Origin: Agathobacter sp. | GTDB taxonomy: Bacteria; Bacillota; Clostridia; Lachnospirales; Lachnospiraceae | Assembly: GCA_022769125.1 (NCBI GenBank) | Contig: JALEKN010000062.1 | Coordinates: 1-64,000, forward strand | Direction of reading: 5' to 3' | DNA: 64,000 bases | Part shown: positions 1 to 64,000 of the stretch, piece after piece | Numbering within the stretch: the first letter of the stretch is position 1 | Layout of the letters: each line of letters starts with the position of its first letter | The notes under the pieces: generated by a model | Database searches by the model: none | What the model was told of the DNA's origin: nothing | Seen by the model: only the letters and a program-made list of their open reading frames with translations | Program-made: the position numbers and the translations under genes

Positions 1-117
1 TTATGATTTAGCCACAGCCTATCAGTCTGTGCACGTCAACTATTGAAACCGCCGTGTACCGAACGGTACGCACGGTGGTGTGAGAGGACGGCGGTTAGGC
101 ACCGCCTCCTACTCGAT
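1..117 (+). mobile_element. 3' end of a group II intron (domain V and VI); upstream part lies outside the window
   Basis: Domain V-like 48-79: ACCGCCGTG TACC GAAC GGTA CG CACGGTGGT with 2-nt bulge; followed by GTGAGAGGACGGCGGTTAGGCACCGCCTCCTACTCGAT, typical domain VI and 3' terminus. Confidence 0.75.
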
Positions 118-138
118 TGACAATTATGTAGCTAAAGC

Positions 139-1149
139 TTACAGCAATTGGATACCGGCTGCCTCACAGGCGCGTACTGTCTCCTCCGGCCAGATGGAGC
201 ACTGGACTTCTCCGATATGTGCTTTGCGAAGGAAGAACATACAGATACGGGACTGGCCGATTCCACCACCGATGGTAAGTGGAAGTGTATCCTCAATGAT
301 GCCCTTCTGGAAATCAAGCTCGGCACGCTCCGGACATCCTGCCTTCTTAAGCTGGGAGAGAAGTGCATCCTTGTCTACACGGATACCCATGGAAGAAAGC
401 TCAAGTGCAATATCAAGAACCGGATAGTAGACAATGATATCAGCGTTTAAGCTCCAATCATCGTAGTCCGGGGCACGGCCGTCATGTGGCTCACCGGAAG
501 CAAGCTTATCACCGATCTGCATAAGGCATACGGCACCTTTCTCCTTGGTGATAAAATACTCGCGCTCCTTTGGAGTGTTATCCGGATACATATCTTCCAA
601 TTCCTGTGTTGTAATAAAGAAGATATCCTTTGGAAGGATCAGGTCAATATAGTCATATTGGATCGCCATGTACTGTTCCGTTTTGCGTAGGCATTTGTAT
701 ACGGTTCGAACGGTGTCCATAAGATAATCCATGTTGCGCTCTTCACGCTTCATGATCTTTTCCCAATCCCACTGATCTACGAAGATGGAGTGGATATTGT
801 CAGTTGTCTCATCGCGGCGGATGGCATTCATATCAGTGTAAATGCCCTCCCCATAGGAAAAACCGTATTTACCGAGTGCGTAGCGCTTCCATTTCGCGAG
901 AGAGTGAACAACTTCGGCTTCCCTGTGGTTCTGCTCTAAAATGTCAAAATTGACCGGACGTTCATAACCATTTAAGTTGTCATTGAGTCCGGTATGTGGG
1001 TCGACAAAGAGCGGAGCGGAGACGCGGCTTAAGTTCAGGCGCTGTGCTAAAAGCTGCTGGAAAAAGTCCTTTACTTGTTTGATTCCGGTCTGGGTATCGT
1101 GAAGACTAAGCTCTGATTTGTAGTTTTCTGGAATAATAAGTGAGCCCAT
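139..1149 (-). CDS. asnA: aspartate--ammonia ligase
   Basis: 336 aa ORF; MGSLIIPENYKSELSLHDTQTGIKQVKDFFQ... and C-terminal IGGGIGQSRICMFFLRKAHIGEVQCSIWPEE typical of AsnA. Confidence 0.95.
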   Translation of the reverse strand: MGSLIIPENYKSELSLHDTQTGIKQVKDFFQQLLAQRLNLSRVSAPLFVDPHTGLNDNLNGYERPVNFDILEQNHREAEVVHSLAKWKRYALGKYGFSYGEGIYTDMNAIRRDETTDNIHSIFVDQWDWEKIMKREERNMDYLMDTVRTVYKCLRKTEQYMAIQYDYIDLILPKDIFFITTQELEDMYPDNTPKEREYFITKEKGAVCLMQIGDKLASGEPHDGRAPDYDDWSLNADIIVYYPVLDIALELSSMGIRVDKDALLSQLKKAGCPERAELDFQKGIIEDTLPLTIGGGIGQSRICMFFLRKAHIGEVQCSIWPEETVRACEAAGIQLL

Positions 1150-1218
1150 AGGATAACCTCTTTCGTGTTTATTTTTTTCTAGTATAAAATGAATGGAACA
1201 TAATTACAATAGAACATT

Positions 1219-2058
1219 TTAATCAGTTTTTCTCATACTCTCGTATACGTTGTATATGATCGAAGAGATGAAAACGATAACTGCTCCGGCAAAGCTCATT
1301 GCGCTGATGGTTTCACCGTAAAAAATTGCAACCAGGATCGGATTTAAGATCGGTTCGATCATGGATGCAAGCGCTGCCCCGATTGGGGAGACAACGGTAA
1401 GTCCCTGCTCCAAAAAGATGTATGCAAAGCCAATCTGGATCACACCGAGCAGCACAACGCTGATGATGTTGGTCTGGCTGATCGTGGTCTCCTGCAGCAT
1501 GAACGGGATTCCGATAACGAAGTTGAGCGCAAAGGAAAGCAGCGCCGAGGATGCGAAGTCGGAGCCGGGGATTTTCTTGGTCATAAAAACAATCGCATAC
1601 AAAAAGCCGGAGACAAGTGCAACGATGTTTCCAATCATTCCGGTAGTGGATATGCTGTCAAAGAAAAAGAAACAGATCCCCGCAAAGGATAAAAGAGCGG
1701 AAATGACAGATATTTTATCCGGTTTCTTCTTAAAAAATATCCATGTCAGAAGCAGAATGTAGATCGGGAGCGTAAATTGCAGGACGATCGCATTTGCAGC
1801 AGTTGTCAGCTTGTTGGCAATGACGAATGTAGTACACATTCCGGTGTTCGCAAGCGCACAGAAGAATACTGACCTATTAAAGTGGAATTTGTGGCCGATT
1901 TTCCGGTAAAATATATAGAGAACAGGAATTGCAAAAAGAGAACGCACCCCACTGATGGTCATAGGAGACCAGCTGTTAATTTTGATCAGTATGCCGCCCG
2001 TGGCAAAACAGATTGCAGATAATACGATAAAAAGGTATCCTTTTTTTGATGGGGTCAT
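1219..2058 (-). CDS. DMT/EamA family transporter
   Basis: Hydrophobic 10-TM-like protein from MTPSKKGYLFIVLSAICFATGGILIKI; ORF track start at 2628 is an upstream extension. Confidence 0.85.
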   Translation of the reverse strand: MTPSKKGYLFIVLSAICFATGGILIKINSWSPMTISGVRSLFAIPVLYIFYRKIGHKFHFNRSVFFCALANTGMCTTFVIANKLTTAANAIVLQFTLPIYILLLTWIFFKKKPDKISVISALLSFAGICFFFFDSISTTGMIGNIVALVSGFLYAIVFMTKKIPGSDFASSALLSFALNFVIGIPFMLQETTISQTNIISVVLLGVIQIGFAYIFLEQGLTVVSPIGAALASMIEPILNPILVAIFYGETISAMSFAGAVIVFISSIIYNVYESMRKTD

Positions 2059-2233
2059 ATCAGAAACTCCTCGATTTATAATAAAAAATGATAATTTATG
2101 CCAAAATGTAACAAAAAGGCCGCATGGCAACATACCTATTATGGAATAAAATACAAAAAATGCAAGTGGTGTTTTACGAAAAAAGAAGAGTATGGTATAG
2201 TTTGTTAGGAAATACTTTTGATGGAGGTCTTCG

Positions 2234-3781
2234 ATGGGTAAATTACGAGTGGAACAAAAGTCCAATATGAAAAACAGCATCAGCCGAATGATCTTTGTCG
2301 GTCTGTCTGTTCTTTTACAAGTGCTATGGTTTTTGCTACTTGTTTTCAGACTGAGCCAGTATTCAGCCGTTATTTCACTTATTTCAAGTGTTGCGGCACT
2401 TTTTATTACGCTATGGATGTTTGGCAGGCATATCAATGCCGAGATTAAGATATCATGGATCGTGATCATTCTTGCATTTCCGGTACTTGGAGTCAACCTG
2501 TATCTGCTTTTCGGAAGACCGGGAACAAGCAAGCATAATAAGGTTGTGTTTGACCTTTGCGGGCGAAAGGTCCGAGTGGCAGTTCCGAAGGAGGCGGATG
2601 CCTTAGTGGAACTTGAGACCGATAACAAACGTGTGGCGAACCAGTTCCGCTATCTGCAGAATTATGCACATTACCCTGTCTATTCAAATACAGATATCAC
2701 ATATTATAGTGATACAAATAAGGCGTTGGAGGCACAGAAGGAGGCTTTGCGGCGTGCAGAGCACTTTATTTTTCTGGAATATTTCGCAATCGAAAAGGCA
2801 GAGGCGTTTGATGGCATTTTGGAGATCCTTTTGCAAAAGGTATCGCAGGGGGTCAAAGTGCGCATTCTTTATGACGACGTCGGAAGTGTCGGATTTATAA
2901 ACCCGGCATTTATCAAACAGATGCGTGAAGCGGGAATCGAGTGCCGGGTGTTCAATCCGATGGTGCCGTTTCTGCGTATGTTTATGAACCACAGGGATCA
3001 CCGCAAGATCACGATCGTGGATGGCATTGTGGGATTTACCGGCGGCTATAATCTTGCAAACGAATATTTTAATATTGTCCAGCCATATGGCCATTGGAAG
3101 GATGCCGGAATCCGCATAGAGGGTGAGGCGGTAAGAAACTTTACGGTGATGTTCCTTGAAATGTGGAATGGAATCAAGGCGGATGATACCGATTATGCAC
3201 CGTATTTTAAGACGCGGCAGTATCAGGCAAAGGAGCACTGCTATGTGCAGCCGTATGCGGACAGTCCGCTCGACGAGGAGCGTGTCGGGGAGAACGCTTA
3301 TCTTGACATGATTGAGAATGCCGAGCACTATGTCTACATTATGACGCCGTACCTGATCATTTCATCTGACATGAACCGGGCAATCTGCCTTGCCGCCAAA
3401 AGAGGCGTGGATGTGCGCATCGTCATACCGGCGATCCCGGATAAGAAGATCGTCTATCAGGTAACCTGCTCGTATCTTACCGCTTTGGCACGTGCCGGAG
3501 TGCGGTTATACAAATACACACCGGGATTCTGCCATGCCAAACTGTGCGTTGTGGATGACAAGACAGCGATTGTCGGAACGATTAACTTTGACTACCGGAG
3601 TCTGTTCCACCATTTTGAGGACGCCTGCCTGTTTTACAAAGCATCTGCGGTACTAGATGTGCGGGATGACTTTGAGGAGACTTTCCCACAGTGTGAGGAG
3701 ATTACCGAACAATGCAAGGTAAAGTCACCGGCACTTCGGACCGGACAGTGCATTCTGCGATTTATTGCGCCATTATTGTGA
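2234..3781 (+). CDS. cls: cardiolipin synthase (phospholipase D family)
   Basis: Two HKD motifs (NHRDHRKITIVDG; CHAKLCVVDD), N-terminal TM segments. Confidence 0.92.
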   Translation: MGKLRVEQKSNMKNSISRMIFVGLSVLLQVLWFLLLVFRLSQYSAVISLISSVAALFITLWMFGRHINAEIKISWIVIILAFPVLGVNLYLLFGRPGTSKHNKVVFDLCGRKVRVAVPKEADALVELETDNKRVANQFRYLQNYAHYPVYSNTDITYYSDTNKALEAQKEALRRAEHFIFLEYFAIEKAEAFDGILEILLQKVSQGVKVRILYDDVGSVGFINPAFIKQMREAGIECRVFNPMVPFLRMFMNHRDHRKITIVDGIVGFTGGYNLANEYFNIVQPYGHWKDAGIRIEGEAVRNFTVMFLEMWNGIKADDTDYAPYFKTRQYQAKEHCYVQPYADSPLDEERVGENAYLDMIENAEHYVYIMTPYLIISSDMNRAICLAAKRGVDVRIVIPAIPDKKIVYQVTCSYLTALARAGVRLYKYTPGFCHAKLCVVDDKTAIVGTINFDYRSLFHHFEDACLFYKASAVLDVRDDFEETFPQCEEITEQCKVKSPALRTGQCILRFIAPLL

Positions 3782-3789
3782 GGTTTGTT

Positions 3790-4608
3790 ATGAAATATGT
3801 GTTGTATTTGATAAGCGGAATCAAAAAGTTTCAGAAAAGCGCGGTGTCGGCCTATGCAGGGCAGGCATCCTTTTTCCTGATTCTGTCTTTTTTCCCGTTT
3901 TTGATGTTTTTCTTTGCCCTTTTAGACCTGACGCCTCTTTCTGAGGCAGATTTTCTCATGTGGGCATCGACGTTTGTGCCAGATGCCTTCCATGATCTTC
4001 TGATGGGATTTTCTAATGAAATTTATTCCGGAAGTTCCGGTGGAAGAATATCTATTACGGTTCTTACGGCAATCTATCTGAGTTCGCGTGCCTTTCTGGC
4101 ATTTCAACAGGGGCTAAACTCCATGTACCAGGTAAAAGAATCAAGAAATGTGATCATAATCCGCCTGTATTCTGTACTTTATAGTATTGTGCTGGCGGTG
4201 GTCATGCTTCTGATGCTTGGCATTATGGTATTTGGCCACCGGATCGGCGAGTTTTTTGCCCTTCGCATTCCATGGCTGGAAGGAGGCTTTGAGATTATTC
4301 TTAAATTCCGCATCCTTATTTGTATCCCGGTACTGTTTTTGATGTTCTGGGTACTATATTACTTTCTTCCGAATCAGAAACAAAGATGGCGTGACCAGAT
4401 CCCGGGGGCTGTATTTTCTGCGGTAGGCTGGGTTGCGTTATCGGTATTCTTCTCGCTGTATGTCAACCGGCATAGCAATTACACTTCCTTTTATGGGACG
4501 ATGACAACGATTGCGTTTTTGCTGCTCTGGGTGTACGGCTGCATGTATGTATTGTTTCTCGGCGGTATTGTAAACAGCGCAAAAATGGATGTAAAAGACA
4601 TACTTTAA
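3790..4608 (+). CDS. YihY/virulence factor BrkB family membrane protein
   Basis: AYAGQASFFLILSFFPFLMFF and later YFLPNQKQRWRDQIPGAVFSAVGW. Confidence 0.88.
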   Translation: MKYVLYLISGIKKFQKSAVSAYAGQASFFLILSFFPFLMFFFALLDLTPLSEADFLMWASTFVPDAFHDLLMGFSNEIYSGSSGGRISITVLTAIYLSSRAFLAFQQGLNSMYQVKESRNVIIIRLYSVLYSIVLAVVMLLMLGIMVFGHRIGEFFALRIPWLEGGFEIILKFRILICIPVLFLMFWVLYYFLPNQKQRWRDQIPGAVFSAVGWVALSVFFSLYVNRHSNYTSFYGTMTTIAFLLLWVYGCMYVLFLGGIVNSAKMDVKDIL

Positions 4609-4624
4609 AAGGGAGGACAAAGCA

Positions 4625-6106
4625 TTGTCGGTAATCACAAATGTCAACAACTTTTTGAATGGAATCGTATGGGGACCGGTCGGTCTGGCCTTGCTGTTCT
4701 TTGCAGGCCTGTGGATGACCATACGGACCAACGCATTCCAGATCGTTCATTTTCATCATTGGATGAAACGCACGATCGGAGCCATTTTTACGAACAAGCA
4801 TGTTACAAAACACACCCACAAGGAAGATCGGGCGATCAGTCAGTTTCAGAGTCTGTGCACAGCACTTGCTGCGACAATCGGAACCGGTAATATCGTCGGT
4901 GTATCAACTGCAATCATCAGTGGTGGGCCGGGCGCTATCTTCTGGATGTGGATCATGGCTCTTCTTGGAATGATGACAAATTATTCGGAAAATGTTCTTG
5001 GCATTTACTATCGCCGCAAGAATAACAAAGGTGAATGGAGCGGCGGGGCAATGTATTATCTGTCCGAGGGACTTGGTGCGAAGAAGAACTGCAAGATCAT
5101 CGGAAAGGTACTTGCAATTCTATTCAGCCTGTTTTGCGTGCTTGCAAGTTTTGGCATTGGAAACATCGCTCAGGTCAATTCAATCGCCGGCAATATGCAG
5201 AGTGCGTTCTCAATTCCAACCTGGGCAACAGGAATCGCACTTGTCATCATTGGGGGACTTGTTATCGTTGGCGGAATCAAGCGTATCGCTTCTGTGACGG
5301 AAAAGCTGGTACCGTTTATGGCGGTAATATACATAGTTGGAGCTTTGGTGGTGGTATTTGCACATGGCTCCGCAATCCCGGCAGCGTTTGCCTCAATCTT
5401 CCGTGGTGCATTTGCCGCAAAGGCGGTCGGCGGAGGTATCGTCGGATATGGGATCAAATCCGCAATCACTTGGGGCTTTAAGCGTGGTGCATTTTCAAAT
5501 GAAGCGGGACTGGGATCTTCTGTCATGGTTCACTCCAGCTCAAATGTCAAGGAGCCGGTGCAGCAGGGAATGTGGGGAATCTTTGAAGTGTTCATGGATA
5601 CCATTATTGTATGTACTCTGACGGCACTTGTTGTCCTGACAAGCGGAATGGTCAATCTCGACACCGGAGCCATGGCCTCTGATGTGCCGGGCTCTGCGCT
5701 TGTCGGTCAGGCATTCGGGGCTGTATTTGGCAATGTCGGCCCGATGTTTATCGCTGTTGCAATCCTGTTATTCGCATTCTCAACCGTTCTTGGGTGGAGT
5801 CATTATGGAACAAAGAGCATTGAGTACCTGTTCGGTGAAAAAATCGTTGTTCCGTATCGCCTGATCTTTGTATGTATGAGTTTCTTTAGTGCGACAATGG
5901 ATCTGACACTAGCGTGGGATTTATCAGATACATTCAATGGACTTATGATGATCCCGAACCTGATCGGAGTGCTTGCACTTTCCGGTACCGTTGTCAAGAT
6001 CACACATAACTATATTAACCGTACCTTCCATGGAAGCACGGAGGAACCAATGCTTTCTGCATATGCGGATATCCAGAAGATGCAGGAGCAGGCAAAAGAA
6101 AAGTAA
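4625..6106 (+). CDS. alanine/glycine:cation symporter family protein (AGCS)
   Basis: ATIGTGNIVGVSTAIISGGPGAIFWMW, GAFSNEAGLGSSVMVHSSS. Confidence 0.93.
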   Translation: MSVITNVNNFLNGIVWGPVGLALLFFAGLWMTIRTNAFQIVHFHHWMKRTIGAIFTNKHVTKHTHKEDRAISQFQSLCTALAATIGTGNIVGVSTAIISGGPGAIFWMWIMALLGMMTNYSENVLGIYYRRKNNKGEWSGGAMYYLSEGLGAKKNCKIIGKVLAILFSLFCVLASFGIGNIAQVNSIAGNMQSAFSIPTWATGIALVIIGGLVIVGGIKRIASVTEKLVPFMAVIYIVGALVVVFAHGSAIPAAFASIFRGAFAAKAVGGGIVGYGIKSAITWGFKRGAFSNEAGLGSSVMVHSSSNVKEPVQQGMWGIFEVFMDTIIVCTLTALVVLTSGMVNLDTGAMASDVPGSALVGQAFGAVFGNVGPMFIAVAILLFAFSTVLGWSHYGTKSIEYLFGEKIVVPYRLIFVCMSFFSATMDLTLAWDLSDTFNGLMMIPNLIGVLALSGTVVKITHNYINRTFHGSTEEPMLSAYADIQKMQEQAKEK

Positions 6107-7372
6107 ATGGACAAAATACTTATTTTTACAACCCGGCAGATGTGCTACGACAGTGCCGGGTTCTTTGCAAAAAAACTGGCAGTTAACCTAGAAGAGCTTG
6201 GCGTGGAATGCGAGATGTGTATGTTCGCGGAGGAGGAGATCGGGAGCCGTCCGACTTTGTTTGCCCAGCCGGTGTCTGTGTCTGACGGTTTACAGATACA
6301 GCCACATGCGGAAGAAATGCTATCGCGCTATGTCGGGAAAAAATATCTGGCTGTAATCGATTTCAATTCCAAACTTCCGCGCATTGCCATGGAGGATGGC
6401 TCTTTGTTCCTGGATAACATTGATGCACCATTTATCAATTATATTCTGGATCATCCGCTGTATCATCATTCTATGCTAGCAAGCCCTTTAAAGGATTATC
6501 ATGTCATTACCCCGGACGAAAACCATGCGGCATATATACGGGAGTATTATCCAAATATAAAGTCAGTGGAGATGTTACCGCTTGGGGCATCCGAGGTACG
6601 AAATGTACCGGAATGGGAGGCTAAGGAGCCATATGTGCTTTTTATGGGGACTTATCACGATCCGCAGACTTATTATGAAAAAATCCTGCAGCTGCCAAGG
6701 GAAGAGGGACTCCCGGCAAAAGAGGATGTGCTTTGGATGATTGAGTATATGGAGGCAGATTCCACGGTCACGGTGGAAGTGGCGGTAAAGAAGCTGTTTA
6801 CAGAGCACTACGAACTTGATCCGGGCGAACATAAGGAGCAGCTTAAGCTGTGGTTAAACCGTTGCTATCTTGCGGAAATCTATCTGCGGAATGTGGCAAG
6901 AAAACAGGCGGTGGAGGCCTTGCTAAAAGCAGATATTCCGGTTAAGACGATCGGGGACTGGTGGGACAGACTTCCAATAGCACAGGCGGCAAATCTGCGG
7001 ATGGAGGAGGGGGTGGCTTTCTCAAAGTCATATCGCTGCATTGCCCAAAATCGTGTGCTGCTTGATTCGTCTCCATTTTTTTACGGAGGTATGCATGACC
7101 GTATTCCGGCTGCAATGGCAAATAAAACCCTGCTTCTGACCGATGATAATCCGTACCTGAGAACACAGTTTGATGGCGAGGACTGTATGTACCGCTATAC
7201 TTTGACCGGGCAATGTGAAGGACTGATCGATATGGCGGAGCGGGCGCTGTGGGATGCGGAAACAAGCAAAAAATACATAAAACGCGCGTATGAACTGTAC
7301 CAAATGAGATACACATGGTTACAGACCGCACAAAACGTGTTAAAATACATAGCGAGTTTTTCTGATAAATAA
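6107..7372 (+). CDS. glycosyltransferase-like / CgeB-like protein of uncertain function
   Basis: 422 codons; stop of the AGCS gene abuts the start (TAAATG); C-terminal pattern AQNRVLLDSSPFFYGGMHDRIPAAMANKTLLLTDDNPYL resembles Glycos_transf_1_2. Confidence 0.5.
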   Translation: MDKILIFTTRQMCYDSAGFFAKKLAVNLEELGVECEMCMFAEEEIGSRPTLFAQPVSVSDGLQIQPHAEEMLSRYVGKKYLAVIDFNSKLPRIAMEDGSLFLDNIDAPFINYILDHPLYHHSMLASPLKDYHVITPDENHAAYIREYYPNIKSVEMLPLGASEVRNVPEWEAKEPYVLFMGTYHDPQTYYEKILQLPREEGLPAKEDVLWMIEYMEADSTVTVEVAVKKLFTEHYELDPGEHKEQLKLWLNRCYLAEIYLRNVARKQAVEALLKADIPVKTIGDWWDRLPIAQAANLRMEEGVAFSKSYRCIAQNRVLLDSSPFFYGGMHDRIPAAMANKTLLLTDDNPYLRTQFDGEDCMYRYTLTGQCEGLIDMAERALWDAETSKKYIKRAYELYQMRYTWLQTAQNVLKYIASFSDK

Positions 7373-7438
7373 AGGGATTAAGTGCTCAAAAGGGGAGAGG
7401 GCATATATCTCTTAAAAAGATATGGGAGGGATAACAAT

Positions 7439-8116
7439 ATGAATCGTGTAGAGATATTGGATGTAAAGAAAACAATCCTTGAAGATAATAATGCGGATGC
7501 TGATTTACTCCGTGAACAATTGAAAGAAGACGGAATTTTTTATGTGAATGTGATGTCCTCACCGGGAGCCGGCAAGACAACAACACTTCTGGCAACGATC
7601 AAGAGACTGAAGGACAGGTATTCTATCGGGGTCATGGAAGCGGATATTGATTCTGATGTGGATGCACTTGCCATTGCAGATGCCGGAGTAAAAGCGATAC
7701 AGCTTCACACGGGAGGCATGTGTCATCTGGATGCAGAAATGTCCAGACAGGGAATGTTTGCACTCGGAACAGAGAACCTGGAACTGGTTATTCTTGAAAA
7801 TGTTGGCAATCTTGTCTGCCCGGCAGAATTTGATACAGGAGCCGTTATAAATGTTGCAATTCTTTCGGCTCCGGAGGGACACGACAAGCCTTTGAAATAC
7901 CCATTAATGTTTGAACTTTGTGATACAGTGCTTATCAACAAGATTGATGCAATGCCGGCATTTGACTTTGATATGGAAGAGGCAAAGCGCGTGATTTTAC
8001 AGAGAAATCCGAAAGCGATGATTTTCCCGGTCTCCGCCAAAACAGGGGAAGGCATTGATGCATGGTGCGAATGGCTGTCACAGCAGATTGCAGCTTTTGG
8101 TGTGAAGGAGGCATAA
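7439..8116 (+). CDS. hypB: hydrogenase nickel incorporation protein HypB (paralog 1)
   Basis: SSPGAGKTTTL P-loop, HTGGMCHLDAEM, LENVGNLVCPAEFDTG. Confidence 0.88.
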   Translation: MNRVEILDVKKTILEDNNADADLLREQLKEDGIFYVNVMSSPGAGKTTTLLATIKRLKDRYSIGVMEADIDSDVDALAIADAGVKAIQLHTGGMCHLDAEMSRQGMFALGTENLELVILENVGNLVCPAEFDTGAVINVAILSAPEGHDKPLKYPLMFELCDTVLINKIDAMPAFDFDMEEAKRVILQRNPKAMIFPVSAKTGEGIDAWCEWLSQQIAAFGVKEA

Positions 8117-8119
8117 GAA

Positions 8120-8797
8120 ATGGCAAAGGTAATTACAGTAAATCATAATGTTTTTGCTGCAAATGATGCGATTGCGGGAGAGATACGTGCGAAGCTGAAG
8201 AAGGACGAGACATTTATGATCAATCTGATGGCTTCACCGGGAGCCGGCAAGACAACTCTTTTGCTCCGGACAATTGAGGCTTTGAAAGAAAGATATGCAA
8301 TCGGCGTTATGGAGGCGGATATCGAGGCAACGGTTGATGCTGAAAAGATTGAGGCGGCAGGGGTGCGCTCTATTCAGGTACATACCGGTGGGGAGTGTGC
8401 AATGGATGCAGAGATGACCTTACAGGCTATGGAAGAATTTGATACGAAGAATCTTGACCTTGTTTTTTTGGAAAATGTGGGAAATCTTGTATGCCCGGCG
8501 GAGACGGATACAGGAGCCTCCAGGAATGTAGCAATTTTGTCTGTTCCGGAAGGAGACGATAAGCCACTTAAGTATCCGCTTATGTTTACCGTGTGCGATG
8601 TGATCCTTATCAGCAAGATAGATACAAAAGAATTTTTTGCGTTTGATGATGCAGCGGTTGTGGAGCGTATTCATAAGTTAAACCCAAAGGCACAGGTATT
8701 TTTCCTTTCTGCGAAAAAGAATGAAGGGATGGAACCATGGCTGCAGTGGATCGAAGAAAATATACGGGAATGGAAGATGCAGGACGCGGAGGCGTAG
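8120..8797 (+). CDS. HypB family GTPase (paralog 2, divergent metal motif)
   Basis: ASPGAGKTTLL, HTGGECAMDAEM, LENVGNLVCPAETDTG; about 3 nt after paralog 1. Confidence 0.87.
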   Translation: MAKVITVNHNVFAANDAIAGEIRAKLKKDETFMINLMASPGAGKTTLLLRTIEALKERYAIGVMEADIEATVDAEKIEAAGVRSIQVHTGGECAMDAEMTLQAMEEFDTKNLDLVFLENVGNLVCPAETDTGASRNVAILSVPEGDDKPLKYPLMFTVCDVILISKIDTKEFFAFDDAAVVERIHKLNPKAQVFFLSAKKNEGMEPWLQWIEENIREWKMQDAEA

Positions 8798-8801
8798 CAA
8801 G

Positions 8802-9590
8802 TTGAGCAATCTAGTAGAATACTACAATAAGTTTAATGAGGAAAAACGCCTTGACAGCAGACATGGGCAGGTGGAGTTTTTAACTTCCATGAAGTATATT
8901 CATGAAGAAATTAAGGCACACTATCCGGGACGTAAAAAGGCGGAAATCCGCCTGCTGGATGTCGGGGCGGGAACCGGAAGATACAGTGTTCCTCTTGCGG
9001 AGGAAGGGTTTGACGTCACCGCAGTGGAATTTGTCCGGCATAATCTTGGAAGATTAAAGCAGAAGACAGACAAGGTTAAGGCATACGAGGGAGATGCCAG
9101 AAGGCTCAAGCGTTTTGCGGATGAGAGTTTTGATGTGGTCCTTCTGTTCGGTCCGATGTACCACCTGCATGCATGGGAGGATAAGATACAGGCTCTCTCG
9201 GAAGCAAAGCGTGTAGTAAAAAAGAGCGGACTGATTTTTGTAGCATATATTATGAATGAGTACAGTGTTTTGACTTATGCATTCAAGGAGCGGCATATCT
9301 TGGAAGCGATGGAGCAGAAGATGCTCGACGAAAGCTTTCACTGTCAGGCAAATGCCAATGAACTGTACAGCTTTGTCCGTCTGGAGGACATTGCAAGACT
9401 GAACGAAGAAGTAGGTCTGGAGCGCAAAAAGATCATTGCTGCGGATGGAGCCGCAAATTATATGCGTCCTTTTCTGAATGCTCTGACCGAAGAAGAATTT
9501 GCATATTTTATAGAATATCATATGGCGACCTGTGAACGGGGGGATCTGCTGGGAGCCAGCGCACATACAGTTGATATCTTGATGAGATAG
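8802..9590 (+). CDS. class I SAM-dependent methyltransferase (TTG start proposed)
   Basis: LLDVGAGTGRYSVPLAEEGFDVTAVEFVRHN; start inferred just after the hypB paralog stop. Confidence 0.82.
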   Translation: MSNLVEYYNKFNEEKRLDSRHGQVEFLTSMKYIHEEIKAHYPGRKKAEIRLLDVGAGTGRYSVPLAEEGFDVTAVEFVRHNLGRLKQKTDKVKAYEGDARRLKRFADESFDVVLLFGPMYHLHAWEDKIQALSEAKRVVKKSGLIFVAYIMNEYSVLTYAFKERHILEAMEQKMLDESFHCQANANELYSFVRLEDIARLNEEVGLERKKIIAADGAANYMRPFLNALTEEEFAYFIEYHMATCERGDLLGASAHTVDILMR

Positions 9591-9650
9591 GGCAGATATA
9601 TTTTTATAATGCCATACATAAGAAAACAGGTAAAAGAGGTATAAATAATT

Positions 9651-11825
9651 ATGAGACAATTTTGGAATCGCAAGGAGCACATTTATATTCCGGATTCGGG
9701 AGTGAATGAACCGGGATCCACTGCAATTCAAAATGTAGAGGCTGATCATCTGCTGAAGCCATTGGATGAGATCAATGGTTATAAGGTCAGACCGGGATAT
9801 TACCGAATGGAGGGGGCACATGTGACCCCGAATGGCGTGAGCTTTACGATCAGTTCACATGGGGCAACCAAGTGTACCCTGTTGTTGTTTCATCCACAGC
9901 AGTCCGAACCGTTTGTAGAACTTCCGTATCCGGAGGCATACCACATCGGTGATACCTATGCAATGCTGGTGTTTGGACTTAAGATAGAAGAGTTTGAGTA
10001 CGCATTTCGCCTGGATGGCCCTTACATCCCGGAGAAGGGACTGCTGTTTAACAAAGAAAATATCCTTCTTGATCCATACGCTAAGGCTGTTACCGGTCAG
10101 AGAAACTGGGGAGAAAAGCCGGAGGGCGGCAAGGATTTTGTTTATAAGGCAAGAGTTGTGCGCAATGATTTCGATTGGGGAGATTTAAAGCAGCTGGAAT
10201 ATCCTTATGAAGATCTTGTTATTTATGAGACTCATGTGCGCGGGTTTACAAAGGATAAGTCATCCGGCGTTAAAGAGGCCGGAACATATGAGGGTCTCCG
10301 CAAGAAGATCCCATATCTTAAGGACCTTGGAATCAATGCAGTAGAACTGATGCCGATCTTTGAATTTGACGAGATGGAAAGTGCCCGTGTGGTGGATGGG
10401 GTGCAGCTATTCAACTATTGGGGATATAATACAGTCTGCTTTTGCGCCCCGAACACAGGATACAATTATGCAGTCGAGCATAATCATGAAGGGGATGAAT
10501 TAAAGCGCCTGATTTATGACTTAAAACAGAATGGAATCGAGGTCATTCTCGATGTTGTATTCAATCATACGGCAGAGGGAAATGAGATGGGACCAAGCTT
10601 CTCATTTAAAGGAATCGATAACAATATTTATTATATGTTGACACCGGATGCCCATTATTACAATTTCAGTGGCTGCGGAAATGTCATGAACTGCAATCAT
10701 CCGGTTGTCCGGCACTTTATTATTGATTGCCTGCGCAACTGGGTAATTGAGTACCGTGTGGATGGATTCCGTTTTGATCTTGCATCCATTCTTGGCAGGG
10801 ATCAGAATGGTGCACCGATGGCGAATCCACCTATTCTTGAAGGATTGGCGTTTGATTCCGTGCTCGGAAAAGTAAAGCTGATCGCCGAGGCATGGGATGC
10901 GGGCGGATTGTACCAGGTCGGAAGCTTCCCATCATGGAACCGCTGGGCTGAGTGGAATGGACGTTACCGCGATGATATGCGCAGGTTCTTAAAGGGAGAT
11001 GCAGGAACTGCCGGAGGCGCGATCGAGCGTATTACCGGCTCAAAGGATCTGTATCATCCGGATGGGCGCGGACATAGCGCATCTGTCAATTTCCTGACCT
11101 GCCATGATGGATTTACATTGTATGATCTGTATTCATATAACGAGAAACACAATGAGAAGAACGGCTGGAACAATACAGACGGTGATAACAACGGAAACAG
11201 CTGGAACTGCGGTGCCGAAGGAGAGACGGATGATCCTCAGATCAACGGACTGCGCCGCAGGCTGGTCAAGAATGCATTTGCCGCGCTATTGTGCAGCAGA
11301 GGACCGGCAATGTTTTTCGCGGGCGATGAATTCTGTAATACGCAGTTCGGTAATAACAATGCATACTGTCAGGATAACATCATTTCATGGCTGGATTGGA
11401 ACCGGTTGGAGGAATTCAAGGAAATCCATGATTTCGCACGTTTTATGATTCATTTCCGTGCGGCGCATCCAATCCTTCGGAACCGTACTGCGCCGGCAGC
11501 CTGCCAGCTTCCGGAGATCAGTATCCACAATGGATATCCGTTTAACAGCAGGACCGATTATGACACGCACCTTATCGGCATCATGTATGCAGGGCGTAAT
11601 ATGAGCGATACGGGAGACGACATTGTATTCTATGCGATGAACTCCTATTGGGAGCCGTTGACGATGCAGCTTCCGGTTCTGACGAACGGAATGGCATGGC
11701 ATGTGGAGGTAAATACAAACTGCGAATATGAAGATGGAAGAGACTTTGCTTCCATGACAGAAATATTTGGACCGAATACCATCCGTGTCCCTGCGAGAAC
11801 GACAATTATTCTGGTCGCAAAATAA
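9651..11825 (+). CDS. glycogen debranching enzyme / isoamylase-type GH13 (GlgX-like)
   Basis: YRVDGFRFDLASILGRD, LIAEAWDAGG, NFLTCHDGFTLYDL GH13 motifs. Confidence 0.88.
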   Translation: MRQFWNRKEHIYIPDSGVNEPGSTAIQNVEADHLLKPLDEINGYKVRPGYYRMEGAHVTPNGVSFTISSHGATKCTLLLFHPQQSEPFVELPYPEAYHIGDTYAMLVFGLKIEEFEYAFRLDGPYIPEKGLLFNKENILLDPYAKAVTGQRNWGEKPEGGKDFVYKARVVRNDFDWGDLKQLEYPYEDLVIYETHVRGFTKDKSSGVKEAGTYEGLRKKIPYLKDLGINAVELMPIFEFDEMESARVVDGVQLFNYWGYNTVCFCAPNTGYNYAVEHNHEGDELKRLIYDLKQNGIEVILDVVFNHTAEGNEMGPSFSFKGIDNNIYYMLTPDAHYYNFSGCGNVMNCNHPVVRHFIIDCLRNWVIEYRVDGFRFDLASILGRDQNGAPMANPPILEGLAFDSVLGKVKLIAEAWDAGGLYQVGSFPSWNRWAEWNGRYRDDMRRFLKGDAGTAGGAIERITGSKDLYHPDGRGHSASVNFLTCHDGFTLYDLYSYNEKHNEKNGWNNTDGDNNGNSWNCGAEGETDDPQINGLRRRLVKNAFAALLCSRGPAMFFAGDEFCNTQFGNNNAYCQDNIISWLDWNRLEEFKEIHDFARFMIHFRAAHPILRNRTAPAACQLPEISIHNGYPFNSRTDYDTHLIGIMYAGRNMSDTGDDIVFYAMNSYWEPLTMQLPVLTNGMAWHVEVNTNCEYEDGRDFASMTEIFGPNTIRVPARTTIILVAK

Positions 11826-11955
11826 AGGGAATAGTATAGAATTGTGAAAGAAAAGCGTATGCGCTGTATCTCGGAAAATCCGGGTGCAGGACATACGCTA
11901 TTTATGTTGGAATATCAAAAATCAGATTGCGGAATGTCTTTCTCCAAAAGTCTGG

Positions 11956-12276
11956 TCAGGAAACAATTTCATCGGAATAAAGCTTATCAGGGGTTGCCTT
12001 TAATCCCAGAAGATAGTCCAAGGAAACATTCAGTGCGGTCGCAATCGCAACAAGATCAGCAACATTGGGGCTTCTGCGTCCGACACGGTAACCGGTAATA
12101 GCGGAAGGAGAAATAAAGAGTTGTTCGGATAATTCCTTGCAGCTGACTCCTCTGATCGTCATTGCATGAACCATGCGTTCACCAAAGAATCCAAACTTAT
12201 AGTTTCCTTTTGAATCCGCTTTGCTTTTGAAATTGGTAAGATTAGTTAAGGTTTCTACATTATCATTTGCTTTCAT
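11956..12276 (-). CDS. XRE family helix-turn-helix regulator
   Basis: GVSCKELSEQLFISPSAITGYRVGRRSPNVADLVAIATALNVSLDYLLG. Confidence 0.88.
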   Translation of the reverse strand: MKANDNVETLTNLTNFKSKADSKGNYKFGFFGERMVHAMTIRGVSCKELSEQLFISPSAITGYRVGRRSPNVADLVAIATALNVSLDYLLGLKATPDKLYSDEIVS

Positions 12277-12392
12277 ACCCTAATATTACCGAACTCTGAA
12301 GTTGAGAAAATAGGGTAGCGCGATACGCGTATTTATTCTTGATTTTAAAGAAAATGATCAAAACAGAAACCCGAAAAACGAGAATGGCGAAT

Positions 12393-13124
12393 TTAAACCC
12401 ATCCGCCATCAAGTGTGATGACCTGTCCGTTTAAATAGTCATTACCGGTTGCAAGGGAGAGGGCAAGCGCTGCAACCTCGTCCGGTCTGCCAAAACGCCC
12501 GGCAGGGATCTCCTCGCATAGCTGTGCGATATCTTCCTTTTCCAGACAGGCATTCATCCGTGTATCAATGCAGCCACAGGCGATGGCGTTCACCTGTATA
12601 TTGCTTGGGGCAAGCTCCTTGCCGAGCGCCTTGGTAAAGGAATTGATCCCGCCCTTGCAGGCAGAATAGGCTACCTCGCAGGATGCACCGACGTTTCCCC
12701 ACACGGAGGAGATATTGATGATCTTACCCTGATGCCGTTGTACCATGGAAGGGACAATGCATTTGCAGGTGTGAAAAACAGAGCTTAAGTTGACCGCAAC
12801 CAGATGGTTCCATTCCTCCACACTCATATCGGTAAGAAGCCCGATGTGCGCGATGCCCGCATTGTTGATAAGGACATCAATCTGCCCGAAGCGTGTGAGA
12901 GTATCTTTTGCCATTTCCTGAACGAAGGAAAAATCCCCAACATCCCCAACATACGTCAGCACATCGGTCTGATATTGCGACTGAATCTGTGCGGCAACGT
13001 CAGCCAGACGTTCCCCGGATCTGTTGCAGCAGATGCTAAGGCGATAGCCCGCAGCGGCAAAAGTATATGCGATTGCCTCCCCGATTCCGTAAGAAGCACC
13101 TGTGATAAGTACAATTGGTTTCAT
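12393..13124 (-). CDS. SDR family oxidoreductase (FabG-like)
   Basis: VLITGASYGIGEAIAYTFA, NNAG, YSACKGG motifs. Confidence 0.9.
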   Translation of the reverse strand: MKPIVLITGASYGIGEAIAYTFAAAGYRLSICCNRSGERLADVAAQIQSQYQTDVLTYVGDVGDFSFVQEMAKDTLTRFGQIDVLINNAGIAHIGLLTDMSVEEWNHLVAVNLSSVFHTCKCIVPSMVQRHQGKIINISSVWGNVGASCEVAYSACKGGINSFTKALGKELAPSNIQVNAIACGCIDTRMNACLEKEDIAQLCEEIPAGRFGRPDEVAALALSLATGNDYLNGQVITLDGGWV

Positions 13125-13293
13125 AAGCCCTCCACATGAATGTGTAAAGTTAAAATGTGATATTTGAGCAGATAAAAGAATCTTTTGTAAAAGTAAAAAA
13201 AGATGGCTTAAAGCCATCTCTTTCTGCAAAAGTATCAATTACTCTGCCCCTGCCAAGGATTCTCTCACCTATGTACCGGAATCCTTTGAATAA

Positions 13294-13367
<74 letters not shown>

Positions 13368-13473
13368 TTTTTCAACGAACACTAGTGTATCATAGGAATT
13401 TTAAAAAGTCAACGATAAAATGTGAGAATTGTTTCAAAAATTCATTAAAATTTGTTCCCCGGCAAAGGTAACA

Positions 13474-14832
13474 TTATTTATTTAAAACCCAGTTCCATGC
13501 GGTCTGCTGGTTTTCATCCTCGTATACACTCAACGTATAGGATGCAGATGTAAAGCCATACTTGGTTTTGTTTTTGTTGACAAGCTTGAGCTTGATCGGC
13601 TTATCGTTTGGACCATATCCGCAGTGCTCCATTAAATAGTCAACGTAGGTGCCGTCCTTGAAAAGCTTCAGTGCCTTCTTTAAATAAAATGAATCTGCTT
13701 CGGTAGCTTTTCCTTTGGTGATCCAATTATATACAGGCTTTATTTGGCTCTCTTTTCGAGTGGATGGGTACTCACAGCAATGGGAGTATATACTAGAAGT
13801 GGTACTTGCAGGTCGGAATGTTGTGCCATCTACATCAAAATAATCCCATTCGCTACTTGAATTTTTTGCCGCTATTGCTCCAAATGGAGAGCCTGCAATG
13901 CCAAAGCTATATCGATCAGGCACAATAGCTTTCATATCAGTTGACAGATAATATGCAAGACCTACCCAAGTGCTAAAAGCAGAACGACGATTTTGGACAT
14001 CATCGGTGTCCGACGGACACATAACAGCCTTTCCTCTTGCAAGATCATATAAACTTCTTTTCGTTTCCTGTGCTGAATCATAACTCATGGTAAATAGCTG
14101 CGCCTTGGATACTCCGTACAGAAGAACCTGTACCCGCACAGAGTCACTCTGTTTTTTTAACTCTGCCTTTGTGTATTGCTTTACAGGAACATCTTTTAGC
14201 ATTTCAGTAATATTGATAATTCCGTTTGTCGTATCTACCTTTATCCGTTTGCCCCCATTATAGGTATCGAGATAGGAAAATTGCTCTCTTGCAACAATTT
14301 TATCAAAGTAATTTCCTAGATATTCACATTTTCCTTCTGTCGCCTTATAAGCCTTTTTACAAATTGTATTCATGTTCACATAATCGCTTACGTAACGTGG
14401 GGTAAATAATTCATAACATCCTGAGGAAATCCTTTTGAGATCGGGATCGGAAGAAGTAGGTAAAACGCCGTATGTATTGGCTTTTAATTTTTGGTATTTT
14501 TTTAACCATTGTACTAATTTCTCTTTTGCGATTTCTTCATTGGCTTCGTTTATATCTACTTGTATTACATTTACATACCGGTTGCCGTCAACTTTATATT
14601 TCTTAACATCGTTTTTGTACCCTTTTTTACTAGTAATATCGATAGTCAGTTGAAGCTCCTGCGTACTAGATGCCTTCATCTTACGGAGCTTTTTCTCCGC
14701 TGCTGCAGGGCTGGTCTTACTGATATTGATGGTATATACATCATCAGCTGCCTTACTTTCCGTTGGTCGGACAAACAGTATACAACATAAGATCAGCAGT
14801 CCCCAAAGAATTCTTTTCTTTTTCATAATCAT
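13474..14832 (-). CDS. secreted protein of unknown function, possibly transglutaminase-like
   Basis: Signal peptide MKKKRILWGLLILCCILFVRPTESKAA; 452 aa; no confident family. Confidence 0.6.
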   Translation of the reverse strand: MIMKKKRILWGLLILCCILFVRPTESKAADDVYTINISKTSPAAAEKKLRKMKASSTQELQLTIDITSKKGYKNDVKKYKVDGNRYVNVIQVDINEANEEIAKEKLVQWLKKYQKLKANTYGVLPTSSDPDLKRISSGCYELFTPRYVSDYVNMNTICKKAYKATEGKCEYLGNYFDKIVAREQFSYLDTYNGGKRIKVDTTNGIINITEMLKDVPVKQYTKAELKKQSDSVRVQVLLYGVSKAQLFTMSYDSAQETKRSLYDLARGKAVMCPSDTDDVQNRRSAFSTWVGLAYYLSTDMKAIVPDRYSFGIAGSPFGAIAAKNSSSEWDYFDVDGTTFRPASTTSSIYSHCCEYPSTRKESQIKPVYNWITKGKATEADSFYLKKALKLFKDGTYVDYLMEHCGYGPNDKPIKLKLVNKNKTKYGFTSASYTLSVYEDENQQTAWNWVLNK

Positions 14833-14864
14833 ATCCTCCGTTACTACTTAAAACCAAAAAAGAA

Positions 14865-14909
14865 ACGAGCAAACCGCCTGCGCAATAGCTGTACGCTGGT
14901 AAAACTCGT
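14865..14909 (-). terminator. terminator-like hairpin between the Cthe_2159-like gene and the downstream secreted-protein gene
   Basis: Minus strand ACGAG...CTCGT followed by TTTCTTTTTTGG. Confidence 0.55.
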
Positions 14910-14967
14910 CCCTTTAATAAATAGCACAATATTAAGAAAAATACAATGATATGATGGACAAAAGAGT

Positions 14968-17058
14968 TTATGTGGTCGAACTGTCGTCGGATGAGGTCGC
15001 CGCATCACTTGGAGCCTGCCCATCGGACGGAGGTGTCATGTCGCTCGGAGCCTGCCCATCGGACGGAGGCGTCATATCGCTTGGAGCCTGCCCATCAGAC
15101 GGAGGTGTCATATCATCCGGCTTCTGGTGGTCGCCCGGACCGCCTCCGAAGCCGCCCATCTGGCTGCCGGTGCCGTATACGAGGCTGGTCATCTCTACGG
15201 TGGATGTCTCATCTGCACAGTTTAAGGTATAGGTCGCTCCCTCGGTGATGTCAGCGGTGCTTAGCATGACACAACTGTATGTCTTGGATGGCGTGTAGGT
15301 AAATAACGTGCTGCCATCGGCATCCAGAAGGACTACATCACCGCTTATCATGGAGTCGAGTGTGACAAGCATGGCACCCTGCGTACATTCATCGCTGAAT
15401 GCCTCCGCCATAGAGCTGGAGCCTACCGCGATAAGGGTACCGCCGTTGACGTAGATGTTTCCACCACAGTCGAGCGGCGCATCGCCGCCGGAAACAGGAC
15501 CATCCACAGAGATCTGTCCGTCGTTTATGATCAGGTCACCGTTGGAGTCAATGCCGTCGCCACTTGCATTTACATATAAGGTTCCGCCGTTGATCACGAT
15601 CTGGTTCTGCTCACAGTATTCATCCATTCCACCGCCGAGGTCACCAAAAACTCCAAGTCCTCCGGGACCACCAAAGCCTCCAGACTTGCCATTGTTTGAG
15701 TCTGAATCTGCCTTTGGTGCATCGGATGTGTCAGAGCTTGTTGCAACTGCGGAATCAGATACTGCCTCCGCCGTGTCATTGGAACTGTCAGAATCCGTCC
15801 CGCTGTTGGCTGTTTCATCCTCGTAATCCCCGGCAGCATTCAGCCCGTCATCGCTCGCATAGAGTGAGATATCGCCATCATTTATCGTAATGGTCACGCC
15901 TTCAAGACCTTCGTAGCTCTTTGCAATCGAAATCGTTCCACCGTTTATGATCAGATTGGTATCCGAATGAACGCCGTCGTCGCCGGAGGACAGTGCATAG
16001 CTGCCATCGGCAAGGTTGATATCGCCGCCGGCGTGCAGGGAATCATCGGCAGAATCAATGGTGATCGAGCCGCCAAAGATGGTGAGGGCAGAATCGGATT
16101 TGATGCCCTTGGTGCTTGCGGTGTTGTCGGACGACTGGGAGCGCCGCTTGTCCGGAGCATTGCTGCTTCCACCGCCGGAGGTGATAGAGATAGTTCCGCT
16201 GTCGATCTGTACAACGGAGGATGCATCCATGCCATCGCCGTCACTTGTGATAGTAATTGTGCCATCCGCGATATAGATAAAGCCTTTGTCGCTGCTGTCC
16301 GTATTTTCGCTGTGAATGCCGTCCTTGCCGGAGGTAAGTGTGAGCGTACCATCCGCAATCCGGACGGAATCCTTGCCGCTTAAGGCGTGGGAGGTTGCTG
16401 TAATGTCGTAGATTCCCCCGGTAATCCTAAGATCATCCTTGGAGACAATTCCGTGCCCGCTGGCACAGCTTACGGTAAGCTCGCCGCTTCCGTTGAGTGT
16501 GAGGTCGGACTTGGAAAAAATCGCTGCGTCGATGTTGTTGTCGTCGATCGCAACAAATTCTCCGGTAGTTGCAATCGTATTGCTGCTTTTGTCTGCAAGT
16601 GTGACAAAAACCTTGTCCGCCGCTTTGACGTAGATCGCGGCGCTTGAGGTATTGGTGATGGACGCATTATCAAGCACAAGCTGTACTTTCTTGCCATCGG
16701 AATCAATAATGATCTGACCATCGGAGAGCGTTCCGGATAGTATGTATACGCCCTCACCGGAGATTGTAATGGTATTGCCGGATATGGCTACCTGACCGGA
16801 ATCGGAAGAGCTTCCGTTATCGGACAGGGTGATGGCTGCGGCTTCTGACGCATCATATCCGCCGGAAAGATCGCGGTCGGTAAACATATCGGAGGTATCG
16901 ACCAGATCAGCTGCTTCTGCCGTGATACCGGTAGAGGAGGCAATACTGTCGGAAGATGTTGTATTATCGGTAGCTGTGCTGTTATTTTGTCCGCAGGAGG
17001 GCAGACTGATAGCCAGAAGCGACGCGCACAGCACAGCGGTCACTTTTTTATAATTCAT
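14968..17058 (-). CDS. carbohydrate-binding domain-containing lipoprotein (Cthe_2159-like beta-helix)
   Basis: Lipobox LAISLPSCGQ; repeated ITISGEGVYILSG..., DGIHSEN, ALSSGDDGVHSDTNLIINGGTI; proline-rich repeat tail. Confidence 0.85.
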   Translation of the reverse strand: MNYKKVTAVLCASLLAISLPSCGQNNSTATDNTTSSDSIASSTGITAEAADLVDTSDMFTDRDLSGGYDASEAAAITLSDNGSSSDSGQVAISGNTITISGEGVYILSGTLSDGQIIIDSDGKKVQLVLDNASITNTSSAAIYVKAADKVFVTLADKSSNTIATTGEFVAIDDNNIDAAIFSKSDLTLNGSGELTVSCASGHGIVSKDDLRITGGIYDITATSHALSGKDSVRIADGTLTLTSGKDGIHSENTDSSDKGFIYIADGTITITSDGDGMDASSVVQIDSGTISITSGGGSSNAPDKRRSQSSDNTASTKGIKSDSALTIFGGSITIDSADDSLHAGGDINLADGSYALSSGDDGVHSDTNLIINGGTISIAKSYEGLEGVTITINDGDISLYASDDGLNAAGDYEDETANSGTDSDSSNDTAEAVSDSAVATSSDTSDAPKADSDSNNGKSGGFGGPGGLGVFGDLGGGMDEYCEQNQIVINGGTLYVNASGDGIDSNGDLIINDGQISVDGPVSGGDAPLDCGGNIYVNGGTLIAVGSSSMAEAFSDECTQGAMLVTLDSMISGDVVLLDADGSTLFTYTPSKTYSCVMLSTADITEGATYTLNCADETSTVEMTSLVYGTGSQMGGFGGGPGDHQKPDDMTPPSDGQAPSDMTPPSDGQAPSDMTPPSDGQAPSDAATSSDDSSTT
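15008..15115. repeat. three tandem 36-bp coding repeats
   Basis: CTYGGAGCCTGCCCATCRGACGGAGGYGTCATRTCR at 15008, 15044 and 15080; encodes PPSDGQAPSDMT repeats. Confidence 0.95.
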
Positions 17059-17740
17059 TATAGTTTACCTCCTGACGGGAAATCGCGATCTCAAGATTGC
17101 CGTTGCGGCAGCGGAGCGCATCAATAAATTCTTTCTCTTTTGCGGCATCTTTTAGGCAGATGTGGTAGGTGAGCTTAAAGAGGCTGCCCATGTTGGCAGT
17201 TTTTACGGATACGACCTCACAGCTTGAGGTATATTCGTTAAAAAGATCGTCAAACAGCTCGGTATAATTCAGATCCTCCGGAATGGTGATGCGCAGCGTC
17301 TTTTCAGATTCCGGTTGCTTGCGGAAGCCGAGCCCGGTGCGGGTAAATACGAACATGGCAAATCCAAGGATCACAGAGAACAAAACTGCGTAGCCGAGAT
17401 AGCCCATACCGGTGACGAGTCCTGCACCCATCGCGAGAAACAGCATACCAATCTCCTTGGCGGTTCCCGGCACGGAGCGGAAGCGGACAAGACTGAAAGC
17501 ACCTGCAACGGCAACTCCGGCACCGACATTTCCGTTGACCATCATGATAACGACACAGACGATCGCCGGTAGCAGGGCAAGCGTGATCACGAAGCTCTGG
17601 GAACTGCGGCTCTTGTAGGAGAACAGGAAGGCGAAAAAGACGCCGATCAAAAGTGAGACTGCAATGCACAGGATAAAATGTGAAATGGTAATGGTAGCAG
17701 CGGTTGTATCAAAAATTCCTTGAAAAATTGTATTAAGCAT
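17048..17740 (-). CDS. DUF4956 domain-containing membrane protein
   Basis: N-terminal TM segments then FSLVRFRSVPGTAKEIGMLFLAMGAGLVTGMG; adjacent to a VTC-domain gene as is typical. Confidence 0.85.
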   Translation of the reverse strand: MLNTIFQGIFDTTAATITISHFILCIAVSLLIGVFFAFLFSYKSRSSQSFVITLALLPAIVCVVIMMVNGNVGAGVAVAGAFSLVRFRSVPGTAKEIGMLFLAMGAGLVTGMGYLGYAVLFSVILGFAMFVFTRTGLGFRKQPESEKTLRITIPEDLNYTELFDDLFNEYTSSCEVVSVKTANMGSLFKLTYHICLKDAAKEKEFIDALRCRNGNLEIAISRQEVNYNEL

Positions 17741-18515
17741 ATTTATAATTTCCTCCGTTTACGATTGAGATAGATTCTGGGTTAAAGTCTGCCGGGACGT
17801 TCTGGCGTCTTGGCAGTGTCTGGTGGTTGTTTTCAAACATGGTCTGGTATGCGGTGCCATATTTCGAAAAAGAAGTTCTCTGAATGCCAAGCCCGCTGAG
17901 TGTATGTACCAGCCAAAGGGGAATTGCTGTCCCCGTCTTGACTTCGAGAAGCGTCTGATCTGCGTTAAGCAGTGGCGTTCCGTAGATGCCGCTGCACAGG
18001 GACAGATCCTCTGTGCGCCAAAGGATGTTTTCGTCAAAAGTCATCCGGAAATCGCAGTCGTTTTTGTCATAGTATGCCTCCCGGTCATAGGAGAGCAGGA
18101 CTGCGGGTGCAATGTCTGGATAGCGCTTCATGGCGAAGTCGATCTCGCGCATGATCTGTGTGTCCTTACATGGAATACCGGAAGAAAGATAGCCCTCCAG
18201 AGCGGATTCGCTCATGCTCTCCCTGCGCTTGTAGACCACAGAATCGTATTTTTTCTTGAGCTCGATGAACACCTCCGTGTCCCTTCCGGCAACGCCGTAG
18301 CTTCTGAGGCGCAGCTTCTCTTTATATAGAGGTTTCTCGGAAGATCTTCTTACCAGAAGGTAGTCCGGTGTGTCGAGATAGAGACTTAGGATCGTGCTTT
18401 TGCCGTGAACATCTGCAACCATGTGTGCATCAATTTCCTGCTGCATCATAAGCCGTTGCTCTTTGGTAAGCATATATTTGAGTTCGTACCGTTTAAAGAC
18501 CATTTGGTCGCCCAT
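17733..18515 (-). CDS. VTC domain-containing polyphosphate polymerase-like protein
   Basis: RYELKYML, EKLRLRSYG, VFIELKKKY, LSYDREAYY, LLEVKTGTAIP, SFSKYGTAY match the basic-tunnel motif order of VTC domains; SD AAAGGAG upstream of ATG at 18515. Confidence 0.87.
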   Translation of the reverse strand: MGDQMVFKRYELKYMLTKEQRLMMQQEIDAHMVADVHGKSTILSLYLDTPDYLLVRRSSEKPLYKEKLRLRSYGVAGRDTEVFIELKKKYDSVVYKRRESMSESALEGYLSSGIPCKDTQIMREIDFAMKRYPDIAPAVLLSYDREAYYDKNDCDFRMTFDENILWRTEDLSLCSGIYGTPLLNADQTLLEVKTGTAIPLWLVHTLSGLGIQRTSFSKYGTAYQTMFENNHQTLPRRQNVPADFNPESISIVNGGNYKYA

Positions 18516-18590
18516 AATGTGTGTACTCCTTTCTTCAAAATGCAATTACAAGGTCTTGTAATCACTTCTTGAAGTAACAATAACAAGTCA

Positions 18591-18612
18591 ACCTTAAATC
18601 AACTTTAAAAGA
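18591..18612 (-). promoter_or_regulatory. putative response-regulator operator upstream of the VTC operon
   Basis: 11-bp direct repeat TCAACCTTAAA|TCAACTTTAAA (plus-strand reading, starts 18589); same element occurs upstream of the response regulator. Confidence 0.6.
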
Positions 18613-18626
18613 AATCCACTTATTTT

Positions 18627-19916
18627 TTACAATATGACAGTAAAGCGAATGGAATGTCCATCCTCGCTTTTGGCGGTGATCCTGCCCTTGTGCGCAAGGA
18701 CGATCGCCTTTACAACGGAAAGTCCGATCCCATGACCGCCGGTTGCACTGTTTCTGGAAGCATCCGGGCGGTAAAAACGCTCAAAAAGTTCATCATGTCT
18801 GCCCGGTTCAATGCTATCAACCGTATTCCAGATGGTGAGCACCTTATTCTTGCCGGAGACAGAAAAGGAAAGACGGACCGCTCCATTTTCCGAAGCATAT
18901 TTCATAGCATTGTCAAGAAGGAGTGAGACGAGCTGACGGATCGTAGACTCATCGCCGGTATAGCTGACGTTCGGCTCAATCTCACACACGAAAGTACGAC
19001 CGGATGCAGCAGCGACTGCTTCAAATGGCTGTGCCGCTTCCGAGATGGCATCGGACAAGGAGAAATCAAGCATGATGAGCTTGGTGGCTTCCTCGTCCAT
19101 GCGTGACAGAAAGACCAATTTGTTGGTCAGATCGGTAAGACGCTTGATCTGATTGCGGATACTGGTTGTCCACTCGCTCTCGCCGTTTTCCATCTCAAGA
19201 ACTTCCGTGTTGGCATCGATGATGGTAAGTGGAGTCTTGATCTCATGGCTTGCGTCCGTGATGAAGTGCTTCTGCTTCTCATAGCTTTCTGCAATCGGGC
19301 GGACGATCAGCTTGGAAAAAAATACGACCAGAAGAAAGACTAACAGAAGTCCAATCAGACTGATTGACACGCTGGCAGTCAGAAAAGACCGGAATGTATC
19401 GGTCTCTCTGCGGCAGTCGAGAAATATGTACATGGTCTCTCCAGCGGTGTCTGTTGTGGCTGAAGTGTAACGATAGTTGCTGATGTAGCCGGAGGTTTTG
19501 CCCTTTTCAAACAAAGTCATGGCATAGGAGATGGCATCATCGGAGCTGATCGCTGCAATATTGTCGGTCGAGGAATCAACGACCGTACCGGAGGTATCCA
19601 GCGTTACTGTAAAATACCGTGTGTCGAAAGCACTCTCCTCCGATATGCCGTGGAGCGTCAGCTCCTTCGGTGTGGGCGCGTCGTCCATTGCAGGCTTTTC
19701 CGGCGGAACGTCATCCGCGGAGGGAGAATTGGCAGGTCCCATAAAATCCTGCGGAAATACGCCATCGTTGCCGGCAAGGATCGTAAGCCGCATATCGAGT
19801 GAACACTTGATATTGTTGTAGTTGATGATGTTTACGCTTCCGATGATCAGAAGCAGAACCATAAAGATAGAGAGCATTGCAATCGCAATGAAGCGATGCT
19901 GTAATTTTTTAATCAT
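18627..19916 (-). CDS. sensor histidine kinase
   Basis: HEIKTPLTIIDANTEVLEME H-box, HATPase motifs GIGLSVVKAI. Confidence 0.93.
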   Translation of the reverse strand: MIKKLQHRFIAIAMLSIFMVLLLIIGSVNIINYNNIKCSLDMRLTILAGNDGVFPQDFMGPANSPSADDVPPEKPAMDDAPTPKELTLHGISEESAFDTRYFTVTLDTSGTVVDSSTDNIAAISSDDAISYAMTLFEKGKTSGYISNYRYTSATTDTAGETMYIFLDCRRETDTFRSFLTASVSISLIGLLLVFLLVVFFSKLIVRPIAESYEKQKHFITDASHEIKTPLTIIDANTEVLEMENGESEWTTSIRNQIKRLTDLTNKLVFLSRMDEEATKLIMLDFSLSDAISEAAQPFEAVAAASGRTFVCEIEPNVSYTGDESTIRQLVSLLLDNAMKYASENGAVRLSFSVSGKNKVLTIWNTVDSIEPGRHDELFERFYRPDASRNSATGGHGIGLSVVKAIVLAHKGRITAKSEDGHSIRFTVIL

Positions 19917-20586
19917 GAAGTTCCTCCAATGTATAGCCGAGTCCGCGTACTGCCTTGATCCCGATGTTCGCCTGCAGCGCAGTCAGCTTTTTCCTAAGAT
20001 AAGAGATGTATACCCATACGATATTCTGTTCAGCATCACTGTCATAGCCCCAGATCTTGTCCATAAACTGTTCTGTGGAAATAACCTGTCCGGGATTGGC
20101 AAGAAGCATCTCAAGCATCTGAAATTCTTTGCTGGCAAGCCGCAGGCTCTCGGTCTTGGAGGAGAGCATATAGGTGCCGCGGTCGAGCGTGATGTTGCCG
20201 TAGGAAAGTGTCGTATCCGCTGCGGTCGTCTGACGTCTTGTCATGGCGCGGAGACGGGCAAGCAGCTCCTTCATGGAGAAAGGCTTGGTCAGATAGTCAT
20301 CGGCACCGCAGTCCAGTCCGAGCACACGGTCATCAATCTCCGCCTTGGCAGTCAGCATCAGGATCGGGATCTGGTTGCCGCTTGCGCGCACCTTTTTTAA
20401 TACGGTGATCCCATCCATTTTCGGTATCATGATATCTAAGATCGCACCGTCATAATTGCCCATATTGATATAGTCGAGTGCATCCTGCCCATTGTATACC
20501 GCATCCACGGAATAATTGTTGTGGAGCAGTACGGTGACAAGTGCGTGGGAAAGCTCTTTCTCATCTTCTGCAAGTAATAAACGCAT
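19909..20586 (-). CDS. OmpR-family response regulator
   Basis: MRLLLAEDEKELSHALV..., GADDYLTKPFSMKELLARLRAM, winged-helix C-terminus. Confidence 0.94.
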   Translation of the reverse strand: MRLLLAEDEKELSHALVTVLLHNNYSVDAVYNGQDALDYINMGNYDGAILDIMIPKMDGITVLKKVRASGNQIPILMLTAKAEIDDRVLGLDCGADDYLTKPFSMKELLARLRAMTRRQTTAADTTLSYGNITLDRGTYMLSSKTESLRLASKEFQMLEMLLANPGQVISTEQFMDKIWGYDSDAEQNIVWVYISYLRKKLTALQANIGIKAVRGLGYTLEELHD

Positions 20587-20643
20587 GATCGTACCTCTTT
20601 TCCTCTGTTATGCTTATTATACGATAGAAATGTTAGCGGAAAT

Positions 20644-20663
20644 ACCTTAAATATACTTTAAAA
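20644..20663 (-). promoter_or_regulatory. putative autoregulatory operator upstream of the response regulator gene
   Basis: ACCTTAAATATACTTTAAAA; 18/20 identical to 18591-18610; a TATAAT -10 lies between it and the gene. Confidence 0.6.
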
Positions 20664-20733
20664 AAGCATGTAAAATCTACATATAAATCTAGCATGAAGG
20701 CGTTAAAAATGCAAAGAAAGACAGGCAGGACGG

Positions 20734-20762
20734 TTGACAGTTATTTCTTTTCGATTTAAAAT
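20734..20762 (+). promoter_or_regulatory. sigma-A-type promoter of the mgtE leader
   Basis: TTGACA (20734-20739) - 17 bp - TAAAAT (20757-20762). Confidence 0.8.
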
Positions 20763-20826
20763 GAACGAGGCGCATGGAAATAAAGAAGTGTGCGCATAAT
20801 AAATTTAACGTAGCAGAGGTGACAAT

Positions 20827-20913
20827 ATGGACAGTTGCGATAGTCATGGGCGAAGTAGATACCGCGATGGAGGATATGGAAATATGACTGGACGCAACCG
20901 TATTGCTTGTTAG
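20827..20913 (+). CDS. candidate leader peptide (uORF) MDSCDSHGRSRYRDGGYGNMTGRNRIAC
   Basis: ATG preceded by AGAGGTGACAAT (SD); 28 codons then TAG; inside the mgtE leader. Confidence 0.55.
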   Translation: MDSCDSHGRSRYRDGGYGNMTGRNRIAC

Positions 20914-20945
20914 TGTGCGCGTTACTTCATAGAGGATATGTTTTC

Positions 20946-20974
20946 CACCGCGGGGATCTTACGCGGTGTTTTTT
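20946..20974 (+). terminator. intrinsic terminator within the mgtE leader (attenuator candidate)
   Basis: CACCGCG GGGATCTTA CGCGGTG TTTTTT. Confidence 0.85.
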
Positions 20975-21039
20975 AATGCCATAAGGTAAGCCCTAGGCGT
21001 AATACTACGACACCGTACCAAAAGAAAGGAGACGAAGAA

Positions 21040-22437
21040 GTGGAAAACGAAATCTTAACCGAACAGAACTATGTAGAAGAATTGCTGGCATTGATCCGGA
21101 GTGATGCGACAGATGAGCAGATCCGCGAGACTCTGGATGAATACCATGAGAATGATATAGCGGGCGCTTTCGAGCAGTTGAACGAGAGCGAACGTAAGAA
21201 AATGTACCGGATATTAACGCCGGAACAGTTGTCTGAGATTTTTGCCTACATTGAGGATGCCGGTGAGCATATTGCTGAGATGCCTGCCGAGATGGCTGCG
21301 GAAGTCATCGGTAACATGGACTCTGACGAGGCGGTTGAAGTCCTTGAGGATATGGATGATGAGGCTCAGAAGAAAAAGCTTGTCAGCTTGCTCGATGAGG
21401 AACACAGCGCAGATATCCGTTTGATCCAGTCCTACGATGAGGACCAGATCGGTAGCCGCATGACTACTAATTTTATCGAGATCAAGCGGACACTTACTGT
21501 AAAGCAGGCAATGAGAGAGCTGGTGGCACAGGCGGAGGACAATGACAATATCTCAATCCTGTATGTTACCAACGAGGACGGATCATTTTACGGAGCGTTG
21601 GACTTAAAAGACCTGATCGTTGCGCGCAACAATGTGGATCTGGAGGATCTGATCAGTACCTCCTTCCCATACGTACGTGACCATGAGCTGATCAGCGATT
21701 GTATTGAGCGAATCAAGGACTATGCGGAGGATTCCATCCCTGTATTGGACGATAACAACCAGATCCTCGGTGTAATCACCGCGCAGGACATTGTAGAGGT
21801 TGTCGATGATGAGATGGGCGATGACTACGCAAAGCTGGCTGGTTTGATTGCGGAGGAGGATATCAAGGAGCCGCTTCGGGAGAGCATCAAGAAGAGACTT
21901 CCATGGCTGATCGCGCTACTGCTTTTAGGGCTGGTCGTATCAAGTATCGTCGGAATTTTTGAGGGAGTTGTCTCCCAGGTAGCAATCATCGTCTGTTTCC
22001 AATCACTGATTCTGGATATGGCGGGAAATGTCGGAACACAGTCTCTGGCTGTGACAATCCGTGTGCTTATGGATGAGCAGCTTAAAGCAGGACAGAAGAT
22101 AAAGCTCGCGCTGAAGGAAATGCGTGTCGGATTATGCAATGGCGCGCTGCTGGGGGTCTTATCCTTTGTGTTTGTTGGATTATACATTTTCCTTCTGAAG
22201 GGCTATCCGGCGGGAACGGCGTTTGTGATTTCCGGATGCGTTGGATTTTCCCTTATGATCGCGATGCTGATCGCAAGTCTTGTAGGAACCATCGTGCCGA
22301 TGTTCTTCCACAAGTTTGGTGTTGATCCGGCGGTTGCATCCGGTCCGCTTATTACAACGATCAATGATATGATTGCGGTTGTTACTTATTACGGACTTGC
22401 ATGGCTGTTTTTGATTCATTTGCTACAGATCGCATAA
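21040..22437 (+). CDS. mgtE: magnesium transporter MgtE (GTG start)
   Basis: MgtE_N, CBS pair and C-terminal membrane domain (DMAGNVGTQSLAVTIRVL). Confidence 0.95.
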   Translation: MENEILTEQNYVEELLALIRSDATDEQIRETLDEYHENDIAGAFEQLNESERKKMYRILTPEQLSEIFAYIEDAGEHIAEMPAEMAAEVIGNMDSDEAVEVLEDMDDEAQKKKLVSLLDEEHSADIRLIQSYDEDQIGSRMTTNFIEIKRTLTVKQAMRELVAQAEDNDNISILYVTNEDGSFYGALDLKDLIVARNNVDLEDLISTSFPYVRDHELISDCIERIKDYAEDSIPVLDDNNQILGVITAQDIVEVVDDEMGDDYAKLAGLIAEEDIKEPLRESIKKRLPWLIALLLLGLVVSSIVGIFEGVVSQVAIIVCFQSLILDMAGNVGTQSLAVTIRVLMDEQLKAGQKIKLALKEMRVGLCNGALLGVLSFVFVGLYIFLLKGYPAGTAFVISGCVGFSLMIAMLIASLVGTIVPMFFHKFGVDPAVASGPLITTINDMIAVVTYYGLAWLFLIHLLQIA

Positions 22438-22519
22438 CCGTCCAAAAGGAGGACGCAGATGCATAGCAGGTGATCGGGAAAACAAAAAATGGTCCTGCTA
22501 TGTATGGATGAGGTAGTAC

Positions 22520-23698
22520 ATGAAAAAAATGATAAGGTATGCGGTCGGCGTACTTGTCTGCATTGCGGCGATGGCAGATACAGAGCCGGGAAGCCAGGAG
22601 GATTTTCTGACGGACGGCGGGCAGATATGGAATTCGGAGGTAAACGAGGAAACCGGGGTTATTGGGGATAACGAAGTAAATGGGGATACCGCGATAACCG
22701 GGGATCCTGAAGTGGATAGCGGGACGGAGGCTTTGCCGGACGTGAGGACTGTCACAATCTCAGCAGTCGGCGACTGCGCGCTTGGCCCGGTTCAGACTAA
22801 GGGATATGATGGCTCCTTTTATGAATATTACGATCTGTATGGTGCAGATTATTTTTTCTCTGGCGTAAAAGCTATATTTGAAGCAGATGACTTTACCCTG
22901 GTGAATCTGGAATGCGTTCTTACCAACGAGACCGAACGCGTTGAGAAGCAGTGGAACATCAAAGGGTATCCGGAATACACAGATATTTTATTGGATGGCA
23001 GTGTTGAGGGATGCAGCCTTGGCAATAACCATACATTTGATTATGGAGAAAAGAGCCACACCGATACAGAGAATGCACTGACGGATGCCGGAATTTTGTT
23101 CGCCTTTAATGAGAAAACGGCAGTCTATACCACGGAAAACGGCATTACGATCGGCTTCGTTTCCGCAAATACGCTGGATAGCCATGCACAGGCAGAAGCG
23201 TATATAAAAGATGGAATAGAGCAATTGAAAGAGGCAGGCGTGGATCTTGTGGTGGCCTGCTGCCATTGGGGAATCGAAACGAAACATGATGCAACCTCTT
23301 ATCAGGAAGAGGCGGCACACAGGATCATCGACTGGGGCGCGGATCTCGTCATTGGCAATCACCCGCATGTACTGCAGGGAATAGAAATATATAATGGCAA
23401 AGTGATCTGTTACAGTCTTGGAAATTTTTGTTTTGGAGCAAACAGCAACCCATCCGACAAGGACACGCTGATCTACCAGCAGACCTTTACTTTTATGGAC
23501 GGAGCGCTGATGCCGGACATTACGGCAAGCATTATTCCTTGCAGGATAAGCACAGTAACCGCGTACAACGATTATCAGCCAACAGTATTGGAGGGTGACG
23601 GAAAACAGTCGATCATTGATAAGATGAATCGTTATTCGCAGTCATATGAGGGAATAACGTTTGATGAAACCGGAACTCTTTGCATTGGAGGAGAATAA
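22520..23698 (+). CDS. CapA family protein (PGA_cap metallophosphatase-like)
   Basis: ISAVGDCALGP..., VNLECVLTNE, LGNNHTFDYG, VACCHWGIE, VIGNHPHVLQ. Confidence 0.9.
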   Translation: MKKMIRYAVGVLVCIAAMADTEPGSQEDFLTDGGQIWNSEVNEETGVIGDNEVNGDTAITGDPEVDSGTEALPDVRTVTISAVGDCALGPVQTKGYDGSFYEYYDLYGADYFFSGVKAIFEADDFTLVNLECVLTNETERVEKQWNIKGYPEYTDILLDGSVEGCSLGNNHTFDYGEKSHTDTENALTDAGILFAFNEKTAVYTTENGITIGFVSANTLDSHAQAEAYIKDGIEQLKEAGVDLVVACCHWGIETKHDATSYQEEAAHRIIDWGADLVIGNHPHVLQGIEIYNGKVICYSLGNFCFGANSNPSDKDTLIYQQTFTFMDGALMPDITASIIPCRISTVTAYNDYQPTVLEGDGKQSIIDKMNRYSQSYEGITFDETGTLCIGGE

Positions 23699-23744
23699 AA
23701 CAGGCGGAGGCCGGAAAACGCAACAGCATAGTAAAAGAGGAAAT

Positions 23745-24401
23745 ATGAAAGCAATATTATTTGATTTAGACGGAACACTTATTGATTCCTTTGAGGGAAT
23801 TGCAAAATCTGCACAGTATGCACTGCGCAGATTCGGAATTAACGAAGAAGATTTACAGAAACTTCGCCCGTTTGTCGGACCGCCGCTTGTAGAGTCATTT
23901 CAAAAACTGTACGGATTATCCAAGGAGCAGGCGGTAGAAGCAACAGAGATTTACCGGGAGCGCTACAGACCAATCGGTATTTTGGAATGCAGTCTGTATC
24001 CGGGGGTAGAAGAATGTATAAAGATACTCAGAGCAGACGGTTATCTGATCGGAATGGCATCCTCAAAGCCGGAAGAGTTCTGCCGCAGGATATTGGATCA
24101 TTTCGGATTATTGGAGCTGTTTGATGATGTTGTCGGAGCAACTTTTGACAGAAGAATTGACACAAAGGAAGAGGTGTTGAATGAAGTGCTCCGCAGATGG
24201 AAGGATATCCCCAAAGACCAGATGTGCCTTGTCGGCGATACGATGTTTGACCTCGAGGGTGCAAAGAAGATTGGAATTGACTGCATTGCAGTTTCTTATG
24301 GCTTCGGAGATGCAAAGGAAATGCTGCAAAACGGTGCTATCGCTATCTGCGATGGGATGGCAGAGCTGCCTAAGCTGATCCATGAACTGAAAAGAGAATA
24401 A
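23745..24401 (+). CDS. HAD family hydrolase (phosphoglycolate phosphatase-like)
   Basis: MKAILFDLDGTLIDSFEGI; VGDTMFDLEGAKKIGID. Confidence 0.92.
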   Translation: MKAILFDLDGTLIDSFEGIAKSAQYALRRFGINEEDLQKLRPFVGPPLVESFQKLYGLSKEQAVEATEIYRERYRPIGILECSLYPGVEECIKILRADGYLIGMASSKPEEFCRRILDHFGLLELFDDVVGATFDRRIDTKEEVLNEVLRRWKDIPKDQMCLVGDTMFDLEGAKKIGIDCIAVSYGFGDAKEMLQNGAIAICDGMAELPKLIHELKRE

Positions 24402-24466
24402 GGTGAGATCATTCATATAAGGGAAGATCGGACTGCACATGCATGCGGTTTGGTCTTCTTTTATAT

Positions 24467-24521
24467 TTTACATGTTCTTTACATATGCAGGCCTTTTTCT
24501 TTTACATCTTCCTTGTACATT
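24467..24521 (+). promoter_or_regulatory. Pho-box promoter
   Basis: TTTACA-N5-TTTACA-N17-TTTACA-N9-TACATT at 24467/24478/24501/24516. Confidence 0.75.
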
Positions 24522-24551
24522 ATAGAAAAAGGAACAAAGGAGGAAGAGATT

Positions 24552-24788
24552 ATGAGCAGATTGTGGAACATGTGTGAGCACAAGACAAATGTCTTTCTTT
24601 TCTGGAATATATTAGCAGGAATGCTGTATGGCTTGTGTATATGGAGTGTAATAAGCCTGTTTGCATTAAAGAGTGTAGTATGGATGCTCTGCTTTGCAGG
24701 ATATGGAGCCTTTTTCTTCGGATTTCTGGGAGGAATCTGGTTCGTATGGGAGCATACAACAAGAAAGAGTTTGTGGGATGAAAAATAA
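24552..24788 (+). CDS. small (78 aa) membrane protein, overlaps the start of the downstream synthetase gene
   Basis: AAAGGAGGAAGAG SD; two hydrophobic segments; ATG of next gene at 24778. Confidence 0.7.
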   Translation: MSRLWNMCEHKTNVFLFWNILAGMLYGLCIWSVISLFALKSVVWMLCFAGYGAFFFGFLGGIWFVWEHTTRKSLWDEK

Positions 24789-25479
24789 TAATAAAGAACA
24801 AAAAGAAGAGAAGTATGAAGAAAGAAACAGCGATACAGCAGAGTGGGATATGAGTCTTTCTCCGGAAGAATTATGGAATCTCCCGGAATTCCAGAAGGCG
24901 GGAAGCCAGGCAAGATGCAAAGTTCAGGAATATCTGATGGAATTGGATCTGCGCTATCAGGCTAAGACGGGAAATTCATTTATCCGTCTGATCGAGTCGA
25001 GAATGAAATCTATTGAAAGCATTGAACGCAAGCTCGAACGCAAAAAACTTGATGTAAATACGGAGAATATGTTGGGCAGCCTGCATGATATTTCCGGGGT
25101 TCGGGTAATCTGCTTTGATATCAAACAGATTTATTGGATTGCCCGTAAGATTGCGGATGATGGACGCTATGAGATCGTAAAGGTGAAGGATTACGTCCGC
25201 AAACCGAAAAAGAATGGTTACGAGAGTTATCATGTTGTCTGTAGGGCGCCGGTGACCGTTGAGAACAAAACGTACTTCATGGAGGTTGAAATCCAGATAC
25301 GGACGATCCTCATGGACGCATGGGCATCCCTTGATACAAAACTAAGATATAAAAAGAACGAACCTCTGCCGGATGAGATGGAGCTTCAGATCCGCAAATA
25401 TGCAAAATGGAGCCGGCGGCTGGATAAAATGGTACGTAATATTATGGAGCTTTCGCAGGAGAACGACTTTGGCAATTAG
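24778..25479 (+). CDS. GTP pyrophosphokinase family protein, small alarmone synthetase (RelQ-like)
   Basis: SLHDISGVRVICFDIKQIYWIARKI, RKPKKNGYESYHVVCRAPV, VEIQIRTILMDAWASLDTKLRYKK. Confidence 0.9.
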   Translation: MKNNNKEQKEEKYEERNSDTAEWDMSLSPEELWNLPEFQKAGSQARCKVQEYLMELDLRYQAKTGNSFIRLIESRMKSIESIERKLERKKLDVNTENMLGSLHDISGVRVICFDIKQIYWIARKIADDGRYEIVKVKDYVRKPKKNGYESYHVVCRAPVTVENKTYFMEVEIQIRTILMDAWASLDTKLRYKKNEPLPDEMELQIRKYAKWSRRLDKMVRNIMELSQENDFGN

Positions 25480-25546
25480 CCGAAGTCGTTTTCGCTTTTG
25501 GGGGCAAAGAGGTGGGGAAGAACAACCGGATTTTCTTCATTCTGTT

Positions 25547-25601
25547 TTCACATAGTTTTTACAGACAAATGATTTTGCACTTTACATTCGGTTGATAGGA
25601 T
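25547..25601 (+). promoter_or_regulatory. Pho-box promoter upstream of pstS
   Basis: TTCACA-N5-TTTACA-N17-TTTACA-N9-TAGGAT at 25547/25558/25581/25596. Confidence 0.8.
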
Positions 25602-25676
25602 ATGCGATGTAAACAAAAAGAAAACAGAAAGAAAGCAGTTACTTATAAAAAGGTAGTTGCAGGAGAGGAAAAAAGA

Positions 25677-26612
25677 ATGAAAAACAAGTTTGTGAAAATG
25701 GTAGCAACAGCAGCCGTATGTGGAATGGTTGCAGCAAGCATGGCAGGATGCCAGAGCAATGGAACAAATGACAGTGCAAATGACAACACTGCAAATGGAA
25801 CAGCAGATAACAGCGCAGCAGATAACAGCACAGATAACGGAGCTGCAGATGCAGCAACCACAGATCCGGCAGAGCTTAGCGGAACCGTTACACTTGCAGG
25901 AAGCACTTCAATGGAAAAGGTTTGTGAGGCACTTTCTGAGGCATTTATGGAGGAGTACCCGAACATCACCGTAACCGTAGAGTATACAGGATCCGGTGCA
26001 GGACTTGAGGCTCTTACAGCAGGAAGCGTAGATATCGGCGATTCTTCAAGAACATTAAAGGATGAAGAGATTGCGGCAGGTGCAGTCGAGAACATCGTGG
26101 CAATTGACGGAATTGCAGTAATTACGGATCCGGCGAACACGGTGCTTGATATCACTTCTGATGATCTTACAAAGATCTATACCGGAGAGTATACAAACTG
26201 GAGCGAACTTGGAGGAGCAGATGAAGCTATCGTAGTAATCGGACGTGAGGCTGGTTCCGGTACAAGAGGAGCATTTGAGGAGCTGTTAAAGGTTGAGGAT
26301 GCATGTGCATACGCACAGGAGCTTGATACCACAGGCGCAGTTCTTGCAAAGGTAGCATCCACGCCGGGAGCAATCGGATATGTCTCTCTTGATGTAGTAG
26401 ATGACAGCGTGAATGCGCTTGCGCTTGACGGTGTAGCAGCAACCGAAGAGAACATCTTAGCAGGCGGATACCTTCTCTCCCGTCCATTCGTAATGGCAAC
26501 AAAGGGCGAGATCGCTGACCAGAACGAGCTTGTAAAGACCTGGTTTGACTTTATCGCATCTGACGCAGGACAGACTGTAATCTCTAACGTCGGACTGATT
26601 CTCCCACAGTAA
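25677..26612 (+). CDS. pstS: phosphate ABC transporter substrate-binding lipoprotein
   Basis: Lipobox ASMAGCQSN; GSTSMEKVCEALSEAF, GREAGSGTRGAFEELL; first gene of pst operon. Confidence 0.94.
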   Translation: MKNKFVKMVATAAVCGMVAASMAGCQSNGTNDSANDNTANGTADNSAADNSTDNGAADAATTDPAELSGTVTLAGSTSMEKVCEALSEAFMEEYPNITVTVEYTGSGAGLEALTAGSVDIGDSSRTLKDEEIAAGAVENIVAIDGIAVITDPANTVLDITSDDLTKIYTGEYTNWSELGGADEAIVVIGREAGSGTRGAFEELLKVEDACAYAQELDTTGAVLAKVASTPGAIGYVSLDVVDDSVNALALDGVAATEENILAGGYLLSRPFVMATKGEIADQNELVKTWFDFIASDAGQTVISNVGLILPQ

Positions 26613-26624
26613 AAGGAGCAAAAG

Positions 26625-27557
26625 ATGAACGAATACGCATCCATACATAGCAAAGGCGTTTCCAAGTCGGTCGTCGAACTGATTGCCAAGATTATTTTCC
26701 TGATCTGCGCCATCATCGCTATCTTTGCGGTTTGCTCCATCACAGTCTATATGTTTATGAAGGGAACCCCGGCATTGAAAAGCGTCGGGGTTACTGACTT
26801 GTTTTTCAAAACTGAATGGAAACCAACCGCAAGTGAACCGTCTTACGGAATTTTATATATTATCTTATCCTCTATCATAGGAACTGCAGCAGCAGTTGCG
26901 ATCGGTGTTCCGATCGGACTTCTCACCGCTGTATTTTTAACAGAAGTATCGAACAAGAAGCTGGCAGCGATCGTGCAGCCGGCGGTCGAACTTCTGGCAG
27001 CAATCCCATCTGTAATCTACGGATTGCTCGGACTTATGCTTTTGAATCCGTTTTTATATAAGCTGGAGAAATTGATATTCAAGGGCTCGGCAACACATCA
27101 GTTTACCGGTGGTGCAAATCTGCTCGCAGCGGTGATCGTGCTTGCTATCATGATCCTTCCGACCGTGATCAATATCAGTGCTTCCTCCATCCGTGCGGTG
27201 CCGGATTATCTGAGATCCGCATCACTCGCACTCGGAGCAACCAAGATCCAGACCATTTTTAAAGTCACGATCCCGGCGGCAAAATCCGGAATCATGACAG
27301 GCGTGGTGCTTGGTATCGGCAGGGCGCTCGGAGAGGCAATGGCAATCAATATGGTAGCTGGTGGCGCAGTCAACTTCCCGCTTCCGTTCAATTCCGTCCG
27401 TTTCCTTACCACACAGATCGTCAGTGAGATGGGATACGCCGGAGGAGTCCACAGACAGGTACTTTTTACCGTCGGACTTGTCCTCTACATATTTATTATG
27501 ATTGTCAATCTCATATTGCTGAAGATGAAGAAGAAAGGAGAGAAGGACCTTGCATAA
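26625..27557 (+). CDS. pstC: phosphate ABC transporter permease
   Basis: Position and permease motif ALGEAMAINMVAGG. Confidence 0.94.
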   Translation: MNEYASIHSKGVSKSVVELIAKIIFLICAIIAIFAVCSITVYMFMKGTPALKSVGVTDLFFKTEWKPTASEPSYGILYIILSSIIGTAAAVAIGVPIGLLTAVFLTEVSNKKLAAIVQPAVELLAAIPSVIYGLLGLMLLNPFLYKLEKLIFKGSATHQFTGGANLLAAVIVLAIMILPTVINISASSIRAVPDYLRSASLALGATKIQTIFKVTIPAAKSGIMTGVVLGIGRALGEAMAINMVAGGAVNFPLPFNSVRFLTTQIVSEMGYAGGVHRQVLFTVGLVLYIFIMIVNLILLKMKKKGEKDLA

Positions 27558-28446
27558 TACAGATACAAATATAGGAACATCCCTCCAGAAAAGCAAACGG
27601 CACCCGGGCGATGTAGCATGGAACACCCTGATCTATATCTGTGCAGCATTTTCCGTTGCCCTGTTGGCAACCATCATCCTGTATGTCTGCGCGAAAGGAA
27701 TCCGCGCGGTCAACTGGAGCTTCCTTACTTCAGTAACTTCGGTGCTCCGCGGCACAGTGGGAATCGCCGGAAATATCGTAAATACGCTGTATATTATTGT
27801 CATCACGATGGTGATCGCAACACCGATCGGAGTCGGCGCAGCCGTATACTTAAATGAATACGCAAAACCGGGTAAGCTGGTTACGGTCATCGAATTTGCA
27901 ACGGAGACGCTTGCCGGAATCCCGTCCATCATCTTTGGATTGTTCGGAAGTCTGTTCTTTGGTGTGACGTTAAACATGGGATACTCATTGCTGACCGGTT
28001 CGTTTACCCTGATCCTGATGGTACTGCCCCTGATAACAAGAAATACACAGGAAGCATTAAAGACAGTTCCGGACAGCTATCGGAATGGCGCGATCGGACT
28101 AGGCACAGGAAAATGGTATATGATACGAACTATTCTTCTGCCGTCCGCAATGCCGGGAATCATAACGGGAGCGATCCTTGCAATCGGACGTATTGTAGGC
28201 GAGTCGGCAGCGCTTTTGTTTACGGCAGGAAGCGCAAAGCTTTTGCCAAAGGCACTTGACGGATATCTGAAAAAGCCGATGCAGTCCGGCGGAACACTCA
28301 CGATCCAGTTGTACTTGAGCGCGACGAGCGAGGGTGACTTTACCACAGCCTTCGGTATTGCAGTAGTTCTTCTGGTCATTGTGCTTATCATCAATCTGGC
28401 AACCAAGCGTCTCGCAGCAAAATTTGACGTACACCGCATCGATTAA
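27550..28446 (+). CDS. pstA: phosphate ABC transporter permease
   Basis: Position; AIGRIVGESAALLFTAGSA. Confidence 0.94.
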   Translation: MHNTDTNIGTSLQKSKRHPGDVAWNTLIYICAAFSVALLATIILYVCAKGIRAVNWSFLTSVTSVLRGTVGIAGNIVNTLYIIVITMVIATPIGVGAAVYLNEYAKPGKLVTVIEFATETLAGIPSIIFGLFGSLFFGVTLNMGYSLLTGSFTLILMVLPLITRNTQEALKTVPDSYRNGAIGLGTGKWYMIRTILLPSAMPGIITGAILAIGRIVGESAALLFTAGSAKLLPKALDGYLKKPMQSGGTLTIQLYLSATSEGDFTTAFGIAVVLLVIVLIINLATKRLAAKFDVHRID

Positions 28447-28470
28447 GCAACAGAAAGCAGGGAAAGATAT

Positions 28471-29229
28471 ATGAGTGAAATTGCATTTACAGTAAAAGAT
28501 CTGCACTTGTACTACGGTGATAACCACGCGCTCAAGGGCGTGAACATGCAGATCAAGAAAAACGCCGTCACGGCGTTTATCGGACCGTCCGGATGCGGAA
28601 AGTCCACTTTTTTAAAGACGCTCAACCGCATGAATGATCTGGTAGACAATGTGCGTATTGAGGGAACCGTCCTTTTAGACGGCGAGGATATCTACGCTGA
28701 GGGCGTCGATACAACGATCCTTAGGAAAAAAGTCGGAATGGTATTCCAGCAGCCGAATCCGTTCCCAATGAGCATTTATGACAATATTGCGTATGGACCG
28801 AGAGTCCACGGAATCAAGGATAAGCGTAAACTTGACGAGATCGTGGAAGAGAGCCTGCGCGGGGCAGCAATCTTTGACGAGGTCAAGGACCGCCTGAAAA
28901 AATCAGCGCTTGGTCTGTCTGGTGGGCAGCAGCAGAGAATCTGTATCGCGCGTGCGCTTGCGGTTCAGCCGGAGGTGCTTTTGATGGATGAGCCGACTTC
29001 GGCACTTGACCCGATATCTACCTCCAAGATCGAGGATCTGATGGAGGAACTCAAGAAAAAGTATACGGTAGTCGTTGTTACACATAATATGCAGCAGGCA
29101 GTACGTGTTTCCGATGATACAGCCTTCTTCCTGGTAGGTGAGATGGTAGAATTCGGTGAGACAAAGAATGTATTCGCGTATCCGAGGGATAAGCGGACAG
29201 AAGATTATATCACAGGGAGGTTTGGTTAA
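28471..29229 (+). CDS. pstB: phosphate ABC transporter ATP-binding protein
   Basis: [36 protein letters not shown]. Confidence 0.96.
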
Positions 29230-29873
29230 TGAGATCCAAATTCGACGAGCAGCTTAATCAGCTCAATGAAGAAATGATGCGGATGGGAACCATGATCGAG
29301 GATTCCATCGAAAAAGCGATTGATGCGTTAGTCAACCAGAATGTAACACTTGCGGAAGAAATCATGGCAAGAGATGAGGAGATCGACCGCCAGCAGAAGA
29401 AGATCGAGAGCATCTGCTTTAATCTTCTGATGCAGCAGCAGCCGGTAGCACGCGATCTGCGCACCATCTCAGCGGCAATGAAGATGGTTACGGATATGGA
29501 GCGAATCGGAGATCATGCCGCAGATATTTCAGAGATCACTGTTATGCTGGGAAATCAGCCGTATCCGTTTACACTTGATCTGATCAAGAAGATGGCAACC
29601 GAGACCATGATCATGCTCATCCGAAGCATTGAGGCATATGTGGAGAAAGATATCGAGAAGGCACAGTCGGTAATAAAGCATGATGATATCATCGATGCGC
29701 TGTTTGATGAGGTAAAGCAGAAACTGATTTCCCTGATCCATGAGGCTCCGGACAACGGCGAGCAGGCAACTGATTTTCTGATGATCGCGAAGTATTTTGA
29801 GCGTATCGGCGATCATGCAACGAACATTTCCGAGTGGGTTATCTTTGCATTTAGCGCTCAAACAGAGAATTAA
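29229..29873 (+). CDS. phoU: phosphate signalling complex protein PhoU
   Basis: [48 protein letters not shown]. Confidence 0.95.
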   Translation: MRSKFDEQLNQLNEEMMRMGTMIEDSIEKAIDALVNQNVTLAEEIMARDEEIDRQQKKIESICFNLLMQQQPVARDLRTISAAMKMVTDMERIGDHAADISEITVMLGNQPYPFTLDLIKKMATETMIMLIRSIEAYVEKDIEKAQSVIKHDDIIDALFDEVKQKLISLIHEAPDNGEQATDFLMIAKYFERIGDHATNISEWVIFAFSAQTEN

Positions 29874-29892
29874 ATAGGTAAATGGTGCTGAT

Positions 29893-29947
29893 TTTACATA
29901 GATTTTACATAAATGTCCATGTAGATTTTACATACGGTTTGTAATAT
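29893..29947 (+). promoter_or_regulatory. Pho-box promoter upstream of the Na/Pi cotransporter
   Basis: TTTACA-N5-TTTACA-N17-TTTACA-N9-TAATAT at 29893/29904/29927/29942. Confidence 0.8.
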
Positions 29948-29995
29948 GGGAAATGTGAAAAATAAAAGAAGAGTATGTAAAAAGAAGGAGACTAT

Positions 29996-31792
29996 ATGGA
30001 CATATTTGGTGTACTTACGTTAATCGGCGGTCTTGCAATGTTTCTGTTCGGAATGAATGTCATGGGGGATGGGCTTGCGAAGCTATCTGGTGGCAGAATG
30101 GAGCAGATCTTAGAAAAGCTGACACAGAAGCGGATTATGGCGGTATTGCTCGGTGCAGCAGTTACTGCGGTAATCCAGTCATCTTCCGCAACGACCGTTA
30201 TGGTAGTAGGCTTTGTAAATTCCGGCATCATGCAGCTTTCACAGGCAGCCGGGATTATTATGGGCGCGAATATCGGAACGACCGTAACCTCCTGGTTGCT
30301 TTCTTTGACTGGAATTGAGAGCGCCAATGTATGGGTGCAGCTCTTAAAACCGTCATCCTTTGCGCCGGTTCTTGCGGCGATCGGTATCATTTTTACGATG
30401 ACCGAGAAGGAAAATACCAAAAAGCGTGAAATCGGAAGTATCCTGCTTGGTTTTGCAGTGCTGATGTTCGGAATGGAAACGATGAGTGGTGCGGTTGCGC
30501 CACTTGCGGATGATGAGGGCTTTACAGGTATCCTTACCGCTTTTTCAAATCCGATACTTGGAATGCTTGCCGGAACAATCCTTACGGCAATCATCCAAAG
30601 TTCTTCCGCATCGGTCGGAATCCTGCAGGCACTGTGTGTCACCGGTGCAGTAAGCTATGCAACGGCACTCCCGATCATCATGGGACAGAATATTGGAACG
30701 TGTGTGACAGCGATTATTTCCTCAATCGGAGCGAGTAAGAATGCAAAACGTGCATCCATGGTGCATCTGTTTTTCAACCTGATCGGAACGATCCTGTTCA
30801 TGGTCGTATTCTATACGCTCAACAGCTTTGTACACTTTGCATTTTTGGGAGAATCGGCAAAAGCTGCGGGAATCGCCGTGATCCACAGTCTGTTCAATAT
30901 CGGCTGTACGATCGTGCTCTTTCCGTTTGCAAAGCAATTGGAGAAGCTTGCAACGCTTGCTATCCCGGAGCATATCGGGAACCACACCGAGGAGAAAAGG
31001 GAAAGTGCCCCGATCCTCGACGAGCGTTTCCTGGAGCAGCCGGGATTTGCGATTGAGCTGTGCAAGAATGCGGCCATAGACATGGGCTACAAGGCCAAAG
31101 ATGCAATTTCGCTTGCGCTTACCTGCATACAGGATTATTCTAGAGAAAAGCGGGATCGGGTGATCGCGCTGGAGCAGGAGATCGACCATTACGAGGATGT
31201 GCTCGGAAGTTATCTTGTCAAGTTAAGCAGCAAGGATCTATCCCAGAAGGACAGCCGGACACTTTCTGTTCTTTTGCACTGCATCAGCGACTATGAGCGG
31301 ATCTCGGACCATGCGATCAACATCACGGATTCCATTGACGAGATGAGGGAGCGTGACCTGAAATTCTCGGATCGGGCAGAGGAAGAACTTGGTGTATACA
31401 TGCATGCGGTCAATGATATTGTTGATCGGACGGTGGATGTGTTCAAACGGTGGGATCTGGACGATGCCAGGCACATCGAGCCTTTGGAGCAGGTTATTGA
31501 CGAACTGAATCTGCAGCTTCGCCAGCGCCATATCAAGCGGCTGCGCAAGGGTAAATGTACGATTGAACTTGGATTGATCCTTGAAGACATCATAAGAAAT
31601 ATGGAGCGTGTCGCAGATCATTGCTCCAATGTTGCGGTCTGTATGATCGAGGTCAGTGTGGATGAGTTTGATACCCACGAATATCTTGAAGAACTGACAA
31701 CAGAAGAAAATTATGCATTTCATCAGGAAGTTGGGGTACTCAGAGAGAAGTATCTGCTTCCGGAGAAAATAAAAAAAGAAAAGAGTAGGTAG
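29996..31792 (+). CDS. Na/Pi cotransporter family protein with C-terminal PhoU-like domain
   Basis: QSSSATTVMVVGFVNSG and IIQSSSASVGILQAL repeats; C-terminal YERISDHAINITDSI. Confidence 0.93.
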   Translation: MDIFGVLTLIGGLAMFLFGMNVMGDGLAKLSGGRMEQILEKLTQKRIMAVLLGAAVTAVIQSSSATTVMVVGFVNSGIMQLSQAAGIIMGANIGTTVTSWLLSLTGIESANVWVQLLKPSSFAPVLAAIGIIFTMTEKENTKKREIGSILLGFAVLMFGMETMSGAVAPLADDEGFTGILTAFSNPILGMLAGTILTAIIQSSSASVGILQALCVTGAVSYATALPIIMGQNIGTCVTAIISSIGASKNAKRASMVHLFFNLIGTILFMVVFYTLNSFVHFAFLGESAKAAGIAVIHSLFNIGCTIVLFPFAKQLEKLATLAIPEHIGNHTEEKRESAPILDERFLEQPGFAIELCKNAAIDMGYKAKDAISLALTCIQDYSREKRDRVIALEQEIDHYEDVLGSYLVKLSSKDLSQKDSRTLSVLLHCISDYERISDHAINITDSIDEMRERDLKFSDRAEEELGVYMHAVNDIVDRTVDVFKRWDLDDARHIEPLEQVIDELNLQLRQRHIKRLRKGKCTIELGLILEDIIRNMERVADHCSNVAVCMIEVSVDEFDTHEYLEELTTEENYAFHQEVGVLREKYLLPEKIKKEKSR

Positions 31793-31795
31793 AAG

Positions 31796-32464
31796 ATGGC
31801 ACTGATATATATTGTCGAGGATGACGAGAGCATCCGCGAGATCGAGACGATCGCATTAAAAAATAGCAATTATATGGTCTATGCGTTTGAAAAGGCAAAA
31901 GACTTTTACCGAAAGCTGGATGAGATCGTACCGGATCTTGTACTGCTTGACATCATGCTTCCGGACGAAAATGGATATGATATAGTGAAGAAGCTTCGTA
32001 AGAACCCGGCAACCAAACGACTGCCGATCATCATGGTGACGGCAAAATCAACCGAGATGGATATGATCAAGGGTTTAGATGACGGTGCGGATGATTATAT
32101 CAAGAAGCCGTTTTCTGTTATGGAGCTGATCACCAGGGTAAAGGCGCTGCTTCGGAGAACAGAAGGGGAAGAAGTCAAGTTCCATGTACTCGATAACATT
32201 ATGATGGATCATGAACGTCATATGGTATACGTATCGGAGAAACCGGTGGAGCTTACCTTTAAAGAGTATGAACTTCTGCGTTTTTTGATGACAAACCAGA
32301 ATGTGGTATTGTCACGCGAGACGATCATGCGTCATGTCTGGGGTACGGATTTTGAGGGTGAGTCAAGAACCGTAGATGTACATATCAAAACCCTGCGGCA
32401 GAAGCTTGGGGAAGGTGGTAATCATATCCGGACCGTCCGCAATGTCGGATATGTGATTGAATAG
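31796..32464 (+). CDS. PhoB/PhoP-like response regulator
   Basis: Receiver domain plus winged-helix; downstream of pst/phoU/Na-Pi genes. Confidence 0.92.
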   Translation: MALIYIVEDDESIREIETIALKNSNYMVYAFEKAKDFYRKLDEIVPDLVLLDIMLPDENGYDIVKKLRKNPATKRLPIIMVTAKSTEMDMIKGLDDGADDYIKKPFSVMELITRVKALLRRTEGEEVKFHVLDNIMMDHERHMVYVSEKPVELTFKEYELLRFLMTNQNVVLSRETIMRHVWGTDFEGESRTVDVHIKTLRQKLGEGGNHIRTVRNVGYVIE

Positions 32465-32510
32465 GGATGACGGATAAAATCACAGCAAACAGACAGGAAG
32501 CTTAGATACT

Positions 32511-33854
32511 ATGAAGAAAAAGATCAATTCAAGACTGATTGCGATCGCTGTACTTGCCGTTGTGGCGACCGCGCTTGGCATTACGATGATCTACTACGGA
32601 CTTTTTCAAAGACAGGTGCAGTCGGATCTGCAGATGTGTGCGGAGGCTCTTCGCGACACAGGGATCTTCCAGAAGGAGAACAGGCAGACGATACTTGCCA
32701 ATTATACAAACAGCCAATCACAGCAGAACTCGATACCGGATCTGCGTATCACCTGGGTGGATTCCGATGGCACGGTTCTCTACGATAAGGATATGAATGC
32801 TGCGAAGATGGAGAACCATGCAGACCGTCCGGAAATCCGCGATGCGTTTGAGAACGGAACGGGGGCGATCGTGCGGGAGTCGGACACGATGAATATGAGT
32901 ACCTTTTACTATGCGATTCGTCTGAAGGATGGAACGGTACTTCGTGTTTCTACCGAGGCGCGCAGCATGGTGAGTGTGTTCGTGACCGTCGCACCGGCGA
33001 TTGCCCTGATCCTTGCAGTCATTATTGTCGTGTGTGTATTTCTGGCACACTTACTGACCAAACAGCTATTGCAACCGATCGAGAAAATGGCACAGAATCT
33101 GGAGGACACCTCCGATGGAGCGGAATACAAGGAGCTGGTTCCGTTTATGAATACTATACGGATGCAGCATGAGAATATCCTTGCGGCAGCGAAAAGCCGT
33201 CAGGATTTTACAGCGAATGTGTCTCACGAATTAAAGACTCCGCTTACGGCAATTTCTGGGTATGCGGAGTTGATTGAAAATCATATGGTGGATGTTTCTC
33301 AGGAAGAACATATTGCCAAGGAAATCCGCAGAAATGCGGATCGCCTTGTCACTCTTATTAATGATATCATACGTTTATCGGAGCTTGATCACAGCCAGGA
33401 ACAGCAGGGATTTGAACTGTTGGATCTGTATGAGGTTGCTTCGGAGTGTACGGAAGCACTTGTAATGAACGCCCAGAAGCGCAATATCAGCCTCACCCTT
33501 ACCGGAACCTCCTGCATGGTGCGTGCAAACCGGGAGATGATACGGGAGCTTATGGATAATCTTTGCCAGAATGCAATCCGCTATAATAATGAGGGTGGTT
33601 ATGTTCATGTGACGATTGCAAAGGAAAATGACAAACCAATGCTGATTGTACAGGACAATGGAATCGGTATTCCGAAGAACCAGCAGGAGCGTGTGTTCGA
33701 ACGTTTCTATCGTGTAGACAAGAGCCGCTCAAGGGAGACCGGGGGAACGGGACTCGGACTTGCAATCGTAAAGCATATCGTAGAGCTGCATGATGCGAAA
33801 CTCTATCTTGACAGTGAGGTTGGAGAAGGAACGACAATCCGCGTTGAATTTTAA
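32511..33854 (+). CDS. PhoR-like sensor histidine kinase
   Basis: FTANVSHELKTPLTAISGYAELIENH; GTGLGLAIVKHIVELH. Confidence 0.92.
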   Translation: MKKKINSRLIAIAVLAVVATALGITMIYYGLFQRQVQSDLQMCAEALRDTGIFQKENRQTILANYTNSQSQQNSIPDLRITWVDSDGTVLYDKDMNAAKMENHADRPEIRDAFENGTGAIVRESDTMNMSTFYYAIRLKDGTVLRVSTEARSMVSVFVTVAPAIALILAVIIVVCVFLAHLLTKQLLQPIEKMAQNLEDTSDGAEYKELVPFMNTIRMQHENILAAAKSRQDFTANVSHELKTPLTAISGYAELIENHMVDVSQEEHIAKEIRRNADRLVTLINDIIRLSELDHSQEQQGFELLDLYEVASECTEALVMNAQKRNISLTLTGTSCMVRANREMIRELMDNLCQNAIRYNNEGGYVHVTIAKENDKPMLIVQDNGIGIPKNQQERVFERFYRVDKSRSRETGGTGLGLAIVKHIVELHDAKLYLDSEVGEGTTIRVEF

Positions 33855-33875
33855 TTTTATAATGTTAAATATGTG

Positions 33876-33910
33876 CCGGCTGTGCCTAAGAGAAGGAACA
33901 GCCGGTATTC
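33876..33910 (+). terminator. intrinsic terminator after the pho sensor kinase
   Basis: CCGGCTGT...ACAGCCGG followed by TATTCTTTTATTTT. Confidence 0.75.
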
Positions 33911-34046
33911 TTTTATTTTACAACAAAATTCTTCGGAAAATGCGGCAAATATTTGAACTTCCCGAGAAATCGAGCTATAATAAAAAGAAGTATGCTTATC
34001 GACAGGAGATTAAGCAGAGCCAATGTAAGGAAAGAAAGGATACAGA

Positions 34047-34517
34047 ATGAAACTTAGAAGAGCAGAAATCAGCGACATTGGGCGCATCAAGGAGCTTTTG
34101 TATCAGGTGCACAAGGTGCATTCAGATGGAAGACCGGATATTTTCCGCCCGGGCGCAAAGAAGTATACAGAAGGAGAACTCTTAGAAATCATTCAGGATG
34201 ATGCCAGACCGGTATATGTAGCGGAAAATACGAATGGTATTGTGAGCGGTTATGCGTTTTGTCTGCTTCAGGAGGTCAAGGATGATAAGAGCTGCCAGGA
34301 TATGAAGACACTTTATATAGATGATCTGTGCGTGGATGAGAAGAGCAGGGGAGAGCACATTGGTTCTGCTTTGTACCATTATGTATGTGACGAGGCAAAA
34401 AGATTAGGATGCTATCACATCACCCTTAACGTATGGGAACTCAATCCATCTGCGAGAAAGTTCTATGAGGCAATGGGACTTAAACCGCTTAAAACGACAT
34501 TGGAGCACATTTTGTAA
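34047..34517 (+). CDS. GNAT family N-acetyltransferase
   Basis: LYIDDLCVDEKSRGEHIGSALYHYVCDEAKRLG, NVWELNPSARKFYEAMGL. Confidence 0.9.
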   Translation: MKLRRAEISDIGRIKELLYQVHKVHSDGRPDIFRPGAKKYTEGELLEIIQDDARPVYVAENTNGIVSGYAFCLLQEVKDDKSCQDMKTLYIDDLCVDEKSRGEHIGSALYHYVCDEAKRLGCYHITLNVWELNPSARKFYEAMGLKPLKTTLEHIL

Positions 34518-34539
34518 TAATAGGTAACGCAGGTGGATT

Positions 34540-35604
34540 ATGGAAAAACACACAGCCTCCTTTTTGAGAATATATGCAATGACGCACAAGGCATTTCCGA
34601 TTCCGCCGGATCCTATGTATGTCCCGATTCAGGTAGGAAGTGCGACGAATGCGCCGCTTGGCTATTTAAGAGATGATACCGGTGATAATATTTCGGACAG
34701 AAACTGCTATTATAGTGAATTGACGGGTTTGTACTGGGTTTGGAAGAATGTTGCAGATGTGGAATATGTAGGTACCTGCCATTACAGGAGATATCTCATT
34801 GATGAGCGGGAGCAGATATATACCGAGCAGCAGTACCGGGCTCTTTTGCGGGAATACGATCTGATCACGACGCGTAAGGTGCATCTGAACAATTCCTATC
34901 ATTTCGGGTTTGCAGCAAACCATAATATAAAGGCACTTGATATGACCGGAGAGGTCATACGGGAGCTATATCCGGAATATCATGGGACATTTGTGCGGCT
35001 GGTTAACGGACCGGACACCTATTTTGGCAATATGTTTGTGACTTCGAAGAAAAACTATGATGCGTATTGCAAGTGGTTGTTTTCCATTTTCTTTGAGGTT
35101 GCAAAACGGATCGATCTCGACACGGACGAGGATTCCTACCACAAGCGCGTATTCGGCTTTATATCGGAATTTTTGCTTCTGGTGTGGGTGACGGTTAACA
35201 AATTGTCCGTGTACGAGTGCAAAGTCGGAATGCTTGGCGAAAAGGTGGAGACGCGGGAGATAAAGGAGCGCCTCGCAGAGTATTTTGCGGCGGAGGACAT
35301 CGCCGGGGCGAAGGATTATTTTATGAAGAAGCACGCCGAGCGGCCGGATGTACTGATGGAGGCATCGGACATAACCGGGGAGCTGCGGCTGGCAATGCAG
35401 GTGATCGCAACGGCGGACGAGGAGAAGCGGCGCGGTGAGGCAAATATCCTGCAGAAGGAACATGATTTTAGAGCATTGATGCAATTATTTACAAGGATCA
35501 ACCATATTGCGGCGGGTGACTGCGCGAGGGAAGCTGATCCACGGATCTCGGATACGGCGCTAGAAATCGCACGGCTGATCCGCCCATCCGGCACACAATC
35601 ATAG
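34540..35604 (+). CDS. DUF4422 domain-containing protein
   Basis: DDTGDNISDRNCYYSELTGLYWVWKN and GTCHYRRYL are typical of DUF4422. Confidence 0.82.
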   Translation: MEKHTASFLRIYAMTHKAFPIPPDPMYVPIQVGSATNAPLGYLRDDTGDNISDRNCYYSELTGLYWVWKNVADVEYVGTCHYRRYLIDEREQIYTEQQYRALLREYDLITTRKVHLNNSYHFGFAANHNIKALDMTGEVIRELYPEYHGTFVRLVNGPDTYFGNMFVTSKKNYDAYCKWLFSIFFEVAKRIDLDTDEDSYHKRVFGFISEFLLLVWVTVNKLSVYECKVGMLGEKVETREIKERLAEYFAAEDIAGAKDYFMKKHAERPDVLMEASDITGELRLAMQVIATADEEKRRGEANILQKEHDFRALMQLFTRINHIAAGDCAREADPRISDTALEIARLIRPSGTQS

Positions 35605-35631
35605 AAAAGAAGGATACAAAGGAGAAATGAC

Positions 35632-35871
35632 ATGGTAAATCCGGCAGCAATCATGAAACTGATGGGAGCAAAGAACCAATTTGAAAAGACACACCCCAAA
35701 TTTGCGGCATTTTTTCAGACAGTTTTTACACAGGGAGTTGAGGAGGGCAGCGTGATCGAGATCACGGTCACAAAACCGGACGGGACACCGACGACCGCGA
35801 ACATGCGGGTACAAAGATCCGACATAGAACTTGTACAAGAGCTTAAGAATCTTGCGGCAAGCCAGAAATAA
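35632..35871 (+). CDS. small hypothetical protein (79 aa)
   Basis: Complete ORF with SD AAAGGAG; no recognised family. Confidence 0.65.
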   Translation: MVNPAAIMKLMGAKNQFEKTHPKFAAFFQTVFTQGVEEGSVIEITVTKPDGTPTTANMRVQRSDIELVQELKNLAASQK

Positions 35872-35986
35872 AAAGGGCAGATACACACAAAATGGCACGG
35901 AAATTTTAATCCTCCATTCACGGTGGGAAGATTACAGAAAGGAGAACACAGCAGACGTAGGGATATATCTGCTGTGAAAATGATTT

Positions 35987-37297
35987 ATGTATCAGGAAAT
36001 TGCACAGCTTTTGATGTATGGAGATCTTGAGAAGGATAGCATTCTTTATCAGCTTGGTGAACTTTTTGGAAAATACGAAAGTGGTACATACAACAGGACA
36101 GAATTGGTGCGTGATATCAATACACAGGTAAAGCACTTATTGAAGGTGGCGACCGATTACGGATTTGATGATAATCTGTGGCACAACTATCTTACCTTTT
36201 TCCTTATGATGAGCGAGAATCCGTTCTCACTGACCTGCGAGAAGGTGGGAGCAAGTGACGGAACGGTCAATGAACTTGTACAGAATGACTTTCGAATCGT
36301 AAAAGCACTTTTTGATTATGATTTCGGGCCGATCGAGCATGATCTTGGAATCAACTGCTTTAGCAGATTGTCTGACTATCATGCGATTCATAAGAAGGAG
36401 CTGATGTATAATAAAAACGTCAGCGAAAAGGTGCGTGCTTTAAGCAAAAAGTTAGAGGACGCAAAGGATGAAAAAGAGTTTTTTGATGCGGTAACAGATT
36501 TTTATAAAGCATACGGCGTTGGCATGTTCGGTCTGAACAAGGCATTCCGTATCGATGAGAAGGCAGACGGCGGTATCCGGTTTCGGGCTATCAACAATAT
36601 GGATGCGGTACTGCTGGATGATCTGATCGGATATGAGATCCAGAAACAGAAGCTGGTTGAGAATACTGAGGCGTTTGTGCAGGGCAAAAAAGCGAACAAC
36701 GTGCTTTTGTTTGGCGACAGCGGAACCGGAAAGTCAACAAGCATCAAGGCGATTGTTAACCAGTACTATGATGATGGACTGCGCATGATCGAAATTTATA
36801 AGCATCAGTTTAAGCATCTGTCTTCCATTATTTCGGAGATCAAGAATCGTAATTACCGTTTTATCATTTATATGGATGATCTGTCCTTTGAGGAACATGA
36901 GATCGAATACAAGTTCTTAAAGGCGGTCATCGAGGGTGGTGTTGAGACCAGACCGGATAATATTTTGATCTATGCAACTTCAAACCGCAGACATCTGATC
37001 AAGGAAAGCTGGAATGACCGCAACGATCAGGACAATGCCAACGATAAGCACCATTCTGATACCATTGAGGAGAAACTTTCTTTAGTCAACCGCTTCGGTG
37101 TGACGATCAGCTACTCCAAGCCGACACAGAAGGAATACTTTGCGATTGTGACCAATCTGGCACATCGCGCCGGTATTACGATGTCCGACGAGGAACTTTG
37201 CGCTGGAGCAAACCGGTGGGAATTAAGCCATGGAGGAATTTCCGGGCGAACAGCACAACAGTATATCAATTATCTTCTGGGAGCAGATGAGATATAG
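35987..37297 (+). CDS. DUF815 family AAA ATPase
   Basis: NNVLLFGDSGTGKSTSIKAIVNQY; IIYMDDLSFEEHE; NRRHLIKESWNDRND. Confidence 0.9.
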   Translation: MYQEIAQLLMYGDLEKDSILYQLGELFGKYESGTYNRTELVRDINTQVKHLLKVATDYGFDDNLWHNYLTFFLMMSENPFSLTCEKVGASDGTVNELVQNDFRIVKALFDYDFGPIEHDLGINCFSRLSDYHAIHKKELMYNKNVSEKVRALSKKLEDAKDEKEFFDAVTDFYKAYGVGMFGLNKAFRIDEKADGGIRFRAINNMDAVLLDDLIGYEIQKQKLVENTEAFVQGKKANNVLLFGDSGTGKSTSIKAIVNQYYDDGLRMIEIYKHQFKHLSSIISEIKNRNYRFIIYMDDLSFEEHEIEYKFLKAVIEGGVETRPDNILIYATSNRRHLIKESWNDRNDQDNANDKHHSDTIEEKLSLVNRFGVTISYSKPTQKEYFAIVTNLAHRAGITMSDEELCAGANRWELSHGGISGRTAQQYINYLLGADEI

Positions 37298-37350
37298 TCC
37301 GCTGCTCTTTCACATGAAGAGATACTGCCAGAAAGACAAGAGGAATATTT

Positions 37351-39336
37351 ATGTTATACCAAATCAGCAATGGCGCAGTCGCATTTGCCGATGACGTCAT
37401 TTTGCATGACATTTACTTTGAGATAAGAAATAATGAGAAGATTGCAGTTGTCGGACGCAACGGATGTGGAAAGACAACGCTGCTCAAATTGATTTCCGGG
37501 GAAGTGGAGCTTGAAAAATGGGATGGGGAGGAATCCTCCATCGCTAAGGCTGGCAACCCGGAGATTGGGTATTTAAAACAGATTGCATTTGAAAATCCTG
37601 ACATTACTTTAGAGGAGGAAATCCGTAAGGTATTTGCACCGATGATCCGCCGCAAGGAGGAGCTTGAGCGCGCGGCAGCGGAACTCGAACATGATTATTC
37701 GGATGAAAAAGTAGCACGCTACACTGCAATGGAAGAATCCTTTAAAGAGGATGGTGGGTATTACTTTGAGAAGGAGTATGAAGTACTGATCCGCAAGTTT
37801 GGTTTCTCCGAGGAGGAGCGCAAGAAACCGCTTCGCGATTTTTCCGGTGGGCAGCAGACAAAAATCGCATTTATCAAGCTGCTTTTGTCAAAGCCGGATA
37901 TTTTACTTCTTGACGAACCGACAAATCACCTGGATGTCACAACAATCGAGTGGCTGGAGGGTTATTTGAAGTCATATCCGAAAGCTGTTGTTGTCGTATC
38001 CCATGACCGAATGTTCCTCGACAATGTGGTTGATGTGGTCTACGAGATCGAATACGGAACAGCAAAGCGCTATCCGGGTAACTATACCGCTTTCGTGGCA
38101 CGCAAGAAGGAAAATTATGAGAAGCAGATGAAGGATCACATTGCGCAGCAGAAGGAGATCGAACGCCTGCAGCGCATGGTAGACCGCTTCAAGAACAAGC
38201 CGACAAAAGTTTCCATGGCAAGATCCAAGCAGAAAGCAATCGAGCACATGGTGATCATCGAGGCTCCGGACAAGTACGATAACAAGACGTTCCATGCCAA
38301 TTTCCAACCTGAGATTGAGACCGGCAATGATGTGCTTTCCGTAAGCAACCTTGCAATCGGGTATGACCATGTACTCTCAACCGTCTCTCTTGACTTAAAG
38401 AAGGGAGAAAAGCTTGGAATCCTTGGTGGAAACGGGCTCGGAAAATCAACTTTCCTGAAGACGATTGTTGACAAGATACCGGCGCTGGGGGGAGAGTATC
38501 ACTATGGAACGAATGTCCGCATCGGGTATTTTGACCAGCAGATGGCGATGTATTCCAGCAACAAGACAGTTCTTGCAGACTATTGGGATGAATTTCCGAA
38601 CCTGACGGAGACGGAGGTGCGCAATGCACTCGGCGCTTTCCTCTTCAGTGGGGAGGATGTATTTAAGAACATTGATATGCTCTCCGGTGGGGAGAAGGTA
38701 CGTCTGGCACTTTGTAAGATCTTAAAGCGGCGGCCGAACGTCCTGATTCTCGATGAGCCGACCAACCACATGGATATTGTCGGAAAAGAAACGCTGGAAT
38801 CCATGCTGAAGGATTTTAAGGGAACACTGATCTTTGTTTCTCATGACCGGTATTTCGTAAAGAAGGTTGCAGATAAGCTGCTGGTATTTGAGGATGGTAC
38901 GACGCATATGTATCAATTCGGCTACGCGGAGTATCAGGAAAAGCTCGACCGTGAGATGGCAGAATCCTTAAACGGATACAAGAGCAATCCTGTGCTGGGT
39001 GGTGCAATCAGCCAGAATGGCGCAACAGTCGGGACTACGGAGAAGACGCCGGCTGCAGGAGGCTCCACAGAGACGGCCGCAAAGGGTTACTACAATCCGG
39101 GAAAGGAGCGCTCCAAGCTGGAGAAAAAAGTGCAGCGCGCAGAGGAGGAATTGGCAGAAAAGGAAAGCCGCCTGGATGAACTTAAGGCTGAACTGTTACG
39201 TCCGGAGTATCAATCCAGCTATTCAAAACTGACCGAGATCCAGAAGGAGATCGATGCGATGGAGGAGGAGATCGCGCGGGATATGGAGACCTGGGAAGAG
39301 CTGTCCTCCCAATTGGAAGCCCTACAGCAGCCGTAA
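37351..39336 (+). CDS. ABC-F family ATP-binding cassette protein
   Basis: Two ABC domains with LLDEPTNHLD and ILDEPTNHMD plus linker helix. Confidence 0.94.
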   Translation: MLYQISNGAVAFADDVILHDIYFEIRNNEKIAVVGRNGCGKTTLLKLISGEVELEKWDGEESSIAKAGNPEIGYLKQIAFENPDITLEEEIRKVFAPMIRRKEELERAAAELEHDYSDEKVARYTAMEESFKEDGGYYFEKEYEVLIRKFGFSEEERKKPLRDFSGGQQTKIAFIKLLLSKPDILLLDEPTNHLDVTTIEWLEGYLKSYPKAVVVVSHDRMFLDNVVDVVYEIEYGTAKRYPGNYTAFVARKKENYEKQMKDHIAQQKEIERLQRMVDRFKNKPTKVSMARSKQKAIEHMVIIEAPDKYDNKTFHANFQPEIETGNDVLSVSNLAIGYDHVLSTVSLDLKKGEKLGILGGNGLGKSTFLKTIVDKIPALGGEYHYGTNVRIGYFDQQMAMYSSNKTVLADYWDEFPNLTETEVRNALGAFLFSGEDVFKNIDMLSGGEKVRLALCKILKRRPNVLILDEPTNHMDIVGKETLESMLKDFKGTLIFVSHDRYFVKKVADKLLVFEDGTTHMYQFGYAEYQEKLDREMAESLNGYKSNPVLGGAISQNGATVGTTEKTPAAGGSTETAAKGYYNPGKERSKLEKKVQRAEEELAEKESRLDELKAELLRPEYQSSYSKLTEIQKEIDAMEEEIARDMETWEELSSQLEALQQP

Positions 39337-39492
39337 TTCAAAAAATAGTTTGACAATTTTAAAAAATGTATAAAATTGAGCAAAAACAGATTGCTTTTTT
39401 GTGCAGTTGTGATATAATCTTCTCATAAGCAACTTACATACCATTACATCATGTGAGACGCTTGAATTTATAGTAAAGGGGTTGTGGACATC

Positions 39493-40023
39493 ATGAGAAT
39501 TACAATTACTGGAAGAAACATTGAACTTACCGATGGACTCAAGGGGGCTGTTGAGGAGAAGCTTTCCAAGTTGGAGAAATACTTTACTCCCGACACAGAT
39601 GTCTATGTTACACTTAGTGTAGAGAAAGAACGTCAGAAGATTGAGGTAACCATTCCTGTGAAGGGACACATTATCCGTTCCGAGCAGGTAAGCAATGATA
39701 TGTATGTATCTATTGATCTGGTCGAAGAAGTTATTGAGCGTCAGCTTAGAAAATACCGCACAAAGTTAGTTGCCAAGAAGCAGACTGCAGAAGCGTATTT
39801 CCAGCCGGAGTTTATCGAGGCTGAGGATGATACCGATGAGGCGATCAAGATCGTCCGTACCAAGAAGTTCGGTATGAAGCCGATGTACCCGGAGGATGCA
39901 TGCATCCAGATGGAATTGTCAGGACATGATTTCTTCGTATTCCGCAATGCAGAGACCGATGAGGTCAATGTGGTATACAAGAGAAAGGGCAATACCTTCG
40001 GTCTGATCGAGCCGGAGTGCTAA
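39493..40023 (+). CDS. hpf: ribosome hibernation-promoting factor (long HPF)
   Basis: MRITITGRNIELTDGLKGAVEEKLSKLEKYF; C-terminal MKPMYPEDACIQMELSGHDFFVFRNAETDEVNVVYKRK. Confidence 0.95.
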   Translation: MRITITGRNIELTDGLKGAVEEKLSKLEKYFTPDTDVYVTLSVEKERQKIEVTIPVKGHIIRSEQVSNDMYVSIDLVEEVIERQLRKYRTKLVAKKQTAEAYFQPEFIEAEDDTDEAIKIVRTKKFGMKPMYPEDACIQMELSGHDFFVFRNAETDEVNVVYKRKGNTFGLIEPEC

Positions 40024-40048
40024 GAACAAGATAATAAGTTGAACTAGC

Positions 40049-40078
40049 AAAACGCCAAGTCTTTAGACTTGGCGTTTT
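40049..40078 (+). terminator. intrinsic terminator after hpf
   Basis: AAAACGCCAAGTCT TT AGACTTGGCGTTTT. Confidence 0.9.
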
Positions 40079-40094
40079 GCTTTCTTAAATACTT

Positions 40095-40835
40095 CTATTT
40101 ATTTGTGGTGTCTAAGTTCCAATCCGCTCCATTTTCTGACCGGTACACCAAAGCCTCTCTGCCGTCAGGCAGTACCTTGGATATGGTGAGCGTCCATTGC
40201 CTGTTTTCCCACTCAATGTGCTCTCCCTCGACATAGGAGATTACTTCATTGCTAAAATCATCCACTGTAAGATCGCTCCAGCTATTTCCGCCATCTACCG
40301 TCTGATAGGCATACTGGTCGTAACCATGATAATCTGTGGTTATGATTCCGGTGCTTTCATCGGAAAAAGCCATATCCGTAGGATAGTTGTGGGTATCAGG
40401 CTCTGAGGCAAGCTTGTAGCTGTTCCATCCATCGGTTGTCTTAAAGAGGTATTTTGACATCTGCGAGAGACCGGGACTGCTACAACACAGAATGTATCCG
40501 GTATCCGTATCGACCATGCTGATAAACGCGCAGTTGACATCACAGTATTCCCGGAATGCAAGTGCATGTTCTTCCACGACATCGGTTCCCTTTGTCTGGA
40601 CGATGCGAAGCGTCTCGCCGTCCTTGGCATAATAGATGAGCCAATTATCCTCACCCAGCGCGCAGGAATCGCTCCAGCCATCGGCGGAATCCTCTGCCTC
40701 ACTTAAGACTTCCTCATAGCGTGAGTGGGACTTGGATGCGCTCTCCGCTGATGCATCATCCGGCTGATTTACAGAACATCCGGAAACTGCCGATACAGTC
40801 AGCAGCGCCAGCAGGCAGTATACTGCTTTTTTCAT
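40095..40835 (-). CDS. lipoprotein, BNR/YCF48-like beta-propeller fragment
   Basis: Lipobox VSAVSGCSVNQ; repeated LFKTTDGWNSYK / AYQTVDGGNSWSDL pattern. Confidence 0.65.
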   Translation of the reverse strand: MKKAVYCLLALLTVSAVSGCSVNQPDDASAESASKSHSRYEEVLSEAEDSADGWSDSCALGEDNWLIYYAKDGETLRIVQTKGTDVVEEHALAFREYCDVNCAFISMVDTDTGYILCCSSPGLSQMSKYLFKTTDGWNSYKLASEPDTHNYPTDMAFSDESTGIITTDYHGYDQYAYQTVDGGNSWSDLTVDDFSNEVISYVEGEHIEWENRQWTLTISKVLPDGREALVYRSENGADWNLDTTNK

Positions 40836-40864
40836 TTGACACCTCCATAGACCTTTTTATATCG

Positions 40865-40897
40865 AAAAAAAGGTTACAGCATCATGCTGTAACCTTT
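40865..40897 (-). terminator. terminator of tRNA-Glu
   Basis: AAAGGTTACAGCATCATGCTGTAACCTTT with adjacent A-run (T-run on minus strand). Confidence 0.85.
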
Positions 40898-40900
40898 AAG

Positions 40901-40972
40901 CAGTCCGTACGGGAATCGAACCCGTGTTTCCGCCGTGAGAGGGCGGCGTCTTAACCGCTTGACCAACGAACC
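40901..40972 (-). tRNA. tRNA-Glu (anticodon CTC)
   Basis: Reverse complement GGTTCGTTGGTCAAGCGGTTAAGACGCCGCCCTCTCACGGCGGAAACACGGGTTCGATTCCCGTACGGACTG folds as cloverleaf. Confidence 0.92.
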
Positions 40973-41103
40973 GTTTATTAGGATACCATACGGATTACAG
41001 AAAATCAAGGAAAAGTTTGTTGTAATTATGCACAAAAAATAGCTTTAAATTTTGTGAAGTTTGTGCACACTTCTTTGCGGAATCATGATACTATAATTCA
41101 CGT

Positions 41104-41194
41104 AAAAACCCCCCAATACATTATATAGTTTTTGCTATACCCCATAGTAAAAATACCTTCTCCTAAAAAGACAGCGTTCGAAGCTGTCTTTTTT
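41104..41194 (+). ncRNA. candidate C-rich trans-acting sRNA (about 90 nt)
   Basis: TATAAT at 41092; CCCCCC 41109-41114; TATAG/CTATA hairpin 41124-41139; CCTTCTCCT 41156-41164; terminator AAAAGACAGC GTTCGAA GCTGTCTTTTTT. Confidence 0.5.
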
Positions 41195-41230
41195 ACTATG
41201 CATAAATTGATTGCAAAATACTCTTATTTC

Positions 41231-41358
41231 CCTAATTGTAAAATCTATAACGTTTGAGTGCAAGTCTTTCTGCCACGGACAGTCGGGCGGGGAGTGTCAA
41301 AGCCAACAAAAGACACAACCTTATCACCGCAGGATCGGTTGAAAGAATTTCTACAATT
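41231..41358 (+). ncRNA. unidentified structured intergenic element upstream of a MATE gene
   Basis: Closing pair AATTGTA (41234-41240)/TACAATT (41352-41358), internal GTGTC/GACAC and ACCG/CGGT pairs; no ORF. Confidence 0.35.
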
Positions 41359-41487
41359 TTTGTGGAATCGCTTTTCTACAAAGGGGAGCACGCAAAAACG
41401 ATGAAGTATTACATAAAAATGAAATAAAAGTATTTTGCAATTATGGAGTATGCGTTATAATGCAAGAAAACGAGAGGAGCGGAAGTT

Positions 41488-42840
41488 ATGGCGGCAACAC
41501 GCGATATGACAGAGGGCAATATCACAAAGTCTATTTTATTCTTTGCACTTCCTATATTTATAGGAAACATTTTTCAGCAATTGTATAACGTGGTAGATAC
41601 TGCAATCATCGGAAATGTGCTCGGAGATACCTCCCTTGCAGCGGTCGGGGCATCGTCCTCGCTGTACGGTCTTGTGATCGGCTTTGCAAATGGTTTCAGT
41701 AACGGATTCTCGGTTGTGCTCGCGAAATACTTCGGAGCAAGGGACGAAAAGCAGATGAAAAAAGCAGTTGCACTTATCTATATGCTTTCGTTTACAATCG
41801 CGGTGGCACTTACGGTCATCAGCCAGATATATCTGCGTCCAGTGCTGGTATGGCTCAAAACGCCAGATACGATCATTGACCAGACGGATGCTTATATGCG
41901 TGTGATTTTATTGTTCGTGATCGTAACGGTCTTTTACAATATGTTCTCCGCGATACTGCGTGCAATCGGGAACAGCAGCACGCCGCTATACTTTTTGATC
42001 TTATCTTCCCTGATCAATGTGGTGCTCGATATCTGGTTCGTAAAATACCTAAACATGGGTGTGCGGGGAGCCGGAATCGCAACCGTGATTTCACAGGTGG
42101 TATCTGTGGTGCTGTGCATTGTCTATATCTATCGTAAATGCCCGATCCTTACCTTGTCTATAAAGGATATGAGACCAGAGAGCAGGATGACAAAGGATCT
42201 GCTGTCGATGGGATTCTCCATGATGCTTATGATCGAGGTTGTACAGATCGGGTCGGTTGCGCTCCAGAGTGCGGTCAACTCGCTTGGAGAGGAAATCATT
42301 GCCGCACATACGGCGGGCAGAAAGGTTGACGAGATCTTCATGATGCCGTTTGGTGCGCTGACAACCGCCTGCTCAACCTTCACCGGACAGAATTATGGTG
42401 CAGGGAACCATGAGCGGATCCAGAAGGGAATTAAGAGTGGAATCGGAATTGCATTGTGCTGGGCATTTTTCTGCATTGTTTGTGCATTCTGTTTCGGACT
42501 TCCGATTATTCGGTTTATATCAGGCAGCCACAACGAACAGCTGCTGGCGACGGCGCTCCGTTACCTGCGCATCAATATCGCATTTTTCCCGGTGCTGTGC
42601 TTTCTCCTGATCTTAAGAAGCTGTCTGCAGGGTGTCGGACACAAGATCGTGCCGGTATGCGGAAGTATTGTAGAGATGGCACTTAAATTTGTTGCAGCAG
42701 GCTTTTTGACAGCAAAACTTGGTTATCTGGGTGTATGCATCATCGAACCGGTCACCTGGTGCATCTGTGCGGTAATGGTTATCGTTGACTTTGGCTTTTT
42801 CTTAAAGAGCATGCGAAAAGGGCAGATGTATGCAGCATAG
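41488..42840 (+). CDS. MATE family efflux transporter
   Basis: DMTEGNITKSILFFALPIFIGNIFQQLYNVVDTAIIG. Confidence 0.95.
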   Translation: MAATRDMTEGNITKSILFFALPIFIGNIFQQLYNVVDTAIIGNVLGDTSLAAVGASSSLYGLVIGFANGFSNGFSVVLAKYFGARDEKQMKKAVALIYMLSFTIAVALTVISQIYLRPVLVWLKTPDTIIDQTDAYMRVILLFVIVTVFYNMFSAILRAIGNSSTPLYFLILSSLINVVLDIWFVKYLNMGVRGAGIATVISQVVSVVLCIVYIYRKCPILTLSIKDMRPESRMTKDLLSMGFSMMLMIEVVQIGSVALQSAVNSLGEEIIAAHTAGRKVDEIFMMPFGALTTACSTFTGQNYGAGNHERIQKGIKSGIGIALCWAFFCIVCAFCFGLPIIRFISGSHNEQLLATALRYLRINIAFFPVLCFLLILRSCLQGVGHKIVPVCGSIVEMALKFVAAGFLTAKLGYLGVCIIEPVTWCICAVMVIVDFGFFLKSMRKGQMYAA

Positions 42841-42849
42841 TCCGAATCT

Positions 42850-43263
42850 CTAGCTGGCATAGCGCTCATGCTCGATCATATCTAAGAGCAGTGTGCAGGT
42901 ATGTATGATCAGGATGTCGGTGCATTCATTCTCGGACATATTGCGCAGCTTTTCTTTTAGAAAACATAATTGTAAAGACAGATTTGAGATAAGAACATGA
43001 TCCGGAGCTTTTGAGAACGGCAGCCGAATGACGCCGGGAATGCTCCGGATTTTTTTATAGAAGTCATAATTTTTAATATAGACTGCCCCGATCAATTCAG
43101 CTGCGGCACCACGGTCAAAGGACCACGACTGCAGAAGATGATGGATGTTCATCAGGTCATGGATGATGTCGAGATACTTTGCAACATTTCCGTAATTGCA
43201 TTGAAGCTCAAGTGCCTGGATGCTTTCGTTTAGTTCGGTATTTAGTGTCTGTGTATAATTCAT
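42850..43263 (-). CDS. hypothetical protein (137 aa)
   Basis: Complete ORF, no recognised family. Confidence 0.55.
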   Translation of the reverse strand: MNYTQTLNTELNESIQALELQCNYGNVAKYLDIIHDLMNIHHLLQSWSFDRGAAAELIGAVYIKNYDFYKKIRSIPGVIRLPFSKAPDHVLISNLSLQLCFLKEKLRNMSENECTDILIIHTCTLLLDMIEHERYAS

Positions 43264-43373
43264 TACTTATCTCCCGTTTTTTGACATATGCTGTTTCTGA
43301 TAGAAAAATAGCAGGTTTTGCGTGGGAGATTTTGTCGAAAAGGAAAAATAAGGGAAAGCAAAAGAGGTTACCA

Positions 43374-44969
43374 TCATTCCTGATGGCAGCCTCTTTCTTT
43401 GCATAGATATTTCATTTCGGGATCTGTTGGGTCCCAGGTATGGTCGGCATCCAATGTTAATTCCTCCGGTGTTCCGAGTGGCCCCGGATTTGGATCATCA
43501 TAGATGGTAACCTGCGTGCGACGTGAACAGTTGTCGTAGATCCATTTGGTATTTTCACAGTTAAGACGTATGCAGCCTGCGGAAGCGGGAGTTCCAAGCT
43601 TGTTAAACTCGATGACATCCAGCGAGTTTGCATCCTTGTTAGTAAGGTAATATACGGAGTGGAACAGTATGCTTCCGGTGATCCGGGTACACCATTGCCC
43701 ATAGACATTGTGGTACAGTGGATGCCAGCGGTATTTGTCCGTTGTGCGGAAAGTGCCGGCAGGTGTTGCTTTTCCGGTAGAACACAGGAACGCCTTTACG
43801 GGGATGAGACAATCTTTCTTATCTGGATCAGCTGCATACACCGTAACAGTATCTGTGGTGCGGTTGATCTGGATCGTGTAGGATTTCTGCGGACCGATGA
43901 TGGCTTCCACATTTGTGATCAGATCCCCGGAGGCATCATAGTAAAGCTTGTAGCCATTCTGATATCTGGCTTCATAATAGAGCTTTTCTTTGCAAGACTC
44001 GCTTAAGGTTCCCCTTTGTTTGGTGCCATCATCAGACAACCAGTAAGCCCGGATGGCAAAACTGTAAGTTTTCTTATAAGTAAGCCCCGGAATGGTACAA
44101 TGATTGGTGGCATATGCGGCAACCGTTTTGACTTTCTTCCATTTACCATCGACTTTCTGGTAGACAATGTATCCGTCTGCATCTTCGACCAGATCCCATT
44201 TGATGGAAAATGAACTGTCGGAAACAGGCATAAGCTGGGTGATGACAGGTGCCTCGGCTTTGAAGGCACACTTGGCTGCTTGGCTGTAATCACTTAAAAG
44301 TCTGCCATTTTCCGTGTCTTTGTAAGCCCGTATTGCATATTCATAGGTAACACCATAGGTAACGTCATCATCCACATATTTCATTTTCTTAGATCGTGGA
44401 AATGTCTTTAATTCCTGCCAGCTATCAGATTTTGCACTACGGCGGTATAGGATATAGCCATCCACGGACTTTTTCTTGGACCAGGTGACGATAATTTCAC
44501 GTGCATCCACTGCGGCAGTTACGGAAGCAGGTGCCTTTGGAAAAATCGTATAGTTTTTGGTGATTGTTCCTTCATAATTGCCAAGCCCGCTGATTGTGAC
44601 AGAAGCTGTTCCGATTTGGACATTGTTTGCATAGGCTACGGTGTAGTCCCTGTTCTTTTTAAGTTTTTTCTTCCCGGAGTACACGCTGATAGCAGGTTTT
44701 TTCTCTTTGCCGGTGTAGTTATATACCGTTTTGGAAAGTGAGATCTTGCAATCTGACAGGGAGATGGACTGCTCAGAAACGGCATCGGTGTCATCCACGG
44801 AGGTTACGGCGGCATCAGATTCTGCAGATACATCTGCTGTGCTGCCGGCATCGGCAAAGCTGGTCTCCTGCTGGGTAACCTCTGCAGCCAATGCATTTGT
44901 TTTAAGCGGTGCGCACAGAACCGCACACGCACAGATGGCAATAAGTGCATATTTTATGTAATGTTTCAT
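43374..44969 (-). CDS. secreted L,D-transpeptidase with Ig/Fn3-like repeats
   Basis: Signal peptide; YkuD motif HSVYYLTNKDANSLDVIEFNKLGTPASAGCIRLNCENTKWIYDN. Confidence 0.88.
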   Translation of the reverse strand: MKHYIKYALIAICACAVLCAPLKTNALAAEVTQQETSFADAGSTADVSAESDAAVTSVDDTDAVSEQSISLSDCKISLSKTVYNYTGKEKKPAISVYSGKKKLKKNRDYTVAYANNVQIGTASVTISGLGNYEGTITKNYTIFPKAPASVTAAVDAREIIVTWSKKKSVDGYILYRRSAKSDSWQELKTFPRSKKMKYVDDDVTYGVTYEYAIRAYKDTENGRLLSDYSQAAKCAFKAEAPVITQLMPVSDSSFSIKWDLVEDADGYIVYQKVDGKWKKVKTVAAYATNHCTIPGLTYKKTYSFAIRAYWLSDDGTKQRGTLSESCKEKLYYEARYQNGYKLYYDASGDLITNVEAIIGPQKSYTIQINRTTDTVTVYAADPDKKDCLIPVKAFLCSTGKATPAGTFRTTDKYRWHPLYHNVYGQWCTRITGSILFHSVYYLTNKDANSLDVIEFNKLGTPASAGCIRLNCENTKWIYDNCSRRTQVTIYDDPNPGPLGTPEELTLDADHTWDPTDPEMKYLCKERGCHQE

Positions 44970-45175
44970 TGGTTTTTCCTTTCGTTTCTATTAATATGTA
45001 AGTTCGATTATAACACGTTTCGAGTACCTTGTCTTTATTATTTTGTAAGCCGTTGTTTGCCGGAGTGTCTGTGGACAGGAACATTTTTTTGAGTATTTAT
45101 GCACAGCAAACGGAAAAGTCTTGCTTTTTCATGGGAAAAGCTGTATGATTTTGACAAATCTTAGGGGTGAATGCA

Positions 45176-46615
45176 ATGGAAAAGAGAATCAACGAAGTAA
45201 CCGATATGACAGAAAAGAAGGGACTTGAGGAGATCGATCAGAGCGTAGAGATGCTCGACCTCCATCAGATGGGAGACCTTCGTCAGGACGTTGAGATCCT
45301 GCGGGAGCGGTTGATGAATAATCACCGTATTGATCAGGATCTTTACGTGGAATACGATGTAAAGAGAGGACTTAGAGATTCCTCCGGAAAAGGCGTTTTA
45401 ACAGGACTTACCGAGATTTCTGATGTGTGCGCATATCGTATGGAGGGTGGACAGAAGATCCCTTCCGACGGGGAACTGTACTATCAGGGAGTAAATGTCA
45501 TTGATCTTGTGGAAGGACTTTCTGATCGTAAGTTTGGATTTGAGGAGACAATATATCTTCTGATGTTTGGAAAGCTTCCAAATCAGAAGGAGCTGGATAT
45601 GTTCTTGCATGTCATGTTTGAGATGCAGGATCTTGGAGGAAGATTCGTTCGGGATGTTATCATGAAGGCCTCCAATGCCAATATCATGAATGCGTTGCAG
45701 AGATGTGTCCTTACTTTATATACATATGATTCTAATCCGGATGACATCACACCACAGAATGTGCTGAGGCAGTCTCTGGAGCTGATCAATAAACTTCCGT
45801 TGATTGCTGTATATTCTTACAATTCCTACATGCATTTCCGTAGAAATGAGACACTTATGATCCGCAATCCGAAAAAGGGGTTGTCCATGGCAGAGAATAT
45901 TCTTCTGATGCTCCGACCGGATGGACGTTACACAGACCTTGAAGCCAAGGTACTTGATGTTGCATTGATTCTGCATGCAGAGCATGGTGGCGGTAATAAC
46001 TCAACCTTTACCACGCATGTTGTCACATCGTCCGGTACAGACACTTACTCATCTACTGCGGCCTCTATCGCATCCCTTAAGGGACCGAGACATGGCGGCG
46101 CGAACCTAAAGGTTCAGAATATGTTTAAGGATATCAAGGAGAACGTTAAGGATTGGACGGATGAGGCTGCAATCACAGAATATTTGAAGAAGATTTTGAA
46201 TAAGGAAGCATTTGATCATTCCGGTCTGATCTATGGAATGGGACATGCTGTTTATACATTGTCAGATCCGAGAGAGGTAATCCTGAAGAAATACGCGAGA
46301 AAGCTTGCCGAGGAGAAGAACTTGCTGGAAGAATTCCATCTTTATGAGTCTGTGGAGCGCATTGCAGCACGATTGATCATGGAGCGCAAGCGTGTATTTA
46401 AGAATGTCTGTGCGAATGTCGACTTTTACAGCGGATTTGTATATACGATGCTTGGTATTCCGGAAGAACTCTTTACGCCGATCTTTGCGATTGCCCGTAT
46501 CCCAGGCTGGAGTGCACACCGGCTGGAAGAGCTGCTTAACGCGAGCAAAATCATCCGCCCGGCATATATGTACGTTGGAAACCATGTGCCATATCAGCCG
46601 ATCGAAGACAGATAA
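45176..46615 (+). CDS. citrate synthase
   Basis: LHAEHGGGNNSTFTTHVVTSSGTDTYSSTAASIASLKGPRHGGAN; GHAVYTLSDPREVILKKYA. Confidence 0.95.
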   Translation: MEKRINEVTDMTEKKGLEEIDQSVEMLDLHQMGDLRQDVEILRERLMNNHRIDQDLYVEYDVKRGLRDSSGKGVLTGLTEISDVCAYRMEGGQKIPSDGELYYQGVNVIDLVEGLSDRKFGFEETIYLLMFGKLPNQKELDMFLHVMFEMQDLGGRFVRDVIMKASNANIMNALQRCVLTLYTYDSNPDDITPQNVLRQSLELINKLPLIAVYSYNSYMHFRRNETLMIRNPKKGLSMAENILLMLRPDGRYTDLEAKVLDVALILHAEHGGGNNSTFTTHVVTSSGTDTYSSTAASIASLKGPRHGGANLKVQNMFKDIKENVKDWTDEAAITEYLKKILNKEAFDHSGLIYGMGHAVYTLSDPREVILKKYARKLAEEKNLLEEFHLYESVERIAARLIMERKRVFKNVCANVDFYSGFVYTMLGIPEELFTPIFAIARIPGWSAHRLEELLNASKIIRPAYMYVGNHVPYQPIEDR

Positions 46616-46633
46616 CCCAAATAAAGGAAGGCA

Positions 46634-46666
46634 GCCCGCTTACACATATGTGAGAGCGGGCTTTTT
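46634..46666 (+). terminator. intrinsic terminator after citrate synthase
   Basis: GCCCGCT...AGCGGGC TTTTT. Confidence 0.85.
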
Positions 46667-46715
46667 AAGTTGTACTTGTGCGACCGCACGCAATAATCTG
46701 ATTGGAGGGGATAGA

Positions 46716-46955
46716 ATGAATATGTACGACAGACTATATAATGCCATGAAAAAGGCAGTAGAGGAAGGAATGGTTTCCGGGGTAAACTTTCTTGCGCAGA
46801 AGGGAGAATACGGCTGGAATGGCTGGCTTGGGACTTATTTTTCTAATGAGCCATCCTGTGGAATCACGACCCTGATGGGAATCCAGCGCATCGGCGGGGA
46901 CACAGGAACCCTTGCAAGGAAACTAAAGAACATCGTCATGTGCGAGGCAATGTAG
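46716..46955 (+). CDS. small hypothetical protein (79 aa)
   Basis: ATG preceded by GGAGGGGATAGA; MNMYDRLYNAMKKAVEEGMVSGVNFLAQKGEYGWNGWLGTYF. Confidence 0.6.
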   Translation: MNMYDRLYNAMKKAVEEGMVSGVNFLAQKGEYGWNGWLGTYFSNEPSCGITTLMGIQRIGGDTGTLARKLKNIVMCEAM

Positions 46956-47012
46956 CAGAAAACGAAGAATCGTAGTATAATAGAAGCAGAAAATATAAAG
47001 GAGGGTAACACA

Positions 47013-47480
47013 ATGGCAAAGCATGAAATTCAGGTAAATACACAGGCTGATCCGATACACATCACCCCGTATGAGCGCAGGGCGCAGTATCATGAGACCG
47101 ACCAGATGGGCATTATCCATCACTCAAATTATGTAAAGTGGATGGAAGAAGCAAGAATCAATCTGATGGATCAGATCGGATTAAGTTACAAGCAGATGGA
47201 AGAGATGGAGATCATCAGCCCGGTGTTATCCATTGAAGTTAATTACCGCAGTATGGTGCATTTTGACGATATTGTGGTTATTGAACCGCGCCTTGTAAAA
47301 TACGACGGCATCCGCATGGAGATTGAGTACAATATGTACGATAAGAAAAACGGTGAGATCCGGTGCACGGCAAAGAGCAGTCATTGCTTTTTAAATAGAA
47401 GCGGCAAGCCGATCTCCTTAAAGCGGTCTTATCCGGAAATCGATACCAAATTCTTTGAGACGATGGAGGACGAGCGTTAG
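47013..47480 (+). CDS. acyl-CoA thioesterase (YbgC/FadM hot-dog family)
   Basis: YHETDQMGIIHHSNYVKWMEEARINLMDQIG. Confidence 0.9.
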   Translation: MAKHEIQVNTQADPIHITPYERRAQYHETDQMGIIHHSNYVKWMEEARINLMDQIGLSYKQMEEMEIISPVLSIEVNYRSMVHFDDIVVIEPRLVKYDGIRMEIEYNMYDKKNGEIRCTAKSSHCFLNRSGKPISLKRSYPEIDTKFFETMEDER

Positions 47481-47481
47481 C

Positions 47482-48078
47482 ATGGAATTATACATCATCC
47501 GGCATGGACAGACTGTCTGGAACGCCGAGAAGAGATTACAGGGGCGAAGAGATATTGAACTGAATGCATACGGCAGGCAATTGGCAGGGGAGTTGGGCGA
47601 AAAGCTGGAAAACATTCCCTTTGACTGTATCTATGCATCACCGCTGATCCGGGCGTATGAGACAGCGTGTCTGATCCGTGGACACCGCAATATCCCGATC
47701 ATACGGGATGGACGTTTGAAGGAGATGTCATTCGGTGTTATGGAAGGGGCGCGTGTGGAAGAATGGCTTGCAGAGGATTGTCCATATCGCTTTTTCTTTG
47801 ACGCGCCGGATCGATACATACCGCCGGAGGGTGGAGAGAGCATTGACGATGTTATGGCGCGCACCTCGGATTTTTTGCAGCAAGTGATCGAGCCGCAGTA
47901 CAAGACGGCAGCACGGATTATGGTCGTGGCACACGGAGCACTGAACAAAGGGCTTATGTGCCGCATTGAGAGTAACGACAAAGCCCATTTCTGGGGGAAA
48001 GGGCTGCAAAAGAATTGTGAAGCTGATATTTTTCACTATGATGGTATAAGATGGCACGCGGGGCCTGAAGCGATATGA
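47482..48078 (+). CDS. histidine phosphatase family protein
   Basis: LYIIRHGQTVWNAEKRLQGRRD. Confidence 0.92.
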   Translation: MELYIIRHGQTVWNAEKRLQGRRDIELNAYGRQLAGELGEKLENIPFDCIYASPLIRAYETACLIRGHRNIPIIRDGRLKEMSFGVMEGARVEEWLAEDCPYRFFFDAPDRYIPPEGGESIDDVMARTSDFLQQVIEPQYKTAARIMVVAHGALNKGLMCRIESNDKAHFWGKGLQKNCEADIFHYDGIRWHAGPEAI

Positions 48079-48150
48079 CGCACGTGGACTTTTATACGGG
48101 CGGTGTGGGAATGCTGCCTGCAAAAATAGATTGACAGAGGATTTGACACT

Positions 48151-50130
48151 ATGCGCTACCAGATTATAGATGGGACAGTGTCCGCAGGAGGACAGACGAT
48201 TTTATCCCATATCCGGTTTGAAATCAAGGGGACGGAGAAGATTGCCGTCGTAGGGAAAAACGGCGCAGGAAAGACCACTCTGCTGCGCCTGATTGCAGGT
48301 GAATTGGAGCTGGACCGGGATGACAAGCGGCAGGGTGTCGGGATTGTGACGGACCGCAGGCTCACGGTAGGGATGCTCCGGCAGAACAGCACGGCGGATC
48401 TGGACAAAACGGTAGAAGAATTGCTCTTGGAGGGCTGTCCACAGAAGGATGGATTTTCCAAAGAGCGTTTTTTGTATGAGATGGAATATGATCGTTTGTT
48501 TACGGGATTCGGGCTGGAAAAAGAACGTAAGCACTGCAAATTGTCCTCTTTTTCCGGAGGAGAACAGACGAAGATTTCACTGATCCGGCTGCTTTTGGAA
48601 AAGCCGGATATTTTGTTATTGGATGAGCCGACCAACCACCTGGATATCGCCACGGTGGAATGGTTGGAGCAGTACATGAAAACATACGACTATGCGGTTG
48701 TTTTTGTGTCGCATGACCGTTTCTTTATGGATCAGGTTGTAGAGACCGTATACGAATTGCAGGATAAGCATCTGCAGCGCTATGCAGGCAATTATACTGC
48801 GTATCGTGCACAAAAACAAAAGAATATTGCACTGCAGACCAAGGCGTATGAGCGGCAGCAGGAAGAAATCTGGCACTTAAATGAGCTGATCACAAAGTTT
48901 AAGAACAAGCCGACAAAAGCCTCCTTTGCACGTTCCCGTAAGACGATGCTCGAACGGATGGAACGGATCGAACGACCCAGCGAGGGTGAGGCACATATAT
49001 TTACCGGAGAGATCACGCCACTTACGCCGGGGAGCAAGAGTGTATTTGAGGCAGAGCATTTAAAAATTGGCTATGACCGGGCTTTGCTTGAACTTTCGCT
49101 TCGTGTGCGCCGCGGGCAGAAAATCGGTATCATCGGGGAAAACGGAACCGGAAAAAGTACGTTTCTGAAGACAGTTGCAGGGCTTATTCCACCGGTTGAG
49201 GGGAAAGCGGAGCTTGGAAACAATATTCTGATGGGATATTTTGACCAGCAGTCAGCGTCTGTTGAATCAGATAAGCAGGTGATCAACCATTTCCATGATC
49301 TGTTTCCGGCGATGACGGAGAAGGACGCCAGGCAGATACTTGGATCGTATCTATTTGGCGGAGCTGCCGCGGCAAAGCGAGTCAGTGACCTGTCTGGTGG
49401 TGAGAAGGCAAGACTTGTTCTGGCAGAGCTTTTGTGCAGCAGACCGAACCTTTTGATCCTGGATGAGCCGACGAACCACATGGATATTCCGGCGAAGGAG
49501 ACATTGGAATCTGCATTCCGCGCGTATACGGGAACAATCCTGTTTGTCTCCCATGACCGGTATTTTATCGAGCAGGTAGCAGATTCTTTGCTGGTTTTTG
49601 AGAACGGCCGTGCACTATATTATCCGTTTGGCTATGCACATTATATCGAGCGTGCGAAGCGGGAAGACGGTGCAGATCTTTCTGCGATGGTTCTGGCGGA
49701 AAATCAGGCGCTGGTGGCAGATCTTAAGGCAGTGCCGAAGGCAGAACGCCACAGACTCCGGGAGATCAATACCGAGGAGGCATATGTGGACTGGAGGTTA
49801 CGGCTGGCGGCAGAACCAGTGGAGGCTGCAAAGCAGCAGTATGCAAAAGTATATGAGATCTGGAAGAGACTATACAGCGAGCATGAGCTGGAAAGCTGGA
49901 GAAGCGAAGTGGAAAAACTGCTGGCAGATGCGGCTGCGCAGGGGCAGAATGCGGATTCAGGCAATCAAAGAGGCAGGATACAGGAACCGCCGGAAGAATC
50001 GTGGGAAGAGAGACACACGGAAATAACAAAGGAATTAGAACAGGCGGCAGAAGCGCTGGAACAGGCGCAGCAGGCATGGACAGATAGCTGTATTGCCTGG
50101 TACGACCTGTTCCTGTCATTGCAGATTTAA
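48151..50130 (+). CDS. ABC-F family ATP-binding cassette protein (second copy)
   Basis: Two ABC domains with LLDEPTNHLD / ILDEPTNHMD, linker, coiled C-terminus. Confidence 0.93.
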   Translation: MRYQIIDGTVSAGGQTILSHIRFEIKGTEKIAVVGKNGAGKTTLLRLIAGELELDRDDKRQGVGIVTDRRLTVGMLRQNSTADLDKTVEELLLEGCPQKDGFSKERFLYEMEYDRLFTGFGLEKERKHCKLSSFSGGEQTKISLIRLLLEKPDILLLDEPTNHLDIATVEWLEQYMKTYDYAVVFVSHDRFFMDQVVETVYELQDKHLQRYAGNYTAYRAQKQKNIALQTKAYERQQEEIWHLNELITKFKNKPTKASFARSRKTMLERMERIERPSEGEAHIFTGEITPLTPGSKSVFEAEHLKIGYDRALLELSLRVRRGQKIGIIGENGTGKSTFLKTVAGLIPPVEGKAELGNNILMGYFDQQSASVESDKQVINHFHDLFPAMTEKDARQILGSYLFGGAAAAKRVSDLSGGEKARLVLAELLCSRPNLLILDEPTNHMDIPAKETLESAFRAYTGTILFVSHDRYFIEQVADSLLVFENGRALYYPFGYAHYIERAKREDGADLSAMVLAENQALVADLKAVPKAERHRLREINTEEAYVDWRLRLAAEPVEAAKQQYAKVYEIWKRLYSEHELESWRSEVEKLLADAAAQGQNADSGNQRGRIQEPPEESWEERHTEITKELEQAAEALEQAQQAWTDSCIAWYDLFLSLQI

Positions 50131-50498
50131 TCTTCGGATGCAGCGATATCCTTGGTGGCAACGATCGCAACTCCGGTTCCTGCGGCATCGGCAAGAAGAA
50201 CATCCCCGATGCTCACAGGGGCTGGAACACAGATTGTCTTTAGCGCATCGATCACATCAAAAATCTTATTCTTTGGAATATCGTGCTCGGTCTTGCAGGA
50301 GACCGTCGGGGATTTACCGCCGGATACGGACACAGTACTGGTAACAATCCGGGTAGGGTTAGTTACTTCCTTTCTGGCGTAGGCATCTCCGCGGGGACAG
50401 GTATTTCCCGTAACCTCAGTCACAGAACCATTTTCTATCGTAACAGATAGGCTGCAGCCTAACGGGCAGCCGATACAGGTTAATTCTCTTTTTTCCAT
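50127..50498 (-). CDS. DUF1667 domain-containing protein
   Basis: MEKRELTCIGCPLGCSLSVTIENGSVTEVTGNTCPRGDAYARKEVTNPTRIVTSTV. Confidence 0.9.
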   Translation of the reverse strand: MEKRELTCIGCPLGCSLSVTIENGSVTEVTGNTCPRGDAYARKEVTNPTRIVTSTVSVSGGKSPTVSCKTEHDIPKNKIFDVIDALKTICVPAPVSIGDVLLADAAGTGVAIVATKDIAASED

Positions 50499-50515
50499 AT
50501 CAAGGCACCTCCAAT

Positions 50516-51778
50516 TCATGATTCTTCAATACAGATGCGGATCTTTGACAGGCCCGGATACTTGGCAAGGACTTCTTTGTTTAGGATAACCTGCTCCATC
50601 TCACCGGGAGCCATGACCGGGCGCTTGCGGCGGGAGATCTGGACATCATCACAGTAGGTGACAATGGAGCAGTTTTTATAGACGGAACCGACGCGGAAAC
50701 GCACCGTAAGGGTATCTTCCATCTCCGTAGGCCGGATATATTTCGGTACAGTATAGCGGATTCCGCCCTCCGGGACAATTTCTGCTACAGCAGCCTCTGT
50801 GTTTTTACCATGTAAGATATAATGAGCCGCATGCTTGCCGGCAGCCGCAGCCTCCTGTGAAACATAATCGACAAGGTCATGTACGTGAAGAACATTTCCG
50901 CAGGCAAAAATGCCATCAATATTGGTTTCAAGATTGTCACTGACAACCGGACCGGAGGTGACAGGGGAAAGCGCAATCCCGGCACTGCGGCTAAGCTCAT
51001 TTTCAGGGAGAAGCCCGCAGGAGAGCAGCAGTGTGTCACACTCATAGCGTATTTCTGTTCCCGGGATCGGTTTGCGGTCAGGACCGACTTCGGCAATCGT
51101 AACAGCCTCTACGCGTTCTTTGCCTTCGATGTTTACAACGGTGTGGCTGAGCATAAGTGGAATATCAAAATCGTTCAGACATTGCACAATGTTGCGCTTG
51201 AGACCGCCGGAGTATGGCATCAGCTCTGCAACCACCTCGACCTTGGCTCCTTCGAGCGTCATACGGCGGGCCATGATCAGCCCGATGTCACCGGAACCTA
51301 GGATGACTACACGTTTACCTGGCATAAAGCCTTCCATATTGACAAGACGCTGGGCTGTTCCGGCGGAGTAGATTCCGGCAGGGCGATAGCCTGGCAGATT
51401 GAGTGCTCCGCGGCTTCTTTCCCGGCAGCCCATGGCGAGAACAATGGCTTTTGCCTGAATCTGGAACATTCCATCCTCATGGTTCATTGCCGTGACAATC
51501 TTTTCATGGGAAATATCCATTACCATGGTGTTCAGCTTGTAGTTGATCTTCCGGTCATATACCTGTCTGGAAAAACGTGCGGCATATTCCGGACCGGTGA
51601 GCTCTTCTTTAAATGTATGAAGACCGAATCCGTTGTGGATACATTGGTTTAAAATGCCGCCCAGCTCCTTGTCACGCTCTATGATCAAAATGTCAGAGAT
51701 TCCGTTGTCATGTGCACTAACTGCTGCGGCAAGACCGGCGGGACCACCGCCGATGATTACTAAGTCATAAGTTAACAT
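50516..51778 (-). CDS. NAD(P)/FAD-dependent oxidoreductase
   Basis: MLTYDLVIIGGGPAGLAAAVSAHDNGI; GNVLHVHDLVDYVSQEA. Confidence 0.9.
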   Translation of the reverse strand: MLTYDLVIIGGGPAGLAAAVSAHDNGISDILIIERDKELGGILNQCIHNGFGLHTFKEELTGPEYAARFSRQVYDRKINYKLNTMVMDISHEKIVTAMNHEDGMFQIQAKAIVLAMGCRERSRGALNLPGYRPAGIYSAGTAQRLVNMEGFMPGKRVVILGSGDIGLIMARRMTLEGAKVEVVAELMPYSGGLKRNIVQCLNDFDIPLMLSHTVVNIEGKERVEAVTIAEVGPDRKPIPGTEIRYECDTLLLSCGLLPENELSRSAGIALSPVTSGPVVSDNLETNIDGIFACGNVLHVHDLVDYVSQEAAAAGKHAAHYILHGKNTEAAVAEIVPEGGIRYTVPKYIRPTEMEDTLTVRFRVGSVYKNCSIVTYCDDVQISRRKRPVMAPGEMEQVILNKEVLAKYPGLSKIRICIEES

Positions 51779-53268
51779 ACCGATTCTCCTCCTTTGAATT
51801 CTTTGTTTATACCAACCACAAGAGCGGAACTACCGCCACATTTGGTTACTTCGAACATGGACATCGGAACTTCCCGGGTCAGAATTTCCATCGTTCTCGG
51901 GGAACAAAAGCCGGATTGGCAACGCCCCATGCCGGCACGTGTACGCCGCTTGACGGCATCAAGCGAGCGGGCTCCGAGTGGGCGGTGAATTGCATCAAGG
52001 ATTTCGCCCTCGGAAATCATTTCACAGCGGCAGATGATATTGCCGTATGCAGGATTTTCCCTGATAAGATTATTGCGGTCTTCTATGGAAAGCGTATCGG
52101 GACGGAGGATACCCTTACGTGTTCCGACAAAGTCCGGGTTTGGTGAGAGTTGTAATTTCTCTGCAACCATTTTGGCGACCATCTCACCAATTGCAGGCGC
52201 GGAAGAAAGTCCGGGGGATTCAATTCCGGCGGCATCAAAGAAGCCCTTGGCATCTTCAACCTCACCGATTACGAAATCGCCGCCATCTTCGTGGGCACGG
52301 AGACCGGCAAACGATGTGATGACCTGACGGAAAGGAATGTCCTTAACACTGCAGGAAGCTGTTTCTGCCAGAAAATCAAGCCCCTTTGCGGTCGTGTTGG
52401 TGCCATCCTTATCCTCGGTATCTATGGATGTCGGACCTACGAGAAGGTTCCCGTGTACGGTAGGTGTTACGAGTACACCCTTTCCCATTTTGCCGGGAAG
52501 CTGGAAAATGGTGTGACTGACGTGGCCTCCGGCTGACTTGTCAAGCAGCATGTACTCGCCCTTCCGAGCGGTGATGTGGAGCTTACTTGTACTGACCATA
52601 TTATGGAATACGTCCGCATAGACTCCTGCAGCGTTTACGATCGTGCGGGCTTCAATCACGCCGGATTCCGGAGCCTGCGTTGCATGGAGATCGGATTTGG
52701 CGGTATTTTTTACAGAAATCCGGAAGCCTTCATCAATCTTTGCAATGGTGGTAACCTCGGTGTTAAGATAAAAGGTTACACCATTTGTACATGCATTCTC
52801 AGCGAATGCGATTGTCAGATGAAATGGACAGACAATCGCACCGGTTGGGGCGTACAGGGCGCATGTCACATCATCTGCGATGTTTGGCTCGATAGAAAGC
52901 AATTCTTCCCGGTCGAGAATGCGAAGACCGGGAACCCCGTTTGCCTTTCCTCTGGCAAGCAGCGTTTCAAGACCTTCACGATCCTGACCCTTTGTGCATA
53001 CGACAAGGGAACCGTTTCTGGAAAATGGAACATCAAGTTCTCTGGAAATGGTATCCATCATTTCGTTGCCACGTACATTCAGGCGTGCTTTTAATGTACC
53101 GGGCTGTGCATCATATCCGGCATGGATTATGGCGCTGTTGGCCTTGGAGGTCCCACAGCAGACATCTTCTTCGCGCTCAATTACGCAGGCATTCACCCGG
53201 TATCTGGAAAGCTCTCTTGCGATGGCGCTTCCCACGACGCCTGCACCGATAATTGCTACATCATACAT
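51772..53268 (-). CDS. NAD(P)/FAD-dependent oxidoreductase (glycerol-3-phosphate dehydrogenase-like, with C-terminal BFD-like [2Fe-2S] domain)
   Basis: MYDVAIIGAGVVGSAIARELSRY; C-terminal IICRCEMISEGEILDAIHRPLGARSLDAVKRRTRAGMGRCQSGFC; SD AAAAAAGGAG before ATG 53268. Confidence 0.88.
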   Translation of the reverse strand: MYDVAIIGAGVVGSAIARELSRYRVNACVIEREEDVCCGTSKANSAIIHAGYDAQPGTLKARLNVRGNEMMDTISRELDVPFSRNGSLVVCTKGQDREGLETLLARGKANGVPGLRILDREELLSIEPNIADDVTCALYAPTGAIVCPFHLTIAFAENACTNGVTFYLNTEVTTIAKIDEGFRISVKNTAKSDLHATQAPESGVIEARTIVNAAGVYADVFHNMVSTSKLHITARKGEYMLLDKSAGGHVSHTIFQLPGKMGKGVLVTPTVHGNLLVGPTSIDTEDKDGTNTTAKGLDFLAETASCSVKDIPFRQVITSFAGLRAHEDGGDFVIGEVEDAKGFFDAAGIESPGLSSAPAIGEMVAKMVAEKLQLSPNPDFVGTRKGILRPDTLSIEDRNNLIRENPAYGNIICRCEMISEGEILDAIHRPLGARSLDAVKRRTRAGMGRCQSGFCSPRTMEILTREVPMSMFEVTKCGGSSALVVGINKEFKGGESVC

Positions 53269-53290
53269 GTTGTTTTCTCCTTTTTTGAAT

Positions 53291-53344
53291 AAAAAAAGAG
53301 CAAACATAACCAGACGAATTGCTTCGTCTGAATTACCTTTGCTC
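53291..53344 (-). terminator. terminator in the leader of the oxidoreductase operon (attenuator candidate)
   Basis: Minus strand GAGCAAA ggtaatt CAGACGAA GCAA TTCGTCTG gttatg TTTGCTC TTTTTTT. Confidence 0.75.
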
Positions 53345-53376
53345 ATAGTCTCTCGGTAGCTTTTTAAGTTAATAAT

Positions 53377-53405
53377 ATTGTATCACGGATATGCCGGTGC
53401 TGCAA
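53377..53405 (-). promoter_or_regulatory. promoter of the oxidoreductase operon
   Basis: Minus strand TTGCAG - 17 bp - TACAAT. Confidence 0.6.
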
Positions 53406-53408
53406 CCG

Positions 53409-54041
53409 TTAAATTCGCTTTTGGCAGATATCATTTAGTACACAGCGGTCACAGTATGGTGCAGTACGCGCAGTACAGATGGCACGCCCATGGTCTACAA
53501 AACGGTGGCACAGCTGATTGCCTTCTTCCGGTGGAACCAGTTTCCACAAGGCCATTTCCACCTTTTTTGGATCCTTTTGATTATCGACAAGTCCAATGCG
53601 GTTGGAAAGACGGATGCAATGGGTATCTGTTACAATGGCAGGCTTTCCAAAGACGTCACCCATGATCAGGTTAGCGCTTTTCCGGCCGACACCGGGGAGC
53701 GAGAGCAGTGCATCGAAATCATCCGGCACCTGATCGTGGTAAGTATCATGCAGGACCTTCATGCAGGCACTGATATCGCGTGCCTTGCTTTTCCCCAATC
53801 CGCAGGGATGGACGATGGCCTCTATCTCATTGACATCGGCTGCTGCAAGTGAGGCAATGTCAGGGAAACGGGCATACAGATCTTCCACTACGATATTTAC
53901 GCGGGCATCTGTACATTGCGCCGCCAGTCTTACGGAGACAAGCAGCTTCCATGCTTCATCATAGGCAAGAGAGCAGCCGGAATCCGGATAGGCCTCTTTT
54001 AGCCGCTTGATTACTTCAAGAGTTAATTGCTTTTTAGTCAT
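53409..54041 (-). CDS. nth: endonuclease III
   Basis: LLSLPGVGRKSANLIMGDVFG; C-terminal Cys cluster CTARTAPYCDRCVLNDIC. Confidence 0.94.
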   Translation of the reverse strand: MTKKQLTLEVIKRLKEAYPDSGCSLAYDEAWKLLVSVRLAAQCTDARVNIVVEDLYARFPDIASLAAADVNEIEAIVHPCGLGKSKARDISACMKVLHDTYHDQVPDDFDALLSLPGVGRKSANLIMGDVFGKPAIVTDTHCIRLSNRIGLVDNQKDPKKVEMALWKLVPPEEGNQLCHRFVDHGRAICTARTAPYCDRCVLNDICQKRI

Positions 54042-54044
54042 AGA

Positions 54045-55112
54045 TTAATTTCCAATCATTTTGCTGCGTTCGGCCTCCGAATCCTTGCGGGCCTGCTGTG
54101 TTTCTTCATTGATGCTCGAAAGGGTGTAGCTAAGATAAGGGGGCTTGGTCAGGTCGACAAGTGTTCCACTTTCGGTGCGGACAATCGGACGGAGATTGTG
54201 AATGCCGGAGTTCCCATAGATGATGCCCTTCTGGCCATCAGACAGAAGAACTTCTGTACCCTTTGGAAAAAGGGGAACGTAAGTTAAAAGCATCTTGACA
54301 GATTCCAGATCAAAAAGTGTCCCGCAATTGGCCATAAGATATTCCGCGGCGTCAAATGGGGAGTAAGGTTTTTTGTAAGGACGCTTGGAAACCAATGCAT
54401 CATATACGTCTGCGACATGCAAGACCCTTGTAAAAAGCGTAAGGCTCTCGCCGGTGATTCCTTGCGGATAACCGCTTCCGTCCATATTTTCATGGTGATA
54501 TAAAACAGCTGTCTTGATGGATGGGGAGATGTCCCATCTGTCCTGGATCAGTTCATAGGAGATCCTGGGATGTGTTTTCATTATCTGAAATTCTTCCGGA
54601 GTAAGTCTTGTTGGCTTGTTTAGTATGTTGCCCGGAATGGATAACTTACCAAGGTCGTGAATAAGGGCTGCCGTGATCATACAGGTAAGTTCCTCTTCAT
54701 CCATTCCAAAACCAAGTCCCATAACTCCGCACAGAACTGCAACATTTACAGAGTGTGCGTAGGTGTAATCATCAAAAGAGCGGAGGTTGACGAGATCGAT
54801 CGGAAGGGCGCCCTTTTGCAGGATCTCTTCTACCATCATGCGCGCAATCTCCATACAACGGTCAATATCAGCGTTCCGGATGCAATCCATTCCTTCTGCG
54901 CGAAGCTGTGGGGAAATAACGTCCTTAATCTCGATATCTTTGGATAATTCATCTTCAACGTAGATACCGTCAAAACCATATTCAAATAGCTTTTCTATAA
55001 AGCTTTCGGTTAATTCGCTTCCCTGCCCGATCAAGGTGCGCCCGGACGAGTCAAACAGGTCATTGGCGAGGCGCATGCCGGGGGAAACTTCTTCTAATAT
55101 AAGATACCTCAT
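54045..55112 (-). CDS. HD-GYP domain protein (putative c-di-GMP phosphodiesterase)
   Basis: ALIHDLGKLSIPGNILNKP, YHHENMDGSGYPQGI. Confidence 0.92.
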   Translation of the reverse strand: MRYLILEEVSPGMRLANDLFDSSGRTLIGQGSELTESFIEKLFEYGFDGIYVEDELSKDIEIKDVISPQLRAEGMDCIRNADIDRCMEIARMMVEEILQKGALPIDLVNLRSFDDYTYAHSVNVAVLCGVMGLGFGMDEEELTCMITAALIHDLGKLSIPGNILNKPTRLTPEEFQIMKTHPRISYELIQDRWDISPSIKTAVLYHHENMDGSGYPQGITGESLTLFTRVLHVADVYDALVSKRPYKKPYSPFDAAEYLMANCGTLFDLESVKMLLTYVPLFPKGTEVLLSDGQKGIIYGNSGIHNLRPIVRTESGTLVDLTKPPYLSYTLSSINEETQQARKDSEAERSKMIGN

Positions 55113-55337
55113 GTAATAAGTAATTCCCTTTACAGTTCGTGAGTATATAGTTAATAATAACCCATCTAACTTTATCAGTATGCAGAAAAAAAGTCAATTT
55201 TATTAAGTCCTTTTCGTATTTTTTGATGAAATTGCATGAAAAAGCAATACATTGTTGAATAGATATTGTATGATGTACGCGAAGGGTTTTCTTGCCTTTT
55301 TCGCAACTGTTAAGAAGAAGCTACGGAGGATTTATAT

Positions 55338-55982
55338 ATGGAACAAAATTTACAGGATATCTCAGATGGAAGACTTTATGAGTGGAATGACATGGCAAAG
55401 GTTGGCTGCCACGATTGTACAGGCTGTAGTGCATGCTGCCGGGATATGGGACAATCCATTCTGCTTGATCCGCATGACGTGTTCCATTTATCTTCAAATC
55501 TTGGAAAAGCATTTGAAGAACTTTTACAGGGACCGGTGGAACTGCATGCAGAGGAGGGGCTTATTTTGCCGAACCTTCGTATGGCGGCAGATGGAGCATG
55601 CTCCTTTTTAGATAGCAATGGGCGATGCAGCATTCATGCTTTCCGACCGGGAATCTGCCGGTTATTTCCACTGGGGCGTAACTATACGCCGGAACATCTG
55701 AACTATTTTCTGCTGTTGGATGCGTGCCCTGTAAAAAATAAGACAAAGATGAAAGTAGGAAAGTGGCTTGACTGTGACAATCGGAAAGTATATCAACAGT
55801 TCCTGCTGGATTGGCATAACCTCACAAAACAGGTGCGTGCACAAGTGACCGGATGTCTGGATGCGCCGGAAATGAGCCGGAAGATCACCATGGCATTTTT
55901 GCAGCTATTCTATATTAAACCATATAATAAAGCAGATTTTTACACAGAATTCTACGAGCGGGTAAAGCAGATTTCAGAATAA
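55338..55982 (+). CDS. YkgJ family cysteine cluster protein
   Basis: CHDCTGCSACCRDMGQSILLDPHDVFHL...CSIHAFRPGICRLFPLG. Confidence 0.9.
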   Translation: MEQNLQDISDGRLYEWNDMAKVGCHDCTGCSACCRDMGQSILLDPHDVFHLSSNLGKAFEELLQGPVELHAEEGLILPNLRMAADGACSFLDSNGRCSIHAFRPGICRLFPLGRNYTPEHLNYFLLLDACPVKNKTKMKVGKWLDCDNRKVYQQFLLDWHNLTKQVRAQVTGCLDAPEMSRKITMAFLQLFYIKPYNKADFYTEFYERVKQISE

Positions 55983-55987
55983 TAGTG

Positions 55988-56064
55988 TTGACGTCGTACA
56001 GATAATGTGCTAATTTTACTATGACAGTCGTACTATGTCAGACGTAGTAACGATTGACGTAGTA
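55988..56064 (+). promoter_or_regulatory. promoter and palindromic operator of the PadR operon
   Basis: TTGACG-17-TAATTT (55988-56016); TACTATGTC A GACGTAGTA palindrome 56031-56049; further TGACGTAGTA at 56055-56064. Confidence 0.6.
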
Positions 56065-56085
56065 TAGGGAAAGCGAGGATATGGA

Positions 56086-56424
56086 ATGGTAAGCATCAGC
56101 AGTGATGTGATCCGGGGATATAATGATACAATGATCTTATACCTATTGATGCAGGGTCCATCGTATGGATACGAGATTACAAAAAGAATCAAACGTATGA
56201 CAGATGAAAAATATGTCATGAAAGAGACTACTCTGTACTCTGCATTTGCAAGGATGGAAAAGAATGGATATATTTCCTCTTTTTCCTCCGATGAGGTAAA
56301 CGGCAAAAAACGGACATATTATAGGATTACCGATGTGGGAAAAGAATATTACCGTACAAAATGCGAGGAATGGATCTTAACAAAAGAAGTTGTAGAAAAA
56401 TTTATCCTGGACAATGATGCTTAA
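56086..56424 (+). CDS. PadR family transcriptional regulator
   Basis: LYLLMQGPSYGYEITKRIKRMTDEKYVMKETTLYSAFARMEKNGYI. Confidence 0.93.
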   Translation: MVSISSDVIRGYNDTMILYLLMQGPSYGYEITKRIKRMTDEKYVMKETTLYSAFARMEKNGYISSFSSDEVNGKKRTYYRITDVGKEYYRTKCEEWILTKEVVEKFILDNDA

Positions 56425-56430
56425 GGGAGG

Positions 56431-57459
56431 ATGTCTGTTATGGAAACGTTAAAGAATTATCTGGAGACAATGTTTATGAATCTGCCGAACACGCCGGAGG
56501 TGCGGCGTGCTAAGGACGAACTCTGGCAGATGATGGAAGACAAATATGCGGAACTGATCGCGGAAGGCCATACCGAGAACGAAGTGATTGGAACGATCAT
56601 TTCAGAGTTTGGAAATCTGAGTGAGATTGCGGAGGAACTTGGAATCGAGGAAGTTGTTACACCACGGGATTATACAGATGTGCAGCCGGGGCCGGAACAG
56701 GGACAGGAATACACGAAGCAGAACGCGTGCAGGATGATCACGATGGACGAGGCAAAGGATTATCTGAAAGATAGCGCGGGCAGCGCTCTTTGCATTGCGC
56801 TCGGAGTTATGCTTTGCGTTCTCAGTGTGACCGGACCGATCGTTATGGACGCCATTTGCCTGGACAGTACATACGGCGCGATCGGAATGATCATTATGAT
56901 TGCGGCTGCGGTTGTGATTTTCGTTGCAAACGGAGTGCGCATGCAGAGATGGGATTTTATGAAAAAACAGGCATGTGCGATTGACTTTGCAACAAATCAG
57001 GTGGTGAGTGAGCGAAGAGAGCGTTACCGTGTGATCTACACGCTGCTTCTGGCAATCGGGATCATGCTCTGTGTGATCTGTATCATACCACCGATCATTA
57101 CGGATGAGATAAATCCGGTTCCGGGAATCCTGGATATGGGAGAACTTGGTGCAGCAGGAATGTTTGTGCTGGGTGCAATCGGTGTGTTCATGATTGTTCT
57201 TGCATCCTGCACGCAGTCCGGGTACAAGACACTTTTGCTGCTTAACAATACAAGCACCATGGCAGGAAATTATCAGAAGAATGTGGAAAAAACTTATAAA
57301 GTTTCTTTGATTGAAAAATTGATGTCCGTTTATTGGCCTACGGTAACCTGCATCTATCTGTGCTGGAGTTTTTTGACTTTTGAATGGTGGAGAACCTGGA
57401 TCATCTGGCCGGCAGCAGCAATCGCAGGCGTTATTATCGATGCTGTTTTTAAAGAATAG
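56431..57459 (+). CDS. permease prefix domain / DUF1700-like membrane protein
   Basis: METLKNYLETMFMNLPNTPEVRRAKDELWQMMEDKYAELIAEGHTENEVIGTIISEFGN plus TM segments. Confidence 0.8.
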   Translation: MSVMETLKNYLETMFMNLPNTPEVRRAKDELWQMMEDKYAELIAEGHTENEVIGTIISEFGNLSEIAEELGIEEVVTPRDYTDVQPGPEQGQEYTKQNACRMITMDEAKDYLKDSAGSALCIALGVMLCVLSVTGPIVMDAICLDSTYGAIGMIIMIAAAVVIFVANGVRMQRWDFMKKQACAIDFATNQVVSERRERYRVIYTLLLAIGIMLCVICIIPPIITDEINPVPGILDMGELGAAGMFVLGAIGVFMIVLASCTQSGYKTLLLLNNTSTMAGNYQKNVEKTYKVSLIEKLMSVYWPTVTCIYLCWSFLTFEWWRTWIIWPAAAIAGVIIDAVFKE

Positions 57460-57470
57460 GAGGATGGAAA

Positions 57471-58280
57471 ATGAAAAGGACAATATATCTGACAATCCTT
57501 ACTGTTATAACCATAGCATGTATTCTGATCGGCGTTGCAATAAATGTTGCTGGGTCTGGCAAATGGTTTCATATCAATAAATCATATACAACAAACGCAA
57601 AAGCAGTCAGCTTTACGAATGAGCTGGAGGCATTTGATACTTTAAATGTTGATCTTTCTGCTGCGAAGCTTATCATCAGGACAGGAGATGGATACAGCAT
57701 CGGCTATGAGGGCGCAGATGTGCTTCAGCCGGAGTATTCGCTGAAGAACAATGTACTCGACATAAAGTCGCCATCGACAAAGATCTCATGGAAAACCAAC
57801 TGGGACTGTACGCTGACCATCACGGTACCGGAAGGGACAAATCTGACAGAATCCGTGATTGATATCGATGCTGGGAATGTGGAGTGTACCGGCGTATCAG
57901 CGGAAAAACTTGAAATTGATGTCGATGCGGGCAATGTAGAACTGTATGATGCGGTATATGGAACTGCTGACGTGGATGTCGATGCGGGAAATGTCTCTTT
58001 TAACGATTGTAAGGTCAGCTCGATCACAGCGGATTCCGATATGGGAAATATTGAATTGGAACATTGCGCATTTGACCGGCTGGAAGCAAATGCTGATATG
58101 GGAAATGTGACCATACATAGCAGCAGGGATTTAAGTGACTACAGCGTAGAGATGAATGCGGATTTTGGAAATATAAGCATCAATGGACAGGATCTGACCG
58201 GCAGCTATCGGGTAAATGGGGATAAGGAGCATTATATCAGAATAGAAGTAAGCATGGGAAATGCGGAGCTATTCTATTAA
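57471..58280 (+). CDS. DUF4097 family beta-strand repeat protein
   Basis: Repeated IDVDAGNVELYDA / DVDAGNVSFNDCK / DMGNIELEHC. Confidence 0.88.
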   Translation: MKRTIYLTILTVITIACILIGVAINVAGSGKWFHINKSYTTNAKAVSFTNELEAFDTLNVDLSAAKLIIRTGDGYSIGYEGADVLQPEYSLKNNVLDIKSPSTKISWKTNWDCTLTITVPEGTNLTESVIDIDAGNVECTGVSAEKLEIDVDAGNVELYDAVYGTADVDVDAGNVSFNDCKVSSITADSDMGNIELEHCAFDRLEANADMGNVTIHSSRDLSDYSVEMNADFGNISINGQDLTGSYRVNGDKEHYIRIEVSMGNAELFY

Positions 58281-58294
58281 TTAAGAGAAAACAA

Positions 58295-59431
58295 ATGAAA
58301 CAGGTAGTTATTTTTATAAAAAATGAAACAGTATTGTTTGTAGCGTGGACTTTGGCATTTATATCTGCAGTTTTTGTAAAACCATCCGGAGCGTACTTCG
58401 ACTACATTGATTTCCGGTCACTCGGAATTTTATGGAGCCTGATGGTGATCATGCAGGGGCTTAAGCAAAACGGCGTATTCTCATTTGTGGGAATGCGCCT
58501 GCTGGCGAAGACAAAGCGGGTGTGGCAGTTGGCGGCAGTGCTGATTTTTTTGTGCTTTTTCTGCAGCATGTTCATCACAAATGATGTTGCACTGATCACG
58601 TTTGTGCCATTTGCGGTCATGATGCTCCAGGCATGTAAAAAAGAAGGATTGATGATACCGGTGATTGTCCTGCAGACGGTTGCGGCGAATCTTGGAAGTA
58701 TGCTTACGCCGATCGGGAATCCACAGAATCTGTATTTGTTTGGAATATCCCAAATGAGTGTTGTGGAGTTTATATGCTGGATGCTGCCATATACGATTTT
58801 TTCCGGAATACTTCTTATGGGATGTATCTGCTTCCTGAAAGGAAAGTCGGATCCTGTTGTCCCGGCTATAAGTGAGCGCAATCTGTTGACAAATGAAAAT
58901 GGAAGAGTAAGAAAGGCTTGTGTGTACATGGGTCTTTTTGTGCTTTCGCTTTTGGTGGTAGGGCGTGTGCTGGCATACGGATATATGGTGGTGATTGTCT
59001 TTGTGATTGTGTTTATCATGGAGAAAGAGACGATTTTTCACGTGGATTACAGCCTGCTTCTTACGTTTGTTGGTTTTTTTATTTTCACCGGGAATATGGG
59101 AAAGATACCGGCAGTCAGCAGCCTTTTGCAGCAGATGATACAGGGAAGGGAAGTGTTCCTTGGTGTGCTCATCAGTCAGTGTATCAGCAATGTTCCGGCA
59201 ACTCTTTTACTGGCCGGATTTACAGAGGAGTATAAGAACCTGCTGCTCGGAGTCAACATTGGAGGCCTGGGGACACTGATTGCATCCATGGCGAGCCTGA
59301 TTTCATATAAAATATTTGCAAATACCTGTAGTAAAGAAAAAGGGCGTTATTTTATGCATTTTACAGTGGTAAATGTTTTATTCCTGATTGCCCTTCTGCT
59401 GCTCTATGCTGTCTGTAAAACAGAAAATTAA
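58295..59431 (+). CDS. SLC13/ArsB-like anion permease
   Basis: FITNDVALITFVPFAVMML; NLGSMLTPIGNPQNLYLF. Confidence 0.85.
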   Translation: MKQVVIFIKNETVLFVAWTLAFISAVFVKPSGAYFDYIDFRSLGILWSLMVIMQGLKQNGVFSFVGMRLLAKTKRVWQLAAVLIFLCFFCSMFITNDVALITFVPFAVMMLQACKKEGLMIPVIVLQTVAANLGSMLTPIGNPQNLYLFGISQMSVVEFICWMLPYTIFSGILLMGCICFLKGKSDPVVPAISERNLLTNENGRVRKACVYMGLFVLSLLVVGRVLAYGYMVVIVFVIVFIMEKETIFHVDYSLLLTFVGFFIFTGNMGKIPAVSSLLQQMIQGREVFLGVLISQCISNVPATLLLAGFTEEYKNLLLGVNIGGLGTLIASMASLISYKIFANTCSKEKGRYFMHFTVVNVLFLIALLLLYAVCKTEN

Positions 59432-59481
59432 AAAAAGAACACAGATTCACAGGAAGAAGACATCCGGAAAGGGAGAAAACG

Positions 59482-60468
59482 ATGCCGAAAGCACCGAAGC
59501 AAAAACAAAAACTGTTATATATTGCAAAATATCTGACGGAGCATACAGACGAGCATCACTGTGTGTCGGCTCCGAAGCTTATTGCATATCTGCAAGCAAA
59601 TGACATCAAGGCGGAGCGCAAGAGCATCTATGACGATATTGCAACGCTTTGTGATTTCGGATATGACATTGTCCGTCAGGAAGGACCGAAGGGGGGATAT
59701 TTTCTGGCGAGCCGTGATTTTGAACTGGCGGAGGTCAAGCTTCTTGTGGATCTGGTGCAGTCATCCAAATTTATTACGACCAAAAAGTCAAGGGAGCTGA
59801 TCAAAAAACTGGAACGTCAGGTCAGCAGGAATGATGCAACGGCACTGCAACGTCAGGTGGTCGTGGCAGACAGGAATAAGACCGCAAACGAAAATATTTA
59901 TTATAGTGTCGATGTTATCTATGAGGCGATTGCAAAGAATGTCCGTGTGCGTTATCAATATTTTGACTGGGATGTCAATAAGCAGATGAAGCTGCGCAAA
60001 GAGGGCACCTATTATGAGGTGAGCCCGTGGCTGCTCACATGGGATGATGAGAACTACTATCTTGTTGCGTATGATGAGACTGCTGGGATCATGAAGCACT
60101 ATCGTGTGGATAAGATGCTGCACATAGAACTTCTTGATAGTCAAAGACAGGGGGCAGAGGCATTTGCAGCAATGGATGTTGCTGCCTTTTCGAAGAAAAC
60201 CTTTGGAATGTTTGCGGGGCAGGAGAAAACCGTCCGGCTGCTCTGTGATAATACACTGACAGGCGTTGTGGTGGACCGCTTTGGACAGCAGGTAGCGCTT
60301 CGCTCTTATGACGAAGCGCATATTCTTGCCAGAGCGGATGTGCAGATAAGTCCACAGTTCTTCGGGTGGCTGGCAGGACTTGGAAATAAGATCCGTGTGG
60401 AGTCCCCGCAGGAGGTTGCCGATGAATATAAAGAATATCTAAGAAAGATTCTGGAGAGTTATCAATAA
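59482..60468 (+). CDS. WYL domain-containing transcriptional regulator
   Basis: ERKSIYDDIATLCDFGYDIV; VRYQYFDWD...VSPWLLTWDDENYYLVAYDE. Confidence 0.9.
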   Translation: MPKAPKQKQKLLYIAKYLTEHTDEHHCVSAPKLIAYLQANDIKAERKSIYDDIATLCDFGYDIVRQEGPKGGYFLASRDFELAEVKLLVDLVQSSKFITTKKSRELIKKLERQVSRNDATALQRQVVVADRNKTANENIYYSVDVIYEAIAKNVRVRYQYFDWDVNKQMKLRKEGTYYEVSPWLLTWDDENYYLVAYDETAGIMKHYRVDKMLHIELLDSQRQGAEAFAAMDVAAFSKKTFGMFAGQEKTVRLLCDNTLTGVVVDRFGQQVALRSYDEAHILARADVQISPQFFGWLAGLGNKIRVESPQEVADEYKEYLRKILESYQ

Positions 60469-60510
60469 TTACTATTTCTTTTTGCACAATTTGATTGTAG
60501 AATAGTTGTC

Positions 60511-60556
60511 GTGGGGACGTTCCTTTTGACACGCGGTGTGAAAGGCGGGCGTCCAC
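60511..60556. repeat. imperfect palindromic (REP-like) element
   Basis: GTGGGGACGTTCCTTTTGACACGCGGTGTGAAAGGCGGGCGTCCAC. Confidence 0.5.
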
Positions 60557-60586
60557 ATAAATACTTGCTAGGGGATATTAGAATTT

Positions 60587-61114
60587 ATGGGAAACAAGGC
60601 TGATAAACAAGACGAATATTGGGACATATATGACAGCAACAAGAAGAGAACCGGGCGTACCATGAAGCGCAACGACTGGATCTTAAAGGATGGAGAGTAC
60701 CATCTGTCTGTGCTTGGTGTGATCCGCAGAAGCGACGGCAGATTCCTGATCACACAGCGCGTCATGACGAAGTCGTGGGCACCGGGCTGGTGGGAAGTGT
60801 CCGGAGGCGGTGTCCAGGCGGGCGAGGAGTCCTTTGAGGCAGTCTGCCGTGAGGTAAAGGAAGAGACTGGACTTGATGTCACAAACGCAAAGGGCGGGCT
60901 TGTGTATACTTACCACAGAGAGAATCCGGGCGAGGGTGACAATTATTTTGTGGATGTATATCGGTTTGACATGGATTTTACGGAGGCGGATGTCAATATC
61001 CAGAAGGAGGAGGCGCTTTCCTTCCGTATCGCCACGCTCGATGAGATCAAAGAATTAGCCTCGCAGGGTATTTTCCTGCATTATGACAGTATTAAGCAGG
61101 TATTTGAGGATTAG
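60587..61114 (+). CDS. NUDIX hydrolase
   Basis: GGGVQAGEESFEAVCREVKEETGL Nudix box. Confidence 0.93.
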   Translation: MGNKADKQDEYWDIYDSNKKRTGRTMKRNDWILKDGEYHLSVLGVIRRSDGRFLITQRVMTKSWAPGWWEVSGGGVQAGEESFEAVCREVKEETGLDVTNAKGGLVYTYHRENPGEGDNYFVDVYRFDMDFTEADVNIQKEEALSFRIATLDEIKELASQGIFLHYDSIKQVFED

Positions 61115-61126
61115 GAGGAAGAAGCG

Positions 61127-61303
61127 ATGAATTTACCGAAAGATCCGGTTATGCTGCTTAGTGCAGTTAATATGCAGTTGCGGGATCATTATCCTTCATT
61201 GGATGAACTTGCAAAAGCATATATGATTGATGCACAGGAGATCGTTGAGAAGCTGGCTGCGATCAATTATGTGTATGATGAAAAGACAAATCAGTTTCGT
61301 TAA
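61127..61303 (+). CDS. DUF4250 domain-containing protein (58 aa, not in ORF track)
   Basis: MNLPKDPVMLLSAVNMQLRDHYPSLDELAKAYMIDAQEIVEKLAAINYVYDEKTNQFR; SD TAGGAGGAAG. Confidence 0.88.
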   Translation: MNLPKDPVMLLSAVNMQLRDHYPSLDELAKAYMIDAQEIVEKLAAINYVYDEKTNQFR

Positions 61304-61316
61304 TGGAGAGTAAGAC

Positions 61317-61781
61317 ATGGCAGAAGAAAAAGACTGGCTGGACGATGATAATCTGGATGAAGTATTTGATGAAGGTCCGGGTATCGACCAGAATGTATTC
61401 AATACTTTTTTTAAAGAAAATTACTGTGAGGTTGAGTATTCCAACGTGCGCAACGATTTTTTAGAGATTGCGGAGCGTGGCATGGAAGAATTATTTACGG
61501 ACAACACGGATTTTTCCAAGCTCACCCGCAAGAATTTTATTCTATATCTGCGCAGTGAGACATATTGTGAATTTGAGGCAGTCGTTGAGGAGGCGTTTGA
61601 TTCCATCAACCCGGAGATCGCGGATGCTGTCATGGATGTCAGCACCACGATGGAGAAGGAGGATGAGATCACGGAGGTGTACTGGGAGACCTGCCATAAG
61701 CTGTTAAACGATTTCCTTGGAATGCTCTACGAGGAGAAGCTCCGTGGGGACATTCCTTCTGACACGGGAAGCGCCCATTGA
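61317..61781 (+). CDS. hypothetical acidic protein
   Basis: Complete ORF 154 aa, no recognised family. Confidence 0.6.
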   Translation: MAEEKDWLDDDNLDEVFDEGPGIDQNVFNTFFKENYCEVEYSNVRNDFLEIAERGMEELFTDNTDFSKLTRKNFILYLRSETYCEFEAVVEEAFDSINPEIADAVMDVSTTMEKEDEITEVYWETCHKLLNDFLGMLYEEKLRGDIPSDTGSAH

Positions 61782-61809
61782 CACAAGGAGCGCCCATTGG
61801 CACGAGAAG
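61761..61809. repeat. 19-bp tandem repeat, about 2.6 copies
   Basis: GACACGGGAAGCGCCCATT / GACACAAGGAGCGCCCATT / GGCACGAGAAG at 61761, 61780, 61799. Confidence 0.85.
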
Positions 61810-61825
61810 AAAGGAGTCTTTATAT

Positions 61826-62002
61826 ATGCAGACAAATTGTGATTTTTGTGCATATAACGAATATGATGAGGAGGACGAGGCATATTATTGTTCCGTTAAT
61901 ATGGATGAGGATGATATGGTTCGTTTTATGCAGAGCAGCTATAAGAGCTGCCCATATTATAAATCAGGGGATGAGTATAAGGTGGTACGCCACCAGATGT
62001 AG
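61826..62002 (+). CDS. DUF6472-like small Cys-containing protein
   Basis: MQTNCDFCAYNEYDEEDEAYYCSVNMDEDDMVRFMQSSYKSCPYYKSGDEYKVVRHQM. Confidence 0.8.
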   Translation: MQTNCDFCAYNEYDEEDEAYYCSVNMDEDDMVRFMQSSYKSCPYYKSGDEYKVVRHQM

Positions 62003-62010
62003 GGGACAAT

Positions 62011-63390
62011 ATGAAACAATTAATACAAAAGAAGATGAATGAAGAGGCGATGTCGTTTTATCGCGCGCTCATTGCGATCGTCCTTCCAATCGCGATACAG
62101 AATTTTATCACATCCGCAGTCGGATCTGCGGATGTTTTGATGTTGGGCTATGTCGGACAATCGGAGCTTTCGGCGGTCTCTCTGGCGAACCAGTATCAGT
62201 TTATCCTATCGGGCTTTTTCTTCGGAATCAGCTCGGGAATTACCATAATGGGTTCCCAATATTGGGGGAAAAAGGATACAAGAGCCGTTCAGGCAATCAT
62301 GGGAATTGCATTAAAGATCAGCCTTGTTGTCTGCGCGGTCGTTGCACTTGCGGCGCTTTTATTCCCAAGACAGCTAATGCTCATATATACGAACGATATG
62401 GAATTGGTTGAGATCGGAGTCGGATATCTTCGAATCACGGCGGTTGCGTATTTGTTTTCCGGCATCTCGCAGGTATATTTAAGCACGCTGCGCGCAATGG
62501 AACGTGCGAAGCTGTCAACGATCATAAGCGGCACGGCACTTTTTATAAACATCGCATTGAACGCGACCTTTATCTTTGGACTGTTCGGCGCGCCGAAACT
62601 GGGAGTGATTGGTGTTGCAATGGCAACCTCGTTCTCGCGTATTGTGGAGGTGGCTCTCTGCCTGATCGATTACAGCCGTGGAAAATTTATGAAGCCGGAT
62701 CTTAAGGTCGTATTCGGACATCATAAGGAGCTGTTTCAGGATTATCTGAAATATTCCATTCCGGCGTTGTTAAACGATCTGTCGTGGACGGTGGCTTTTT
62801 CAAGTTATTCCATTATCATGGGACACCTGAACGCGGACGTGGTAGCAGCCAATTCGGTAGTTACGACCGTCCGTGACCTGTGTACGATCCTGTGCTATGG
62901 TCTGTCATCCGGTGGTTCTGTTGTGCTCGGTATTCAGATTGGCGAGGGGAAAATGGAAGAAACAAAGCGGAATGCTTCACGTCTTTGCAAAGTGACATTT
63001 CTATGTGGAATACTTACTGGTGTTATCGTAATTGCGATCCGTCCGCTGGTTTTCCTTTGCTTTACACTCACGGAGCGTGCATACGGCTATCTGAATTTTA
63101 TGATGTGGATCAGTGGATATTATGTCATTGGTCAGGTTATGAATACGGTGCTGATCGCTGGAGTATTCCGCGCGGGCGGAGATTCAAAGTTCGGTTTTAT
63201 CTGTGATACGATCACGATGTGGTGCATCAGCGTACCACTCGGATTTTTGAGCGCCTTCGTGCTCAAACTGCCGCCGATGGCAGTCTACTTTATCCTCTGT
63301 CTGGATGAGTTCTGGAAGATCCCGGTGGTGTACAAGCATTACAAGGGATATAAGTGGCTGAACAACATTACGAGGGAAAATGCAGCATAA
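62011..63390 (+). CDS. MATE family efflux transporter (second copy)
   Basis: IVLPIAIQNFITSAVGSADVLMLGYVGQSELSAVSLANQ. Confidence 0.94.
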   Translation: MKQLIQKKMNEEAMSFYRALIAIVLPIAIQNFITSAVGSADVLMLGYVGQSELSAVSLANQYQFILSGFFFGISSGITIMGSQYWGKKDTRAVQAIMGIALKISLVVCAVVALAALLFPRQLMLIYTNDMELVEIGVGYLRITAVAYLFSGISQVYLSTLRAMERAKLSTIISGTALFINIALNATFIFGLFGAPKLGVIGVAMATSFSRIVEVALCLIDYSRGKFMKPDLKVVFGHHKELFQDYLKYSIPALLNDLSWTVAFSSYSIIMGHLNADVVAANSVVTTVRDLCTILCYGLSSGGSVVLGIQIGEGKMEETKRNASRLCKVTFLCGILTGVIVIAIRPLVFLCFTLTERAYGYLNFMMWISGYYVIGQVMNTVLIAGVFRAGGDSKFGFICDTITMWCISVPLGFLSAFVLKLPPMAVYFILCLDEFWKIPVVYKHYKGYKWLNNITRENAA

Positions 63391-63408
63391 AGAGAGGAGC
63401 GGCATGTC

Positions 63409-63879
63409 ATGAAGCTTACAACATTATGTTATATCGAGACGGACGATAAGTATCTGATGCTCCATCGCGTGAAAAAGAAAAACGATCTGAACCATGATAA
63501 GTGGGTAGGAGTCGGCGGCAAGTTCGAGGGTGAGGAGACACCGGAGGAATGCCTGCTGCGCGAGGTCTGGGAGGAGACCGGGCTTACACTCACGAAGTAT
63601 CGCTTCCGTGGGATTGTCACATTCCTGTCGGATGAGTGGGAAGGCGAGTACATGCATCTGTACACCGCAACGGAATACACCGGCGAGCTGACTGACTGCA
63701 ATGAGGGGACGCTGGAATGGGTGCCAAAATCTGAAATCTATAAGCTTCCGATGTGGGAGGGCGACAAAGTGTTCTTTGACCTGCTGGATGAGGATGTGCC
63801 GTTCTTCTCCTTGAAACTCCGCTATGAGGGGGACAAGCTGGTGGAGACGGATGTGTGCCGGTACGGTATGGGAAAATAA
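63409..63879 (+). CDS. NUDIX hydrolase (8-oxo-dGTP diphosphatase-like)
   Basis: GVGGKFEGEETPEECLLREVWEETGLTL Nudix box. Confidence 0.93.
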   Translation: MKLTTLCYIETDDKYLMLHRVKKKNDLNHDKWVGVGGKFEGEETPEECLLREVWEETGLTLTKYRFRGIVTFLSDEWEGEYMHLYTATEYTGELTDCNEGTLEWVPKSEIYKLPMWEGDKVFFDLLDEDVPFFSLKLRYEGDKLVETDVCRYGMGK

Positions 63880-64000
63880 AATCTGCTGCACTATGAATAT
63901 GGGCTATGAAGTAATATTTGTTGGACTCTTTCAATACGGAAACGGCACTCAAACGGAATTTCGACGCTTACTTTAATCGGAGTGAATTGTGCCCCTCTTT

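Follow-up and report, generated by a model that had tools for sequence, protein, structure and literature searches.

In the window (the whole stretch of 64,000 nucleotides from Agathobacter sp. that was analysed), the leader of the Mg2+ transporter gene mgtE is probably a leader-peptide transcription attenuator. Expression of mgtE would be turned on when a ribosome is held in the first ~7 codons of a short upstream open reading frame (uORF), probably at low Mg2+. Together, the uORF and two alternative hairpins look like a so far undescribed switch by which the ribosome would set Mg2+ uptake on or off. Control by Mg2+ through the translation of a leader peptide is known from enterobacteria (MgtL).

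All elements of this leader lie on the forward strand. A sigma-70-type promoter, TTGACA-17-TAAAAT (11 of 12 consensus matches), occupies positions 20734-20762, and the uORF starts ~65 bases downstream of its -10 hexamer. The Shine-Dalgarno (SD) sequence AGAGGTGA (20815-20822; consensus over the leaders, GGAGGTGA) is followed by the leader-peptide uORF (20827-20913, assigned from sequence and comparison), which ends 126 bases upstream of the GTG start of mgtE. The latter (21040-22437, 465 aa) matched TIGR00400 (E 1.1e-89) and the Pfam families MgtE_N, CBS and MgtE. An intrinsic terminator, T2 (CACCGCG, 9-nt loop, CGCGGTG, TTTTTT), is located at 20946-20974; it escaped a standard terminator scan because the loops in that scan were limited to 3-8 nt. 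An earlier note, made from the letters alone, had described the promoter, a leader terminator, a repeat AGTGTGCGC and a uORF with AGAGGTGACAAT and an ATG at 20827, 28 codons (MDSCDSHGRSRYRDGGYGNMTGRNRIAC) and TAG at 20911-20913. Promoter and terminator are present, the two copies of the repeat are found at 20787-20795 and 20912-20920, and the reading of the uORF was exact throughout. The repeat is also the 3' arm of an upstream hairpin (GCGCAT/GTGCGC, 20770-20795) and recurs over the uORF stop, and the GCGCAT 5' arm could pair with either copy. On the reverse strand, histidine kinase and response-regulator genes, as read from ORF translations, are divergent from mgtE (18627-20586).

A search with the mgtE protein gave 80 loci in other species, 54 of which had an SD-preceded MDSCDSxGRS-like uORF upstream under a strict rule. 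Over all 127 loci collected, an SD-preceded uORF with the shared N-terminus (MDSCDSxGRS and variants) was present before mgtE in 101. These uORF-bearing loci span Lachnospiraceae, Ruminococcaceae and Erysipelotrichaceae, and since named carriers exist, such as Anaerosporobacter faecicola, Kineothrix sp., Blautia sp., Ruminococcus bromii and Floccifex porci, the uORF is not a MAG artefact. When 348 family genomes were searched with a DNA pattern independent of mgtE, 19 of the 22 matches were uORFs immediately upstream of mgtE, and the other three look like chance matches; even in this search the uORF thus appears tied specifically to mgtE. In the genus of the window, 17 of 63 genomes contain this mgtE and 15 of these 17 have the uORF, 12 of them recognised by model R1 and three as further variants (MTDDSCGRS, MTDDSYGQS and MPDDGHSPKPEPIGRS), while no uORF was found in the other two. 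The R1 scan, with stricter filters by which weak matches can be lost, revealed no clear copy in the remaining 46 genomes of the genus, and across the wider phylum it returned only unconvincing matches distant from mgtE. A promoter agreeing with the consensus at 10 or more of 12 positions preceded 35 of 68 uORFs (from 70 non-redundant leaders), compared with 3 of 68 in shuffles. Judged by its recurrence upstream of mgtE and by the lack of stops in its frame (below), the uORF is far beyond chance. In two loci (L128 and L133), MDS-like uORFs (MDSDGKCRSS and MDSSCDSRMISS) with weak model scores (E 0.002-0.005 per genome) were seen near uppP and a distant mgtE. In another locus (L007, 1305-1469), a TwoAYGGAY RNA (RF01731, 91.5 bits) precedes the uORF by a few hundred bases.

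Translation of the uORF is well supported by several features of the aligned leaders. Frame 0 was free of stops over codons 13-20 in 69 of the 70 non-redundant leaders, against 43.3 expected from composition (p 1e-13), and no excess was found in frame 1 (43/70) or frame 2 (28/70). Among 101 uORFs the start codon was ATG in 85, GTG in 11 and TTG in five, the search having admitted these three codons only. Substitutions in codons 2-12 favoured similar residues (mean BLOSUM62 0.91, with a maximum of 0.73 in 300 column permutations), the synonymous fraction over the same codons was 0.247 vs 0.138 +/- 0.037 under permutation, and length changes between the start and the conserved CGA comprised whole codons. 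In this way the codon-level conservation that the earlier note had proposed to look for in related mgtE leaders was observed, with start, SD and frame kept and synonymous substitutions in codons 2-12 above permutations. The outcomes named there as refuting, i.e. frameshifts or stops in homologues or a purely RNA type of covariation, were not seen except in one MAG sequence (L016), which has a one-base frameshift inside the conserved block.

Conservation of the peptide is confined to codons 2-10 (DSCDSHGRS in the window, 20830-20856). The conserved part, comprising the first ~10 codons, can be written D-S-x-D-S-x-G-R-S and uses AGT, GGG and CGA codons; downstream of it both sequence and length vary (15 to 52 codons, the uORF of L033 having 15 codons only). 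In the YRRRG group, peptide-level selection past codon 12 was not significant. The Arg/Gly/Tyr-rich peptide of which the earlier note spoke is therefore not the essential feature: codons 11-28, which encode it, show little conservation at the peptide level and serve RNA pairing.

The RNA structures of the leader were examined in the 70 leaders by a pairing test, in which the segments of each leader were matched with its own or with those of other leaders (5000 permutations). Pairing of the region from -14 to +20 with nt 45-115, designated P1, had a mean energy of -25.1 kcal/mol for matched vs -18.5 for mismatched segments (z -17), and the antiterminator (nt 28-65 against the stretch from nt 70 to mgtE) gave -24.8 vs -18.7 kcal/mol (z -15). 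Neither matched energy was attained in any of the 5000 permutations, and reversed-sequence and upstream pairing controls were null (z -0.6 to -1.5). A sliding pairing profile against dinucleotide-shuffled targets had two main peaks, one at nt -11 to +9, which is the uORF initiation region, and the other at nt 31-54 (maximum 37-48); the conserved codons 4-10 had no pairing signal in this profile. A pairing between GAAGU of the conserved block and a downstream ACUUC, spotted by eye in a few leaders, had no support in the profile and was dropped.

In the window, the 5' arm of P1 (CAATATG, 20823-20829) lies over the start codon and its 3' arm (CGTATTG) is at 20899-20905, with local extensions that join 20834-20839 to 20893-20898 and 20842-20847 to 20884-20889. 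The major hairpin described earlier at 20834-20898 does exist, although its arms (GTTGCG/CGCAAC and AGTCAT/ATGACT) are the local extension, and what relatives share is the position of the start-codon helix CAATATG/CGTATTG. The antiterminator strand falls within the uORF (20855-20878, codons 10-18; core CCGCGATGG at 20862-20870) and pairs in the pairing test with 20937-20962, which overlaps the 5' arm of T2. Antiterminator and U-tailed terminator are mutually exclusive, since the partner strand of the former overlaps the terminator's 5' arm. In L029, for example, the antiterminator consists of TGCACGATGGAAAAT and GTTTTCCATCGTGTG, and the terminator of CATCGTGTGCA and TGCATACGATG followed by TTTTTTT. 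The strands of P1 and the antiterminator follow the order a-b-a'-b'. Leader terminators were identified by an antiterminator-linked search; taking free hairpins before T-runs as terminators yielded many wrong hairpins and was abandoned. Taken together, comparison of the leaders gives good support to an architecture of uORF, P1, antiterminator and T2. Two further features were noticed: TGCCC directly follows the terminator U-run in 22 of 70 leaders (ATGCC in the window, 20976-20980), and in seven leaders (L004, L084, L097 and L124-L127) a short U-rich tract follows the 3' arm of P1, where P1 itself may terminate transcription ahead of T2 and at the same time mask the start of the uORF.

The effect of ribosome position was computed with an equilibrium folding model and an assumed ribosome footprint per codon for 15 leaders, most of them selected because their antiterminator had been recognised. 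T2 formed in the ribosome-free leader of the window with a probability of 0.93; a ribosome placed at any of codons 1-7 brought this to ~0, one at codon 8 to 0.81 and one at codon 10 or beyond to 0.99. Averaged over the 15 leaders, the switch was clear: the probability was 0.66 in the ribosome-free state, lay at 0.28-0.36 for P-sites at codons 1-6 and rose to 0.74 at codon 8 and to 0.95 from codon 10 onwards, so that the modelled change from antiterminator to terminator occurs as the P-site passes codons 7-9. Individual leaders departed from this behaviour: in L124 and L085 the antiterminator was favoured even without a ribosome, L029 retained T2 at all ribosome positions, and in the window a ribosome near the stop codon would likewise favour the antiterminator.

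It is proposed that, with no ribosome on the leader, P1 would form between the start-codon region and the 3' part of the uORF, leaving T2 free to form and mgtE off. Once a ribosome has initiated and its P-site is held within about the first seven codons (MDSCDSH), P1 would be blocked and codons ~11-17 could pair with the 5' arm of T2, in which case T2 would be unable to form and mgtE would be on. A ribosome that has moved past codons 8-9 would cover the antiterminator strand, T2 would form and mgtE would again be off. The holding step may be pausing or drop-off during synthesis of the acidic N-terminus encoded with AGU, GGG and CGA, and by analogy with MgtL of Salmonella and E. coli it would be favoured at low Mg2+, so that Mg2+ shortage would raise MgtE. 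Of this model, the coding of the uORF, the helices P1 and antiterminator, the terminator T2 and the conserved state of codons 2-10 are shown by comparison, and the ribosome-position switch is a computed result only. As modelled, the logic of the switch is that of a classical attenuator: translation of the uORF is indicated by comparison alone (stop-freedom, start codons and substitutions), an antiterminator whose strand lies in the uORF excludes an intrinsic terminator, and ribosome position alters the fold in equilibrium folding with a modelled footprint. The idea of ribosome-coupled attenuation of mgtE in the earlier note thus stands with regard to the coding signal, the retained start, SD and frame, the covarying antiterminator and terminator and the position-dependent fold, but not with regard to the Arg/Gly/Tyr-rich part of the peptide.

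What the first codons sense is the point on which the main alternative differs. Within codons 2-10, AGT accounts for 83% of Ser codons, CGA for 82% of Arg and GGG for 46% of Gly, compared with 14%, 7.5% and 9% in mgtE. This strong bias is unexplained by a purely nascent-chain mechanism, and since the block is unpaired, pairing does not account for it either. The same attenuator might instead sense the speed of decoding at AGU, GGG and CGA (tRNA supply or wobble), with Mg2+ acting on the stability of codon-anticodon pairs or on the overall rate of translation, or with another signal being read. The codon bias, the unpaired state of the block and the retention of CGA in frame despite gains and losses of codons before it agree with such a reading. 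On the other hand, some groups have Gln or Pro in place of CGA, 19 of 70 leaders lack an early CGA, and the strong conservation of Asp 2 and Asp 5 is not predicted by decoding alone, the third positions of Asp and Cys codons in the block being free. We consider this alternative unlikely. The acidic pair is itself not universal, as the second Asp is absent in some variants (L195 and L202).

It is more doubtful still that the leader is a pseudoknot-type Mg2+ riboswitch with an incidental ORF, in which P1 and the antiterminator would be interlocked and the unpaired block would be the binding core. The a-b-a'-b' order and the conservation of the unpaired block at the nucleotide level, including its codon-biased positions, would suit such a structure; the SD, the alternation of ATG, GTG and TTG, a lack of stops confined to frame 0, length changes by whole codons and substitutions that preserve the amino acid speak against it. 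The constant linkage to mgtE and the conservation of the first ten residues could also be expected of a functional microprotein (e.g. one acting on MgtE) whose level is merely set by the RNA structures. This seems very improbable, considering that only about ten residues are conserved, that the remainder varies freely both in length (15 to 52 codons) and in sequence, and that this strand is taken up by antiterminator pairing. Finally, a 28-codon ORF alone is not rare, but a chance ORF within an ordinary terminator leader is refuted by the conservation, coding and covariation tests and has a negligible probability.

The attenuator favoured here resembles both MgtL and the amino-acid attenuators in its working and is a member of neither, because it has no EPDP motif, its predicted readout is intrinsic and not of the Rho type, and it has no run of codons for a single amino acid. 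MgtL acts through an EttA-dependent, intrinsic destabilization of the ribosome: when Mg2+ is low, pausing or drop-off occurs while EPDP is being made, and EttA relieves this (PMC11282234). Like the MgtL uORF of mgtA in Salmonella and E. coli, the uORF of the window is short, is located directly upstream of a Mg2+ transporter gene (TIGR00400; the uORF being conserved) and has acidic residues within its first five codons, and in both cases translation of the uORF is proposed as the off-signal at high Mg2+ (PMC11282234). In contrast to MgtL, the peptide is unrelated and has few prolines: it begins M-D-S-C-D-S, with Asp at positions 2 and 5 and without EPDP, and most members have no proline motif. 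From the sequence, a U-tailed intrinsic terminator excluding an antiterminator would take the place of Rho-dependent termination, and the target is MgtE in Clostridia, not the MgtA ATPase of enterobacteria. With the amino-acid attenuators (trp type and ilvB, a uORF of the latter having been described in Corynebacterium; PMC11109978) the leader shares the selection of antiterminator or intrinsic terminator by ribosome position and a uORF that spans the antiterminator strand. It differs in that the control region is an N-terminal block ahead of this strand and the target an ion transporter; no run of regulated-amino-acid codons was found in codons 2-10. The mgtE motif (SRC-65-1), the only one of this name in the literature found, also lies upstream of mgtE. 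It is a riboswitch candidate with a reported distribution limited to Thioalkalivibrio; no uORF was described for it, and its model takes in the SD and AUG of mgtE's own ORF, at the base of P4 (PMC11109978). No family in Rfam, Pfam or NCBIfam matched the uORF or the leader element, and no mgtE leader peptide in Firmicutes was found in the open-access literature, to which the search was confined. With Rfam matches admitted up to E 1, the only one was a weak flpD match on the opposite strand and ~1.1 kb away, which was taken as chance.

The M-box (ykoK, RF00380) likewise governs Mg2+ transporter genes via transcription termination, but it is absent from the window: no match above the gathering score was found in the leader or its genome, nor in any of the 63 genomes of the genus. 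Of 35 genomes examined for it, almost all of which carry the uORF, 34 lacked it, and 28 of 250 family genomes had one; an anticorrelation of M-box and uORF by genome (1/35 vs 28/250) is suggestive only. Elsewhere, M-boxes occur in tandem with uORFs that we call MD-type from the likeness of their N-terminus, a name that does not assert strict homology to the window peptide. All nine M-boxes preceding a Mg2+-translocating P-type ATPase (L199, L202, L203, L204, L209, L210, L213, L215 and L216; ATPase identity by NCBIfam in three plus L210, by motif in the rest) had an SD-preceded MD-type uORF between the M-box and the gene. These uORFs begin with M-D, M-E or M-T-D, several contain CGA-AGY, and examples include MDAGSNGAGSNGRSR, VDHGRSYNRS and MDHSRSCNWN. 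Among ATPase loci without an M-box, an MD-type uORF was found in about two cases (L231 and L240), and such a uORF also occurs at some of the M-box loci that belong to a second MgtE class. In L195, an M-box is followed by the uORF LDSSPGRSRQNNIIGYGSLMLTDITSV (LDSSPGRSRQ, ~1740) and an mgtE 29% identical to that of the window; visual inspection suggests pairing of GGATATGGTAGT, a strand of this uORF, with ACTGTCGTATCC in a terminator arm. Across fourteen tandem leaders the matched z was -5.4 for P1 and -6.1 for the antiterminator; as the reversed P1 control itself reached -3.2, P1 is weaker there. In five loci (L205, L206, L207, L220 and L222, perhaps also L211), another tiny SD-preceded ORF, approximately (M/V)PVITRR, was seen 55-70 nt upstream of an M-box-controlled second-class mgtE.

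We infer Mg2+ as the signal of the mgtE uORF from the identity of the gene, the lack of an M-box in nearly all carriers and the precedent of MgtL, and this is supported by the position of related MD-type uORFs between M-box riboswitches and other Mg2+ transporters. More tentatively, and with somewhat less than even confidence, MD-type leader peptides might constitute an undescribed family and a common sensor of Mg2+ (or ribosome state) in Clostridia, serving at least three Mg2+ transporter classes, alone or behind an M-box. Their sensing part would be an acidic N-terminus, encoded by wobble-read or rare AGU, GGG and CGA, and would act over the first ~8 codons.

The conserved, unpaired and codon-specific block raises the question of how the first eight codons report Mg2+ status, and the tandem M-box and uORF leaders offer a natural two-input device for asking what each sensor reads. 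If the mgtE leader is indeed an attenuator, it would explain Mg2+ sensing in Clostridia that have no M-box at this mgtE. A widespread Firmicute counterpart of MgtL with an intrinsic-terminator readout, if true, would point to more than one origin of the principle.
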